From assembly GCA_017439405.1 (NCBI GenBank), contig JAFSJF010000036.1:1-52966 (forward strand): DNA of 52,966 nucleotides, read 5' to 3'. This document shows positions 1 to 52,966 of the stretch, piece after piece. Each line of letters opens with the position of its first letter. The first letter of the stretch is position 1. A program made the position numbers and the translations under genes. The notes beneath the pieces were generated by a model. It did no database searches. It worked only from the letters and a program-made list of their open reading frames with translations, and was not told the DNA's origin. This DNA is from Bacteroidales bacterium (GTDB lineage Bacteria > Bacteroidota > Bacteroidia > Bacteroidales > F082).

Positions 1-284
1 CGCTCGGTCACGTAAGGCATGTTGACTTTTTGGGCGAGTTCGGCGACGACGTCCTTGGCCTGCTTCTTGGTGGCCACGAAGAGGACGCGCTTGCCCGATT
101 TGGCCAGTTGGCAGAGGGCGTTTGCAGCCTCGTCCATCTTGGCTTGTGTCTTATAAAGGTCGATGATGTGGATGCCATTGCGCTCCATGAAAATATAGGG
201 AGCCATGTTCGGATTCCATTTTCTCTTCAGATGGCCGAAATGGCAACCGGCATCCAGCAGTTCTTCAAATGTTACTTGTGTCAT
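1..284 (-). CDS. rpsB: 30S ribosomal protein S2, N-terminal part (cut by window edge)
   Basis: Reading from the ATG at 282-284 on the minus strand gives MTQVTFEELLDAGCHFGHLK, the conserved S2 start, followed by the RKWNPNMAPYIFMERNGIHI segment typical of the family. S2 is a small-subunit ribosomal protein that binds 16S rRNA on the back of the 30S subunit. About 94 codons are present and the rest lies beyond position 1. It follows rpsI by 109 bp on the same strand, the usual rplM-rpsI-rpsB order of Bacteroidota. The spacer shows no clear new promoter, so co-transcription is likely. Confidence 0.95.
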   Translation of the reverse strand, partial: MTQVTFEELLDAGCHFGHLKRKWNPNMAPYIFMERNGIHIIDLYKTQAKMDEAANALCQLAKSGKRVLFVATKKQAKDVVAELAQKVNMPYVTE

Positions 285-393
285 GTGTTGTTTTCTTTTT
301 AATGTTTACATTCGCTAAATACAATCGCCGAGTAGTCTTGACAAGAATCTCAGCAATTTGGATACTAAACAAAATCGCTTGGCTTCAGAGGGC

Positions 394-780
394 TTAACGT
401 TTGCTGAATTGGAACTTCTTACGGGCACCGGGCTGACCGGGTTTCTTACGCTCGACCATGCGCGGGTCGCGGCGCATCAAGCCTTTGGCCTTGAGGGTGG
501 GGCGATACTCGGGGTTGATTTCGCACAAGGCGCGGCTGATGGCGAGGCGGAGGGCCTCGGCTTGGCCGTTGATGCCGCCACCGTCGAGGTTGACCTTGAT
601 GTCGTATTGGCCGAGGGTTTCGGTCAGCATCATAGGCTGTTCAACCACATAGTGGAGGATGCTCGTCGGGAAATACTCCTTGTAGTCGCGCTTGTTCACC
701 GTAATGTTGCCACTGCCGGCCTTCATGTAGATACGGGCGACGGCGGTCTTTCTTCTACCTAAAGCGTTGATAACTTCCAT
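394..780 (-). CDS. rpsI: 30S ribosomal protein S9
   Basis: This 128-residue protein begins MEVINALGRRKTAVARIYMK and ends GARKKFQFSKR, both hallmarks of S9; the basic C-terminal tail ending in KR reaches toward the P-site tRNA in the small subunit. The GRRKTAVAR motif (residues 8-16) and the internal GGGINGQAEALRLAISRAL segment are intact and the length matches the family. The gene starts 2 bp after the rplM stop codon, so the two are co-transcribed and probably translationally coupled. Nothing in the sequence is unusual. Confidence 0.97.
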   Translation of the reverse strand: MEVINALGRRKTAVARIYMKAGSGNITVNKRDYKEYFPTSILHYVVEQPMMLTETLGQYDIKVNLDGGGINGQAEALRLAISRALCEINPEYRPTLKAKGLMRRDPRMVERKKPGQPGARKKFQFSKR

Positions 781-782
781 GA

Positions 783-1250
783 TTAGTCTTTATTCTTATT
801 AATTGTGTTGATCTTGAGTTCGATGGGCTGTTGTGCCTCGTGTTTGTGGTCGGGACCTTCATAGACGTAGAGGTTCTTGAAGATGGCGTTGCCGAGCCTG
901 TTCTTCGGGAGCATTCCCTTGATGGCGTGCTCGAGAACGAAAGCGGGCTTTCTCTTCAATTGCTCGCTGACGGTGCGAATGCGTTGGCCGCCCGGATAGC
1001 CCGTGTAGCGCATGTAGTACTTTTGGTCCATCTTGTTTCCAGTCAGGACGATTTTTTCTGCATTGATGATGATGACATTGTCACCACAATCGCTGTGGGG
1101 AGTAAAGCATGCCTTCTTTTTGCCCCGCAGAATCTGGGCAACCTGTGAGGCCAAACGACCCAGGATTTGACCTTCAGCGTCCACCACATACCATTTCTTG
1201 TTGGCGTTTTCCTTGTTGACGCTTACTGTTTTGTAGCTTAAGTAATCCAT
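783..1250 (-). CDS. rplM: 50S ribosomal protein L13
   Basis: This 155-residue protein is L13, an early-assembly protein of the large subunit. Visible family features are [16 protein letters not shown] near residue 20, the [17 protein letters not shown] block, [12 protein letters not shown], and [12 protein letters not shown]. It is the first gene of the rplM-rpsI-rpsB group. Two Bacteroidota-type promoter candidates lie upstream at 1310-1340 and 1426-1455. In other bacteria L13/S9 operons are often autoregulated through the leader; the roughly 50-180 nt leader here could serve that role, but no specific structure was recognised. Confidence 0.97.
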
Positions 1251-1309
1251 TTTTTGTTGTTTGTTGTTTTATCCAATTTCAATAAATTACCACCTTTTTT
1301 AAGGGCGTG

Positions 1310-1455
1310 CAAAATTACATCTTTCTCCGATTCGCTCCAACTTTTTTGTGCATTAATTCCCTTTCGCCCGAAAATCAACGCGTTAGAACCAACCAGAGAC
1401 AGTTTTGGATGAATGAACGAGGCCGCAAAAGTACGGATTTTTTGAATACCAACAA
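1310..1455 (-). promoter_or_regulatory. Two candidate promoters for the rplM-rpsI-rpsB operon
   Basis: On the minus strand there are two matches to the Bacteroidota consensus. One has -7 TAATTTTG at 1310-1317 with TTG at 1338-1340, spacer 20. The other has -7 TACTTTTG at 1426-1433 with TTG at 1453-1455, spacer 19. Both would give leaders for rplM. The spacer 1251-1510 holds no gene that I can see. Confidence 0.6.
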
Positions 1456-1475
1456 TACATTAATTGATTTTTTTT

Positions 1476-1509
1476 GACGCAAGACACGAGACTCCGGGAC
1501 GCGAGACTC
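1476..1509. repeat. Low-complexity GACGCGAGAC-type dispersed repeat
   Basis: The stretch contains GACGCAAGACACGAGAC followed by GGGACGCGAGACTC. The same word family, GACGCGGGAC with its complement GTCTCGCGTCTC, occurs at 48981-49052 beside sufB. It lies directly after the stop codon of the outer-membrane protein gene. Confidence 0.5.
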
Positions 1510-1510
1510 T

Positions 1511-4135
1511 TCAAAACCTGAACCTCACCGAGGCCAAAACCTCCATCGGGCGGAGGGTATAGATGGTTTCCTGCACCGAGAAGGCTCCCGAATAATAGGA
1601 AACGTACCGCTTGCTGTTGAAGATGTTGTTCCAGCGCACCTCGAAGTCGAGCTTGGGCTGCTTGATGGAAAACTCGTAGCTGGCATCCACAAACAGGTAG
1701 TTTTGCCCTTGGTGGCGATAGTATTCCGCCGTAAGGCTCACGGTCTGGTTACGTTTCAGGAAGGCGAAGGCCTTGCCGAAATGCCGCCAATAGGTGATTT
1801 CGCTGCGTCTTTGGCCGTCGATGAACGAATACAATTTATTGTAATTCAGCGAGTAGTCCACATTGAGCCAATCCGTCACTTTCACCATAACCGAGGGAGA
1901 TAGGCTGTAAGACAAGGCTTCCGTGTTCATTAATGCGCCATTGACCACCGAAACGCCACGCGAGTCTAAAAGGTTGCCTTTCAGTCCAATACTGGTGCGG
2001 ATGGGAGAAAAGTATTTCTTCACGCTGCCGCTCAGGGTTTGGTAGAAACGGTTGTTGGGCATCGAAACGACTTGCAAGGTGCTGAGGCCGCCCTCCACTA
2101 TTTCGTAGCGGTACATGTTTTCGCTGTGCGTGAGGCCGATGCCGTAGCGCAAGTCGGCGTTGAGGGAAATGAACGGTTCTTTGAACTGCGTCCCGATGTT
2201 GCCCGAAACGGTTCTTGACAACGAGAGCGGTGCCTTGCGCAGCACCAAGTCTTGGTAGTCGGTGAGGAGATAGCCGTCCATCCAAGTGTCGTAGTTCTCG
2301 ATACTGTGGCTCAAACGGGCCGAGGCGTTGAGGGTCCAGAAGTTGCCGAGCTTGAGGCGGCTCCAAAGGCTTGGATTGAAAAGCAACTTGGTCAGTTGGT
2401 CGCCGTCGGATTCGCTCTGCACCGCGACGGATTGCAGGGCCAAAGGCAAGTCCATGCCGGCACTGAAGCGGTTGCGCTTGTATTCGACCTCTGCGGTGAG
2501 GTAGGGCTTCACGTTGCGCCGCCGCACTTGCGCATCGGCGGCCATTGCGCTTTGCCAGTCGGCTTCGCCGTCGCTTAAGGTCAGTTGAGAGGTGATGTGC
2601 CGCTGCACGAAAAGGAAGCCTGCCTTGGGGCGGATGGTGAACCGGCCCGCCGTGAAGATGGCGCTGACGGCATGGTCGGCGAAGTATTGTCGGGTGTTCA
2701 GTTCTTGGGTGGTCTTGGCATAGCCGAGGCTGTCGTTGAGCAGATTGGCGAACTGGCCAGGCTCCACCTCGAGGCGGTGGGGCGTTTGGCCGTAGCCGAT
2801 GCATGAGGTGATGTCGAGCATCCTTTTCCCGACGGGGATGATGAGTCGCAAGTCGTTGTCGACCGAAAGGGCGGGCGTTTTCAGCGTTTGGCTGACGGGC
2901 AGGCCGTTGTTCACGTCGAGGCCGAGGGCGTTGTCCCAAGCCTTGGAGAAGTTGAGTTTGTCGTCCAAATAATAGGCCTTGTCGTTGCGGTTGAGCGTGA
3001 TGGTGCCAAAGAGTTGGTTGTCGCGCAGGCGGTTGTCGATCTGCTCGGTGTAGGCCAAGGTGTCGGCGGCGAGATAAATGGTGTTGCTCTGGCTGACCGA
3101 CTGCTTGCGTAAGTCGTTGAGGTAATAGAGATTGACGCGCAAGGTGGTGTTTTCGCTAACGGGAAATAGCGTGTTCAAATTGATAAGGTGCGTGTGGTTG
3201 TCCAAATAACGGTTCGTGTTGAACAACGGCATACTGGCCTGCTTGATGCCCAATTCATTGCCCAACTTGGCTGGCCGCTCGCCTTGCAATTGCTGCATGG
3301 TGAGCATCCGTGTGTACATTGTCAGGTCGTCGCCAGTGTTGTTGGTGCGATAGGCGGCCAACATTTGCACCTTGCCGGAAAAGAGCATGGGCGTGAGGTT
3401 CGCGTTCCAAAGGAAGGGCCACGCACCCAAGCCCAACTTGGCCGTGCCGGTGAGGGCCACGTCCTTGGCCAACTTGATGTTGATGGAGGCCTGTTCTGAC
3501 TCGACCTTATCTTCAAGCATCTTGATAGGCTGGTGGTTCTCGTACACCTCGACCGACGACACCGACTGGTGCGGCAGGTTCTTGCTGACGGCGGCGTAGC
3601 TCCCGCCCATCAGGTCCATGCCTTCGACGTAGAACTTCTGGATGGGCAGGCCTTGGTAGGTGATTTTGCCGTCGTCGGCCACCTCGATGCCGGGCATCCG
3701 CTTCAGCACGTCCTCGATGCTCTTGTCCTGTTTCTGCACGAAAGAGCCGACGATGTATTCCAGCGTGTCACCTTTCTGCTCGATGCTGCGGGCGCGCACG
3801 GTGACGCCTTTCAGTTCCTGCACCTCTTCGCGAAGCATGAAATCCACCGTCTGGCTGCGGTTGGCGATGCGTTTGGTCTGCTTGTCGAAAAAGAGCGACG
3901 AGGTGGCCACATCGAGGCTGTCAGCTTCGGCGTTGACCGAAAGGCTGTAGCGACCGTCGTTGTCCGTTCCCGCGTAGGCCACGATGACACGGCTGCCCGC
4001 CTTGTAGGCCAACACCTTGATATTGGGCAAGGTCTCGCCTTCGGTGTCCTTCACCGTGCCCGTGAGCACCGTTTGCGCCGACAAGACATTGCCTAACAAC
4101 AAAAACAAAATGATATGCAGCCAACGCAGTTTCAT
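1511..4135 (-). CDS. Outer-membrane beta-barrel protein with N-terminal carboxypeptidase-regulatory-like domain
   Basis: An 874-residue exported protein. It has a signal peptide (MKLRWLHIILFLLLGNVLSAQ), then a CarboxypepD_reg-like beta-sandwich (TVLTGTVKDTEGETLPNIKV, roughly residues 22-105), then a plug-like segment (IEDVLKRMPGIEVADDGKI, near 140-160), and a long C-terminal part with alternating aromatic/polar strands ending in the aromatic residue expected of an outer-membrane barrel (VRFRF). This is the architecture of TonB-dependent-receptor-like proteins encoded next to GLPGLI genes in Bacteroidota. No SusD partner is nearby, so SusC-type glycan uptake is not supported. It overlaps the upstream GLPGLI gene by 4 bp (ATGA), so the two are translationally coupled and likely work together in the envelope. 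The substrate is unknown. Confidence 0.85.
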   Translation of the reverse strand: MKLRWLHIILFLLLGNVLSAQTVLTGTVKDTEGETLPNIKVLAYKAGSRVIVAYAGTDNDGRYSLSVNAEADSLDVATSSLFFDKQTKRIANRSQTVDFMLREEVQELKGVTVRARSIEQKGDTLEYIVGSFVQKQDKSIEDVLKRMPGIEVADDGKITYQGLPIQKFYVEGMDLMGGSYAAVSKNLPHQSVSSVEVYENHQPIKMLEDKVESEQASINIKLAKDVALTGTAKLGLGAWPFLWNANLTPMLFSGKVQMLAAYRTNNTGDDLTMYTRMLTMQQLQGERPAKLGNELGIKQASMPLFNTNRYLDNHTHLINLNTLFPVSENTTLRVNLYYLNDLRKQSVSQSNTIYLAADTLAYTEQIDNRLRDNQLFGTITLNRNDKAYYLDDKLNFSKAWDNALGLDVNNGLPVSQTLKTPALSVDNDLRLIIPVGKRMLDITSCIGYGQTPHRLEVEPGQFANLLNDSLGYAKTTQELNTRQYFADHAVSAIFTAGRFTIRPKAGFLFVQRHITSQLTLSDGEADWQSAMAADAQVRRRNVKPYLTAEVEYKRNRFSAGMDLPLALQSVAVQSESDGDQLTKLLFNPSLWSRLKLGNFWTLNASARLSHSIENYDTWMDGYLLTDYQDLVLRKAPLSLSRTVSGNIGTQFKEPFISLNADLRYGIGLTHSENMYRYEIVEGGLSTLQVVSMPNNRFYQTLSGSVKKYFSPIRTSIGLKGNLLDSRGVSVVNGALMNTEALSYSLSPSVMVKVTDWLNVDYSLNYNKLYSFIDGQRRSEITYWRHFGKAFAFLKRNQTVSLTAEYYRHQGQNYLFVDASYEFSIKQPKLDFEVRWNNIFNSKRYVSYYSGAFSVQETIYTLRPMEVLASVRFRF

Positions 4136-4956
4136 TTCCTGTCGAGTTCGATGGGGTTGTTCTTCGTAACTGCGTAATAATATAGCTTTTTCTGAATGTC
4201 GCTCTTGTCGGCATCGAGGATGTTGGGCAAGGCGTTTTCAACGATGTTGGCCAAGTTGTCGTCGTAGGCTTTGAAAAAGGCTTTCTTCGTCGTCTCCACA
4301 TAATCCCTGTTTTCCCATACGATGAACATGTCTTCGGGAATTTCCGCCGAGACCATCTCAAAACAATAATGGTTCTGCGTGTCGGCAATCTTCACAATAA
4401 GACCTGGAAGACCGCAGAATTTGTATGGGCCTTCCTGATAAGGCAGTTCAGGCGCAAACCAAGCTTCCCAAGTGCGGCCTCCGTAATCGCAAGTCGCATT
4501 TTGCGTGAATTGCCCTGCAATGATAGCAGTGTCCGCAGTGTATTCCCAAGTCATGCAGGGATAATCCTCTTCATACAGGAACACTCCCGTCATAAAAACA
4601 TTATCGATCATGGTGATTTTTCCAAGGGGATGGTTCTTGAAAACTTTGTAAATGTAACGGGCAATATCCTCGGGTTGCACATGAATTTCCCTTATGCCTT
4701 TATTCATTATCTCCCTTATTTTCCTAGTGCTCCGATACGAATTGTAGCTTTCAAAGTAGCTGATTCCTTCTCCGATAAGAAGCATCATCTTTTCTTTTCC
4801 TGCACGGTCGAGATGGTTGGTGTCCTCGCGATAAGTGAGTTCATACATCACCATCAGTTGGGCTGGGCAAAGCGTGTCGATATCTTCGCCCCATTGCGCC
4901 CACATCGGCAAGGCAAAGGCGACCGTAGCCATTAATAATAGGAGTCTTGTTTTCAT
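4132..4956 (-). CDS. GLPGLI family protein (paralogue 1)
   Basis: A 274-residue protein with a signal peptide (MKTRLLLLMATVAFALPMWA) and the family-defining motif FCGLPGLIVKIADTQNHYCFEM near residues 185-205, preceded by GGRTWEAWFAPELPYQEGPY. The N-terminal half has the usual YELTYREDTNHLDRAGKEKMMLLIG block, in which the protein refers to loss/retention in the same way as its two neighbours. GLPGLI proteins (TIGR01200) are periplasmic or surface proteins of Bacteroidota with no established biochemical function. The stop overlaps the start of the downstream barrel gene, a pairing seen repeatedly for this family. A good promoter (4985-5013) lies directly upstream. Confidence 0.9.
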   Translation of the reverse strand: MKTRLLLLMATVAFALPMWAQWGEDIDTLCPAQLMVMYELTYREDTNHLDRAGKEKMMLLIGEGISYFESYNSYRSTRKIREIMNKGIREIHVQPEDIARYIYKVFKNHPLGKITMIDNVFMTGVFLYEEDYPCMTWEYTADTAIIAGQFTQNATCDYGGRTWEAWFAPELPYQEGPYKFCGLPGLIVKIADTQNHYCFEMVSAEIPEDMFIVWENRDYVETTKKAFFKAYDDNLANIVENALPNILDADKSDIQKKLYYYAVTKNNPIELDRK

Positions 4957-4984
4957 TGCGTGGTTTGTTTTTGAATTAACGCCG

Positions 4985-5013
4985 CAAAGATAAAACTATT
5001 TTTCTAATTACAA
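4985..5013 (-). promoter_or_regulatory. Promoter for GLPGLI paralogue 1 and the barrel gene
   Basis: On the minus strand, TATCTTTG (4985-4992) is an exact TAnnTTTG -7 element, with TTG at 5011-5013 and an 18-bp spacer. It lies 29 bp upstream of the start codon at 4956. Confidence 0.65.
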
Positions 5014-5034
5014 CGGAAATTTCTTCGTTTTATA

Positions 5035-5877
5035 TCACAAACCTCTTTCAATGGGGTTGTTCTTTGACCTAATAATTTCATAAATTCTTCTTCTCATTGC
5101 ATCCTCGGACCCGTTCGTTGTGATGGAACCCATCACTTCATCCACAATGTTGTCCACGTCGTTGGTAGATGCGCCGAAAAAATCTTCCTTGGTCGTCTTC
5201 ATGTATTCTTGTTCTTCGAACTCAATTTTCGTGCCAGCGTCTGGAGCTTCAACGGAAACCAACTCAAAACGATAATGGTTTTGCGTATCGGCAATGCTCA
5301 GTATCAGGCCCGGCAAGCCCGAGAACTTGTAAGGGCCGTCGTTGAATGGCAATTCCTCGGCGAACCAAGCCTCCCATGTGCGGCCTCCGAAATCACAAAC
5401 GGCTTTTTGGGCATGAAAGCCTATAATCTCGGTCGTGTCTTCCATGATCTCCCATTGGAAGTCGGGCAAAGGCTCTTCATACAGGCACCACTGATAGGTC
5501 ATCGAAAGCAAATCTGTCGTCGTGGTTTTTCCCGTTGGGTAGTTTTTGTAGACGGAATACGTCAGTTTGCTTGCGTAGCGCATTCCCTCGCCGCTTTTCC
5601 TCCATGCGTCAAGTGTTCCTTCTTGCCGTTTCTGTCGGACGACGTGGTCCATCCGATAGTGGTTATAGCTTTGGAACCAACTGACGTCGTTTCCGATAAG
5701 CAGTATCATTTTTTCCTTGTCCACATGCGCAAGTTGGTTCGTATCCTCTATATAGGTCAATCTGTATATGACCTTCAGTTTGGCATCATCAAGGACTTGG
5801 ATTTCATTGTCCGGTCCTTGGGCTTGGCTTGTGATTGCACAAGCCAACAATAGTAGGGCTAATACATTTTTTTTCAT
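5035..5877 (-). CDS. GLPGLI family protein (paralogue 2)
   Basis: I chose the start at 5877 (MKKNVLALLLLACAITSQAQ) because it gives a clean signal peptide; an in-frame ATG at 5934 would add 19 residues that spoil it and would overlap the likely promoter. The protein is 280 residues. It has the YRLTYIEDTNQLAHVDKEKMILLIG block, GGRTWEAWFAEELPFNDGPY, and FSGLPGLILSIADTQNHYRFEL. It is clearly homologous to its two neighbours along its whole length. A promoter candidate with one mismatch (TATTTTCG at 5905-5912, TTG at 5932-5934, spacer 19) precedes it, so it may be transcribed separately from paralogue 3. Function unknown. Confidence 0.88.
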   Translation of the reverse strand: MKKNVLALLLLACAITSQAQGPDNEIQVLDDAKLKVIYRLTYIEDTNQLAHVDKEKMILLIGNDVSWFQSYNHYRMDHVVRQKRQEGTLDAWRKSGEGMRYASKLTYSVYKNYPTGKTTTTDLLSMTYQWCLYEEPLPDFQWEIMEDTTEIIGFHAQKAVCDFGGRTWEAWFAEELPFNDGPYKFSGLPGLILSIADTQNHYRFELVSVEAPDAGTKIEFEEQEYMKTTKEDFFGASTNDVDNIVDEVMGSITTNGSEDAMRRRIYEIIRSKNNPIERGL

Positions 5878-5904
5878 AGTTATAGGATTTATTTGTTTAC
5901 GAGG

Positions 5905-5934
5905 CGAAAATACGAAACACTTTGGTGTTGTCAA
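5905..5934 (-). promoter_or_regulatory. Weak promoter candidate for GLPGLI paralogue 2
   Basis: Minus-strand TATTTTCG (5905-5912; one mismatch to TAnnTTTG) with TTG at 5932-5934, spacer 19, lies 28 bp upstream of the chosen start at 5877. The geometry is the same as at paralogue 1. Confidence 0.35.
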
Positions 5935-5963
5935 GTTTTATTGTGTGATTTTGGCGAGTTTTT

Positions 5964-6806
5964 CTATTTCCTGTCGAGTTCGATGGGGTTGTTGCGGGAT
6001 TTCATGGTGTTGTACGCCCTTCTTTGGGCCTCCAAACTGGTACGCTCGTCAAAATGGCTCATGATGTTTTCGCGTAAATCGTCCTCCATCTTGAAGAACC
6101 CCTTCCGCGTGGTCTCTGTATAAACATCATTGAACCGTTCGATGCATCGGCCTGCATCTGGAGGGCATACCAAGATGAAATCGAAGCAATAATGCTCACG
6201 GCTGTCCGCCACCTTAAGAATCAACCCTGGAAGCCCGCAGAACTTCCATGGCCCATCGTTGAAGGGCAACTCATCCGTGAACCAAGCCACCCAAGTGCGA
6301 CCTCCATAATGGCACACTGCTTTCTGGCACAAATAGTCTTCAATTCGCAAGGTGTCATCCATTATTTCCCAGTCAAATGCACACAAACCATCTTCGTAGA
6401 AAAACTTTCCCGTAAGAAACACAGGGCCGTAAAACGACACCTTTCCCTTAGAGAAATCCTTGTACACTTGGTAGAAAAACCTACTATTGTATCCAGAGGC
6501 TTCTTTGGAGTTAAACCATTCGTAATAAGTTCCCTCTTGCCTTTTTTGGAACTCAATCGGTGCGACTCTATATTCGTTGTAGCTTTGGAAAGAAGACATC
6601 TTGCTGCCAATAAGCAGAATCATCCTTTCCTTACGTGCCATGTCAAGACGCAAACTGTCTTCCCTGAAAGTCAAGTCATACAAGACCTCTATCCTTGCCA
6701 CATCAAGCGAGTCGTATTTCTCACGATAAGATTGGGCAAAAGCTCCTACAGACAAGGTTACGAAAACCAATTGTAAAAGCACTCGTTTTGTCATTTCATT
6801 TTGCAT
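5964..6806 (-). CDS. GLPGLI family protein (paralogue 3)
   Basis: A 280-residue exported protein. The ATG at 6806 gives MQNEMTKRVLL; the in-frame ATG at 6794 (MTKRVLLQLVFVTLSVGAFAQ) gives a more compact signal peptide and may be the true start. The family features are complete: YDLTFREDSLRLDMARKERMILLIG, GGRTWVAWFTDELPFNDGPW, and FCGLPGLILKVADSREHYCFDF. It is the most divergent of the three paralogues, but the shared block order shows that the trio arose by tandem duplication. The last residues (NNPIELDRK) match paralogue 1 almost exactly, suggesting a conserved C-terminal element. Role in the envelope unknown. Confidence 0.88.
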   Translation of the reverse strand: MQNEMTKRVLLQLVFVTLSVGAFAQSYREKYDSLDVARIEVLYDLTFREDSLRLDMARKERMILLIGSKMSSFQSYNEYRVAPIEFQKRQEGTYYEWFNSKEASGYNSRFFYQVYKDFSKGKVSFYGPVFLTGKFFYEDGLCAFDWEIMDDTLRIEDYLCQKAVCHYGGRTWVAWFTDELPFNDGPWKFCGLPGLILKVADSREHYCFDFILVCPPDAGRCIERFNDVYTETTRKGFFKMEDDLRENIMSHFDERTSLEAQRRAYNTMKSRNNPIELDRK

Positions 6807-6875
6807 TTTTCTGTGTTGTTGTTACAACAGAGGAGGACGGAATTTGTGGTATTCTTAGTCCTCCCCTGGCTGGAA

Positions 6876-7097
6876 TCATACGTCTCCTTGATTACTTGCT
6901 GGGCATAATACCTCTTTCCATTCTTTCTCCTGCCCTTCATATTCGCACACGCAGTAGTGGCACGTACCATCGTCACAGCAAACTTCAACAGTACGCGGGT
7001 ATTCTGGAGGCGCTGCCTTCGCCTGTTTCGGTGCAACAAAAGTGAACAGTCCCATGAAAGACAGGACGAACATGGTTTTTCTTACTAATTTCTTCAT
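6876..7097 (-). CDS. Small cysteine-rich exported protein, unknown function
   Basis: A 73-residue ORF starting MKKLVRKTMFVLSFMGLFTFVAP with a plausible signal peptide ending near QAKA. The short mature part contains five cysteines, four of them clustered in CCDDGTCHYC, and an acidic tail. I do not recognise the family. Small exported proteins of this sort (for example NVEALA-type) are common in Bacteroidales, but the NVEALA motif is absent here. It lies on the same strand as the GLPGLI genes and the DUF3244-like gene. The Cys cluster could bind metal or form disulphides; that is inference only. Confidence 0.55.
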   Translation of the reverse strand: MKKLVRKTMFVLSFMGLFTFVAPKQAKAAPPEYPRTVEVCCDDGTCHYCVCEYEGQEKEWKEVLCPASNQGDV

Positions 7098-7373
7098 TTT
7101 AGTTCATTTTTATGATTTAGTACTCAGTTAATTTTCCCCTCATAGGCAAAGCCCATTGTGGTAAAGCGGGAGAATGCTTTCCTCGCCATAACGCCAACTC
7201 TGTCGAGCCTTCCGCATGTCGGATGATTACCACCCATGCAGAAGCCAATGCCAAGTCAGGCATCGGTGGCGGCAAGCCGAATAAACTTGTTCTTCCCCAG
7301 CCGCCAAAAGAGGCACGTATGAATTGCGTTCTTCATCTTTTTAACGGTTTTCTTATTTGATTATTACTGGCAT
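7098..7373 (-). other. 276-bp spacer with two tiny overlapping ORFs, possibly a decayed small exported gene
   Basis: On the minus strand an ATG at about 7334 opens a 26-codon ORF (MKNAIHTCLFWRLGKNKF, ending AATDA). An overlapping ORF in the next frame continues MPDLALASAWVVIIRHAEG for about 50 codons. Together they have the size and position of a small exported Bacteroidales peptide gene broken by a frameshift. Neither half resembles a complete protein, so this may be chance. Confidence 0.2.
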
Positions 7374-7802
7374 TTAATTGTTTTGCCTTTCGAAATCGCC
7401 TTCGGCATAGCCGTTAGCGTTGTCAAGCACCACGGTGTAGGTGCCGTTGCTGTTGCCCATAATCGGAATGACGACCATTTGTTGTACTCCTGTGTTTACC
7501 ACGCTGCTATAACAAAGGTTGCCTTCTGCATTGAAGAGCGAAATGTTTACATTGCCGCAACTTTGGTTAAAGTAGATGTAAACGGCAGTTTCCGTGGCTC
7601 CCGCTTCAATGTCGTCGGGGCCAACATTGTAATTCAGTTTGCCTTGCAACTTGATTTTTTCAGCTTCGCTTGGAATGTGGTTGTCTTCCATTTCCACATT
7701 GATATTGTTTTGCTGAGGATGGTGTGGAACGGAGGCATGGGCTTTACAAACGAAGAAGCCAATGGCACAGATGCCGGTGAGAAAAAGGATTCGTTTTTTC
7801 AT
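7374..7802 (-). CDS. DUF3244-like small exported beta-sandwich protein
   Basis: A 142-residue protein with a signal peptide (MKKRILFLTGICAIGFFVCKAHA). The mature part has the pattern ETAVYIYFNQSCGNVNISLFNAEGNLCYSSVV followed by VVIPIMGNSNGTYTVVLDNANGYAEGDF. This strand pattern and the closing 'YTVVLDN..G....G.F' resemble the DUF3244 family of small secreted Bacteroidales proteins with an Ig-like fold, whose function is unknown. A near-perfect promoter at 7853-7882 lies about 50 bp upstream. It probably shares the envelope context of the neighbouring exported proteins. DUF3244 is assigned by pattern only; a profile search would settle it. Confidence 0.65.
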   Translation of the reverse strand: MKKRILFLTGICAIGFFVCKAHASVPHHPQQNNINVEMEDNHIPSEAEKIKLQGKLNYNVGPDDIEAGATETAVYIYFNQSCGNVNISLFNAEGNLCYSSVVNTGVQQMVVIPIMGNSNGTYTVVLDNANGYAEGDFERQNN

Positions 7803-7852
7803 AGTTTCAAATGTTTGGATGATAAAACAATTGTTTGTGTAAATTCACAGTG

Positions 7853-7882
7853 CAAACATACTATGAAAAAACAGGCATCAAA
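7853..7882 (-). promoter_or_regulatory. Strong promoter for the DUF3244-like gene
   Basis: Minus-strand TATGTTTG (7853-7860) with TTTG at 7879-7882 and an 18-bp spacer is an exact match to both elements of the Bacteroidota consensus. Confidence 0.7.
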
Positions 7883-7987
7883 ACGCCTTTACGAACTTTT
7901 TTTTGGATAACACATTGAAAATGAAGAATGTGATATTCCTTTTTTACGAACTATTCTTGGCGTAATTACGAACTTTATAGGCTGTTT

Positions 7988-9796
7988 TCAGACCGAATCA
8001 CGGCTTTTTAAAGACCTTTCTCGCCCTTCATACGGGGCCTTACTCAGTTTTTTCTTGGCATTGTTGCGCAATTTGTCTATTGAATGAATCGATGTGCCAA
8101 AAATATCGGCTTCTTCCTGTCGTGAAACTCCAAAGAAGGACAAGATAAAATCTATTATCTCCGCTTCTGTCAGCTCAGGATGTTGGATCATTAGTTTTTC
8201 CCTTACTTCCGGATAAAGAGAGTCAAACACTTTTTTCAAGGCTTCCCATCTGCCCTCGTCGCCAAAAACAGCTTCTTCCAAATCCTTCAAACAGCTTTTC
8301 TTGCTCTGATTGTTTTTGAAGATGCACATCTTTTGTATAACAAGTGCTTCCTTATTAAGCGCTTCAGAAAGCTGACGGGCATAGTTCGTGCAAGCCTCTG
8401 CGGTTTCGTTGTATTTTTGGGCCAACTCTTGGTAATCCTTTTTGTTGGATTCCTGCATCATGGACAAGTCGGATACGGTTTTTACGCTGGTTTCGTGTTT
8501 TTTTTGGAGCTCTTTGTGCTGTTGCATGAAAAGGAAGAGGCTGTCTTTGGCTTCGGCTTCTTGCTTTCTGGATTGGGCCAAACGTATCTTAGATACGGCA
8601 AAAGCCAAAAACACCAACGCAGCCAACATGCTCAAGACAATGATAATGCGCTGTCTTCGTATCATTTTCTGATTCATCGCATTTTGCATAGAATCATAAT
8701 CATATTTCTGTTGGATTCCATATAAATTGTTATGTTCCCGAAAGCTCCTAACCTCATCAAGACAATCGTTATAATGTTTCCAATAGTGGAGAGCCAAAGA
8801 ATCGTTGTGTTGGCTTTCCGCAAACCGAGAAAGAGAGTTGTACGCTGAAACTTTGGTTTCCGTTTTCACATGGGCATGAGGCAGAAGGGAATCTACACAT
8901 TTGTAGTAAAGAGCAGCTGAATCCATTACTTGCATCTCAGCGAACACATCACCCGTGTTCATGTAAAGAAGAAGTAATTCCGTTTCATCAAGATTTGGTT
9001 CTCTATCAATAAGTTTGAGGCAAGCAAGAGCCTGTTTATAATCATTCTGCAATTGATATAGTACCGCATAGTTGTTCAAGATTTTCCGATTCAATTTGTC
9101 AATATCACTTTCCCTTGCATACATCAAACTCTGTTGAAAGCAGATTTCTGCATTCTCATGGTCACCGCTCACCATATAACATACCGCCATCATGTTCATA
9201 TTTATAGCCTTATCAACATTACGACTGCCAAAATTGTCCATGGCTTTTCTCAAAATGGCGAGAGCTTCCAGCTCCATACCATCAAAAAACAACAACTTTC
9301 CCATCCTGAATTCCGCCTGTGCCATAGCGAGACTATCCTTAGCAAGTTCTCCATACCGTTCCGCATCTTTGAACGAACGTATGGCATCAGCCTTGTCGTT
9401 ATAGTGGAGTTGCACGAATCCACTATAAAGCGCGGCGTGAGCGGCCTTATCGAATTTCTTCTTGCGGGCATAGTAATCGGCAGCACGCTCCAGTTCAGGG
9501 CTGGTGCTGAGGAAGGGCTTGTCGTCAAAAAACTCGTCGTCCATCAGCGGCGGAATCTCTTGCCCACGGTCGCCAAAGAGGGCTTCGGCCTGCAGCAGTG
9601 CCATATCCATACGGTGCTTCTCTTTAAAATAGACAGGCATGTGCAACACACTATCAATCAAAGCCACGGTGCTATCAGGGTCCGTATCAAACAATTGCTC
9701 AGCACGATGCACCATCTGCCGAGCCTCACGCCGTGGGCTGTTGCAAGAAGCCAAAGCCACCAGCAGAACCATCCCTATAAACAAACATCGTTTCAT
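7988..9796 (-). CDS. TPR lipoprotein with transmembrane segment, coiled coil and C-terminal HTH-like region
   Basis: A 602-residue protein. The N-terminus (MKRCLFIGMVLLVALASCNS) carries a lipobox-like LASC with Cys at 18. Residues ~25-370 are rich in helix pairs of TPR type (such as AHAALYSGFVQLHYNDKADAIRSFKDAERYG). A single membrane helix follows at about 384-402 (IIIVLSMLAALVFLAFAVS), then a charged coiled coil to about residue 480. The end (LTEAEIIDFILSFFGVSRQEEADIFGTS.HSIDKLRNNAKKKL, ~541-590) resembles a LuxR-like helix-turn-helix. This is the layout of Bacteroidota TPR regulators in which an outside sensor is joined to an inside DNA-binding part. A protein both lipidated and membrane-spanning would be odd, so the N-terminus may act as a plain signal. 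Targets unknown. Confidence 0.75.
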   Translation of the reverse strand: MKRCLFIGMVLLVALASCNSPRREARQMVHRAEQLFDTDPDSTVALIDSVLHMPVYFKEKHRMDMALLQAEALFGDRGQEIPPLMDDEFFDDKPFLSTSPELERAADYYARKKKFDKAAHAALYSGFVQLHYNDKADAIRSFKDAERYGELAKDSLAMAQAEFRMGKLLFFDGMELEALAILRKAMDNFGSRNVDKAINMNMMAVCYMVSGDHENAEICFQQSLMYARESDIDKLNRKILNNYAVLYQLQNDYKQALACLKLIDREPNLDETELLLLYMNTGDVFAEMQVMDSAALYYKCVDSLLPHAHVKTETKVSAYNSLSRFAESQHNDSLALHYWKHYNDCLDEVRSFREHNNLYGIQQKYDYDSMQNAMNQKMIRRQRIIIVLSMLAALVFLAFAVSKIRLAQSRKQEAEAKDSLFLFMQQHKELQKKHETSVKTVSDLSMMQESNKKDYQELAQKYNETAEACTNYARQLSEALNKEALVIQKMCIFKNNQSKKSCLKDLEEAVFGDEGRWEALKKVFDSLYPEVREKLMIQHPELTEAEIIDFILSFFGVSRQEEADIFGTSIHSIDKLRNNAKKKLSKAPYEGRERSLKSRDSV

Positions 9797-9884
9797 GGTT
9801 GCAAAAATAGCAAAAATAAATCATCACAAATATACATTCACGTTTTTCCAAAATTGCTACCTTTGCCGCCATAATTGCAGAACC
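9797..9884. promoter_or_regulatory. Divergent promoter region between the TPR regulator and the ABC ATPase
   Basis: Plus strand: TACCTTTG at 9858-9865 is an exact -7 element about 20 bp before the ABC ATPase start, but I see no convincing -33. Minus strand: TATATTTG at 9827-9834, and TATTTTTG at 9802-9809 with TTTG at 9827-9830 (spacer 17). The latter would give an almost leaderless transcript of the TPR gene. Confidence 0.45.
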
Positions 9885-10796
9885 ATGTCCATCCAAATCA
9901 ACCATATCACCAAGCGTTACGGCGAGCAACTCGCCCTCAACGACGTTTCGCTCACCGTCAATAAAGGTATCGTCGGACTGCTCGGTCCCAACGGAGCGGG
10001 CAAGTCGACACTGATGAAAATCATCACCTGCTTCATCCCGCCCACCTTGGGCACGGTGAGCGTGGAAGGCCACGACGTCATCGACGACCCGATGGCCGTC
10101 AAGCGCATCGTGGGCTACCTGCCTGAGCACAATCCGCTCTACTTGGACATGTACGTGCGCGAATACCTTGAGTTCGTGGCTGGCGTGCATCAAATGAAAG
10201 GCGAAGCCGCCCACAAGCGCATCGAGGCGATGATCGAGGAGACGGGACTTGGCATTGAGGCGCACAAGAAAATCGGGGCCCTCTCGAAGGGCTACCGCCA
10301 GCGTGTGGGCCTCGCCCAAGCCATGATGCACGACCCGCAGGTGCTCATCCTCGACGAACCCACCTCGGGCCTCGATCCCAACCAGCTCATCGACATCCGC
10401 AACCTCATCAGCAGCCTCGGCAAGGAGAAGACCGTGCTGCTCTCGACCCACATCATGCAGGAGGTGGAGGCCATCTGCGAGCGCGCCATCATCATCAACA
10501 AAGGTGTGGTGGTGGCCGACGACAAGATCGAAAACCTGAAACAGGAGAACGCGGCCAGCAACGTCGTCGTCGTGGAGTTTGAAAGCGAGGTGAGCGAAAG
10601 CCTCTTGCGCAGCATCCCGATGGTGAGCAAGGTGCAGCAAGTGAAGGCCAACCACTGGATCCTTGAGCCGCAGGGCGACGCCGACATCCGCGCCAACCTG
10701 ATGCGCTGGTCGGTGGAACGTGGCCTCATCATCAAGACGTTGCAGAAAGAGGACTTGAGCATCGAGGAGGCTTTCCAGAAGCTGACGAAGAATTGA
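9885..10796 (+). CDS. ABC transporter ATP-binding protein, GldA-like
   Basis: I took the ATG at 9885 (MSIQINHITKRYGEQLAL) as start: it is 20 bp after a TACCTTTG promoter element, and upstream in-frame codons are antisense to the TPR gene. The 303-residue protein has a full set of ABC ATPase motifs: Walker A GPNGAGKST, Q-loop region YLPEHNPLY, signature LSKGYRQRVGLAQ, Walker B VLILDEPTSGLDPNQ, and the switch histidine in LLSTHIMQEVEA. Length and the 'HNPLY...YL.F.A..' segment match GldA-type exporters, which energise ABC exporters and in some Bacteroidota serve gliding. No permease (GldF/GldG-like) gene lies beside it, so the partner must be encoded elsewhere. The next feature is tRNA-Asp. Confidence 0.85.
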   Translation: MSIQINHITKRYGEQLALNDVSLTVNKGIVGLLGPNGAGKSTLMKIITCFIPPTLGTVSVEGHDVIDDPMAVKRIVGYLPEHNPLYLDMYVREYLEFVAGVHQMKGEAAHKRIEAMIEETGLGIEAHKKIGALSKGYRQRVGLAQAMMHDPQVLILDEPTSGLDPNQLIDIRNLISSLGKEKTVLLSTHIMQEVEAICERAIIINKGVVVADDKIENLKQENAASNVVVVEFESEVSESLLRSIPMVSKVQQVKANHWILEPQGDADIRANLMRWSVERGLIIKTLQKEDLSIEEAFQKLTKN

Positions 10797-10901
10797 TGTC
10801 GGGTTGGCTTTATGGGAATTTTTTTGTATTTATAAACTATTGTAAATCAACGATATAAATACAAATCGACAAAAATAGTTGAAAAAAAACGAAAAAAATG
10901 C

Positions 10902-10931
10902 TTGCCGGTTCGGAAAAATGTTGTACTTTTG
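10902..10931 (+). promoter_or_regulatory. Promoter for tRNA-Asp
   Basis: TTG at 10902-10904, a 19-bp spacer, and TACTTTTG at 10924-10931 form a textbook Bacteroidota promoter 38 bp before the tRNA. Confidence 0.7.
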
Positions 10932-10969
10932 CACCCGCAAAGCAAAGCAATAGAGTTCTTTTTCAGGCT

Positions 10970-11044
10970 GGTCCGGTAGTTCAGCTTGGTTAGAATGCCT
11001 GCCTGTCACGCAGGAGGTCGCGAGTTCGAGTCTCGTCCGGACCG
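10970..11044 (+). tRNA. tRNA-Asp (anticodon GTC)
   Basis: The acceptor stem GGTCCGG (10970-10976) pairs with CCGGACC (11037-11043), with G as discriminator base. The anticodon arm CCTGC-CTGTCAC-GCAGG carries GTC. The T-loop is TTCGAGT within GCGAG/CTCGT. The total is 75 nt. The CCA end is not encoded. No integrated element or partial tRNA duplicate is seen next to it. Confidence 0.97.
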
Positions 11045-11084
11045 CAAAGAGCGCAAGTGATTGAAACTTGCGCTCTTTGCTTTT
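11044..11084 (+). terminator. Strong intrinsic terminator after tRNA-Asp
   Basis: A perfect 14-bp stem GCAAAGAGCGCAAG (11044-11057) pairs with CTTGCGCTCTTTGC (11067-11080), with a 9-nt loop followed by TTTT. Its first base is the tRNA discriminator position. Confidence 0.85.
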
Positions 11085-11157
11085 ATGGCACACCCAATAG
11101 TCCTGCAACCCAACTGATTCAAAACTCATGGCGTGTCAACCCAAGGTAAAAAAATAC

Positions 11158-11188
11158 TTGACAGTAGGGTGTTTTTTCTCTACTTTTG
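11158..11188 (+). promoter_or_regulatory. Promoter of the surface-polysaccharide operon
   Basis: TTG at 11158-11160, a 20-bp spacer and TACTTTTG at 11181-11188 precede the first polysaccharide gene (start 11215). I see no inverted repeats around it of the sort that make capsule promoters invertible in Bacteroides, and no UpxY/UpxZ-type antiterminator gene. The locus therefore looks constitutively oriented. Confidence 0.7.
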
Positions 11189-11214
11189 CCGCCAAAACCA
11201 CGCACTCAACGTCG

Positions 11215-12306
11215 ATGAAAGAAATTGACCTTAACAATAAGAAGATTCTGGTGACAGGCTGCGCCGGCTTTATCGGAGCAATCCTGATAATGAGGCTACT
11301 GGATGAAATGAAGGGTGGCGTCATAGTGGGAATCGACAGCCTTAACGACTACTACAATCCCGCCCTCAAGAGGTATCGCTTGAACCTTGTCGCCGAGAAG
11401 CATATTTCCATAAAACCTATTCATTCGACTGATTGTAAAATAGTTAAACACTCCATTGCCGACCATGGTTTCATCGAAAGGCTCTTCGATGAGTACCAAT
11501 TCGACATTGTCGTAAACCTTGCCGCCCAGGCAGGTGTCCGCTACAGCATCGAGCACCCCGACGCCTACATCGAAAGCAACGTCATCGGGTTTTATAACAT
11601 CCTCGAAGCCTGCCGCCACCATCCCGTGCAGCATCTTGTCTATGCCAGCAGCTCCAGCGTGTATGGCGGCAACAAGAAAGTGCCTTTCAGCACCGACGAC
11701 AAGGTGGATAACCCTGTGTCGTTGTATGCCGCGACGAAGAAGAGCAACGAGCTGATGGCGCATTGCTACAGCAAGCTCTACGACATTCCCTCAACGGGAT
11801 TGCGGTTCTTCACAGTGTATGGTCCGGCAGGCCGTCCCGACATGGCGTATTTCAGCTTCACAGAAAAACTGCTGAAGGGTGAGACCATTCAGATATACAA
11901 CTACGGCAACTGCCGCCGCGACTTCTCCTACATCGACGACATCGTGGAGGGCGTTTTGCGGGTGATGAAGGGCGCTCCAGAGCGAAAGACGGGCGACGAC
12001 GGCCTGCCAGTGCCGCCATACGCCATTTACAATATTGGCGGTGGCCAGCCTGAGAACTTGCTCGACTTCGTGCAGACACTTCAAGAAGAATTGCTGAGAG
12101 CTGGCTTGTTGCCGCAGAATTATGATTTTGAAGCACATAAAAAGTTAGTGCCCATGCAGCCCGGCGATGTGCCTGTCACCTATGCCGACACCACGGCCTT
12201 GGAACGCGACTTCGGCTTCACGCCGAAAACCACACTGAGAGAGGGGCTTGGGAAGTTTGCAGAGTGGTATAAAAACTACTATTCACCAACCGCTATTCAA
12301 AAATGA
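11215..12306 (+). CDS. NAD-dependent sugar epimerase, UDP-glucuronate 4-epimerase-like
   Basis: The start at 11215 (MKEIDLNNKKILVTGCAGFIG) follows the operon promoter; earlier in-frame codons overlap the promoter. The 363-residue protein is an extended short-chain dehydrogenase/reductase. It has the glycine-rich NAD site TGCAGFIGAILIMRLL near residue 13, VNLAAQAGVRYSIEHP, the Ser of YASSSSVYG, and the catalytic YAATK (YxxxK). The segment GIDSLNDYYNPALKRYRL is characteristic of CapI/GAE-type UDP-glucuronate 4-epimerases, which make UDP-galacturonate for surface glycans in the cytoplasm. It is the first gene of the 19-kb polysaccharide operon and overlaps the flippase gene by 4 bp. The exact sugar is not provable from sequence. 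Confidence 0.85.
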   Translation: MKEIDLNNKKILVTGCAGFIGAILIMRLLDEMKGGVIVGIDSLNDYYNPALKRYRLNLVAEKHISIKPIHSTDCKIVKHSIADHGFIERLFDEYQFDIVVNLAAQAGVRYSIEHPDAYIESNVIGFYNILEACRHHPVQHLVYASSSSVYGGNKKVPFSTDDKVDNPVSLYAATKKSNELMAHCYSKLYDIPSTGLRFFTVYGPAGRPDMAYFSFTEKLLKGETIQIYNYGNCRRDFSYIDDIVEGVLRVMKGAPERKTGDDGLPVPPYAIYNIGGGQPENLLDFVQTLQEELLRAGLLPQNYDFEAHKKLVPMQPGDVPVTYADTTALERDFGFTPKTTLREGLGKFAEWYKNYYSPTAIQK

Positions 12307-13778
12307 CACAGCAGGGCTTGAAACAGAAAGCCGTCAAAGGCATGGCTTGGTCGGCGGTGCAACGCTATTCGACGATGCTCATCCAGTTCGTCTCGGGCAT
12401 CATCCTTGCGCGACTGCTCACACCTTACGACTACGGCTGCATCGGCATGTTGATGATTTTCATGGTTCTGGCCGAGTCGATGATTGACGGCGGCTTCGGC
12501 TCAGCCCTTATCCAGAAAAAGAATCCCACACAGACCGACTATTCCACCATCTTCTTCTGGAACATGGGGCTGTCGGTGGTGCTCTATGCCGTGCTTTTCC
12601 TGTCGGCTCCCGCCATTGCAAGGTTCTATGGCATCCCCCTGTTGAGCAACGTATTGAGGGTTCAGGGGTTAGTGCTTTTCGTTTATGCCTTCAACATCGT
12701 GCAGCGCAACCAGCTACAGAAGAAACTGAACTTCAAGGTGCTTTCCATCGTCACCATCCTGACTTCGATTACCGCGCTGACGGTCACCGTCGTCATGGCC
12801 TATAAGGGTTTTGGCGTTTGGGCGTTGGTGGCGCAGAACATACTGACGGCTTTGATTCCGGCCCTTGTTTTCTGGTTCTACGTCAAGTGGCGTCCGCAGT
12901 GGGTTTTCTCGTGGCAATCGTTCCGCGAGCTTTTCGGCTTCGGATTCTACATGTTCCTGACGCAGCTATTGAATCAGTTTGGCCAGCAGATTCAGGGCTT
13001 GCTCATTGGCAGGTTCTATAACGCCTCCACCATGGGCTACTACTCCAAGGCCAACTCCACCGAGCGCCTTGCCTCGACCAGCATCTCCAAAGTGATGTCG
13101 CAAGTGACTTACCCCCTTTATGCCGAAGCGCAGGACGACAAGGCCATGTTGGGCAACATGATCAAGAAAATCACGATGACGTTGTCGTATGTCACCTTCC
13201 CGCTGATGTTCATACTGCTGCTGTGCGCCGAGCCGCTTTTCACCTTGCTCTATTCCGACCGATGGGCAGCCAGCGTGCCTTATTTCCAGGTGCTTTGCAT
13301 CGCCGGACTTGCCTATAGCTTGCAGTCCGTGAACTACCAGTCGGTGGCCGCCATCGGCAAAAGCAAGACGATGTTCGTCTGGACCTTCATCAAGCGAGCC
13401 GTGGGCATCCTCTTTGTCATCGCGGGCCTGTTGTTTTATGGCATGAAAGGATTGCTGGTTGGTATGGTGGTGAACACGTGGTTCTCTTATTTCATTAACA
13501 TCTGGCTTGTGTCCAAGCATATCGGCTACCGTTGGCAAAGTCAGATGCTCGACATCTTGCCCGTTTTTATAGCCTCTCTGCTTGCTGCCGCTGTGTCCTA
13601 CTTCGCCGGGAGGCTCTGTTCCCTGTCGCTCTATGCCGACGGGGCGCTGAAGCTTGTCGTTTTTATGGCGCTGTATGTGGGATGGTCGCTGCTGTTCCGC
13701 CCCGAGGCTTATCAGTTGTTCCATACGACCATCGAACCCTTCACCAAGAAACTGAAACGAAAAACGAAGAAGAAATGA
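12303..13778 (+). CDS. Wzx-type polysaccharide flippase (MOP superfamily, WzxC-like)
   Basis: A 491-residue integral membrane protein with about 12-14 hydrophobic helices. It starts MTQQGLKQKAVKGMAWSAVQRYSTMLIQFVSGIILARLLTPYDYG, a pattern typical of the polysaccharide-biosynthesis/WzxC group. It should move the lipid-linked repeat unit from the cytoplasmic to the periplasmic face of the inner membrane for polymerisation by the EpsG-like protein encoded further on. The C-terminus is strongly basic (KKLKRKTKKK). It overlaps the upstream epimerase gene and the downstream ATPase gene by 4 bp each (ATGA), so the three are translationally coupled. Confidence 0.88.
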   Translation: MTQQGLKQKAVKGMAWSAVQRYSTMLIQFVSGIILARLLTPYDYGCIGMLMIFMVLAESMIDGGFGSALIQKKNPTQTDYSTIFFWNMGLSVVLYAVLFLSAPAIARFYGIPLLSNVLRVQGLVLFVYAFNIVQRNQLQKKLNFKVLSIVTILTSITALTVTVVMAYKGFGVWALVAQNILTALIPALVFWFYVKWRPQWVFSWQSFRELFGFGFYMFLTQLLNQFGQQIQGLLIGRFYNASTMGYYSKANSTERLASTSISKVMSQVTYPLYAEAQDDKAMLGNMIKKITMTLSYVTFPLMFILLLCAEPLFTLLYSDRWAASVPYFQVLCIAGLAYSLQSVNYQSVAAIGKSKTMFVWTFIKRAVGILFVIAGLLFYGMKGLLVGMVVNTWFSYFINIWLVSKHIGYRWQSQMLDILPVFIASLLAAAVSYFAGRLCSLSLYADGALKLVVFMALYVGWSLLFRPEAYQLFHTTIEPFTKKLKRKTKKK

Positions 13779-15352
13779 GCATATACATCAATAAGGGAAA
13801 CGAAGGGTTCAGGCGAATCCGTAATAGCGAGTTCGTTGACAAATCAGGACTCATATCAGTCGTCAACTCCACGCTGTTTACTCGGAATTGCTTCAGTTGC
13901 GTCACTCGTAGCCGACGCTTTGGAAAAACAATGGCGGCGGAAATGCTTCAGGCCTACTATGACCACTCGTGCGACTCGCGTAACCTGTTCGCAGACTTGG
14001 AGATTGCCAACCATCCCTCGTTTGAGGAGCATCTGAACAAATATCCCGTCATTTATCTTGACATGACCCGATTCACGTCGGGAAATGACGGTGATAATGT
14101 GGTGGGCGAGATCGAGAAGAGGGTAAAGGAAGAGATTGCAGCCACTTATCCTGACATTCCAGTGAAGAGCGATGACGACCTGATGGACTTTCTGTTGCGT
14201 GTGGCAGGTAAGACAGGTGAGCGTTTTATCATCATCATTGACGAGTGGGACGCACCGTGCCGCATGTATGCAGGCAAGCCACAAGCCATGGACAAGTATG
14301 TGGATTGGCTTCGTCGTATGTTCAAGGATGTCACTGCCATCCAAGCTCTTGCCGGGGTGTATATGACAGGTATACTGCCCATCAAGAAGTACAAGACAGA
14401 GTCTGCACTGAACAATTTCATAGAATATTCTATGGTGGAGCCCCGCAAGATGGCCTGCTATTTCGGGTTCACTAAGGACGAAGTCATTGCCCTCGCCAAA
14501 AAGCATGACGTGGACTTTGACGAACTGGAGAAATGGTATGACGGCTACCAGATAGGCGATGAGATGTCGATGTTCAATCCCAACAGCGTCATGCAGGCTG
14601 TTGACGCTGGCCGATGCCGCAGTTTCTGGGCTTCCACCGGCTCTTTTGATGCCGTGACCCATTACATTGGCATGAATTTCGAAGGATTGAAGGATGATAT
14701 CATCGACATGTTGGGGGGCGTGCGTGTAAAGGTAAATCCCACCAAGTTCCAAAATGACATGTCAATTGTTCGCAGCAAGGACGATGTGCTGACTGTGCTC
14801 ATCCACTTGGGCTACTTGTCGTTCGATTGGCGACGCAGCGAGTGCTATGTGCCGAACAAGGAGGTGGGCGACGAACTGCTGAACGCCGTGGAAGAGAACA
14901 AGTGGGGGCTGGTAGTCAAGGCAATCAACCAATCGGAAGCACTGCTCAAGGCCACCCTTCGTGGCGACAGCGACCATGTGACACGCACGCTGCGAGCCAT
15001 GCACAGCGACGAGACCAGCGCTTTCTCCTATAACGACGAGAACTCTCTGGCCTGTGTCCTCAGCATAGCCTATTACTACGCCCGCAACGACTATCATATC
15101 CACCGTGAGTATCCCATCGGCGAAGGCTATGCCGACCTGGTACTCATACCCCGCAAGAACGTCTCGTCGTCGGCACTGGTCATTGAGTTGAAATACGACA
15201 AAAGCACACAGGCCGCCATCAGCCAAATCAAGGCCCGCAACTACCCGCAGGCAGTTGCCGACTACACAGGCGACATCCTTCTTGTAGGTATCAACTATGA
15301 CAAGAAGACAAAGCAGCATGAGTGTCGGATTGAAAAGTGGAATATCGAATAA
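13775..15352 (+). CDS. AAA-ATPase_like / PD-(D/E)XK-like fusion protein
   Basis: The start at 13775 (MSIYINKGNEGFRRIRNSEFVDKSG) was chosen because it overlaps the flippase stop as ATGA and gives the standard family N-terminus. The 525-residue protein has a Walker A-like RSRRFGKTM near residue 45 and Walker B FIIIIDEWDAP near 150 (AAA-ATPase_like, PF09820 type). The C-terminal PD-(D/E)XK nuclease-like part (PF08011 type) has YADLVLIP then LVIELKYDK. The family is abundant in Bacteroidales and its function is not established. Placement inside a polysaccharide operon, translationally coupled to the flippase, is striking. It may be a passenger gene or an unrecognised accessory. A second, different ATPase/nuclease lies two genes on. 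Confidence 0.85.
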   Translation: MSIYINKGNEGFRRIRNSEFVDKSGLISVVNSTLFTRNCFSCVTRSRRFGKTMAAEMLQAYYDHSCDSRNLFADLEIANHPSFEEHLNKYPVIYLDMTRFTSGNDGDNVVGEIEKRVKEEIAATYPDIPVKSDDDLMDFLLRVAGKTGERFIIIIDEWDAPCRMYAGKPQAMDKYVDWLRRMFKDVTAIQALAGVYMTGILPIKKYKTESALNNFIEYSMVEPRKMACYFGFTKDEVIALAKKHDVDFDELEKWYDGYQIGDEMSMFNPNSVMQAVDAGRCRSFWASTGSFDAVTHYIGMNFEGLKDDIIDMLGGVRVKVNPTKFQNDMSIVRSKDDVLTVLIHLGYLSFDWRRSECYVPNKEVGDELLNAVEENKWGLVVKAINQSEALLKATLRGDSDHVTRTLRAMHSDETSAFSYNDENSLACVLSIAYYYARNDYHIHREYPIGEGYADLVLIPRKNVSSSALVIELKYDKSTQAAISQIKARNYPQAVADYTGDILLVGINYDKKTKQHECRIEKWNIE

Positions 15353-15391
15353 AACAAAGGGATCTGCTCAACAAATTCAATAAAAATAGAA

Positions 15392-15934
15392 ATGAGTATC
15401 GCAAAAGACTTCAAAATCTGGTTGGAAGACCTCCTCTGCATCAGCAACTACGACCGTAAGGTGGAAAGGAAGTTCTGGAAAATGCGCCGCCTCTACGAGA
15501 AGGGTGGCTACATCAACCGCAAGCGTGCCAAGCGTATGGAGAATAAGTTACAGGAGAAATACCAATTGAAAATACCTTGCACGGTGAAGATTGGCAAGAA
15601 CTTCCAGATACGCCACCCAATGGGCATCCGCATAGGCAAGACTGCAGAGGTGGGAGACAACTGCAAGGTTTATCCCTTTTTCGTTGCCATGGCCGCAGTC
15701 ACTTCCGATCAAGACCGCATTAAGAACCACGTCCGCTGGCATGCCAAGATTGGCAACGACTGCCTCCTCTGCTCCAAGGCCACAGTGATAGGCCCCGTCA
15801 CCATCGGTGACGACGTCACCATCGGAGCCTGCGCCATCGTCACCAAGGACGTGCCCTCCCACAGCGTGGTGAAAGGCTTGAACCAAGTTCGCCCGAAGCG
15901 GCCGGAAGAGATACCGGAGAAATATAAAGTTTAG
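15392..15934 (+). CDS. Hexapeptide-repeat acetyltransferase (serine acetyltransferase-like)
   Basis: A 180-residue protein. Residues ~60-165 show the left-handed beta-helix pattern of hexapeptide acyltransferases: VKIGKNFQIRHPMGIRIGKTAEVGDNCKV, IGNDCLLCSKATVIGPVTIGDDVTIGACAIVTKDVPSHSVV. The last block, with the VTIGAGAVVTKDVP-like turn, is typical of serine acetyltransferase/sugar O-acetyltransferases. The basic N-terminal helix (YDRKVERKFWKMRRLYEKGG) is shared with polysaccharide-locus members. It probably acetylates a sugar of the repeat unit using acetyl-CoA. It lies 39 bp after the ATPase gene. Confidence 0.82.
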   Translation: MSIAKDFKIWLEDLLCISNYDRKVERKFWKMRRLYEKGGYINRKRAKRMENKLQEKYQLKIPCTVKIGKNFQIRHPMGIRIGKTAEVGDNCKVYPFFVAMAAVTSDQDRIKNHVRWHAKIGNDCLLCSKATVIGPVTIGDDVTIGACAIVTKDVPSHSVVKGLNQVRPKRPEEIPEKYKV

Positions 15935-16000
15935 AGTTTGGAGTTTGGAGTCAGTTGAAAGAAAGAATTTAGAGTTTAGAGACAGCTGAAAGAAAGAAAA
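15935..16000. repeat. Short direct repeats in an intergenic spacer
   Basis: Two related blocks follow each other. Each is a GTTTAGAGTTTGGAG-like run followed by CAGTTGAAAGAAAGAA or CAGCTGAAAGAAAGAA. A similar run, TAGAGTTTGGAAATGAAAG, recurs just after the next gene at about 17608. These simple repeats fill several spacers of the operon. Confidence 0.5.
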
Positions 16001-16008
16001 GATTGGCA

Positions 16009-17610
16009 ATGGAACGTTTTTTCAATACAGCAGGGCCTAACCGCCCGAAAGAGCAATACACCATCGACCCGCTGAGTCGGTTCAACCTCGATGACATTCT
16101 CTTGCTCATCCGTCAGAGGAAGTACTTCGTGCTTCACGCCCCCCGGCAGACGGGAAAGACTTCGTATATGCTTGCCCTGCGCGACTACCTGAACGAGCGG
16201 GGCGAATTCATTGCCGTCTATGCCAACGTGGAGGGCGGACAGGCGTCGAGGAACAACGTGAAGAGCGTGGTGAAATCGACCGTTGATACCCTCGCTGAAG
16301 AGGTCAGGCTCATCGTAGGTGGTGATACCGCACAAAACGTCAAGAAAGGTGTCCAGGATGAAGGCGAGGATGCCATGCTATCCACGTTCTTGCGCAGACT
16401 AAGCGAAGCACTCCCCAAGCCACTGGTACTCTTCATCGACGAGATTGACGCCCTGGTAGGCGACTCGTTGGTCAGCATCCTCAGGCAGATCCGCTCGGGC
16501 TACGCCAACCGCCCCGAGGCCTTTCCCAGCAGCATCGTACTCTGTGGCGTGCGCGACGTGCGCGACTATCGAATCGTACTTTCCAACCAGGATATCGTCA
16601 CGGGAGGCTCGGCCTTCAACATCAAGGCAGAGTCACTACGGCTTGGCAATTTCACTTTTGAGGAGGTTCGGCAGCTCTACCAGCAGCATACCGACGAGAC
16701 AGGGCAGGAGTTCGACGAGGCCTGCTTCCCCGTGATATGGGAAGCCACCGAGGGCCAGCCTTGGTTGGTCAATGCCTTAGGATATGAGGTGACCATGCGT
16801 ATGAAGGAGAACCGCGACCGCTCGGTACGTATTATACCGGAGATGATTTACCGCGCTGAGGAGCAAATCATCTATCGCCGCGACACCCACATTGACATCC
16901 TCATCGACAAGCTGAAGGAGCCTCGCGTGAAGCGGGTCATAGAGCCCATACTGGCCAACAGCGATGAGTTAGACGAGTCTGTTATGTCGGACGAGGACAT
17001 CCTGTATGTCAAGGACATGGGCCTTGTGGTCAAAGAACGGGGCAAGCCTATCCGTATCTCGAATGCCATTTATCGGGAAATCATACCGCGAGAGCTGACA
17101 GCCAGCACACAGCAACGGCTATTGCAACAGCCCCAGTGGTACCAGAACCCCGACAACAGCATCAACATGGAGAAGCTGCTGCTGGACTTCCAGCAGTTCT
17201 TCCGGCAGAACGCCGACTCCTGGATCCAGAAGTTCGACTATGCCGAGGCAGGGCCACAGCTGCTGCTCCAGGCTTATCTTCAAAGGATTGTGAACGGTGG
17301 TGGCTACATTGATCGCGAGTATGGATTAGGGCGCAAGCGGACCGACCTGCTCATCCGCAAACCGCTTACCGACGGTTACGGCGGCCCCGTGCAACGCATC
17401 GTGCTGGAACTGAAGATCAAGCGTGGCTCTTTGGAGACGGTCATCGATGAAGGTCTGCGACAGACTTTCGACTATATGGACACTGTCGGCAGTGTTGATG
17501 AGGGGCACCTCATCATCTTCGACCGCACGAAAGAAATGTCATGGGATGAGCGTATCTGGCACAAGCCCTGCCAGTATCACGGGAAGACCGTCATGGTTTG
17601 GGGAATGTAG
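16009..17610 (+). CDS. AAA-like ATPase with C-terminal PD-(D/E)XK-like region
   Basis: The ATG at 16009 (MERFFNTAGPNRPKEQYTIDP) is taken as start; a TTG two codons earlier is possible. The 533-residue protein has Walker A HAPRQTGKTS near residue 48 and Walker B PLVLFIDEIDALVG near 140, which is the arrangement of AAA-like (PF14516-type) ATPases. The C-terminus carries KRTDLLIRKP, then IVLELKIKRG, the D...ExK spacing of PD-(D/E)XK nuclease-like folds. It belongs to a group different from the ATPase at 13775-15352, yet both sit inside the same polysaccharide operon. Function unknown; GC content and codon use look like its neighbours, so transfer is not obvious. Confidence 0.82.
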   Translation: MERFFNTAGPNRPKEQYTIDPLSRFNLDDILLLIRQRKYFVLHAPRQTGKTSYMLALRDYLNERGEFIAVYANVEGGQASRNNVKSVVKSTVDTLAEEVRLIVGGDTAQNVKKGVQDEGEDAMLSTFLRRLSEALPKPLVLFIDEIDALVGDSLVSILRQIRSGYANRPEAFPSSIVLCGVRDVRDYRIVLSNQDIVTGGSAFNIKAESLRLGNFTFEEVRQLYQQHTDETGQEFDEACFPVIWEATEGQPWLVNALGYEVTMRMKENRDRSVRIIPEMIYRAEEQIIYRRDTHIDILIDKLKEPRVKRVIEPILANSDELDESVMSDEDILYVKDMGLVVKERGKPIRISNAIYREIIPRELTASTQQRLLQQPQWYQNPDNSINMEKLLLDFQQFFRQNADSWIQKFDYAEAGPQLLLQAYLQRIVNGGGYIDREYGLGRKRTDLLIRKPLTDGYGGPVQRIVLELKIKRGSLETVIDEGLRQTFDYMDTVGSVDEGHLIIFDRTKEMSWDERIWHKPCQYHGKTVMVWGM

Positions 17611-17650
17611 AGTTTGGAAATGAAAGTTGAGAATTGATAATTGACAATTG

Positions 17651-18079
17651 ATGAAAAAATACAAGACAGGATACACACAAGGGACATTCGACATGTTCCA
17701 CATCGGCCACCTGAACCTGCTCCACCAGGCAAAAGAGCTATGCGAGGAGTTGGTTGTCGGGGTGAACAGAGACCAGTTGGTGAGCGAGTACAAACATAAG
17801 GTGCCCGTTGTCAACGAGCACGACCGTGCGGCCATCGTCGCCGAGATGCGCTGTGTGGACAAGGTGGTGCTGTGCGACACGCTCAGCAAGACCGATGCCT
17901 GGCAGCAGCTGCATTTCGACGCCGTCTTCATCGGCAACGACTGGAAAGGCAACGACCGATGGCGGCAGACCGAAACCGACCTGAAGCCCTTGGGGGCCGA
18001 GGTGGTCTATCTGCAACACACCGAAGGCGTCAGTTCCACCATCCTCCGCGACAAGGAACGCACAAAAGTCATCGACTGA
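17651..18079 (+). CDS. Glycerol-3-phosphate cytidylyltransferase-like protein (TagD type)
   Basis: The ATG at 17651 (MKKYKTGYTQGTFDMFHIGHLNLL) is preferred over the TTG just before it. The 142-residue protein has the nucleotidyltransferase HxGH motif (HIGH), VVGVNRDQLV, a FIGNDWKGNDRW segment, and GVSSTILRD close to the C-terminus (the ISTT/SSTxI motif). These features and the length match TagD/GCT enzymes, which make CDP-glycerol from CTP and sn-glycerol 3-phosphate. The next gene encodes a CDP-glycerol glycerophosphotransferase, so substrate and user are adjacent. CDP-ribitol or another alditol-phosphate substrate cannot be ruled out. Confidence 0.85.
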   Translation: MKKYKTGYTQGTFDMFHIGHLNLLHQAKELCEELVVGVNRDQLVSEYKHKVPVVNEHDRAAIVAEMRCVDKVVLCDTLSKTDAWQQLHFDAVFIGNDWKGNDRWRQTETDLKPLGAEVVYLQHTEGVSSTILRDKERTKVID

Positions 18080-18107
18080 AACAACATCGCAAAAAACCGG
18101 GTGAAAA

Positions 18108-19286
18108 ATGAAAACAACTGCAATCATCAAGAAGTGGGTACGGAAAGGGTACATGTACCTCTGTCATGTCACCAGGCCGAGAGGGGAGAAGAGCGTATTC
18201 TTCGCCTCGTTCCGGGGCCAGTACTCCGACAATCCGCGAGCCATCAGCGAATGCCTGCACCAAATGGCTCCCGACGTGAAAATCGTCTGGATGGTCAAAC
18301 CGCAATTCAGGAAATATGTGCCCGATTATGTCACCATCGTGCCGCCTGCCCATCGCTTGGCATTGAAGGCACAGGCTCGGGCCAACGCTTGGGTGCTGAA
18401 CTATGTCAACCAAAAACATGTCGGTGATTACAAAGGCCGCGACACCTTCTACATCCAGACCTGGCATGGCGACAGGGGACTCAAAGCCATCGGATACCTT
18501 AGCGAGAACAGCAAGAGCAAGAAATTCAGCGGCTATGACTTGGACCGTTGCGACCTGATTGTGGCTGGTTCCGACTATGGCGTCAAGAAAGCACGGCAAG
18601 GTCTGCACTATGAAGGTGAAGTCATCGTGGAAGGTATGCCCCGCAACGACAAGTTGGTGAACATCGGCAGATATGGTGGCGAGGCTGCCAAGGTGAGACA
18701 ACAATTGGGCATTGCCGACAACCTGAAGATATTGCTTTACGCTCCGACCTATAGGGACGAGGAACGCAGCCAGCAGTGTGCCATTGACATCCCTTCGTCG
18801 ATAGCGAGTCTGGAAGCCGATGGCGAGAAATGGATATGCCTCATACGCTCACATTCCCTCTCGAAAGGATTCTCAACTCCCAACTCCCAACTGTCAACTC
18901 CCAACTCCCAACTCCCAACTGTCAACTATAAAGACGTGACTTCCTATCCCGACATGGCCGACCTGCTGTTGATATCCGACCTGCTGATCACCGACTACTC
19001 CAGTTGCGCAGGCGACTTCATCCTCACCGGACGGCCTCTCGTGTTGGCGCATTTCGACAGGGATGACTACTACAAGGCACAGAAGCGTTCCCTTTGGGTC
19101 GAACCCGAGGAGGCCGGCTATTTGGTGGCCAAGAACCAGGATGAGCTGAACCAAATCCTTTCCAAACTCCGTTCCTACGACCACCAGGCCATTGCCGGAA
19201 AGCTCAACCGTTTCTACGGAACGAAAGAAACAGGCCGGTCATCGGAAGCCATTGCCCGAAGAATACTTCAACAACTCAACAATTGA
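18108..19286 (+). CDS. CDP-glycerol glycerophosphotransferase family protein (TagF/TagB-like)
   Basis: A 392-residue protein with family blocks KSVFFASFRGQYSDNPRAISE (near residue 28), FYIQTWHGDRGLKAIG (catalytic His in TWHG), LYAPTYRDEE, and the C-terminal DLLLISDLLITDYSSCAGDF. Such enzymes transfer glycerol-phosphate (or another alditol-phosphate) from the CDP form to a lipid-linked acceptor at the inner face of the membrane. TagD-like protein directly upstream supplies the donor. An in-frame run of STPNSQL repeats at residues ~255-273 sits in the loop before the SYPDMADLL segment; it is encoded by the same low-complexity DNA that fills spacers in this operon. The catalytic motifs on both sides remain intact, so the enzyme is probably functional. 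Confidence 0.85.
   Translation: MKTTAIIKKWVRKGYMYLCHVTRPRGEKSVFFASFRGQYSDNPRAISECLHQMAPDVKIVWMVKPQFRKYVPDYVTIVPPAHRLALKAQARANAWVLNYVNQKHVGDYKGRDTFYIQTWHGDRGLKAIGYLSENSKSKKFSGYDLDRCDLIVAGSDYGVKKARQGLHYEGEVIVEGMPRNDKLVNIGRYGGEAAKVRQQLGIADNLKILLYAPTYRDEERSQQCAIDIPSSIASLEADGEKWICLIRSHSLSKGFSTPNSQLSTPNSQLPTVNYKDVTSYPDMADLLLISDLLITDYSSCAGDFILTGRPLVLAHFDRDDYYKAQKRSLWVEPEEAGYLVAKNQDELNQILSKLRSYDHQAIAGKLNRFYGTKETGRSSEAIARRILQQLNN
18872..18926. repeat. Spacer-type tandem repeat read in frame inside the glycerophosphotransferase gene
   Basis: The words CAACTCCCAACTCCCAACTG and TCAACTCCCAACTCC are repeated about every 28 bp. They encode STPNSQL twice and then LPTVN. Similar CAACTCAACAACTCAACAA runs fill the spacer immediately downstream (19287-19334). 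Confidence 0.7.
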
Positions 19287-19334
19287 CTACCTCGAACCAA
19301 CAATTCAACAATTCAACAACTCAACAACTCAACA

Positions 19335-20453
19335 ATGAACGTTCTCATAGCTGGTGATTTCTGTCCGCAGGCTCGCGTAAAAAGACTGTGCGAGGAAGGC
19401 AAATATGCCGAAGTGCTTGGAGATGCCAAGGACATCGTCGGGGAAGCCTGTTTCTCCATCGTGAACCTCGAATGCCCGGTTACGCAGGGCGGCGAGCAGC
19501 CCATAGAGAAAAAAGGCCCCAACCTCCAGTGCTCGGCGAAAGGCGTCGAAGCCGTCAAATGGGCGGGTTTCGACTGCGTCACATTGGCCAACAACCATCT
19601 CCTTGATTTTGGGGCGAAAGGCGTAAGCAACACCCTTGAAACATGCAAAAAACTTGGCATCGAGACGGTGGGCGGCGGCATGAATGCCGATGAAGCCTCG
19701 CAGACGCTATACAAAACGATAGGCGGGAAGACATTGGCCGTCATCAACTGCTGCGAGCATGAGTTCTCGATAGCGACAGCCACCACCGCCGGAGCCAACC
19801 CATTGGATCCCGTCAGGCAATACTATGCCATCCAGGAAGCCCGCACGAAAGCCGACCATGTGCTGGTCATTGTGCATGGCGGGCACGAGCACTGGCAGCT
19901 GCCCAGCCTCCGCATGCAGGAAACCTACCGCTTCTTCGTCGATGCCGGCGCCGATGCCGTGGTGAACCACCACCAGCACTGCTTCAGCGGCTACGAGGTC
20001 TATAAGGGGAAGCCCGTCTTCTATGGCTTGGGCAACTTCTGCTTCGACAACCCCAACGCGACCTCGGGAATATGGAACGAAGGCTACATGGTGGAGCTGT
20101 CTTTCTCTTCCTCAGAAACGGACTTTGCCATTCATCCTTATAGGCAATGTGATGGGAATGCGAAGATAACATTGCTTCCCTTAAACGAATATGACGTTAG
20201 GATAAACGAGCTCAATAGTATTATAACTGATCATGCATTATTGGTTAAATACGCGGAGCAATACTATAGTGATTGCATGAAATCAGTCGCGTTGTTATTC
20301 GAGCCTGTCAGGAATAAGTATGTCATTGCTGCAATAAAACGTGGGTGGTTGCCGTCGCTGCTGTCTCAAAAGCAAAGGATGAAACTTCAAAACCAAATAT
20401 TGTGTGAATCTCATAGAGACAAGTTAAAGTATCTTTTTGAAAAAGTATTGTAA
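19335..20453 (+). CDS. CapA family (poly-gamma-glutamate synthesis-type) metallophosphatase-like protein
   Basis: A 372-residue protein. The first ~250 residues follow the CapA family: NVLIAGDFCPQ, FSIVNLECPVT, DCVTLANNHLLDFG, VIVHGGHEHW, ADAVVNHHQHCFSGYEVYKGKPVFYGLGNF. The Asp/Asn/His residues in these blocks form the metallophosphoesterase-like site. Members occur in capsule and exopolysaccharide loci, where the role is not well defined. From about position 20100 the gene becomes clearly more AT-rich and the codon use changes, as in the next two genes, suggesting a recombination junction within the gene. It lies after a spacer of CAACTCAACAA-type repeats. Confidence 0.82.
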   Translation: MNVLIAGDFCPQARVKRLCEEGKYAEVLGDAKDIVGEACFSIVNLECPVTQGGEQPIEKKGPNLQCSAKGVEAVKWAGFDCVTLANNHLLDFGAKGVSNTLETCKKLGIETVGGGMNADEASQTLYKTIGGKTLAVINCCEHEFSIATATTAGANPLDPVRQYYAIQEARTKADHVLVIVHGGHEHWQLPSLRMQETYRFFVDAGADAVVNHHQHCFSGYEVYKGKPVFYGLGNFCFDNPNATSGIWNEGYMVELSFSSSETDFAIHPYRQCDGNAKITLLPLNEYDVRINELNSIITDHALLVKYAEQYYSDCMKSVALLFEPVRNKYVIAAIKRGWLPSLLSQKQRMKLQNQILCESHRDKLKYLFEKVL

Positions 20454-20472
20454 TCATTTAATTATCATTTAA

Positions 20473-21447
20473 ATGGAAAGAAATATAACGATAGACATTC
20501 TTCGAGGTTTTTGCATGTTCTGTATTGTTGGAATAATCCATCTGTCACAGTATTTAGGACAGGAACACTATCTTTTCCTCATCCCGTTCGGCAACTGTAT
20601 CGGGTGGTCTTGTCTTGGAACTTTCTCCTTGATTTCTGGATATTTGATCGGTAGGAAGTATTGCTTCCATTCCTTTAGTGATGTAGGGCTTTTTTACAAG
20701 AAACGGCTTGTCAGGTTTTATCCTCTGTTTGTTTTGTCCGCAATATGCCTGTTATGTATTGGGTTTAACAACTCCTGCCAAACGGTCAATGCTTTGACGG
20801 GGCTATCCCCGTTTGTGCAGGACAAAACATGCAGACCATTGACATTATGGTATATATCTATGATAATGATATTCTATCTGATCAGTCCTCTATTGTTGGC
20901 CAGTCGTAAATGGCCCCGCATTGCCATTTCTGTTCTTTTAATGGCCCTATCTGTAGGCATGTCCCTTTTCATTTATGTTGATAAGCGATTTGTCTTCAAT
21001 CTCTTTTTATACTTATTGGGTACTTGCTTGGCTCTATTTGATTTGTCGAAATTGCAGAAATTTACGGGTTGGGGTGGTATGACTTTTGCTTTGGTCAGTT
21101 ATGTTGGAATGCTATCTCTACTTGATGTCGTACATCATTCCATACTTCGCTGGTCTACGATTTTTTTCGGTGTCCTTTGCTTCGTGATTGTAGCCAGTTT
21201 CTTATCGAAGAAAATTTCAGCAACTAATAAATGTGTCCATTTCTTGAGCTACGTCAGCATGTCTGCTTATCTGTTCCATAGATTTACTTATTGGGCGTGT
21301 CTCAAAATTTTCCATCCCGATGATTTAACCCTGCTGGGACTTTATTTGTTCTTGTTCGCCTTGCCCGTCACTCTTTGTTTTGCATATTATGTACAGAAAT
21401 GCTACGACAAATTGGTCTCTTCCCTTTTATCAAACAAAAGTAAATAA
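20473..21447 (+). CDS. Membrane acyltransferase family 3 protein (sugar O-acetyltransferase-like)
   Basis: A 324-residue protein made of about 10 hydrophobic helices. The N-terminus (MERNITIDILRGFCMFCIVGIIHL) has the family pattern 'ID.LRG..M..VV..H' and helix 3 carries the conserved KKRLVRFYPLFVL with the Arg expected near the catalytic face. These inner-membrane proteins add acetyl or other acyl groups to polysaccharide units. The gene lies in the AT-rich block (about 20.1-22.4 kb) and is separated by 3 bp from the following ATP-grasp gene, so the two probably moved together. The second acyltransferase of the locus is at 25760-26746. Confidence 0.82.
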   Translation: MERNITIDILRGFCMFCIVGIIHLSQYLGQEHYLFLIPFGNCIGWSCLGTFSLISGYLIGRKYCFHSFSDVGLFYKKRLVRFYPLFVLSAICLLCIGFNNSCQTVNALTGLSPFVQDKTCRPLTLWYISMIMIFYLISPLLLASRKWPRIAISVLLMALSVGMSLFIYVDKRFVFNLFLYLLGTCLALFDLSKLQKFTGWGGMTFALVSYVGMLSLLDVVHHSILRWSTIFFGVLCFVIVASFLSKKISATNKCVHFLSYVSMSAYLFHRFTYWACLKIFHPDDLTLLGLYLFLFALPVTLCFAYYVQKCYDKLVSSLLSNKSK

Positions 21448-21450
21448 GAT

Positions 21451-22395
21451 ATGCGATTTCTTTATTACGTCAATCATCCTAAAAAAATAATTCCAGCCGC
21501 ATTGCTTAAGTTTAGATGCTGCTTGTCAGACCGTTTGTTTTTAAGGCTATTCTATTACCATCAAATGGACAAGCCTCTCAACTTGAAGAATCCCCAGACA
21601 TTCAGTGAGAAGCTGCAATGGCTGAAACTCTATTCCCGTAAGCCTGAGTACACTACGATGGTGGACAAACATGCCGTAAAGGAGTACGTGTCCAAGATCA
21701 TAGGCGAACAATTCATCATCCCTACATTAGGAACATGGGAAAATGCCGAGGCTATTGATTGGGATAGTCTCCCCAATCAGTTCGTATTAAAGACGACAAA
21801 TGGTGGCGGGAGTAAAGGTGTTGTGATTTGTAAGGATAAAAGCCGTTTGGATAGAAAAAATGTCATACAGCAGTTAAACAAGGCAATGAAACGAAATATT
21901 TACAAATTGTTTGGGGAATGGCCTTATAAGGATGTCAAACCGCGTATCCTTGCCGAGAAGTATATGCACGACAAACAAAATGGCGAATTCGGGTTGAAAG
22001 ATTATAAGTTCTTCTGCTTTAATGGCATTCCTACATACTGTCAGGTAATATCCAATCGTGAAAGTGGGATGGCCATTGATTTCTTTGATATGGATTGGAG
22101 GCATCAGCCATTCCATGAACCAAGAAAATACGGCTTTGCTGATGTTATGCCATCAAAGCCCCAATCTTTTGATGAGATGAGAAGACTTGCGACAACGCTC
22201 TCTGCCGGTTTTCCTTTTATTCGCGTTGATTTCTATGAAATTGAGGGCAAGCCTTTTTTTGGTGAACTGACTTTCTTCCCCACAAGTGGTATGGGTGGAT
22301 TTGACCCGGAGGAATGGGATGAGATTTGGGGCCGTCTAATCATTCTGCCTCAAAACAAAACGACAGAAATGAAACGCTTACAAAGGACATCCTAA
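21451..22395 (+). CDS. TupA-like ATP-grasp protein
   Basis: A 314-residue protein matching the TupA-like ATP-grasp family (PF14305) of polysaccharide loci. It has LNLKNPQTFSEKLQWLKL near residue 45, MVDKHAVKEYVSKIIG, FVLKTTNGGGSKGVVICKD (the ATP-binding glycine-rich loop), ILAEKYMHDK, LKDYKFFCFNGIP, and FIRVDFYEIEGKPFFGELTFFPTSGMGGFDPEEWD with metal-binding Asp/Glu. ATP-grasp enzymes join a carboxylate to an amine, so an amide-linked substituent on a uronic acid is a reasonable guess, fitting the UDP-uronate epimerase at the head of the operon. AT-rich like the preceding gene. Confidence 0.82.
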   Translation: MRFLYYVNHPKKIIPAALLKFRCCLSDRLFLRLFYYHQMDKPLNLKNPQTFSEKLQWLKLYSRKPEYTTMVDKHAVKEYVSKIIGEQFIIPTLGTWENAEAIDWDSLPNQFVLKTTNGGGSKGVVICKDKSRLDRKNVIQQLNKAMKRNIYKLFGEWPYKDVKPRILAEKYMHDKQNGEFGLKDYKFFCFNGIPTYCQVISNRESGMAIDFFDMDWRHQPFHEPRKYGFADVMPSKPQSFDEMRRLATTLSAGFPFIRVDFYEIEGKPFFGELTFFPTSGMGGFDPEEWDEIWGRLIILPQNKTTEMKRLQRTS

Positions 22396-22452
22396 TAGGG
22401 TTAGCGAGATTTTAACTACAATAGTGATAGCTTTTTTACGTTGTATTAATAG

Positions 22453-23562
22453 ATGAAATACTTCTACGGTTTTGACGAGGAATCCATACCTTTTGGGATA
22501 AAGGCCCTGTTTTGGGGGCTTTATATGGTCGTGGTCTTCTATGCTGTTTGGAAGGTGAAGCTTGCGGCTCCCAAGGACAAGCGGAACGTGAAAGTCGGAA
22601 AACTGTTCATGCTCTTTTTCGCCGGATACGCCGTGTTCTACTGCGTCAATCCCGACTATTTCAACTACCGTGAGTGGATGGAGTTCACTTTCTATGACTG
22701 GAATAAAGAGCGAATCTATCCCTATATTGTCGTTTTCTGCCGGTCATTGCCCTTTGGCTATCCTTACGAAATGTTCCGGCTGGTTGTCTGGGGCGGGGCG
22801 CTGCTGTTGGTCTTTCGCCTCGTCAGGTTGTATCGTAGCTTGTTGATGCCCGGCCTGGCGGTATTGCTTTTGTTTGTTTTTTATAGCGGCACTTTCTGCT
22901 ATGCCCGTGCCTCCCTTGCCATGGCGGTGTTTTTTATGGGAATCGGCATCCATTTGTGGGCGAAAGGGCCTCGTGACAAGATTTTGGGGATGGCATTGGC
23001 GATATGCTCCTATTATTTCCATCATGAGATGATCATCGCCATTGTCTTGCTGCCAAGCATCTTGCTGCCGTTCGAGAAGAAAGGGACGGGAATCTTGTCA
23101 TTGGTCCTTTTGGCGATTGCCGTCGTCGTTTTCTCACACATCAACTCCAGCCCCGATCTTATGGAAACCATTTTTGGCGACGATAATCTGGCCGAGCAAA
23201 TCGAACAATATAGCGAACAGGAACAAGGGGCCTTCAGAATGAGTACGCTCGTCAAGTATTTGAACATTTTCTATCCTTTTTTCCTCATCACCAAGGTTTT
23301 TCGCAGGCAAATAAACCTGCCTGGCGCCATGGCTGGGATATACCGCATTACATATGCGCTATTATTGGCGACAATGGCTTTCTTTGTGGTGTCAGGATCA
23401 CGCAGTGTGTACACTTATCGTGTGATGTACATTATGATAATTCCAGTATCCATTCTGGTCACATATTGTTACAACCAGGGTTTTTTAAAGAAGCATCAGA
23501 TCGTCATCATGCTTGTCCTTGCTGTCTTGACGAACAGTGTCCGACTCATAAATTCAATATAG
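22453..23562 (+). CDS. EpsG-type polysaccharide polymerase (Wzy-like)
   Basis: A 369-residue integral membrane protein with about 10 hydrophobic helices. The order of features fits EpsG/Wzy proteins: an early periplasmic segment with a conserved acidic/aromatic turn (NPDYFNYREWMEF), the FCYARASLAMAVFFMGI helix with Arg, the SYYFHHEMIIAIVLLP helix with the HH pair, and a late SRSVYTYRVMYIM. Such proteins join repeat units at the periplasmic side. It is the only polymerase candidate in the locus and partners the Wzx-type flippase at 12303-13778. One base separates it from the following beta-helix gene. Confidence 0.8.
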   Translation: MKYFYGFDEESIPFGIKALFWGLYMVVVFYAVWKVKLAAPKDKRNVKVGKLFMLFFAGYAVFYCVNPDYFNYREWMEFTFYDWNKERIYPYIVVFCRSLPFGYPYEMFRLVVWGGALLLVFRLVRLYRSLLMPGLAVLLLFVFYSGTFCYARASLAMAVFFMGIGIHLWAKGPRDKILGMALAICSYYFHHEMIIAIVLLPSILLPFEKKGTGILSLVLLAIAVVVFSHINSSPDLMETIFGDDNLAEQIEQYSEQEQGAFRMSTLVKYLNIFYPFFLITKVFRRQINLPGAMAGIYRITYALLLATMAFFVVSGSRSVYTYRVMYIMIIPVSILVTYCYNQGFLKKHQIVIMLVLAVLTNSVRLINSI

Positions 23563-23563
23563 T

Positions 23564-24553
23564 ATGATAGTAAGTGTAGTTTTGTTCATAAGTTGTTTGC
23601 TCGCTTCCTCGCAAGGCGGCGTCGGCGTGGTGCCACCCGAAGGAGGCCACATCGCCAAAGGCCGCTTCGTGATTCCCGCAGGTGACCACCTCGTCAGGAT
23701 AGCGGAAGAAAAAGGTGCATGGCTGACCGTTGGCGACAGCACCGAATTGGTCATCGATGGTAACCTTCGGCTGGAAGGCAACGGCTTCAGAAGTTGCGAC
23801 GTCATAAAGGTCACAGGCTCCAACGTGACCATCCGCGGCAAGGGGGCCATCGTCGGCGACCGGTGGACCCACCAAGGGGAAGAAGGCGAATGGGGCATGG
23901 GAGTCAGGCTGCACGGGGCCACCGACGTCACCGTGAAAGACCTCACTATCGCCGACTGCTGGGGCGACTGCATCTATGTCGGCGGAAACTCCTCAAAAGT
24001 GACCATAGACGGTTGCGTGCTGCGCGGCAGCCGAAGGCAGGGAATCTCCATCACCAAGGCCGGCGACGTGACCATCAGCGACTGCCAAATCGCCGACATC
24101 AGCGGCACCAACCCCCAATATGGCATCGACATCGAGCCCAACCGGAACTGTTCCGTGAACGATGTGCTCATCGAAAACGTAGATGTGGTGAATTGCGAAG
24201 GAGGCATTAGGGCTTTGGTGCCTAAGGCAGGTATTGGCAACTCCGAAATCGGGACCGTCGTCATTCGCCGGTGCCAAGTGTCGGCCAAGTCGAGATACCC
24301 TGTTCATTTCAGCGTGGTGAAGACAGGAACGGTGGAGGGATGTACCATAGAGGCCACCAACGAGCGACCCTGCATCAACGCCAATCATGTGGAAAACCTC
24401 AAGGTGTGCGACAACACGCTGAACGTTGACACCAAGTTGTTGGCATCCATTAAAAACAAGTTGAGGAAATGGGTCGGAAGGAAAAACGCAGTCATCCGGG
24501 TGGCGAATGGGTCTGCCGAGGGAGTGAAGAACAACAAAATAGTTAAGAGTTGA
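23564..24553 (+). CDS. Exported right-handed parallel beta-helix protein
   Basis: A 329-residue protein with a short signal peptide (MIVSVVLFISCLLASSQ). The body is a series of ~22-residue coils typical of right-handed parallel beta-helices (pectate-lyase-like fold): NVTIRGKGAIVG, DVTVKDLTIADCWGDCIYVGG, KVTIDGCVLRGSRRQGISITKAGDVTISDCQIADI, VLIENVDVVNCEGGIRAL. The repeated DC, DG and regular hydrophobic spacing fit the fold used by polysaccharide lyases, hydrolases and epimerases. In this locus it could trim, epimerise or modify the glycan in the periplasm, but no catalytic residues can be named. It begins 1 bp after the polymerase gene. Confidence 0.75.
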   Translation: MIVSVVLFISCLLASSQGGVGVVPPEGGHIAKGRFVIPAGDHLVRIAEEKGAWLTVGDSTELVIDGNLRLEGNGFRSCDVIKVTGSNVTIRGKGAIVGDRWTHQGEEGEWGMGVRLHGATDVTVKDLTIADCWGDCIYVGGNSSKVTIDGCVLRGSRRQGISITKAGDVTISDCQIADISGTNPQYGIDIEPNRNCSVNDVLIENVDVVNCEGGIRALVPKAGIGNSEIGTVVIRRCQVSAKSRYPVHFSVVKTGTVEGCTIEATNERPCINANHVENLKVCDNTLNVDTKLLASIKNKLRKWVGRKNAVIRVANGSAEGVKNNKIVKS

Positions 24554-24570
24554 TAGTTAGTAGTTAAGTA

Positions 24571-24696
24571 GATGAACAAATTTAGTTTACATATTATTGT
24601 TTGGCATTCAGCTTTCAGCCTCTGTGCAACCAAGCTGATAGCTTACAGCTAAAGAAGTCCTACGTAAAAACATGTTGTTTGATTTTGAATAGTTAC
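24571..24696. repeat. Boundary repeat, copy 1 (two conserved arms around a variable middle)
   Basis: Left arm GATGAACAAATTTAGTTTAC plus ATATT (24571-24595) and right arm ATGTTGTTTGATTTTGAATA plus GTTAC (24672-24696) match copy 2 at 29079-29205 with 2 and about 4 mismatches per 25 bp. The middle differs between copies. This copy precedes the Stealth gene. Confidence 0.6.
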
Positions 24697-24719
24697 ATAG
24701 TAGTTAATAGTTTAAGGCA

Positions 24720-25733
24720 ATGTCAGTTATGGAAAGTAGTCAACAGATAGACATCGTCATCCCTTGGGTGGACGGCAGCGACCCCGAGTGGCAGGCTGGG
24801 TTCAAGAAGTATAGGGCCCAGGCAACGGGCCGAGACGACAACTCCGAAATCCGCTACCGCGACTGGGACAACCTGCAATACCTGTTCCGCGGCATCGAGA
24901 AGTTTGCCCCTTGGGTGCGCAAGGTGCATTTCGTCACCACGGGACAAAAGCCCAAGTGGCTGAACATGGATGCCCCGAAGCTGAACTTCGTCAGGCACGA
25001 GGACTTCATCCCCAAAGAATGGCTGCCCACCTTCAGCGTGCGGCCCATCGAGCTGAATATGCACCGCATAGAAGGCCTTTCGGAACGGTTCGTCTTTTTC
25101 AACGACGACTATTTCCTGCTCCGTCCGGTGAAGCCGGAACGTTTCTTCCGTGGCGGCCTGCCTTGCGACATGGCCATCCTCGACACGCTGCCCATGGGCG
25201 GCCCGCGCGGACACATGCTGATGAACGACATGGACGTGGTGATTCGTCATTTCGACAAAAACAAGGTGCTGAAGGACAATCCCGGCAAGTGGCTGAACCC
25301 GAAATATGGAAGCCAGTTGCTGCGCTCTGTGGCACTGATGCCCTTCTCGGTGTTCCCCGGTTTCCGCAACCACCACATGCCGCAGGCGTTCCTGAAATCC
25401 ACGTTCCGCGAGGTGTGGGAGGCGGAAGGGCCTTTGCTCCGCGAGGTGAGCGGCCACCGCTTCCGCGACATCACCGACGTCAACCAGTATGTGTTCCGCT
25501 TCTGGCAGCTGATGTCGGGGAAGTTCCATCCCGTCAACCTCGCCAAAGACTCGTGCAGATTCAACCTGTCGGACCGCGAGGCCGACAAACTTGCCGAAGC
25601 CATCAGGACGCAAAAACGCGATATCTTGGTGATGGCCGACTCGGAGGATTTCTCCGATTTCGGCGCTTTGGTGACCAAGATAAACTCGGCCTTCGATGCC
25701 ATACTGCCCGAAAAATCTTCATTTGAAATATAA
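24720..25733 (+). CDS. Stealth family sugar-phosphate (hexose-1-phosphate) transferase
   Basis: A 337-residue protein with the four conserved Stealth regions in order: CR1 IDIVIPWVDGSDPEW (near residue 10), CR2 RYRDWDNLQYLFRGIEKFAPWVRKVHFVT.GQ (45-80), CR3 RFVFFNDDYFLL, and CR4-like RHFDKNKVLK followed by NHHMPQAFLKS. Stealth proteins are cytoplasmic capsule enzymes that transfer sugar-1-phosphate to make phosphodiester-linked polymers. An alternative start three codons in (24729, MESSQQ) is possible. It follows boundary repeat copy 1 and is the first of four genes between the two copies. Together with TagD and the CDP-glycerol transferase it points to a phosphate-rich glycan. Confidence 0.88.
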   Translation: MSVMESSQQIDIVIPWVDGSDPEWQAGFKKYRAQATGRDDNSEIRYRDWDNLQYLFRGIEKFAPWVRKVHFVTTGQKPKWLNMDAPKLNFVRHEDFIPKEWLPTFSVRPIELNMHRIEGLSERFVFFNDDYFLLRPVKPERFFRGGLPCDMAILDTLPMGGPRGHMLMNDMDVVIRHFDKNKVLKDNPGKWLNPKYGSQLLRSVALMPFSVFPGFRNHHMPQAFLKSTFREVWEAEGPLLREVSGHRFRDITDVNQYVFRFWQLMSGKFHPVNLAKDSCRFNLSDREADKLAEAIRTQKRDILVMADSEDFSDFGALVTKINSAFDAILPEKSSFEI

Positions 25734-25759
25734 TAACCGAATAGAAAACCCAAAAGAAA

Positions 25760-26746
25760 ATGGAAAAGAAAAGAATTGCCTATCTTGATGCACTGAAATG
25801 TCTGGCCATATTGATGGTTATAGACGTGCATGTGAGGAACTTGAATGGATTCCGTGCCTACGAATCATTGTCGGCAATGATGATTAATGCTCCTTTTTTA
25901 CCTATCTTCTTCTTTGTAAGCGGATTTCTTGCCTACAAACAAAGCATAAACATCGAGGGCTTTTGGAACAGCATCCGTCGGAAATTCGTGTTCCTTGTCA
26001 TTCCGGCATTGGCATTCCGAATCGGAATGGATTTGATGAACCACAATAGTCTTACCGGTTTTATTACGACAGGTATGCGTGGTTATTGGTTTACGATAGT
26101 CCTGTTCGAATGTTTCCTGCTCTACTATCTGATTACTCTCGTCGTCAAGAACGAGAAGTGGAGAATAGGGGTGCTGATTGCCCTTTCGTTGGCTGGTGTC
26201 GCGATGCTGGCTCTCGACAAGGACTTCGGCCCTGCGATTTTCGACCTGCGGCGGCTGACCAAGTATTTCCAGTTCTTCGTCTTGGGTACGCTGGCCATGA
26301 AATACCGCCCTAAATATGAGTCGCTGATGAACAACGAGATTGCGAAAGCCGTGTTGATAGTGGGGACCTTTGTGACCCTGTTCTTGACCACCTACGGTTT
26401 TCCGCCTGTCGTGCACCACTTCCTGCGTGACGTGGCCCTGCGTTACTTTGCTACCTTTGCCATCGTCTCGTTCTTCGTCTGCCATGAAAACTATTTCCAG
26501 CGCGAAACTAAGCTCAACTCGCTAATCATCCTCATTGGGCAGAACTCGTTGGCCATCTATCTGATTCACTATTTCTTTCTCCCCCACTTCCGACCACTGC
26601 CGGAATGGTTCAATGGACTGGATATGTTGACCGTCCACCTGTTTTCAATGCTATATACTGTGGCAATAACAGCACTATGCCTGCTGTTCGTCAAGTTCCT
26701 TTCCAACAGCAAATTTATTAAACAATACATATTGGGTAAAAAATGA
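25760..26746 (+). CDS. Membrane acyltransferase family 3 protein (second in locus)
   Basis: A 328-residue multi-helix membrane protein with the family start MEKKRIAYLDALKCLAILMVIDVHV (conserved Asp/Leu/Lys and the VH pair of the catalytic region). Further features are FLPIFFFVSGFLAYKQ, RRKFVFLVIPALAFR, and the late LIILIGQNSLAIYLIHYFFLP helix, typical of acyltransferase 3 (OafA/NolX-like) proteins. It should transfer an acyl group, often acetyl, to a sugar at the inner membrane. It overlaps the following glycosyltransferase gene by 4 bp (ATGA), so the two are translated together. Confidence 0.82.
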   Translation: MEKKRIAYLDALKCLAILMVIDVHVRNLNGFRAYESLSAMMINAPFLPIFFFVSGFLAYKQSINIEGFWNSIRRKFVFLVIPALAFRIGMDLMNHNSLTGFITTGMRGYWFTIVLFECFLLYYLITLVVKNEKWRIGVLIALSLAGVAMLALDKDFGPAIFDLRRLTKYFQFFVLGTLAMKYRPKYESLMNNEIAKAVLIVGTFVTLFLTTYGFPPVVHHFLRDVALRYFATFAIVSFFVCHENYFQRETKLNSLIILIGQNSLAIYLIHYFFLPHFRPLPEWFNGLDMLTVHLFSMLYTVAITALCLLFVKFLSNSKFIKQYILGKK

Positions 26747-27897
26747 AGATAGCCATCAATTGCCAGTTCTGCTTTGCCAAAGGCGGTGGAGGTATAACGG
26801 AATATATCATACAACTCACCAACCATCTTGAGATGGTGGATCATAAGAACGAATATGTCCTGTATGTGCTTGAAGATCAGTTTGAGCATTGCAAGACCAA
26901 ACTGCCGGTCAGATTCAGACTCAAACCGATACCATACAAGCAGTCTTTTGTCTCGAAAATCATGCGGAGTCTCTTTGCCGACCGCTTCTGGCGTCACGAG
27001 GAGCAGGTGGAACAGTTCCACCTTTTCCACTCACCTTTCTTCCATGCCCCTAAACTCAAGAACGCCAAAATTGTAATGACCGTTCATGACCTGCGTCTCT
27101 ACCGTTACCCCGAAACTTATTCCTTCCTCAGATATCAGTTCCTCAAACGGGCTGTAAAGGAATCCATATCTCGTGTGGACAATATCATAGCCATATCGCA
27201 GTTCACCAAAGACGAGATGGTCAGCACCTGCCGCGTCGCTCCAAGCAAGGTAAGCGTAATCCACGAGGCCATCAATCGCAACTTCTTTTCTGCAGATAAG
27301 ATAAAAGACTACCAACTGCCAGAAGAGTACGCCTTTTTGAATAATGGCCGCTTTCTCTTCTGCCTGAGCCAGATAGAGCCACGTAAAAACCATCTGCGAC
27401 TTATCGAGGCTTTCAAAGCTGTCAAAGATTATGGCGATTTCGGCGACCTGCGGCTGGTTCTGGCGGGCGTAAAATATCAGAATCCAGCCCCTGTTCTCAA
27501 AGCCATAGCCGAAACCCCCGATGTTCTCTATCTCGATTACGTCCCTACGGAGATGCTGCTGTGGCTTTACCACAACACCTCTCTGTTTGTCTATCCTTCA
27601 TTCTACGAGGGCTTTGGTTTCCCGCCTTTAGAGGCCGCCAGCATGGGTACGGTGTCGGCCGTCTCTCGTGCCTCTTCTTTGCCCGAAGTGTGTGGTGACT
27701 GTGCTCTCTACTTCGACCCCTACGATGTCGACGACATAACCAGAGTCATCATCTCCGCCCTGAACGACGAATCCGTAATAATAGACAAGAAAAACAAACT
27801 CGAGAACCAACTGTCTAAGTTCTCTTGGGAAAACAATGCAAGAGAAACCCTAAATGTTTATTCTATTGCTACGCGGGCGTCCTCGCCCGCGGTGTGA
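26743..27897 (+). CDS. Glycosyltransferase family 4 (GT-B fold)
   Basis: A 384-residue glycosyltransferase. The start MKIAINCQFCFAKGGGGITEYIIQL carries the glycine-rich acceptor-side loop of GT4 enzymes. The C-terminal half has FLFCLSQIEPRKNHLRLIEAF, VLAGVKYQNPAP, and VYPSFYEGFGFPPLEAASMGTVSAVSRASSLPEVCGDCALYF, with the E...E motif that holds the nucleotide-sugar donor. The protein probably adds one sugar to the lipid-linked unit at the cytoplasmic face. The last nine or so residues (ATRASSPAV) are encoded by a dispersed GC-rich repeat at 27868-27893, so the natural end was probably slightly earlier. It overlaps the upstream acyltransferase gene. Confidence 0.88.
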   Translation: MKIAINCQFCFAKGGGGITEYIIQLTNHLEMVDHKNEYVLYVLEDQFEHCKTKLPVRFRLKPIPYKQSFVSKIMRSLFADRFWRHEEQVEQFHLFHSPFFHAPKLKNAKIVMTVHDLRLYRYPETYSFLRYQFLKRAVKESISRVDNIIAISQFTKDEMVSTCRVAPSKVSVIHEAINRNFFSADKIKDYQLPEEYAFLNNGRFLFCLSQIEPRKNHLRLIEAFKAVKDYGDFGDLRLVLAGVKYQNPAPVLKAIAETPDVLYLDYVPTEMLLWLYHNTSLFVYPSFYEGFGFPPLEAASMGTVSAVSRASSLPEVCGDCALYFDPYDVDDITRVIISALNDESVIIDKKNKLENQLSKFSWENNARETLNVYSIATRASSPAV

Positions 27898-27925
27898 CTG
27901 CTACGCGGGCTCCCTCTCCCGCAGT
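27868..27925. repeat. Two copies of a GC-rich 26-bp stem-loop repeat
   Basis: GCTACGCGGGC-N6-GCCCGCGGT (27868-27893) and GCTACGCGGGC-N5-TCCCGCAGT (27900-27925) lie 32 bp apart. Each is itself a small inverted repeat around CGCGGGC/GCCCGC. The first copy encodes the C-terminus of the GT4 protein. ATTCTAC triplets follow (27933-27957). Confidence 0.7.
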
Positions 27926-27959
27926 CCTAAAATATTCTACATTCTACATTCTACATTCG

Positions 27960-29075
27960 ATGAAACTGTTGATGATCGTTAACGAGGACCGTTTCTTCCT
28001 CTCGCACCGAAAGGAAGTGGCACTGGCCGCGCAAAAGGCAGGCTGGGCAGTCACTGTTGTCTGCAAGGACACGGGGCAACGCCGGGATGTGGAGGCCTTG
28101 GGGCTGGAAATGCTGGAGTTGCCGGTGAACCCAACGGGCATGAACCCCATCCAGGAACTCAAGACTTGGCGCTTCCTTAATAGGCTATACAGAAAGAACC
28201 GCAATGCCGTGGTGCATCATGTGGGCCTGAAAGCCATCCTCTGGGGAGGACTTGCGGCAAAGACGGCCAAAGTCCGTGGCGTGGTGAACGCCGTCAGCGG
28301 CTTGGGCACCGTCTTTTCCGGCGAAAAGTTGGGCATCACGGCAAAGGGAATCTTGTCCGTCATGCGCTTCTCGAACAAGAGGGAGAGGGTGAAGGTGATC
28401 TTCCAAAACCAAGAGGACAAAAGCTTGTTTCTGCGTCATCGCGTCGTTGATGAAAGCCAGGTGGAGTTCATCAAGGGTTCGGGCGTTGACCTGAACGTTT
28501 TCAGATATGTGCCAGAGCCGGAAAGCGAGACGCTGAAAGTGGTGTTTTCGGCCAGGATGGTGAAGGAGAAGGGCGTCGTCGAGCTGATTGAGGCGGCCGG
28601 GCAACTGCGGCAAGCGTATGAAGGGAAAGTGGAGTTCTGGCTCTGCGGGCGTTTGGCCGTGAATGCCGACGCCCTATCAAAGGAGGAGCTTGAAGCCCGT
28701 TGCGACGGGAAATACATCAAGTGGCTGGATTTCCAGAAGGACATGAAGTCGGTCTTGGAGCAATGCCACATCATGGCCTTCCCAAGCTATTACCGCGAGG
28801 GCGTCCCCAAGTCGCTGATTGAGGCCTGTGCCGTGGGCCGACCCATCGTGACCACAGATTCGGTGGGCTGCAAGGACACAGTGGACGACGGCATCAACGG
28901 TTTCTTGGTCCCTGTCAGGGACAGCGAGGCCTTGGCCCAAAAACTGCGCATCCTGATAGAGGACAAGGGCTTGCGTGTCAGGATGGGCAAGGCATCGCGG
29001 GAGAAGGCCGAGCGGGAATTCTCCTTGGAGCGGGTGATAGAGAGACATCTGGATATTTACAATGAAATCAGCTGA
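27960..29075 (+). CDS. Glycosyltransferase family 4, bacillosaminyl-lipid glycosyltransferase-like
   Basis: I chose ATG 27960 (MKLLMIVNEDRFFLSHRKEVALAA); earlier in-frame codons are repeat DNA. The 371-residue GT4 protein has VVHHVGLKAILWGGLAAKTAKV, NAVSGLGTVFSGEK, FIKGSGVDLNVFRYVPEPE, VVFSARMVKEKGVVELIEAA, and FPSYYREGVPKSLIEACAVGRPIVTTDSVGCKDTVDDGINGFLV, the donor-binding E-x7-E block. The overall pattern resembles the enzymes that add GalNAc or a similar sugar to lipid-linked bacillosamine/QuiNAc-type sugars (PglA/WbjE-like). It would act right after the initiating transferase encoded next. Which sugar is used cannot be read from sequence. Confidence 0.87.
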   Translation: MKLLMIVNEDRFFLSHRKEVALAAQKAGWAVTVVCKDTGQRRDVEALGLEMLELPVNPTGMNPIQELKTWRFLNRLYRKNRNAVVHHVGLKAILWGGLAAKTAKVRGVVNAVSGLGTVFSGEKLGITAKGILSVMRFSNKRERVKVIFQNQEDKSLFLRHRVVDESQVEFIKGSGVDLNVFRYVPEPESETLKVVFSARMVKEKGVVELIEAAGQLRQAYEGKVEFWLCGRLAVNADALSKEELEARCDGKYIKWLDFQKDMKSVLEQCHIMAFPSYYREGVPKSLIEACAVGRPIVTTDSVGCKDTVDDGINGFLVPVRDSEALAQKLRILIEDKGLRVRMGKASREKAEREFSLERVIERHLDIYNEIS

Positions 29076-29078
29076 GTC

Positions 29079-29205
29079 GATGAGCGAATTTAGTTTACAT
29101 ATTGGCGAAAGACGAAGGACGGGAGACGGAAGCCTCCCTGTCCCCAGTCCTAAGTCCCCAGCCCCGAAGTCAAAAGATTATGTAGTTTAATTCTGAACAG
29201 TTACT
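29079..29205. repeat. Boundary repeat, copy 2
   Basis: Left arm GATGAGCGAATTTAGTTTAC plus ATATT (29079-29103) and right arm ATGTAGTTTAATTCTGAACA plus GTTACT (29180-29205) match copy 1 at 24571-24696. The middle consists of AGACGAAGGACGGGAGACGG and CCCCAGTCCTAAGTCCCCAG-type simple repeats. The copies are spaced 4.5 kb apart and bracket four genes. Confidence 0.6.
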
Positions 29206-29210
29206 TAATT

Positions 29211-30422
29211 ATGAGCATGACACTGAAACTGATCATTATGTCGCTTCTGTCGTTGGTCACAGCAACAGTCGCTTTTCCTATCGTGCTGCGCTATGCACGA
29301 CGTCACAATATCGTGGATAACCCCGATGCCCGAAAGCTGCACCGGTCGCCAGTCCCCGTGATGGGCGGCGTGGCGGTCTATGCAGGCATTTTGGCGGGAT
29401 GCATCGCCATGTACTTCCTTGTTCCAAGGTCAAGCCTGAATTGGAGCGTCTTGGCCTTGACGTCCATGTTGCTATTAGGAGTGTGGGACGACATTAAGAA
29501 TCTGTCGGCGGTGCTGCGCTTCCTGATCCAGTTCGGCATCGTGGGAGCCTATATGTGGTTCACCGGGCACTATATTGGCAGCCTTTACGGGATTTTCGGC
29601 ATCCATGAGATCAGTCCTTGGATAGGCATCCCTCTTTCGTTGGTGGCGGGCGTGGGCACTATCAACGCCATCAACATGATTGACGGAGTTGACGGCTACT
29701 CTTCGGGATTCGGCATCGTGGCCTGTTCGGGCTTTGCGGTGGTTTTCATCACGGTAGGCCAGCAGGTATGGTCGAGCCTGGCCGTCATCACGGTATCGGC
29801 CCTGTTGCCTTTCTTCATGCACAACGTGTTCGGCAAAAAGACAAAGATGTTCATTGGCGACGGTGGCACGATGATGCTGGGGTTCATGATGGCCATATTC
29901 GAGCTGGGGGCCCTGTCGCCAAAAGTTGGTGTGTCGATGGAATCCCATGGTATCGGCGTGGCGGCTATGACTTTGGCGATACTCTGCATCCCTATCTTCG
30001 ACACGTTGCGTGTGATGGCCGCGCGGATGCTGAGGGGGCATTCTCCGTTCCGGCCTGACAAGTCGCATCTGCACCATTTGTTCATCGACATGGGTTTCTC
30101 ACATATCGGGACGGCCATCGCCATTCTCTTGATGAACCTGACTGTCATATTAGTATGGCTGTTGCTGTGGCTGTGTGGCGCCTCAATCAACACCCAGACC
30201 ATCGTAGTGATGATACTGGGCTTTGCGGTGACCTTCGGCTTCTATAAGTTGATGAGATGGCAGCAGCACCATGGACCGGTGGGTGACGATGGCACGCCGC
30301 AAGGCACGCCATTGTGGCATGCCTTCTGCCGCTTCGGAAAATGGAGTCAATTTGAGAAGGGGAAGCTATGGCAAACGCTACAAAGACTCGTGGATGACAA
30401 CTGGATGGTGAAAAAGGGGTGA
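29211..30422 (+). CDS. Undecaprenyl-phosphate sugar-1-phosphate transferase (MraY/WecA-like)
   Basis: A 403-residue protein with about 10 membrane helices. It has the hallmarks of the family: DNPDARKLHRSPVPVMGGVAVY near residue 37, the LGVWDDIKNLSA acidic pair, NAINMIDGVDGYSSG (the catalytic DGxDG), FIGDGGTMMLGF, and the substrate-loop HLHHLFIDMGFSH with adjacent histidines. It joins a sugar phosphate from the UDP-sugar to undecaprenyl phosphate, starting the repeat unit. As last gene of the locus it supplies the initiating step; no WbaP-type transferase is present. The C-terminal extension after residue ~340 is hydrophilic and its role is unknown. Confidence 0.88.
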   Translation: MSMTLKLIIMSLLSLVTATVAFPIVLRYARRHNIVDNPDARKLHRSPVPVMGGVAVYAGILAGCIAMYFLVPRSSLNWSVLALTSMLLLGVWDDIKNLSAVLRFLIQFGIVGAYMWFTGHYIGSLYGIFGIHEISPWIGIPLSLVAGVGTINAINMIDGVDGYSSGFGIVACSGFAVVFITVGQQVWSSLAVITVSALLPFFMHNVFGKKTKMFIGDGGTMMLGFMMAIFELGALSPKVGVSMESHGIGVAAMTLAILCIPIFDTLRVMAARMLRGHSPFRPDKSHLHHLFIDMGFSHIGTAIAILLMNLTVILVWLLLWLCGASINTQTIVVMILGFAVTFGFYKLMRWQQHHGPVGDDGTPQGTPLWHAFCRFGKWSQFEKGKLWQTLQRLVDDNWMVKKG

Positions 30423-30447
30423 GATGTCGCTGAATGCGCTTCCATTC

Positions 30448-30600
30448 CATCGGAAAACGCAGTTTTTAGGAACTGAATTTTATCGTAAAACGCAGGTTTT
30501 TGGGGTTTGATTTTATAGGAAAACGCAGTTTTTAGAGGGTGTTTTTTATAGGAAAATGCAGTTTTTGTTTTGTAATTCGGTGAAAATGTGTAATTTTGTG
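30448..30600. repeat. Tandem repeat array (~33-bp period) upstream of the DUF4143 ATPase gene
   Basis: Four units at 30448, 30481, 30515 and 30548 carry ATCGGAAAACGCAGTTTTTA or close variants (GTAAAACGCAGG, GGAAAATGCAG). A fifth degenerate unit, GAAAATGTGTAATTTTG, begins at about 30582 and overlaps the -7 element. The spacing is 33-34 bp for the first four and about 30 for the last. Each unit is weakly self-complementary (AAAAC-GCA-GTTTTT). I see no equivalent array directly downstream of the gene. Confidence 0.8.
30569..30598 (+). promoter_or_regulatory. Promoter of the DUF4143 ATPase gene, embedded in the repeat array
   Basis: TTTG at 30569-30572, spacer 18, and TAATTTTG at 30591-30598. 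The last repeat unit covers the -7 element, an arrangement expected of an operator. Confidence 0.65.
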
Positions 30601-30620
30601 GCGAATTAAAAAACAACGCC

Positions 30621-31949
30621 ATGTTGAAGCGAAAAATCGAAACTTATATTGAGGATTTCTTGGCTCCACGACCGCAGAAAATCCTGATTTTGGACGGTGC
30701 CAGACAGACGGGAAAGACTTTCATCATCCGTCAAGTCGGGCAACGGATGTTCAAGAACTATGTGGAAATCAACTTGTTGGACGACAGCCTGAATGAAAGG
30801 AATTTTGCCGAGGCAATGTCAGTTTCCGGTTTTTATCTGCAATTGAGCGCTTTGGCCGGGGAAAAGTTGGGCAGCAAGGAGGATACTTTGGTCTTCCTCG
30901 ATGAGATTCAAGCCTATCCGCACCTTTTGACCTTGCTCAAGTTCCTCAATCAAGACAATCGCTTCACTTACATTGCCAGTGGCTCCGAGTTGGGCATCAC
31001 CTTGTTCAAGACGCTTTCCATTCCGATGGGCAGCATCGAGATAAGACATCTTTATCCACTTGATTTCGAGGAGTTTTTATGGGCGAATGGCGTTGGCGAG
31101 GAGTTTGTCAGCCATTGCCGAGAGATGTTTTTGGCCAAAAAAAGCCTGCAAGAAAGTTTCCATCGGCGGATGATGGACTTGTTTCGCAAGTACCTGTTGG
31201 TTGGCGGCTTGCCCGAAGCGGTGCAGTCGTTTGTGAACGACACCAACATTGCCACCGTGCGCCAAATCCAAAGCCAAATCCATGAATATTATGGCATTGA
31301 CGCTTCTCGTTACGACCAAGAGAACCGTCTGAAAATCAGGCGTATCTATGACATGATTCCTTCGGTATTGGAAAACAGGAAGAAGCGCATCGTTGCCCGC
31401 GACATTGAGGGCAAGGACAGCAAGCGATTCAAGGACTATCAGGACGAGTTCGATTATCTGATTGCTTCGGGCATCGCCCTTGACGTAAAGGCCATTTCGA
31501 CGCCTGCTTTCCCGCTTGTCGAGTCGATGAGCAAGAACCTTTTGAAGTTGTATCTCAATGATGTAGGAATGTTGACGGGCATTTTGTACCGAAACAACAT
31601 CAATCCGATTTTGAACGACGAGTGCAGCGTAAATTTGGGGACGGTTTATGAGTCGGCGGTGGCACAGGAACTGAAGGCGCACGGTTTCAAGTTGTTCTAT
31701 TACGACAACAAGAAAAAGGGCGAGGCCGATTTCCTCATCGACGACTACGAACAACTTGCGGTTTTGCCGTTGGAAGTCAAGTCGGGGAAGGATTATTATG
31801 TGCATAGTGCCTTGGACCATTTCATTGAAAATGAGGATTATTCCGTAAAGAATGCCATCGTTTTCTGCAACGAAGGCACCGTTGAGGACAAAGATGGCGT
31901 GACTTACATGCCGGTTTATAATGTGATGTTTTTAGGGGTTACATTCTGA
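30621..31949 (+). CDS. AAA ATPase with C-terminal DUF4143 (PD-(D/E)XK-like) domain
   Basis: A 442-residue protein. The N-terminal AAA_14-type ATPase has Walker A LDGARQTGKTF near residue 27 and Walker B TLVFLDEIQAYPHL near 93, then the sensor-like YIASGSELG. The middle part (RKYLLVGGLPEAVQSFV) leads into a DUF4143-type domain with GTVYESAVAQEL, GEADFLIDD and LPLEVKSGKDY, the D...ExK arrangement of PD-(D/E)XK nuclease-like folds. This family is very common and often multi-copy in Bacteroidales, and its job is unknown. It has its own promoter and a 33-bp repeat array. Standing between the polysaccharide locus and another ATPase with a different array, it looks like an independent unit. Confidence 0.85.
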   Translation: MLKRKIETYIEDFLAPRPQKILILDGARQTGKTFIIRQVGQRMFKNYVEINLLDDSLNERNFAEAMSVSGFYLQLSALAGEKLGSKEDTLVFLDEIQAYPHLLTLLKFLNQDNRFTYIASGSELGITLFKTLSIPMGSIEIRHLYPLDFEEFLWANGVGEEFVSHCREMFLAKKSLQESFHRRMMDLFRKYLLVGGLPEAVQSFVNDTNIATVRQIQSQIHEYYGIDASRYDQENRLKIRRIYDMIPSVLENRKKRIVARDIEGKDSKRFKDYQDEFDYLIASGIALDVKAISTPAFPLVESMSKNLLKLYLNDVGMLTGILYRNNINPILNDECSVNLGTVYESAVAQELKAHGFKLFYYDNKKKGEADFLIDDYEQLAVLPLEVKSGKDYYVHSALDHFIENEDYSVKNAIVFCNEGTVEDKDGVTYMPVYNVMFLGVTF

Positions 31950-32034
31950 AGATCTTTACCAAATCTCTTTCGTGTTTTTTGAGGAAAAAGCATTTATTTC
32001 CATTCTTATTTGATTTGTAATTCGTTGAAAAACA

Positions 32035-32202
32035 TGTCCACGAAACCCTCAAAACACCATTCGTGGACAAAAATTCATTCAAAAAGTGTCCACGAAAGCC
32101 CTAAAAATGCTTTTCGTGGACAATAATTCATTCAAAAGGTGTCCACGAAATACTATTTCTATGATTTCGTGGACACTTTTTAATCAAAAATATGTCCACG
32201 AA
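32035..32202. repeat. Alternating inverted-repeat array upstream of the DUF234-type ATPase (7 half-sites)
   Basis: TGTCCACGAA occurs at 32035, 32087, 32140 and 32193. Its complement TTCGTGGACA occurs at 32060, 32113 and 32166. Successive sites are 25, 27, 26, 27, 26 and 27 bp apart and alternate in orientation, so same-strand copies repeat every 52-53 bp, about five helical turns. The spacers are AT-rich and not conserved inside the palindromes; those between palindromes share ATTCATTCAAAA. The last half-site overlaps the promoter. Confidence 0.92.
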
Positions 32203-32223
32203 ACAAAAAATCCTGTATCTTTG
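32193..32223 (+). promoter_or_regulatory. Promoter of the DUF234-type ATPase, with a repeat half-site at the -33 position
   Basis: TATCTTTG at 32216-32223 is an exact -7 element 20 bp before the ATG. The position where TTG would be expected (about 32193) is occupied by TGTCCACGAA. Repeat binding would therefore compete with or replace -33 contacts. Confidence 0.55.
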
Positions 32224-32243
32224 CGGCATAAAAACAACATGTT

Positions 32244-33686
32244 ATGCAAGACATCATCGGCAGAAAAACGGAAAGAAAGGAACTTGAAAGCCTTTACGAA
32301 TCGAGAAGGCCGGAGTTTGTGGCAGTCTATGGACGCAGGCGGGTAGGGAAAACTTTTCTTGTCCGCGAACATTTCTCGGGCCGTTTTGCATTCTATCATA
32401 CGGCCATTTCGCCCGCCGACTATCAAGGCAGGAAAAAGGATTTGAAAAACGAGCAACTGCGGGCCTTTTGTTCAAGCATTCAGCAATTTGGCGGCGATTG
32501 GGACACGATGCCTACTGATTGGTTTGAGGCTTTTGCTTGTCTTCGCTCGTTGTTAGAACATCGGGGTGATTCGGGGCGCAAGGTGGTTTTCATCGATGAG
32601 TTACCTTGGATGGATTCGGGTCGGTCGGGGTTTGTGTCGGCACTCGAGCATTTCTGGAACGGCTGGGGCGCAGGCCGCACCGACTTGATGCTCATCGTTT
32701 GCGGCTCGGCGGCCTCATGGATGAACGACAAAATCATCAACAACACGGGGGGGCTTTATGGACGCCTCACTTACGAAATGCACCTCTCGCCATTCAGTCT
32801 GGCGGAATGCGAGCAGTTTTACGAGTCGCGGGGCATCAGCATGGACCGTTACGACCAAGTGCAAAGCTACATGGTTTTTGGCGGAATCCCTTATTATCTC
32901 AACTACCTCAAACCAGAATATAGTCTTGCAGAAAACATTGACAATCTGTTTTTTGCAAAAAACGGCCGCTTGCAAAAAGAGTTTGACCGTCTATATGATT
33001 CCTTGTATTCCAATTCGGAAAAATACGTTGAGATTGTGCGTTTATTAGCCACCAAGCGAGACGGATTCACGCGAAAGGAAATCGCTGAAAAGACTTCGAT
33101 TGCCTACAACGGACGGCTTTCCAAGATGCTGCAATCGTTGGAAAAGAGCGATTTTGTGGTCAGTTACACCTATTTTGGCGGTAGTCTGCGAAATGTCTAT
33201 TACAAGTTGGTGGACAGGCTTTCGCTGTTCCATTTGGCCTTCATGGACGGGAAGAAACCCATCCGCCAAGGCTTTTGGACGAAAAACATCCGCACGCCCG
33301 AGTTGAACACATGGCGCGGCTTGGCTTTCGAGGAAGTGTGTTTGCAGCATGAGGCACAAATCAAGAAGGCGTTGGGCTTTGGCGCGGTTGATGCGGTGGC
33401 TGCACCGTGGCGCAGCAAGGAAGGCACTTCGCAGGTGGACTTGCTTTTTGACCGCAGCGACCGCGTGGTTAACCTTTGCGAAATGAAGTTCGTCGCCGAC
33501 GAGTTTTCCATCGACAAGGATTATGATGCCGAGCTTCGCCGCAAAGTGGAACGTTTCGTTGAGGATACTTCCTGTAAGAAATCTGTCCATTTGTCATTGG
33601 TGACCACATACGGCCTGAATAAGAGCAAGTATTCTAGTCGTTTTCAGTCAGTTATTACCTTAAGCGACTTGTTTTCCCAAGAATAA
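32244..33686 (+). CDS. AAA ATPase with C-terminal DUF234 (PD-(D/E)XK-like) domain
   Basis: A 480-residue protein starting MQDIIGRKTERKELESLYES. Walker A is VYGRRRVGKTFLV (near residue 30), Walker B KVVFIDELPWMDS (near 115), sensor region LMLIVCGSAASWM. A winged-helix-like segment follows (FTRKEIAEKTSIAYNGRLSKMLQSLEKSDFV), then the DUF234-type end with NTWRGLAFEEVC, SQVDLLFDRSDRVVNLCEMKF, again a D...ExK arrangement. This resembles archaeal/bacterial ATPases of the PF01637+PF03008 type, whose function is unknown. Uniquely in this window the gene is bracketed by matching inverted-repeat arrays, 7 half-sites before and 5 after; the first downstream half-site starts 3 bp after the stop codon. Confidence 0.88.
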   Translation: MQDIIGRKTERKELESLYESRRPEFVAVYGRRRVGKTFLVREHFSGRFAFYHTAISPADYQGRKKDLKNEQLRAFCSSIQQFGGDWDTMPTDWFEAFACLRSLLEHRGDSGRKVVFIDELPWMDSGRSGFVSALEHFWNGWGAGRTDLMLIVCGSAASWMNDKIINNTGGLYGRLTYEMHLSPFSLAECEQFYESRGISMDRYDQVQSYMVFGGIPYYLNYLKPEYSLAENIDNLFFAKNGRLQKEFDRLYDSLYSNSEKYVEIVRLLATKRDGFTRKEIAEKTSIAYNGRLSKMLQSLEKSDFVVSYTYFGGSLRNVYYKLVDRLSLFHLAFMDGKKPIRQGFWTKNIRTPELNTWRGLAFEEVCLQHEAQIKKALGFGAVDAVAAPWRSKEGTSQVDLLFDRSDRVVNLCEMKFVADEFSIDKDYDAELRRKVERFVEDTSCKKSVHLSLVTTYGLNKSKYSSRFQSVITLSDLFSQE

Positions 33687-33688
33687 AG

Positions 33689-33804
33689 TGTCCACAAAAG
33701 GCAAAAAAATCATTTTCGTGGACACTTTTTTATTCAAATTATGTCCATGAAATCATAGAAATAATATTTCGTGGACACTTTTTTGCTTGTTTTATGTCTA
33801 CGAA
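33689..33804. repeat. Alternating inverted-repeat array downstream of the DUF234-type ATPase (5 half-sites)
   Basis: Sites: TGTCCACAAA 33689, TTCGTGGACA 33715, TGTCCATGAA 33742, TTCGTGGACA 33768, TGTCTACGAA 33795. The spacing is 26, 27, 26 and 27 bp, the same register as the upstream array. The plus-strand half-sites each have one mismatch while the minus-strand ones are perfect. The first palindrome could also act as a terminator (it is followed by a TTTTTT run). Confidence 0.9.
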
Positions 33805-33891
33805 AAACAAGAAAAGAATAGAATTAGGTTCAGGTTTGTGCAATTATTGGGAATTGTTGCAACAAAACATACACTTTTTTCTTCAAATGGC

Positions 33892-33920
33892 TTGCAAATG
33901 ATTCTTTTTTCCTATTTTTG
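33892..33920 (+). promoter_or_regulatory. Promoter of the 6S-like RNA
   Basis: TTG at 33892-33894, spacer 18, TATTTTTG at 33913-33920. Transcription should begin near 33926, just before the 5' hairpin. Confidence 0.7.
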
Positions 33921-33921
33921 C

Positions 33922-34136
33922 CATCGGATTGGTTTCGGCCAGTCCGTAATTTATTGTTAGAAGCGTTATGCTTGTCTTGTAAGTCGAGAACCTGAGAAAT
34001 TCAATGACTTTATTTATCACAAGGAGCATAGTGGCTATCACCTTTGCGTGGGCTGCTATCTCATATTTGCGATAAATAGGTAATTCTCAGGACCTTCGAC
34101 TTAGGAATGTGGCATACAGTTCCACGCTTCTTTTTG
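33922..34136 (+). ncRNA. ssrS: Structured RNA of about 210 nt, probably 6S-like
   Basis: No ORF fills this stretch, but it has its own promoter and a long rod-like fold. A 5' hairpin is formed by CGGATTGG/CCAGTCCG (about 33923-33945). The main rod has GAAGCG(T) and TATGC (33962-33972) pairing with GCATA and (A)CGCTTC (34112-34131). Further in, TAAGTCGA pairs with TCGACTTA, then CCTGAGAA with TTCTCAGG. An unpaired central region follows (CAATGACTT against AGG), then TATTTATC pairs with GATAAATA, closing a ~50-nt apical part. The end is followed by CTTTTTG. A long hairpin with an open centre flanked by stable arms is the 6S RNA plan, which mimics an open promoter and binds RNA polymerase. The 6S name is inference from shape and size; Bacteroidales 6S-type RNAs are known. 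The fold itself is directly visible. Confidence 0.65.
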
Positions 34137-34207
34137 TGTCATCAAATTAGGGGAATAAAGGATTCTCCTGTGTTTTTGGAACTGGAAGGCGTATAGAAAG
34201 AAAAGCC

Positions 34208-34633
34208 ATGAAATACATTATTTGTGATTTTGCCAGAAGCAATTGGGGCAAAACAAAAACACTTCTAGAGGTAATTGAACAATTGAAGACAAAAGCCTAT
34301 CTGATTGATGAAATACCAATAGCCCCAGATGATAAATTCGCTGTTTTCGAGATGAACGGGGAAAAAATCGTTGTCAACACCCAAGGCGACCCCAATTCTT
34401 ATCAAGAAGAAGGTCTGAAAAGAGCCGTTAATGAAAATGCCGACATTATTGTTTGCGCGTCAAGAATAAAAGGTACAACCGAGAAATGCATCTACACAAT
34501 TGCTGAAAATGGCTATGAAATCATTTGGTTCAGCAATTTCTTTGCTGACAACGACAGCCTACCCTGTGTGGGTATTTTTCCCGAAATTACTGCCGAAGCA
34601 ATTGTCAAACTTATACAAAAACTAATACAATGA
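34208..34633 (+). CDS. Small P-loop-like protein, unknown function
   Basis: A 141-residue cytoplasmic protein. The start MKYIICDFARSNWGKTKTLLEVI contains ARSNWGKT, which fits the Walker A pattern [AG]xxxxGK[ST], directly after a hydrophobic strand. Later strands VVNTQGDP (Walker B-like, ending in D) and IIVCASR, then EIIWFSNFF, suggest a compact alpha/beta P-loop NTPase such as a small kinase-like or MobB-like fold. No specific family was recognised. The stop overlaps the next gene by 4 bp (ATGA), so the two are translationally coupled even though the partner is secreted. It lies 72 bp after the 6S-like RNA and between two TGTCCACGAA arrays. Confidence 0.7.
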   Translation: MKYIICDFARSNWGKTKTLLEVIEQLKTKAYLIDEIPIAPDDKFAVFEMNGEKIVVNTQGDPNSYQEEGLKRAVNENADIIVCASRIKGTTEKCIYTIAENGYEIIWFSNFFADNDSLPCVGIFPEITAEAIVKLIQKLIQ

Positions 34634-36009
34634 AGACCAACAAAAGCCTTTTGCCTTTGCTTCTTTTTGTAGCAACATTCCCATTGAACGGATTAGGGCA
34701 AATTAAAATCGACAATGGCTCGTACACCCCTAAAGTAAACGACCTGAAGGAAGTCCAAATCACGCCTAACATCCCAGCGTACAGCGAGTTGTTCGCGGAA
34801 AGCATGGAAGAGACCCAAGGTACAGAGAAACCTGCGTATCTAAACTTAAAGCGGAATGATTGGGGTGCTAGCATGAAAGAATGTGTGAACCCTGTTGGAG
34901 AATCCGTGTTCATTTATTCAGACAATTATCCTAAAAGGTTGTTTTTGAACACAAAGGACAAGACTGCTATAGTAACAAGCATCCCACAAGGATATTACAC
35001 CATAGTCGGCTGGTTTGGTAGGTTTGATGGAAATGAGGATTTGCGAGCAGAAGCAATTAAGGCTCATCAGGAAATGATAGAACAATACACTTTTAAAACG
35101 GAATACGATAGTATTTGGGCAATTTGTATGCTGATTGATGGTTGGAAAGGTACAGATGTTGATACTTGGGTGGATGATTATAAGGCGAGAATGAGAAGAT
35201 TGGGAGATAGAATAACAAATGCCAAAAACACAGGCGGCTATCCAGAACCTGAATATGGCCATTATAACGGGAAATACAGCATATATGTACTTGAAGACCA
35301 AGATGGAAATCTTTATTATGATTTTCATGACGAATGTGGTTATCGCTTTGGAAGTGATGATAGTCATAAAGATAAGTATGTATCTGTTACATGCTATAAT
35401 AAGATTACGGAATTACTATTGAACAAGGAAGTGTATGTTCCCATGCCATCTCATGACTTTATAACTGGAGAAAAACTAAATGATGAGGATGGTATGGCTG
35501 CGGACTATTTCTCGTGTAAGGATTTTTTTCTACGTGATGGAAACTTGATTGGCGTGTTTGAAAATGAACAAGGTGAAATAACCATTAAACTTGATATGTA
35601 TATATGCCATTGGTTTGACCGAATTGGATATAAAGGTGAAGTTAATGGAATATATCCAAAGAATTACGAAACGTTGAGAGAAAATGAAATCAAATTGGAA
35701 CAAGCACAAAAAGAAACACTTGTCCAAAAGCAAAAGCGCGAGAAGGAACTGGCAAAAGAGAAACGTCGTAAGGAATTGGTAGCGAAATATGGCGACAATT
35801 TTGGAAATCTTATTTCCAATGGCAAAGTGGCTATCGGAATGACGAAAGAAATGTGTCGTGAGGCAGTGGGGTATTATCCAACAAGTCAATACAAAGCCAC
35901 AACCGCAAGAGGAGAAAGCGAAATTTGGGTGTACCATGTTACAAATACCAAGATGACATTGTATTTTGATGATGGTATTTTGTATTTGATAGAGAACAAG
36001 CGGTATTAA
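34630..36009 (+). CDS. Exported protein with coiled coil and BamE/SmpA-like C-terminal motif, unknown function
   Basis: A 459-residue protein with a signal peptide (MKTNKSLLPLLLFVATFPLNGLGQ). Residues ~25-340 have no motif that I recognise. A highly charged coiled coil follows (EIKLEQAQKETLVQKQKREKELAKEKRRKE, ~350-385). The end, GKVAIGMTKEMCREAVG then SEIWVY and MTLYFDDGILYLIE, matches the 'GMT.E.V...G.P......' pattern of the SmpA/OmlA (BamE-like) fold. It is AT-rich compared with the polysaccharide genes. It is translationally coupled to the small P-loop protein upstream. A 3-site TGTCCACGAA array starts 14 bp after its stop. Periplasmic or surface role likely; function unknown. Confidence 0.72.
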   Translation: MKTNKSLLPLLLFVATFPLNGLGQIKIDNGSYTPKVNDLKEVQITPNIPAYSELFAESMEETQGTEKPAYLNLKRNDWGASMKECVNPVGESVFIYSDNYPKRLFLNTKDKTAIVTSIPQGYYTIVGWFGRFDGNEDLRAEAIKAHQEMIEQYTFKTEYDSIWAICMLIDGWKGTDVDTWVDDYKARMRRLGDRITNAKNTGGYPEPEYGHYNGKYSIYVLEDQDGNLYYDFHDECGYRFGSDDSHKDKYVSVTCYNKITELLLNKEVYVPMPSHDFITGEKLNDEDGMAADYFSCKDFFLRDGNLIGVFENEQGEITIKLDMYICHWFDRIGYKGEVNGIYPKNYETLRENEIKLEQAQKETLVQKQKREKELAKEKRRKELVAKYGDNFGNLISNGKVAIGMTKEMCREAVGYYPTSQYKATTARGESEIWVYHVTNTKMTLYFDDGILYLIENKRY

Positions 36010-36022
36010 GAATCTATTAATG

Positions 36023-36085
36023 TGTCCACGAAACAATAAAAATCATCTTTCGTGGACACTTTTTTGTTTACTTTGTGTCCACGGA
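36023..36085. repeat. Third TGTCCACGAA alternating array (3 half-sites)
   Basis: TGTCCACGAA 36023, TTCGTGGACA 36049, TGTCCACGGA 36076, spaced 26 and 27 bp, exactly as at the two arrays flanking the DUF234-type ATPase. The first palindrome followed by TTTTTTG may terminate the upstream gene. Confidence 0.88.
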
Positions 36086-36118
36086 ACAAAAATTTGATAG
36101 GAATCTCCTCAAATTTCT

Positions 36119-36164
36119 CCGAAAATGTGATTTTTTGGCTGTTTTTATAGCCGAAAATGTGATT
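36119..36164. repeat. Two-unit direct repeat related to the 33-bp array
   Basis: CCGAAAATGTGATT at 36119 and 36151, 32 bp apart. The first continues TTTTGG, giving GAAAATGTGATTTTTTGG, close to the GGAAAATGCAGTTTTTG unit of the array at 30448-30600. It looks like a short relative of that array. Confidence 0.55.
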
Positions 36165-36218
36165 GAGAACGATGAAACCATTTGAAAGAGAAGTGATTAA
36201 GTTTTTCTTTTGCAGAAT

Positions 36219-36285
36219 CAAAAAACCGAGCGGAACCCAACCAGATTCCGCTCGGTTTTCATTAGGTTGAATGTCGCGCTTATTC
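36219..36285. repeat. Direct repeat A: copy of the secA 3' region, with intrinsic terminator
   Basis: 67 bp matching 38144-38207 (repeat B, the true secA 3' end) over nearly the whole length; TTCCGCTCGGTTTTCATTAG and GTTGAATGTCG are identical, with indels of 1 and 2 bp. It contains a perfect 14-bp stem AAAACCGAGCGGAA (36222-36235) / TTCCGCTCGGTTTT (36246-36259) that can terminate in either direction. Confidence 0.8.
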
Positions 36286-36333
36286 AACTCTTTCCAAGTG
36301 TCTGTGGCAGTTCTTGAAACTATCGAAAACTTT
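36280..36333 (-). pseudogene. Possible remnant of a second secA-like C-terminus
   Basis: Read on the minus strand, the stop at 36280-36282 is preceded by KNCHRHLERVE, which lines up with the SecA end [12 protein letters not shown] at the same distance from the duplicated terminator. Only about 17 codons can be aligned before similarity is lost. It supports the view that repeat A is a decayed duplicate of the secA 3' end rather than just a shared terminator. Confidence 0.5.
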
Positions 36334-36343
36334 CTTATCTTTG
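36314..36343 (+). promoter_or_regulatory. Promoter of the AlbA_2 ATPase gene
   Basis: TTG at 36314-36316, spacer 19, TATCTTTG at 36336-36343, 25 bp before the ATG at 36369. The promoter overlaps the secA-like remnant on the other strand. Confidence 0.7.
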
Positions 36344-36368
36344 CGCCCTGAAAATCAACCATAACAGT

Positions 36369-38114
36369 ATGGCTCTCTTTACTGACATCAACGATTTGCT
36401 GAACAAGCGCAAGGTGGAAGACAACCGTATCGAGTTCAAACGCGGCTGGAATCCAGAGAACATCTACCATAGCATTTGTGCTTTCGCCAATGATATTGAC
36501 AACCTTGGCGGCGGCTACATTCTTGTGGGTGTGGAAGAAGAAAACGGTGTGGCCAAACGTCCCGTTCTCGGTCTGCCTGAGTCTCAAATTGATGCCATAC
36601 AAAAGGCCATGCACGGTTTCAACCAGAAAATCAACCCTTATTACTTGCCAAGGACTTCTGTCGAAAACGTCGACGGCAAGTATGTCTTGGTCATTTGGGT
36701 GCCAACAGGTGTCAACCGTCCTTATTCTGTCCCCGTAAACATCAACACAAAAGGATTCAGCAAGGAGGAGTTTTATATTCGCAGTGGCTCTACAAGCATT
36801 CCTGCGCGAGGCGAGGTGCTCGATGAACTTCGCGACATGGCCTCCCGACTTTCTTTCGATGAGCGTCCCAATCCCGACATCAAACCTTCCGATATCTCCA
36901 TTACCCTGTTGAGCGACTATCTGGATCATGTGCATAGCAGCATCCCCGCAGAAGAAATCTCATCTGCCAATAAGATGAACCTGCTCGACCAGATGGAACT
37001 GCTTTATGGCCCTTCCGAAAATCGGATGATTCGCAATGTGGCAGCCATGATGTTCTCCGAAAACCCGCAACAGTTCTTCCCATATAGCCAAGTGGAGGTG
37101 GTCATCTTTCCCGAAGGACGCATCCAAAACCCTGACAGTATGATAGAAGTTCCTCCGTTCATTGGTCCCATCACCAAAGTGATTTCCGACACGCTTTCCT
37201 ATTTGCGAACCAATGTCATCAAGGAACGCATCGTGAAGCCCGCTAATGACGAACATTCCATCCGTTATTTCAACTATCCATACCAAGCCTTGGAAGAAGC
37301 CGTTGTCAATGCCATGTACCACCGTGACTACCAAGTGTACGAACCCGTTGAAATCACCATCGAGCCTGACATGATTACCATTTTGAGTTTTTCAGGCCCC
37401 GACCGTTCCATCCCAATGGATGCTATACGCCAAGCCGATTCCTTGAAGTCGCGCCGCTACCGCAACCGACACTTGGGTGAGTTCTTCAAAGAGTTGGAAC
37501 TGACCGAAGGTCGTGCCACTGGCATTCCAACCATCCAACGGCAATTGAAAAATAACGGCTCTCCTCGTGCTTCCATTGAAACAGACGAGAACCGTACCTA
37601 TTTTATGATTGAGATTCCTTGCCATAAGGATTTTGTCGGCAAAGTCATCCTTGCCAACGAAAACCAACCTGCCAAGCCTTCTGCCTTGCATCGTTTTTTG
37701 GCTTCTTTGTCAGAAGTGTTGTCCCAAGATGTGTCCCAAGATACCGATTTGGATTTCAGTAGATTACAAATTTTGTCCCAAGATGTGTCCCAAGATGTGT
37801 CCCAAGATGTGTCCCAAGATGTGTCCCAAGATGTGTCTCAAGATGACGAAAAGATTTTGGCGGATTGGCTCAACACAAATTCCACGAAGCAAGTATGGTC
37901 GATTCTCAAACTTGCAGCCGAACCATCCGAAATGCGACAGCTGCAAGAAACAGTGGGAGAAACCAACAAGCGCCGTTTTGCCTTGAAATACATCAAACCC
38001 CTTATCTCCATAGGTTGGCTCGAAATGACCATTCCTGACAAGCCTACGAGCAAACTTCAGAGATATCGTCTAACCACCCAAGGGAAACACATTCTTTCCA
38101 TAATAGGGAAATAG
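36369..38114 (+). CDS. AlbA_2 domain / RecG-like ATP-binding protein with winged-helix end
   Basis: A 581-residue protein. The N-terminal AlbA_2 (Schlafen-type) domain is marked by EDNRIEFKRGW and ICAFANDIDNLGGGYILVGVEEENG. A HATPase-like middle follows (YPYQALEEAVVNAMYHRDYQVYEPVEITI near residue 310, then FSGPDRSIP and NRHLGEFFKELELTEGRATGIP). The end (DEKILADWLNT... to LQRYRLTTQGKHILSIIG) is a winged-helix-like segment. Proteins of this plan are common in Bacteroidota and are thought to act in transcription control or nucleic-acid processing; the function is unproven. A repetitive SQDV linker (residues ~450-493) joins the last two domains; relatives often have VTPQ-type repeats there. The gene is bracketed by copies of the secA 3' end. 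Confidence 0.85.
   Translation: MALFTDINDLLNKRKVEDNRIEFKRGWNPENIYHSICAFANDIDNLGGGYILVGVEEENGVAKRPVLGLPESQIDAIQKAMHGFNQKINPYYLPRTSVENVDGKYVLVIWVPTGVNRPYSVPVNINTKGFSKEEFYIRSGSTSIPARGEVLDELRDMASRLSFDERPNPDIKPSDISITLLSDYLDHVHSSIPAEEISSANKMNLLDQMELLYGPSENRMIRNVAAMMFSENPQQFFPYSQVEVVIFPEGRIQNPDSMIEVPPFIGPITKVISDTLSYLRTNVIKERIVKPANDEHSIRYFNYPYQALEEAVVNAMYHRDYQVYEPVEITIEPDMITILSFSGPDRSIPMDAIRQADSLKSRRYRNRHLGEFFKELELTEGRATGIPTIQRQLKNNGSPRASIETDENRTYFMIEIPCHKDFVGKVILANENQPAKPSALHRFLASLSEVLSQDVSQDTDLDFSRLQILSQDVSQDVSQDVSQDVSQDVSQDDEKILADWLNTNSTKQVWSILKLAAEPSEMRQLQETVGETNKRRFALKYIKPLISIGWLEMTIPDKPTSKLQRYRLTTQGKHILSIIGK
37775..37846. repeat. 12-bp coding tandem repeat (GTCCCAAGATGT x 6)
   Basis: Six units start at 37775, 37787, 37799, 37811, 37823 and 37835 (the last is GTCTCAAGATGA); two more copies lie at 37721 and 37733. 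They encode SQDV repeats. The 12-bp unit keeps the frame, so unit number can change without breaking the protein. Confidence 0.92.
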
Positions 38115-38143
38115 CCAACAGTTGCCAATTTGGATGACAAAAA

Positions 38144-38207
38144 CAAAAAACCGTGCGAAACCCACCTGATTCCGCTCGGTTTTCATTAGGTTGAATGTCG
38201 CTTATTC
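38144..38207. repeat. Direct repeat B: secA 3' end and terminator
   Basis: Contains the secA stop codon (minus strand, 38202-38204) and an imperfect terminator stem, TTCCGCTCGGTTTT (38170-38183) against AAAACCGTGCGAAA (38147-38160), followed on the minus strand by a T-rich run. It matches repeat A at 36219-36285. Confidence 0.8.
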
Positions 38208-41200
38208 CATAGCGTTTTCAAACCTTCCGTGGCATTGCTTGTACTTCTTGCCGCTACCGCAGGGGCAGGGGTCGTTGCGGCCCACTTTCTTCTCCACGCG
38301 GATGGGCTGGGTAACTTGCTTCTGCTGCGTGTCGCTATGCGACTGTGCCAGCAGGTCTTGGCGCTGCTCGCGGATCTTCGACTTGTCGATGCCTTGGGCG
38401 CGGTGCTCGCGCACGGTGTTCGGGTCTTGCGTCGGGATGTCGGCACGCATCAGGAACGAGATGACGTCTTCGTTGATTTTCTCCAACATGGCCTTGAACA
38501 GGTTGAATGACTCCAACTTGTAGATAACCAGCGGGTCTTTCTGCTCGTAGGTGGCGTTTTGCACCGATTCCTTCAGGTCGTCGAGTTCACGGAGGTGTTC
38601 CTTCCAGGCGTTGTCGATGAGGCCGAGGGTGATGCTCTTCTCGATGCAGAGGTTCACCTCGCGGGCACCGTTCTCCACCGCTTTCTTCAGGTTGACGATG
38701 ACGTTCATGCCGCGTTTGCCGTCGGTAATCGGGATGGCGATGTTCTCGAAGTGGCTCTGGTTCTCATACACGTTCTTGATGACGGGCAGGGTCTTTTCGC
38801 CGATGATGCGGGCCTTTTCCTTGTAATGCTCCGAGGCGGCGTTGAAGAGTTTTTCGGCCAATTCCTTGGTCTTCAGGCGGTCGAATTCCTCCTCGCTGAA
38901 GGGCGCATCAATGCCCATGCTCGAAAGCAGTTCCATCTTGAAGCCCTCGTAATCCTTGGCGTCCTGATATTCCTCGATGAGTTTCTCGCCGAAGTCCATC
39001 ATCATATTGTTGATGTCGATGGAAAGACGCTCTCCAAACAGGGCGTGACGGCGTTTCTTGTAGATGACCTCACGCTGCGAGTTCATCACGTCGTCGTATT
39101 CGAGCAAGTGCTTACGCACGCCGAAATGGTTCTCTTCCACCTTCTTCTGCGCCTTCTCGATTTGCTTGGTGATCATCGGGTGTTGGATGACTTCGCCTTC
39201 CTGCAAGCCCATGCGGTCCATGATGCCCGCGATGCGCTCAGAGCCGAACATACGCATAAGGTTGTCTTCGAGCGAGACGTAGAACTGCGAGCTACCCGGG
39301 TCGCCTTGACGGCCTGAACGACCGCGCAACTGACGGTCGACACGGCGCGACTCGTGGCGTTCGGTACCGATGATGGCCAAACCGCCGGCTTCCTTCACGC
39401 CGGGGCCGAGTTTGATGTCGGTACCACGGCCAGCCATGTTGGTGGCGATGGTCACGGTGCCCGCCTGACCGGCTTCCTTGACGATTTGGGCCTCCTTGAA
39501 GTGCAACTTGGCGTTCAACACATTGTGCGGGATGCCCTTGCGGGTCAGCATACGACTGAGCAACTCGGAGATTTCCACCGAAGTGGTACCCACCAACACG
39601 GGACGACCCGCATTTACAAGGCTTTGAATCTCGTCGATGACGGCATTGTATTTCTCGCGCTTGGTCTTGTAGATCATGTCCTCTTGGTCGATACGGGCAA
39701 TCGGGCGGTTGGTCGGGATGACGACCACATCGAGTTTGTAGATGTCCCAGAACTCGCCTGCCTCGGTCTCAGCGGTACCGGTCATACCAGCCAGCTTGTG
39801 GTACATGCGGAAGTAGTTCTGCAAGGTGATGGTGGCGTAGGTCTGCGTAGCGGCTTCCACCTTCACGTTTTCCTTGGCCTCCACGGCCTGGTGCAGTCCG
39901 TCGCTCCAGCGGCGGCCTTCCATGATACGGCCCGTCTGCTCGTCAACGATCTTGACCTTGTTGTCGATGATGACGTAGTCGACGTCTTTTTCAAACAAGG
40001 TGTAAGCTTTCAGCAGCTGCTGCACGGTGTGCAGACGCTCCGACTTCTCGGCGAAGTTACGCATCAGTTCGGCCTTGCGCAGCACTTTTTCGTCGTTGGT
40101 CAAATTGGAATGTTCCAAGTCGGCAATCTCGGCACCCACATCGGGGATGATGAAGAAGGCAGGGTCGTTGTAGGCCTGTGCCAATTGCTCGCTGCCTTTG
40201 TCGGTAAGGGTGACGGTATTCAGTTTCTCATCGATGACAAAATACAACTCGTCGTCGATGATGTGCATGTTTTCGTTGCGGTTCTGCATGTAGAAGCCCT
40301 CGGTCTTCTGCATCAGGCTCTTCATGCCTTCCTCGCTGAGGAATTTGATGAGGGCGTTGTTCTTCGGCAGGCCACGGTAGGCGCGGAAGAGTTGGTCGGC
40401 ACCGTGTTTCTTCTCGTCCTCGGTGGCATTGTGGTCGGTGAGGATGCGTTTGGCCTCGGCCAAAATGCCTGTCACATAACGCTTTTGGGCTTCGTAGAGT
40501 TTCACAACGTCGGGCTTCAGCTCGTCAAACTCCTGCTGGTCGCCACGCGGAGTGGGGCCGCTGATGATCAGAGGCGTACGGGCATCGTCAATCAACACGG
40601 AGTCCACCTCGTCGACGATGGCGTAGTGATGTTTGCGTTGCACCAGTTCTTCGGGGTTGCCTGTCATGTTGTCACGCAGGTAGTCGAAGCCGAACTCGTT
40701 GTTGGTACCGTATGTGATGTCGCAGTTGTAGGCGCGGCGACGTGCAGCGGAGTTAGGCTCGTGCTTGTCGATGCAGTCGACGGTGAGGCCGAGGAACTCG
40801 TACATCGCACCCATCCATTCGGAGTCACGTTTGGCTAAGTAGTCGTTCACGGTGACCACATGCACACCCTTGCCTGCCAAGGCATTGAGGTAGACCGGCA
40901 ACGTAGCCACGAGGGTCTTACCTTCACCCGTGGCCATCTCAGCGATCTTGCCTTGATGCAATACGATACCGCCGATGATTTGGCAGTCGTAGTGTACCAT
41001 GTCCCAAGTCACCATGTTGCCGCCCGCCATCCAGCTGTTCTTGAAGTAGGCCTTGTCGCCTTCGATGGTGACGTGGTCGTATTTTGCGGCCAGCTCGCGG
41101 TCGAGGTCGGTGGCGGTCACTTCCACCACTTCGTGCTCGCAGAAGTATTTGGCGGCGGCCTTCACCACCGAGAACGCCTCGGGAAGGATTTCGTTCAGTG

Positions 41201-41504
41201 CCTCTTCGATGTGGTCGAGTTCTTGTTTCTCGAGCTTGTCGATTTGGTTGTAGAGTTTTTCCTTCTCATCGGGTTCCATGTCGGGGTTGGCTTCGGCCTT
41301 GGCTTTCAGCTCGGCGATTTCGGCCACCTCGGCAGCGGTCTTGTTCTTGATGTATTCCTTGAATTCCACGGTCTTATGACGAAGGCTGTCGATGTCGAGT
41401 TTGACGATTTGGTCATAAGCCTTGAGGGTCTTTTGGAGTATGGGCTGCAGGGCCTTGTTGTCGCGCGAGGCCTTGTCGCCGAAGAGTTTCTTTAGAAATC
41501 CCAT
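38202..41504 (-). CDS. secA: Protein translocase subunit SecA
   Basis: A 1100-residue SecA, the cytoplasmic ATPase motor of the Sec translocon. Features in order: Walker [15 protein letters not shown] (near residue 190), [49 protein letters not shown], the preprotein-binding region, [80 protein letters not shown], and the C-terminal zinc motif [18 protein letters not shown]. The long size with an insert after the first ATPase blocks is usual for Bacteroidota. A TACCTTTG element lies 80 bp upstream. Its last codons and terminator are duplicated at 36219-36333. Confidence 0.98.
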
Positions 41505-41583
41505 TTTATTCAGTTTTCAGTTTGAAGTTGATAGTTGTCAGTTAATTATGTGAAACGAAATTTGCCCTTGAGCAAAATTCGTG

Positions 41584-41591
41584 CAAAGGTA
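41584..41591 (-). promoter_or_regulatory. Candidate -7 element for secA
   Basis: TACCTTTG on the minus strand, an exact TAnnTTTG match. No convincing TTG was found at -33. The spacer 41505-41733 otherwise contains CAGTTTTCAGTTTGAAGTTG-type simple sequence. Confidence 0.4.
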
Positions 41592-41733
41592 GTGTTTTTC
41601 CGTTAATTGGGGAAAAAGTGCGACAAAAAGTCAGATGATTATGGGCAGTTTGGGCAAAAAAGGAAAGGGTCGCGTACATTTTGCGAAGTGTGCAGCCATT
41701 TTCGAAAAAGATCTTGCGATACAGAGTCTTTCT

Positions 41734-42309
41734 TCACTGTCTCAAAAACGCTAACAGTTTCTGTGTGGCTCGTCCACGGTGACTGATGGAGTTTTTTACC
41801 TCGTGGCCCAACTCGGCAAAGGTCTGGTCAAAGCCGTCGGGTTGGAAGATGGGGTCGTAGCCGAAGCCTTCGGTGCCGCGCTGCTGATCGGTGATTCGAC
41901 CGTCGCAGCGACCCTCGAAGAAGTAGGACTTCCCGTTAAGGTTCAGGGCAATGACGGTGCGGAATGCCGCCTTGCGATTGGTCTGGCTTTTCATGGCGGC
42001 GAGCATCTTGTCCACGTTGTCCTGATAGCTGCAATGCTCGCCTGCATAACGTGCGGAATACACCCCCGGAGCGCCGCCCAAGGCCTCCACTTCGAGGCCC
42101 GAGTCGTCGGCGAAGCAGTCGATGTGGTAACGGTTGGTGACGAAGTCGGCCTTGATTTTGGCGTTGCCTTGAAGGGTGTCGGCATCTTCGACAATCTCCT
42201 CGTGGCAGCCGATGTCGTCGAGGCTCAAGACCTCATACAGACCTTCCATGATTTCGCGCATCTCGCGCAGCTTGTTCTTGTTGTTGGTGGCAAAGACGAT
42301 TTGTTTCAT
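41734..42309 (-). CDS. rdgB: Non-canonical purine NTP pyrophosphatase (RdgB/HAM1 family)
   Basis: A 191-residue protein with the family start KQIVFATNNKNKLREMREIM (the TxNxxK substrate motif), CFADDSGLEVEALGGAPGVYSARYAG (metal-binding DDSGL), FRTVIALNLNGKSYFFEGRCDGRI, GFGYDPIFQPDGFDQTFAEL, and the final SHRGRATQKLLAFL. It hydrolyses ITP, dITP and XTP to monophosphates, keeping deaminated purines out of DNA and RNA. Length and motifs are standard. It lies between secA and ung on the same strand; a MITE-like element occupies the spacer on its upstream side. Confidence 0.95.
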   Translation of the reverse strand: MKQIVFATNNKNKLREMREIMEGLYEVLSLDDIGCHEEIVEDADTLQGNAKIKADFVTNRYHIDCFADDSGLEVEALGGAPGVYSARYAGEHCSYQDNVDKMLAAMKSQTNRKAAFRTVIALNLNGKSYFFEGRCDGRITDQQRGTEGFGYDPIFQPDGFDQTFAELGHEVKNSISHRGRATQKLLAFLRQ

Positions 42310-42323
42310 AAGCGATTTATTTG

Positions 42324-42505
42324 ACTACGAATTGCACGAATTTCACGAATGTGATGTAAGGATTTGGGACGCAAGCGTCCGAATTGATACGAATCATTGG
42401 AACACACAGATATAAGTCTATGTAAGCGGAGCAAAGCAATTCGTATACATTTGCGCGTTGCCGCAAAATTTTTTGAAAATTCGTCAAATTTGTGTAATTC
42501 GTAGT
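42324..42505. repeat. MITE-like element, copy 1 (182 bp, 10-bp terminal inverted repeats)
   Basis: The ends are ACTACGAATT (42324-42333) and AATTCGTAGT (42496-42505), perfect inverted repeats, followed by TCTTTTCAT. Inside are further CACGAATT and ATTCGT words and a GCCGCAAAATTTT block. Copy 2 at 47341-47496 has the same ends, the same right flank and a related interior. No ORF. Confidence 0.72.
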
Positions 42506-42518
42506 TCTTTTCATTGTA

Positions 42519-43199
42519 TTATGTCAAGTTCCAGTCAATTGGTTCTATTCCGTTTTGTATCAAGTAGTTGTTCGTTTGCGAGAAATGGTGGCAGCCAAAG
42601 AAACCTCGGCTTGCCGAAAGTGGAGACGGGTGCACCGACTTCAGGATCAAGTGCTTGAACGGGTCGATCAAGGCTTGCTTGGCGATGGCATAGTTGCCCC
42701 AAAGGATGAAGACGATGTGCTCCCTTTGTTCCGACAAGGCGCGGATGGCCGCGTCGGTAAATTGCTCCCATCCGTGGCGTGAGTGTGAGGCAGCTTGACC
42801 GGCACGCACCGTCAGCGAGGCGTTGAGGAGCAGCACCCCTTCCTTAGCCCATTTCTCCAAGTTGCCAGAACGCGCCATGGGTACGCCGAGGTCGTCGTGC
42901 AACTCCTTGAAAATGTTCTGCAAACTGGGCGGAAACGGCACGCCATCCGGCACCGAGAACGAAAGGCCGTGTGCCTGTCCGGGACCGTGATACGGGTCTT
43001 GACCGAGGATGACGACCTTCACCTTGTCGAAAGGCGTGAGGTTGAAGGCGTTGAAAATCAGCGGACCAGGCGGATAGACGGCATATTGGCGCTTTTCGCT
43101 TACGAGGAACGACTTGAGCACGGCGAAATAAGGCGCTTCGAATTGTGGGCGCAGCACTTGGTACCAGCTTTCGTCGATATTGGGTTTCTTGACTTGCAT
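42519..43199 (-). CDS. ung: Uracil-DNA glycosylase (family 1)
   Basis: The start at 43199 ([20 protein letters not shown]) gives the standard family length of 226 residues; upstream in-frame codons overlap the divergent small-lipoprotein promoter region. Motifs are [23 protein letters not shown] (catalytic Asp in GQDPYH), [25 protein letters not shown], and the DNA-intercalating [13 protein letters not shown]. The enzyme removes uracil from DNA at the start of base-excision repair. Next to rdgB, also a nucleotide-hygiene enzyme. Confidence 0.96.
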
Positions 43200-43272
43200 T
43201 TCACAAAATTTCTGCAAAGATGGCAATAATTCCGATAAAAATCCGTTACTTTGCAGACTAAATTTCATCGAG

Positions 43273-43404
43273 ATGAAGAAAAAAATTGCCATCGCGCTGC
43301 TAATCGCCTTTGTTTCAGGCATTGTCGTGTCTTCGTGCAAATCCAATGCGACCTGCCCTGCATACGGCGAATCGTACAAATACGTCAAGGAAACGCGCTA
43401 TTGA
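43273..43404 (+). CDS. Small lipoprotein (43 residues)
   Basis: [22 protein letters not shown] gives a basic start, hydrophobic core and lipobox-like VSSC with Cys at 22. The mature part is only about 22 residues ([22 protein letters not shown]). A possible -7 element (TTACTTTG at 43246-43253) lies 20 bp upstream. The gene is divergent from ung and 28 bp before the following exported-protein gene. Short lipoproteins with a CPAY-type motif occur in other Bacteroidales, and I know of no function. Confidence 0.7.
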
Positions 43405-43432
43405 ATCAAAAACGAATAGGAGTCGGAGGATT

Positions 43433-44230
43433 ATGAAGGTCCCCAGCCAGTTGGTAAGGCGTATGCTTCTGCTCACGCTCTTTGTAGCGTGCTGTTTGTT
43501 TTTGCCAGCGCAAAATATTGAAATTCAAGACGAAAGCGGTAAGCCCTTGGAGGAAAGGATTGTCTATTCCAACCAAAACTCGGTTCATTTGGCCATCCAT
43601 TCACAGGGTTTCGGCTTGGGCTTCAAAATCGGGAGAATCAAGACCATCGACAAGACGGTGAATTGGGAGGCCGAAGTCGTATCTTTGCACTCGCTCAAGG
43701 AAATCAAGACCATCAACGTTACGGAATATTTCACTCGACCTTACGTCTATGGCAAGCTGAACAGTGTTTTCGTGGCGCGTTTCGGCTATGGCCAGGAAAA
43801 CCGCATCTTCGGAAAACCCTATTGGGGCGGAGTTGAAACACGGTGGACTTATGAGTTCGGGGCATCTTTGGCATTACTGAAACCCTACTATTACTACGTC
43901 AGTGTTTACCAGCAAGGCAATGACGGAAACTATCAGGAAGTGATTGAGGAACAGACATTTGATAATAGTGGCCAATGGTTGGGAATCATCGGGAAGGCGG
44001 CGTTCACGAAAGGCATCGGCGAAACCAAGTTCTCGCCTGGAGCACATGCGTCGGTGGGTCTCAGTTTCGAGTTCGGAAAGCAACGCACCCGAGTGCAAGC
44101 CATCCAAGTGAAGGCCATTGCGGAAGGCTTCCCGATGGGTGTTCCCATCATGGACGGGCAACGCAACAAGTGGTTTTACCTCACGTTGCACCTTTCGTAC
44201 AACTGGGGTTCAAGGTTCAACAAGTATTGA
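43433..44230 (+). CDS. Exported, probably outer-membrane barrel-like protein, unknown function
   Basis: The start at 43433 (MKVPSQLVRRMLLLTLFVACCLFLPAQ) gives a signal peptide. The 265-residue product has alternating strands such as LGFKIGRIKTIDKTVNWEAEVVSLHSLKEIKTINV, KLNSVFVARFGYGQE, and the end KWFYLTLHLSYNWGSRFNKY, which fits a small outer-membrane barrel. The pattern GGVETRWTYEFGASLALLKPYYYYV suggests paired strands with aromatic girdles. It follows the small lipoprotein by 28 bp and could form a unit with it. It converges with sufS, with stop codons adjacent (44230/44231). I do not recognise a named family. Confidence 0.75.
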   Translation: MKVPSQLVRRMLLLTLFVACCLFLPAQNIEIQDESGKPLEERIVYSNQNSVHLAIHSQGFGLGFKIGRIKTIDKTVNWEAEVVSLHSLKEIKTINVTEYFTRPYVYGKLNSVFVARFGYGQENRIFGKPYWGGVETRWTYEFGASLALLKPYYYYVSVYQQGNDGNYQEVIEEQTFDNSGQWLGIIGKAAFTKGIGETKFSPGAHASVGLSFEFGKQRTRVQAIQVKAIAEGFPMGVPIMDGQRNKWFYLTLHLSYNWGSRFNKY

Positions 44231-45502
44231 TCATTGCAGCATCATCGCGGCCTTTTTCACCGCCTTGACGAAAATGTCGACTTCTTCCAAAGTGTTATAC
44301 AGTGCAAACGAAGCCCGCACCGTGCCCGGGATGCCGAAGCGCGTCATCACTGGCTCGGCGCAATGGTGACCCGTGCGCACCGCCGCGCCCATCTTGTCGA
44401 TGATGGTGCCGAGGTCGTAAGGATGAACACCGTTGATGAGGAACGACACCAAGCCGCTACGCTGCTCCGCCTCGCCGATGAAACGGATGCCTTCGATGTC
44501 GGAAAGCTGCTGGAGGGCAGATTGCAAAAGCTGGGCTTCGTGTTGCTCAACTTCTTTTCTGTCAAGGCTTTGCAGGAATTGTATGGCCGTTTCCAAACCG
44601 AGTGCGGCGCCCACGTTGGGCGTTCCCGCCTCAAACTTGTAAGGCAACACGTTGAAGGTCGTCTTCTCGAAACTCACCGTGTCGACCATCTCGCCGCCAA
44701 ACTGGTAAGGCGGCAGCTTTTCGAGCCATTCTGCCTTGCCGTACAAGCCGCCGATACCCATCGGAGCGTACATCTTGTGACCCGAAAAAACGAAGAAATC
44801 GCAGTCAAGGTCTTGAACGTCAATGGGATGGTGGGCGATGGACTGTGCTCCGTCAATAACCACGGGGATGCCGTATTGATGCGCCATCGCAATCATCTGC
44901 TTGATGGGATTAATGGTGCCTAACACGTTGGAAATGTGCGCAATGGAAACGATGATTGGCTGTTCTTTCAGCAAATTTTCGTATTGTTCCATATCCAACA
45001 CGCCTTTGTCATCCATCGGCGCAACCAAAAGCTGGCCGTTGTGGCGTTGCACCATCTGCTGCCACGGCACTAGGTTGGAGTGATGTTCCATGGCGGTCAC
45101 CAACACCTTCATTTCTGACTGCCGCTTTGCGTCCACCCCCTTTGGAAAGGGGGGCAGGGGGGATTCAAAACAACCCTCCACATAATGCTCAAACGAGGTG
45201 GCGAGCAGGTTCAGCGACTCCGTCGTGCCCCGAGTGAAGACGATTTCCCTTGCTTCCTTGGCATGGATGAAGTCGGCCACGGTTTGGCGGGCGTGTTCGT
45301 AGGCCTCGGTCGCCTTCTGGCTGAGATAATGCACGCCGCGATGGATGTTGCAGTTCTCATGCAGGTAGTAGTCTCGCTCGCGCTCGATGACGCACAACGG
45401 CTTCTGCGTGGTGGCGGCATTGTCGAGATAGACCAAGGGCTTGCCGTAAACCTGCTGGTCTAAGACGGGGAATTGCTTTCGAATTTCGTTGATGTTCAAC
45501 AT
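44231..45502 (-). CDS. sufS: Cysteine desulfurase SufS (with in-frame repeat-derived insert)
   Basis: A 423-residue PLP enzyme of the SufS/CsdA group that takes sulfur from cysteine for Fe-S assembly. Features: YLDNAATTQKP, NIHRGVHYLSQKAT, FTRGTTESLNLLA, TAMEHHSNLVPWQ, VIDGAQSIAHHPIDV, the PLP lysine in FVFSGHKMYAP, and the catalytic Cys in VRTGHHCAEP. It is about 18-20 residues longer than the usual ~405. The extra piece, SPLPPFPKGVDAKRQ (residues ~114-128), sits between EHYVEG and the conserved MEHHSN block. It is encoded by CCCCCTTTGGAAAGGGGG (45136-45153), a typical spacer-type stem-loop. The active-site blocks are intact. Last gene of the suf group. Confidence 0.95.
   Translation of the reverse strand: MLNINEIRKQFPVLDQQVYGKPLVYLDNAATTQKPLCVIERERDYYLHENCNIHRGVHYLSQKATEAYEHARQTVADFIHAKEAREIVFTRGTTESLNLLATSFEHYVEGCFESPLPPFPKGVDAKRQSEMKVLVTAMEHHSNLVPWQQMVQRHNGQLLVAPMDDKGVLDMEQYENLLKEQPIIVSIAHISNVLGTINPIKQMIAMAHQYGIPVVIDGAQSIAHHPIDVQDLDCDFFVFSGHKMYAPMGIGGLYGKAEWLEKLPPYQFGGEMVDTVSFEKTTFNVLPYKFEAGTPNVGAALGLETAIQFLQSLDRKEVEQHEAQLLQSALQQLSDIEGIRFIGEAEQRSGLVSFLINGVHPYDLGTIIDKMGAAVRTGHHCAEPVMTRFGIPGTVRASFALYNTLEEVDIFVKAVKKAAMMLQ
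45136..45162. repeat. GC-rich stem-loop repeat inside sufS
   Basis: CCCCCTTTGGAAAGGGGG (45136-45153) followed by GCAGGGGGG. It forms a hairpin and encodes part of SPLPPFPKG in SufS. Confidence 0.6.
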
Positions 45503-45725
45503 TATATATGATTTTTGTCACAAAACCTGCAAAACCTTCAAAACCTTTTTGTTGATTGGGCAATGCAATGGTTTACAACCGCTCGCCGTTGCCTCACCGC
45601 CTACGGCGACAGAAAACTTCATCATTGACTCATGGCATCCGTTAGGATGTGCTGGAAAGGAGCCGGTTGGCGACTTTCCTTGCCATAGTTGTTTTGTTTG
45701 TTTTGAATGCTTTGTTCCAACATTA
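45503..45725. other. 223-bp spacer between sufD and sufS without a gene
   Basis: I see no convincing gene. A 7-bp stem, TCGCCGT (45583-45589) / ACGGCGA (45603-45609), and a run of CAAAACCTTCAAAACC near 45520 suggest repeat DNA. An open frame on the minus strand overlaps it but has no start signal or family features. Confidence 0.4.
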
Positions 45726-46553
45726 TTATATTTTCGAATAATCGATGTCAAAATTGTATTCCTTCGGGTGGCTGCAACGTAACACACAGGTCTCGCAACT
45801 CGACAGCTCACCGCGCAGGCGGCGTTTGATCATGTCGTCGATGTGTTCGTGCAACATCTCGTTTCCGATGTGGTTGCTGACCTCGGCGGCGAAGGCGTAC
45901 ATCAACAAGATTCTCGCATTGGCTTTGCTGATGCCGCGTTGACGCATGTAGAACATGGCCTCTTGGTCGAGTTGGCCCGTCGAGGTGCCATGCGAGCATT
46001 TCACGTCGTCGGCGTAAATCTCCAAAAACGGCTGGCTGTTGATCTTGGCCTTGGAAGTCAGCAAGATATTGCTGTTATTCTGTTGTGCGTCAGTTTTTTG
46101 TGCGTCTTTGGCCACATACACATGGCCGTTGAAAACCGCCGTAGCCTCGTCGTCCAAGATGCCTTTGAACTTTTCGTTGCTCGTGCAATGCGGCACGTTG
46201 TGGTTCACTTTGAGGTAGTTTTCCACGTGCTGCGTCTTGTCGATGAGGTATAGGCCATGCACCTGAGTGTCAGCGCCTTCGCCGTCCAAATCGACGCGGT
46301 AGGTATTGCGGATGTCGCCGCCGTTGAAGGTGATGACGACGATTTTCAGTCGGCTGTCGGCCAACTGCCTGATTTTGAACTCCCTTTGGATGGAGGCTTC
46401 GTTGTTCACGTTTTGCAGCACATACAACTCAAGGCTGGCGTTCTCGTTGAGGACGATTTCAAGCACCTTCGGCTCGGCGGAGAGGTGCGCATCATCGTCA
46501 TACTCAATGATTTCGCGGCTTTGGTTGGGGGCTATGATGAGTAGGTTGTTCAT
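45726..46553 (-). CDS. sufD: SufD-like Fe-S assembly scaffold protein (short form)
   Basis: A 275-residue protein that forms, with SufB and SufC, the SufBC2D scaffold where Fe-S clusters are built. The beta-helix core and C-terminal helices are visible: FKIRQLADSRLKIVVITFNGGDIRNTYRVDLDGEGAD, HNVPHCTSNEKFKGILDDEATAVFNGHVYV, the conserved KCSHGTSTGQLDQEAMFYMRQRGIS, and AARILLMYAFAAEV-like helices. Typical SufD proteins have 420-450 residues; the N-terminal ~150-170 residues are missing here and no matching coding sequence lies in the 2-bp gap to sufC. It may be a natural short form or a truncated gene that was later joined. Confidence 0.9.
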   Translation of the reverse strand: MNNLLIIAPNQSREIIEYDDDAHLSAEPKVLEIVLNENASLELYVLQNVNNEASIQREFKIRQLADSRLKIVVITFNGGDIRNTYRVDLDGEGADTQVHGLYLIDKTQHVENYLKVNHNVPHCTSNEKFKGILDDEATAVFNGHVYVAKDAQKTDAQQNNSNILLTSKAKINSQPFLEIYADDVKCSHGTSTGQLDQEAMFYMRQRGISKANARILLMYAFAAEVSNHIGNEMLHEHIDDMIKRRLRGELSSCETCVLRCSHPKEYNFDIDYSKI

Positions 46554-46555
46554 GA

Positions 46556-47302
<747 letters not shown>

Positions 47303-47340
47303 ATTATTTCAAAATTTCAAACTTCAGATTTATGTCTTTA

Positions 47341-47496
47341 ACTACGAATTACACGAATTATACTGATTCTTACGAATTGAATTTTGCAACTTCGTTGCTA
47401 ATCCAAACGAATGGCACAAGCCAAATTCGTACAAATCCGCAGCCTTGGCTGCAAAATTTATGTGCGAACATTCGAATAATTCGTTCAATTCGTAGT
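47341..47496. repeat. MITE-like element, copy 2 (156 bp, 10-bp terminal inverted repeats)
   Basis: The ends are ACTACGAATT (47341-47350) and AATTCGTAGT (47487-47496), identical to copy 1 at 42324-42505, with right flank TCCTTTTCAT against TCTTTTCAT. The inside shares CACGAATT, ATTCGTA and GCTGCAAAATTTA words. It sits inside the suf group between sufB and sufC. Confidence 0.72.
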
Positions 47497-47514
47497 TCCT
47501 TTTCATACCAATAA

Positions 47515-48966
47515 TCATCCGACGCTGCCTTCCAAGGTGATTGACAATAATTTCTGCGCCTCAACTGCAAATTCCATAGGCAGCTTGTTCAGCACGTCCT
47601 TGGCGTAGCCGTTGACAATCAGTCCGATGGCCTTTTCCGTCGGGATGCCGCGCTGTTGGCAGTAGAACAGCTGGTCCTCGGAGATTTTCGAGGTCGTCGC
47701 TTCGTGTTCGAGGATGCTGCTGTCGTTGGCGCACTCTACGTAGGGCCAAGTGTGGGCGCCGCATTGGTCGCCTAATAATAAGGAGTCGCATTGCGAATAA
47801 TTGCGCGAGTTTTCGGCTTTGGCGGCCACCCTCACCAAGCCACGATAGCCGTTTTGGCTGTGGCCGGCGGAGATGCCTTTACTAATAATGGTGCTGCGGG
47901 TGTTTTTGCCTAAGTGAATCATCTTCGTGCCCGTGTCGGCCTGCTGGTAGTTATTGGTCACGGCGACGGAGTAGAATTCGCCCACGGAATTGTCTCCCAT
48001 CAGCACGCAGCTCGGGTATTTCCACGTGATGGCCGAGCCTGTCTCGACCTGCGTCCATGAGATTTTGGAGCGGTCGCCGCGACAGAGGCCACGTTTCGTG
48101 ACGAGATTGTACACACCGCCCTTGCCGTTTTTATCGCCAGGATACCAGTTCTGCACGGTGCTGTATTTCACCTCGGCATCGGTCTCGGCAATGATTTCCA
48201 CGATAGCCGCATGAAGCTGGTTTTCATCGCGTTGTGGAGCCGTGCAGCCTTCCATGTAACTAACATACGCACCTTCATCGGCCACGATGAGCGTGCGTTC
48301 AAACTGGCCCGTGTTGGCCGCGTTGATGCGGAAATAGGTGGAGAGTTCAAGCGGGCAGCGCACTCCTTTAGGAATGTAGCAGAACGAGCCGTCGCTGAAG
48401 ACTGCCGAGTTGAGCGCTGCAAAGAAATTGTCGGTGTAAGGCACCACCTTGCCGAGGTATTTCTTTACCAAATCGGGGTGCTGCTTGACCGCCTCGCTGA
48501 ACGACATGAAGATGACTCCGTGCTTCGAGAGCGTCTCCTGGAAGGTCGTCTTTACCGAGGTGGAGTCCATCACCGCATCGACGGCCACGCCCGAAAGTTT
48601 CTTCTGCTCGTCGAGCGAGATGCCGAGCTTGTCGAAGGTGGCCAGAAGCTCCGGGTCGACTTCGTCGAGGCTCTGTTTCTCTTGGCGTTTGCGCGGTGCG
48701 GCGTAATAGATAATGTCCTGATAATCAATCTCGGGAATGTCAAGATGTGCCCAGTTGGGTTGTTTCAAGGTCTGCCAGTGGCGGAAAGCCTTCAGGCGGA
48801 ACTCAAGCAGCCATTCGGGTTCTTCTTTCTTCTTGGAAATGAGGCGGATGATGTCCTCGTTCAAGCCTTTCGGCACAAAATCGGTCTCAATGTCGGTCAC
48901 GAAGCCGTATTCATACTCCTTGTTCGTGACTTCGCTGATGATATTTTCGTTCGGATTTGTATCCAT
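47515..48966 (-). CDS. sufB: Fe-S assembly scaffold protein SufB
   Basis: A 483-residue SufB. It begins with the usual [27 protein letters not shown] and [27 protein letters not shown]. The core has [51 protein letters not shown], and [36 protein letters not shown]. The end has [16 protein letters not shown] with the conserved Cys, then [22 protein letters not shown]. SufB holds the nascent Fe-S cluster with SufC2 and SufD. Length and motifs are normal. A TATCTTTG -7 element lies 117 bp upstream (49083-49090, minus), beyond a repeat at 48981-49052. Confidence 0.97.
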
Positions 48967-48980
48967 GATTTTCAGTTATT

Positions 48981-49052
48981 TGACGCGGGACGCGGGACTA
49001 CGTGACACGGGACAACCCCGTCTCGCGTCTCGTGTCTAAAAGTCTCGCGTCT
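48981..49052. repeat. GACGCGGGAC / GTCTCGCGTCTC repeat
   Basis: TGACGCGGGACGCGGGACTA and GACACGGGACAACCCCG are followed by the complementary GTCTCGCGTCTCGTGTC and AGTCTCGCGTCTC, forming a loose inverted repeat in the sufB leader. Related to 1476-1509. Confidence 0.55.
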
Positions 49053-49082
49053 CATTATTAAGAATGATTTCAAATTAGGCCG

Positions 49083-49090
49083 CAAAGATA
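49083..49090 (-). promoter_or_regulatory. Candidate -7 element for the suf operon
   Basis: TATCTTTG on the minus strand; no clear -33 match. The resulting leader of about 110 nt would include the 48981-49052 repeat. Confidence 0.35.
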
Positions 49091-49189
49091 CGGAAATTTT
49101 CATTGCCTGGATGGCTTACAGAAAGAAATCTGACAAAATTCCCAATATGACACGAGAGAAGGCAATCGCAAGAAATAGGTGGCTTTTCA

Positions 49190-49218
49190 TTGTGGAGTAC
49201 ATTTTTTTTGTAGTTTTG
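49190..49218 (+). promoter_or_regulatory. Promoter of the C10 protease gene
   Basis: TTG at 49190-49192, spacer 18, TAGTTTTG at 49211-49218, 48 bp before the ATG at 49267. Confidence 0.65.
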
Positions 49219-49266
49219 CGGCATGGAATCAGTCGAATGAAAGTCAAACCCCTTAATATCAACATT

Positions 49267-52200
49267 ATGAAGAAGTTTTATGTTTTTTTGATGCTTTTGT
49301 TGGCCATGACGGTGGCCGCGAAAGCCAATCCCGTCAGCGTGCAACAGGCTCGCAAAGTGGGGGCCAAGTACCTCACCCAGAGTTTGGACGTGAAGGCGGC
49401 TTCGGAACAAGACCTGAAGTTGGCGGCCACCTACCGCACAGAAAGCGGCGTTGCCGCCTTCTACATCTTCAATGGGCCGGGCAGTTTCGTCATCGTCTCT
49501 GCCGACGACTGCGCCACGCCCATCCTCGGCAGCTCGGCCACGAACCAATTTTACATGGACGACATCCCTCCCGCATTGGAGGAGTATCTGCAAGGCTTTG
49601 TCGAGCAGATCCAGTATGGCATTGAGAGCCGTTTGCCAGCCCTTGACACAGTGGCTCACCAATGGGAGATAGTGCGGGCCAGCGGACTCCTGAGAGACGA
49701 CCGCGCCACTGCGGCGGCAGTTGCACCCTTGCTGACCACCACATGGGGGCAAGGTGTCAATGGTCGCAAATACAACATCAAATGCCCTAGCGATCCTGCT
49801 GGTCAGAACGGACATGCAAAAACGGGTTGCACGGCAACAGCTATGGCACAAATCATGCGCTACTGGCGCTACCCTGGATCGGGCCAATATACCCATGGCT
49901 ACTATCCGCCCAACTATCCCGACCAGTATCAGTATGTCAATTTCGGCAATGTCGTCTATGACTGGGACAATATGCCCGATGAATTGAATAGTTCGTCATC
50001 GGATGCGCAAAACGATGCCGTGGCCACACTGATGTGGCATTGCGGTGTCGGTTTGGAGGCAGACTATGGTCCCGATGGCACTAGTGCCTACGAGAACGAT
50101 GTAGAATACGTTATGGAGCATTACTTCAAATATTCCTCGGATGCGTATTTTGCCAGAAAGCAAAATTATGACGATACAGAATGGCTCAATATGATTAAAG
50201 GCAACCTTAACAAAGGTTGGCCAATTCACATGAGAGGTGCCAACAGCGACAATAATGATGGCCACATGTTCGTTTTGGACGGTTATAATGCCGATGACCA
50301 TATACATATAAATTGGGGATGGAACGGCAGCCCTGATGATTACTATCCCCTTAGTGCCTTGACACCTTACTCCTACGATTTCAGTTACAACAACTCGGCC
50401 GTTTTCGACATCCATCCTGGCGAATGTGAGGACAACAGCACCCGCTCCCTGCCATACTCCGATGGGTTCGAGGCTGGCAGCACCCAATGGTGGTGTTGGG
50501 ACAAAGTCGACTATTCCAACAGCTCCAATGGATACCAGTCTTCCTGGACCACCAGTGCCTTTAGTTCGGGAGGCATGTGTGTCAGGCATAACTACAATGC
50601 AAGCCGCACCCTCAACGACTGGGCCATCATGCCCCAGTTGTTCCTGCAACCTGGGCGCGACTTGACCAAACTGACTTTCCTAACCTACGAAGCATACCCT
50701 TCCGATTACATTTTCGAAGGCGTTTATATTTCCACCACGGGTACCAATCAGGATGACTTTACGCTGTTGTGGTCGCAAAGCAACCCGTCGTCAAGCTGGA
50801 AGACTGTCACCATCAACCTCGACAGCTATCAGGGGCAGGCCGTCTACATCGCTTTCGTCTATAAAGGGAAGAACGGCCACAACTGGTTCATCGACAATGT
50901 GAACGTCACCGAAGATTGGCAGCCTTGTAGCACCACTTCGTTGCCCTTCGAGGAGCACTTCGACTCGAACATTAACGGATGCTGGTACATCATCGACGGC
51001 GACATGAGTGGTGGCCAAAAGTGCTGGCAGTGGAAAAACTCTTCCAAAACCTGCGCTTATCACCCGTATGGACAGCAAAACAAGCCGCAAGTGGGCTGGC
51101 TCGTCAGCAGGAGTATGTTCCTGCAACCTGGCCGCGATGCCACCACACTGACCTTCTATTCGGCCTCGACATCGAGCGGCACCGGACAGAGAAACAGCAT
51201 TTGGCTTGCCATCGACAAACCCATTGGAGAGCTTACCCCCTCCGACTTCACCGTGAAAGTCTGGGAAGACCCGGACTATAGCAACACTTGGACGCAATAC
51301 ACCGTGAACCTCTCGGCCTACCAAGGGCACACCATCAACATCGGGTTCAAGTATGAAGGCACTTACGCACACAACTGGTTCGTCGACGATGTGGTGGTCA
51401 CCGAAAGCTGGACACCCTGCGGCTATGTTACGGCTCCTACTAGCGAAGCTTTCAATTCAAGCCTTGGCGGTTGTTGGTATGTCATTGACAGTGACCGCAG
51501 TGGCGGCGAACGTTGCTGGAAGTATGACGAGACAGAGCATTGTGCTATCCATCCTTGGGGGCAACAAAACATAGCTCAAGAGGGTTGGCTTTTCAGCCAG
51601 AGGATTTGGCTACCGCCGACCAAAGCGTACAAGCTGAGCTTCAAGTCGAAAATTTACTCTTATGGTACGGGGCGTAGGAACAGCGTATGGATTGCCGTCG
51701 ACAAGACAGGAACCCCCAACCCGTCGGATTACACTGAGATTTGGGTCGACCCGTCGTATAGCAACAGCTGGACGACCTACGAGATTGACCTTTCTGCCTA
51801 TTCTGGCCATTTCGTCAACATCGCCTTCAAGTACGAGGGCACCTACGCCCACAACTGGTACGTCGACGACTTCAGCATCAGCGAAATTCCGACCTACTAC
51901 ATCTCGGCCACGGCCAGCCCGTCGGCGGGCGGCAGCGTGAGTGGCGCAGGCATCTACATCCAAGGTGCCTCCTGCACCCTGACGGCCACGGCCAACAGCG
52001 GCTACACCTTCGCCAACTGGACCAAGAACGGGACGGTGGTCTCCACCAACCCAACCTACACCTTCACCGTGAACAGCGGCGGCAACTATGTGGCCCACTT
52101 CACGCAGACGGGCGGCGGCAACGTCACCCAGACGACCAACTTCACTAATGGCTGGAACTGGTGGAGCGGCTATGTGGAACTGAACGGTGCAAGCAGCCTG

Positions 52201-52966
52201 CAAAGCCTTGAGAACGGCCTCGGCACCCACGGCGTGATGGTCAAGTCGCAGAACAACGGCTATGCTTCGTATCTGTCGGGCTATGGCTGGTACGGCTCGC
52301 TGACGGCCATCAACAACGAGTGTACCTACCAAGTGAAGACCAACGCAGCCTGCACGGTGAGCCTTTCGGGCAACGCCGCCAATCCGGCGAGCCATCCCGT
52401 GACGCTGACGAGCGGCTGGACGTGGGTGGGCTATCCCGTGAACGCGAGCATGAGCGTGTCCACCGCATTGGGCGGCATCACGCCGCAGAACGGCGACATG
52501 CTTAAGTCGCAAAACAATGGCTATGCGTCCTATCTTTCCGGCTATGGTTGGTACGGTTCGCTCAGCACGCTCAATCCCGGCATGGGCCTGATGTACAAGT
52601 CGAACCGCAGCAGCTCCATCACCCTGACCTATCCCAACGGCGGCTCGAAGGGCGAGCTGAAGTCCAACCAGACCGCCGAAGGCAACCACTGGCAGCCGAA
52701 CCTGAGCGCCTATCCCGACAACATGAGTGTGATGGCCGTCGTCGAGCTTGATGGCGAGGAACTTGCCAGCGAGCGCTACGAGCTGGCCGCCTTCGCCAAC
52801 GGCGAATGCCGCGGCAGCGCGAGGTTGATGTATGTGGAGCCGCTTGACCGCTACATGGCCTTCCTGACCGTGGCGGGAGACGAGGCCACCGGACTGCATT
52901 TTGGCCTTTACAACGTAGAGACGGGTGACGTAGAGACGCAAAATTTTGCGTCTCTACAATACGAGA
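49267..52966 (+). CDS. C10 family (streptopain-like) cysteine protease with adhesin-type and InlB-like repeats, C-terminus cut off
   Basis: Open from the ATG at 49267 to the window end (over 1230 codons). Signal peptide MKKFYVFLMLLLAMTVAAKANP, then a pro-region (~25-150). The C10 catalytic domain (~160-390) has the nucleophile Cys188 in KTGCTATAMAQIMRYW and His333 in DGHMFVLDGY, followed by INWGWNGS. Three cleaved-adhesin-like (jellyroll) repeats follow (~400-880), with recurring blocks such as LPFEEHFDSN, GHNWFIDNVNV and AHNWFVDDVVV. Next is an InlB-type 'Bacterial repeat' (ATASPSAGGSVSGAG to NYVAHF), then a duplicated domain with two near-identical NNGYASYLSGYGWYGSL blocks whose codons differ. 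It is likely secreted by type IX secretion; the sorting signal would lie outside the window. An in-frame palindrome sits near the end. Confidence 0.88.
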   Translation, partial: MKKFYVFLMLLLAMTVAAKANPVSVQQARKVGAKYLTQSLDVKAASEQDLKLAATYRTESGVAAFYIFNGPGSFVIVSADDCATPILGSSATNQFYMDDIPPALEEYLQGFVEQIQYGIESRLPALDTVAHQWEIVRASGLLRDDRATAAAVAPLLTTTWGQGVNGRKYNIKCPSDPAGQNGHAKTGCTATAMAQIMRYWRYPGSGQYTHGYYPPNYPDQYQYVNFGNVVYDWDNMPDELNSSSSDAQNDAVATLMWHCGVGLEADYGPDGTSAYENDVEYVMEHYFKYSSDAYFARKQNYDDTEWLNMIKGNLNKGWPIHMRGANSDNNDGHMFVLDGYNADDHIHINWGWNGSPDDYYPLSALTPYSYDFSYNNSAVFDIHPGECEDNSTRSLPYSDGFEAGSTQWWCWDKVDYSNSSNGYQSSWTTSAFSSGGMCVRHNYNASRTLNDWAIMPQLFLQPGRDLTKLTFLTYEAYPSDYIFEGVYISTTGTNQDDFTLLWSQSNPSSSWKTVTINLDSYQGQAVYIAFVYKGKNGHNWFIDNVNVTEDWQPCSTTSLPFEEHFDSNINGCWYIIDGDMSGGQKCWQWKNSSKTCAYHPYGQQNKPQVGWLVSRSMFLQPGRDATTLTFYSASTSSGTGQRNSIWLAIDKPIGELTPSDFTVKVWEDPDYSNTWTQYTVNLSAYQGHTINIGFKYEGTYAHNWFVDDVVVTESWTPCGYVTAPTSEAFNSSLGGCWYVIDSDRSGGERCWKYDETEHCAIHPWGQQNIAQEGWLFSQRIWLPPTKAYKLSFKSKIYSYGTGRRNSVWIAVDKTGTPNPSDYTEIWVDPSYSNSWTTYEIDLSAYSGHFVNIAFKYEGTYAHNWYVDDFSISEIPTYYISATASPSAGGSVSGAGIYIQGASCTLTATANSGYTFANWTKNGTVVSTNPTYTFTVNSGGNYVAHFTQTGGGNVTQTTNFTNGWNWWSGYVELNGASSLQSLENGLGTHGVMVKSQNNGYASYLSGYGWYGSLTAINNECTYQVKTNAACTVSLSGNAANPASHPVTLTSGWTWVGYPVNASMSVSTALGGITPQNGDMLKSQNNGYASYLSGYGWYGSLSTLNPGMGLMYKSNRSSSITLTYPNGGSKGELKSNQTAEGNHWQPNLSAYPDNMSVMAVVELDGEELASERYELAAFANGECRGSARLMYVEPLDRYMAFLTVAGDEATGLHFGLYNVETGDVETQNFASLQYE
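52930..52957. repeat. Perfect 28-bp palindrome within the C10 protease reading frame
   Basis: GTAGAGACGCAAAA is followed directly by its exact complement TTTTGCGTCTCTAC. Read in frame it gives ETQNFASLQ (residues ~1223-1231). The perfect symmetry and position after the last recognisable domain mark it as inserted repeat DNA. Confidence 0.8.

Follow-up and report, generated by a model that had tools for sequence, protein, structure and literature searches.

Restriction-modification controllers regulate their own defence loci through inverted repeats, and AbiEi is reportedly a repressor of a defence locus that also acts through inverted repeats. In the REP/RAYT arrangement, a RAYT gene is flanked by palindromic REP repeats. 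According to the portion of PMC9122601 that was available to us, BrxR likewise represses a defence locus via inverted repeats. PDC-S27, a phage-defence candidate of PADLOC, is described in the available sections of PMC12988326 as an ATPase with a fused domain of the PD-(D/E)XK superfamily and is counted there more than 8000 times; the same sections rank PDC-S01 fourth in frequency among prokaryotic defences, and the available part of PMC13356809 lists both families as abundant in rumen genomes. In those sections of PMC12988326 the terms 'operator' and 'autoregul' are absent and the passages with 'repeat' are unrelated to PDC-S27 genes. Moreover, we recognised no paper on repeats around PDC-S27 or PDC-S01 genes in the open PMC literature (a scope that leaves aside most subscription papers and all preprints), and its accessible text yielded no account of how either family is controlled.

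Here we analysed a window, by which we mean the whole stretch of 52,966 nucleotides formed by contig JAFSJF010000036.1 of a Bacteroidales genome (assembly GCA_017439405.1), in which a PDC-S27 gene stands between two arrays of short half-sites and beside a PDC-S01 gene. The features, in positions of the window, are these:

30450 to 30569, forward strand: four direct repeats (starts 30450, 30483, 30516 and 30549; period 33) upstream of the PDC-S01 gene
30621 to 31949, forward strand: neighbouring AAA_14 and DUF4143 gene, PADLOC PDC-S01, from profile matches
32035 to 32202: upstream array of seven exact TGTCCACGAA half-sites, alternating in orientation at steps of 25–27 bp, from the sequence
32216 to 32223, forward strand: presumed −7 promoter box TATCTTTG, overlapped by the next feature (together 32216 to 32229)
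32220 to 32229: degenerate eighth half-site TTTGCGGCAT, 5 of 10 letters matching, 27 bp past the seventh
32244 to 33686, forward strand: the window ATPase gene, PADLOC PDC-S27, from profiles, alignment and structure model
33689 to 33804: downstream array of five TGTCCACGAA-type half-sites, in phase with the upstream array and a direct repeat of it
36023 to 36085: gene-less array of three half-sites of the window type (starts 36023, 36049 and 36076; the third copy has a single mismatch)
36120 to 36164, forward strand: two direct repeats like the array of one PDC-S01 gene of the same genome, L256 (score 26, against at most 11 for the other ten)

Judged by its whole-length match to the PADLOC profile PDLC04984 (E 4.5e-189, residues 1–477), the encoded protein is a member of PDC-S27, a putative phage-defence family that is already listed. 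An earlier reading of this DNA, made from the sequence only, had called the system undescribed, which as far as the open literature searched goes is true of the arrays but not of the protein family. What points to defence as its purpose is the PADLOC listing, together with its place beside another candidate family.

The predicted layout of the protein is a STAND-type AAA+ ATPase (residues ~1–245), identified as such by a profile match, Walker A and B motifs and the fold, followed by a winged helix (~258–325) and a PD-(D/E)XK-like domain (~352–480). The label 'DUF234-type' given in the sequence-only reading holds weakly for the family, in that 11 of the 36 members of alignment A2 have weak DUF234 matches (best 4.1e-5), but not for the window protein, which matches ATPase_2 in Pfam (E 3.7e-14) and has no match to DUF234 (PF03008) at E 0.01. 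PHROGs gave no match, and NCBIfam none for the window protein. In 36 sequences E363, E413 and K415 are invariant and D399 is present in at least 90%; these putative catalytic residues map to H352–368, E397–404 and E408–415 of the structure model. The order E...D...ExK on a helix and strands is the PD-(D/E)XK motif. The C-terminal domain is thus probably a PD-(D/E)XK nuclease, and both the conserved residues and the model agree with the earlier proposal of a P-loop ATPase joined to a PD-(D/E)XK-like domain. (The model used here derives from an 18-sequence alignment and is good; a nine-sequence prediction was poor, with a pLDDT of 50, and was set aside.) Both the model and the alignment to 2fna show the winged helix. 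The best 50 matches of each PDB fold search were AAA+/STAND proteins, with no nuclease among them for the C-terminal domain, and the best 50 of the viral-fold search were generic ATPase-type matches only. Matches to the archaeal AAA+ ATPases SSO1545 (2fna) and PAB2304 (2qen) stop near model residue 335, and the C-terminal nuclease-like domain of the window protein lies outside them.

The geometry that had been read from the sequence, seven and five half-sites in alternation at steps of 25–27 bp, proved to be in place, except that three of the five downstream half-sites have one mismatch each; all seven upstream are exact. The upstream half-sites start at 32035+, 32060−, 32087+, 32113−, 32140+, 32166− and 32193+ (steps 25, 27, 26, 27, 26 and 27), such that same-strand copies recur every 52–53 bp, and the downstream half-sites at 33689+, 33715−, 33742+, 33768− and 33795+ (steps 26, 27, 26 and 27). 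The TAA stop codon occupies 33684–33686, and the third base past it is the first base of the downstream array, as had also been claimed. With up to two mismatches allowed, the window contains 76 half-site matches, whereas 100 shuffles average 54.3 (sd 6.1) and reach 70 at most. Throughout the genome from which the window derives (3.53 Mb, 159 contigs), convergent exact TGTCCACGAA pairs are confined to the window's contig and lie within 2.5 kb of the gene, and a reversed-pattern control gave zero such pairs. Eight lone exact 10-mers in other contigs look like chance, because the control pattern is equally frequent (eight genome-wide).

Three elements had escaped the sequence-only reading: the array at 36023–36085, the degenerate eighth half-site and the 33-bp direct repeats upstream of the PDC-S01 gene. 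The array at 36023–36085 has no ATPase gene directly beside it and is probably a remnant; the two repeats at 36120–36164 are probably the remnant of a PDC-S01 array. These lone PDC-S27 and PDC-S01 arrays adjoin each other (36023–36164) between a gene of unknown function and an SLFN_AlbA_2 gene (36369–38114) whose protein has in-frame SQDV repeats. Separately, a conserved stretch (GAAGCGTTATGCTTGTCTTGTAAG...) lies behind the downstream flank, at 33925–34190 of the window, and is also found at three loci of other genomes (L024, L025 and L089).

A search of the own genome returned 24 matches, of which three (L085–L087, 24–26% identity) were excluded as other families; there are 20 further family genes, at 42–53% identity. 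Our paralogue analysis covers 20 genes, namely the window gene and 19 others. (L083, the locus of which is cut at a contig end, stands outside every count; its reading frame is open and is preceded by an alternating TTGGCGCAATCT / AGATTGCGCC array.) An upstream repeat signal was found in all 20. In 18 the upstream inverted repeat scored above 40 shuffles, and in the remaining two, L079 and L081, a lag of 52 bp is significant. In 13 of the 20 the private repeat of the gene occurs on both sides, upstream and behind the stop codon, with scores of 22–95, whereas all 380 non-cognate comparisons between upstream and downstream regions scored 19 or less. The scores of L082 (27) and L066 (18) stem from flank repeats rather than arrays, and in L065, L067, L068, L070 and L081 the downstream match was not above background. 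By eye, half-sites differ among the paralogues, with a core common to L069 and L073 and another common to L077 and L078. Two consecutive steps sum to ~52–54 bp in most paralogues with at least three sites; the sums are 61–63 in L069 and L075, and L067 is mixed (53 and 85).

Much the same holds for relatives elsewhere. A contig scan for close relatives gave 11 loci. All nine relatives with 79–97% identity have TGTCCACGAA-type upstream arrays, that of L028 being degenerate, and eight of the nine have downstream arrays (L031 lacks one). The other two, L033 and L034 (50% identity), have by eye a single inverted repeat, CCACGA-N18-TCGTGG, immediately ahead of the start codon, its inner spacing being that of the window pairs; note that the automatic search picks a different repeat in L033. 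Similar half-sites are not confined to orthologues, because those of L063, L178 and L179, whose proteins are about half identical to the window protein, resemble the half-sites of the window. In the genus set (119 loci, of which 118, all but L144, have a gene and start, 115 are long enough and 87 are non-redundant), 82 of 87 members have an upstream signal, either inverted repeat or lag: 75 have an inverted repeat above all 30 dinucleotide shuffles and 51 a significant same-strand lag. (The window gene, L035, is outside the 87; its type is represented by L024, L027, L028, L030 and L031.) By comparison, in a small control set of 48 unrelated genes (from 159 open reading frames by way of 77), nine have an inverted repeat, ten a lag and 17 either, and at least two of the lag positives adjoin arrays (the PDC-S01 gene at 30621 and an open reading frame that shares the array of L081). 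The class set outside the family has the signal in 25 of 29, and homologues on viral contigs have it in 8 of 11 (significant lags 56, 83, 56, 15 and 15). At the thresholds used, five of the 87 genus members and four of the 29 class members are without signal; note that detection was automatic and that the highest-scoring inverted repeat supplied the half-site, although, as in L033, this repeat need not be the array. The gene–array association is therefore real and general across the family, and the proposal that protein and repeats form one unit agrees with what is found in the own genome, the genus and the class.

Same-strand lags are mostly 52–54 bp, with 61–63, 74–76 or 85 bp in some clades. 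When the proteins were clustered at 60% identity, the 23 clusters had lags of 14, 33, 33, 52–54 (14 clusters), 56, 62, 63, 63, 74 and 85. For the 20 clusters with lags above 40 bp (those at 14, 33 and 33 were excluded), phase concentration at 10.5 bp was 0.84, unmatched in 100,000 uniform draws; this significance is relative to uniform lags, and the clusters are still related to one another. Other trial periods between 10 and 11 bp do nearly as well, because the lags of 52–54 dominate. The five clusters outside 48–57 were on their own equalled in 415 of 100,000 uniform draws. In the class, nine of the 14 significant lags are 51–55 and the others are 20, 98, 98, 98 and 102, which whole turns fit less well or not at all. 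Thus spacing is mostly near whole helical turns, and the helical phasing put forward in the sequence-only reading stands for most lags but not for these five. Because of this spacing, binding by an oligomer is suggested.

We then took the 96 sequences whose inverted repeat is significant, 75 of them genus members and 21 class members, and compared half-sites with proteins. The closer two proteins are in identity, the more alike their half-sites tend to be (Mantel r 0.438, whereas 300 permutations reach 0.054 at most), which bears out the expectation that repeat sequence co-varies with protein clade. For single domains, r was 0.409 (winged helix), 0.386 (nuclease part) and 0.380 (AAA part). Among pairs below 60% identity it fell to 0.121 overall (winged helix 0.143, residues 201–258 0.120, AAA 0.086, nuclease 0.079), and the covariation in part reflects shared descent. 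With overall identity removed, N289 and Y288, where the recognition helix (290–301) starts, are the two highest-ranked columns, followed by R249 and E225, neither of which belongs to the winged helix; no single column has more than a small effect (r at most 0.14). The range 281–301 contains four of the ten highest-ranked columns (hypergeometric 4.8e-4, a post hoc value, since the range was chosen after the ranking was known, and one for which columns are not independent). On these comparisons the half-site follows the protein sequence, and the covariation at the recognition helix suggests sequence-specific binding.

The arrays also reach the promoter. Upstream of the window gene the degenerate eighth half-site overlaps TATCTTTG, which, going by the consensus, we take to be a −7 box of the Bacteroidetes type. 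A TAnnTTTG box is present in 80 of the 87 genus members, and in 61 of the 69 that have both a box and a significant inverted repeat a half-site (with at most 3 of 10 mismatches) lies over the promoter, compared to 20.6% for shuffled promoters. This overlap suggests repression. Three features expected of an autoregulated gene were found: a predicted DNA-binding domain in the product, an operator-like array over its own promoter, and covariation of the cognate pair.

Taken together, we think it quite probable that the best explanation is self-repression from private operator arrays, carried in exchangeable array–gene(–array) cassettes. A single gene would encode an ATPase switch, a DNA-binding regulator and a nuclease in one protein, the winged helix of which would read the private half-site. 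Several copies, joined through the STAND/AAA+ module, may occupy the alternating half-sites along one side of the double helix, and by covering the promoter would keep expression of their own gene low; repression would presumably be released on infection. If half-site and recognition helix change together, some twenty paralogues could coexist without mutual repression. The array and gene, in many cases followed by a second array past the stop codon, would form a piece that sits at different chromosomal places in different genomes, and recombination between the two direct arrays could remove the gene and leave one array. The downstream array (13 of 20 paralogues) is not needed for simple autorepression; looping between arrays and recombination between direct arrays are two candidate reasons for it.

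The arrays might instead be the ends of a mobile element, with a nuclease that binds and cuts them and moves the array–gene–array cassette, autoregulation being secondary. We regard this as possible but unlikely. In its favour, the site of L071 is empty in the nine genomes inspected (L124–L132), with no L071 half-site near the empty sites, and for six of eight L071 relatives located elsewhere the alignment breaks off, on either side, no more than 8 bp from the outer array arms; it stops short of the arms in L140 and L141, and in the L071 insert itself a further ~160 and 70 bp of DNA lie beyond the arrays, which speaks against them as ends. Homology breakpoints (six pairs were inspected closely) are similarly divided. 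Upstream homology is lost at or within ~30 bp of the outermost half-site in L187/L194 (95%), L069/L188 (96%), L057/L171 (98%) and L215/L219 (88%), and downstream homology stops 1–11 bp past the stop codon in L187/L194, L199/L202 (95%), L160/L161 and L215/L219, but the members of L069/L188 and of L057/L171 have their downstream flank in common, homology in L052/L167 (96%) breaks off within the upstream array on one side and 63 bp past the stop codon on the other, and several other near-identical pairs have both flanks in common and are therefore at one place. Homologous exchange between strains could also yield such junctions. In G050, a single array stands where L024 has array, gene and array, and it has a recombinant sequence, the first part as in the upstream array and the last half-site and flank as in the downstream one.

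An active transposon would, moreover, be expected to leave similar copies in one genome. Among 304 same-genome pairs (114 genes in 43 genomes; 190 pairs from the own genome), none reaches 70% identity and one reaches 60%, compared to 224 and 316 of 6137 between-genome pairs and to a mean of 15.1 (minimum 5) at 60% under label permutation, with the proviso that assembly collapse could hide near-identical copies and that sampling was biased towards the relatives that best match the window gene. No transposase was seen, and seven of the 20 paralogues lack the downstream array match. Target duplications comprise a 27-bp direct repeat around L082 and ~50 bp around the AAA_14 insert in L133; none common to the units was found, and no transposition mechanism is claimed.

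Some of these sites have features of their own. In a tenth genome (L133, G108:C1), the L071 site is occupied by an AAA_14/DUF4143-like gene, and ~50 bp from the end of the adjacent gene are present twice (both by eye). The L082 site, where a conserved gene (by eye, presumably anmK-like) has its 3' end, is a hotspot for insertions, and the direct repeat that flanks L082 is perfect; across genomes (L149–L159) the site holds a PDC-S27 gene, AAA-type genes with other direct repeats (L149 and L154), an L154-like repeat array (L156) or an ORF6N-like gene (L157–L159). In L135–L138 the upstream array is preceded by a sequence that by eye resembles the 3' end of the gene itself, as a tandem duplication would leave it.

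Private arrays occur in two candidate defence families, because PDC-S01 genes carry differing direct repeats of 32–33 bp and PDC-S27 genes alternating half-sites. All 11 PDC-S01 genes found in the own genome (L250–L260; E 1e-40) have a top upstream direct-repeat lag of 32 or 33 bp, above 100 shuffles in ten (L254 scored 13.0 versus 14.0), and by eye the repeat units differ between genes. A broader version of self-repression from private arrays, which we offer tentatively and consider rather doubtful, is a modular immune repertoire of cassettes that combine sensor ATPase, self-repressor and nuclease, in which the array would serve as operator and att-like site and cross-repression through a shared half-site would limit each genome to one cassette per type. 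It would explain the 21 PDC-S27 genes (20 compared, none more than 60% identical) and at least 11 PDC-S01 genes in one genome.

We consider it very unlikely that the inverted repeats work at the RNA level, whether as leader hairpins or terminators, instead of serving as protein sites in DNA. By eye, pairs such as AAAAGTGTCCACGAAA...TTTCGTGGACACTTTTTT look terminator-like, but a terminator scan, which sees loops of 3–8 nt when array loops are ~16 nt, finds none in the arrays, an Rfam scan of window positions 29000–39000 (the conserved stretch at 33925–34190 included) gave nothing at gathering score, and most upstream half-sites precede the predicted promoter. Moreover, a role in RNA accounts for neither the spacing nor the winged-helix covariation.

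Least probable, strongly disfavoured and rejected here, is the REP/RAYT-like spreading of repeats through the genome by the protein, which the sequence-only reading had entertained and which a gene flanked by its own palindromic repeats and a few gene-less arrays might suggest: private pairs of the two types tested are confined to the gene's vicinity (those of the window type as given above, the exact L069-type pair occurring once, at its own gene), the same-genome comparison gave no pair at 70% identity, a Pfam scan gave no RAYT/Y1 domain and only ATPase families for the window protein, and gene-less window-type arrays occur in few of 99 genus genomes. Exact window-type pairs are present in 17 of these genomes, which are drafts, and nine of the 17 have a close ATPase; in the others there is a frameshifted ATPase copy running into a contig end (G101), a contig edge (G045 and G085), an array without ATPase (G050, G103 and G108) or one pair only (G061 and G063).

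Self-repression from private arrays, if correct, would reveal how some twenty related nucleases can be kept separate within a single genome. If each gene has a readable private site, most family members come with a predicted site and a matching negative control; and if the private sites are real, a specificity code would be readable from sequence and a large family directly testable by binding and reporter assays.

How, then, does the window unit compare with described systems? It resembles REP/RAYT in plan, a protein gene flanked by its own palindromic repeats, and differs in having neither a RAYT domain nor a genome-wide spread of repeats. With PDC-S27 it shares the whole-length profile and the fusion of ATPase and PD-(D/E)XK domain. 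Insofar as the available parts of the sources allow, its likeness to BrxR, AbiEi and restriction-modification controllers is the regulation of a defence locus through inverted repeats. In those systems the regulator gene is, as we understand them, apart from the effector, whereas in the window unit the predicted regulator is the ATPase-nuclease itself, and the window unit further differs from them in its phased arrays and in a private site for each paralogue.
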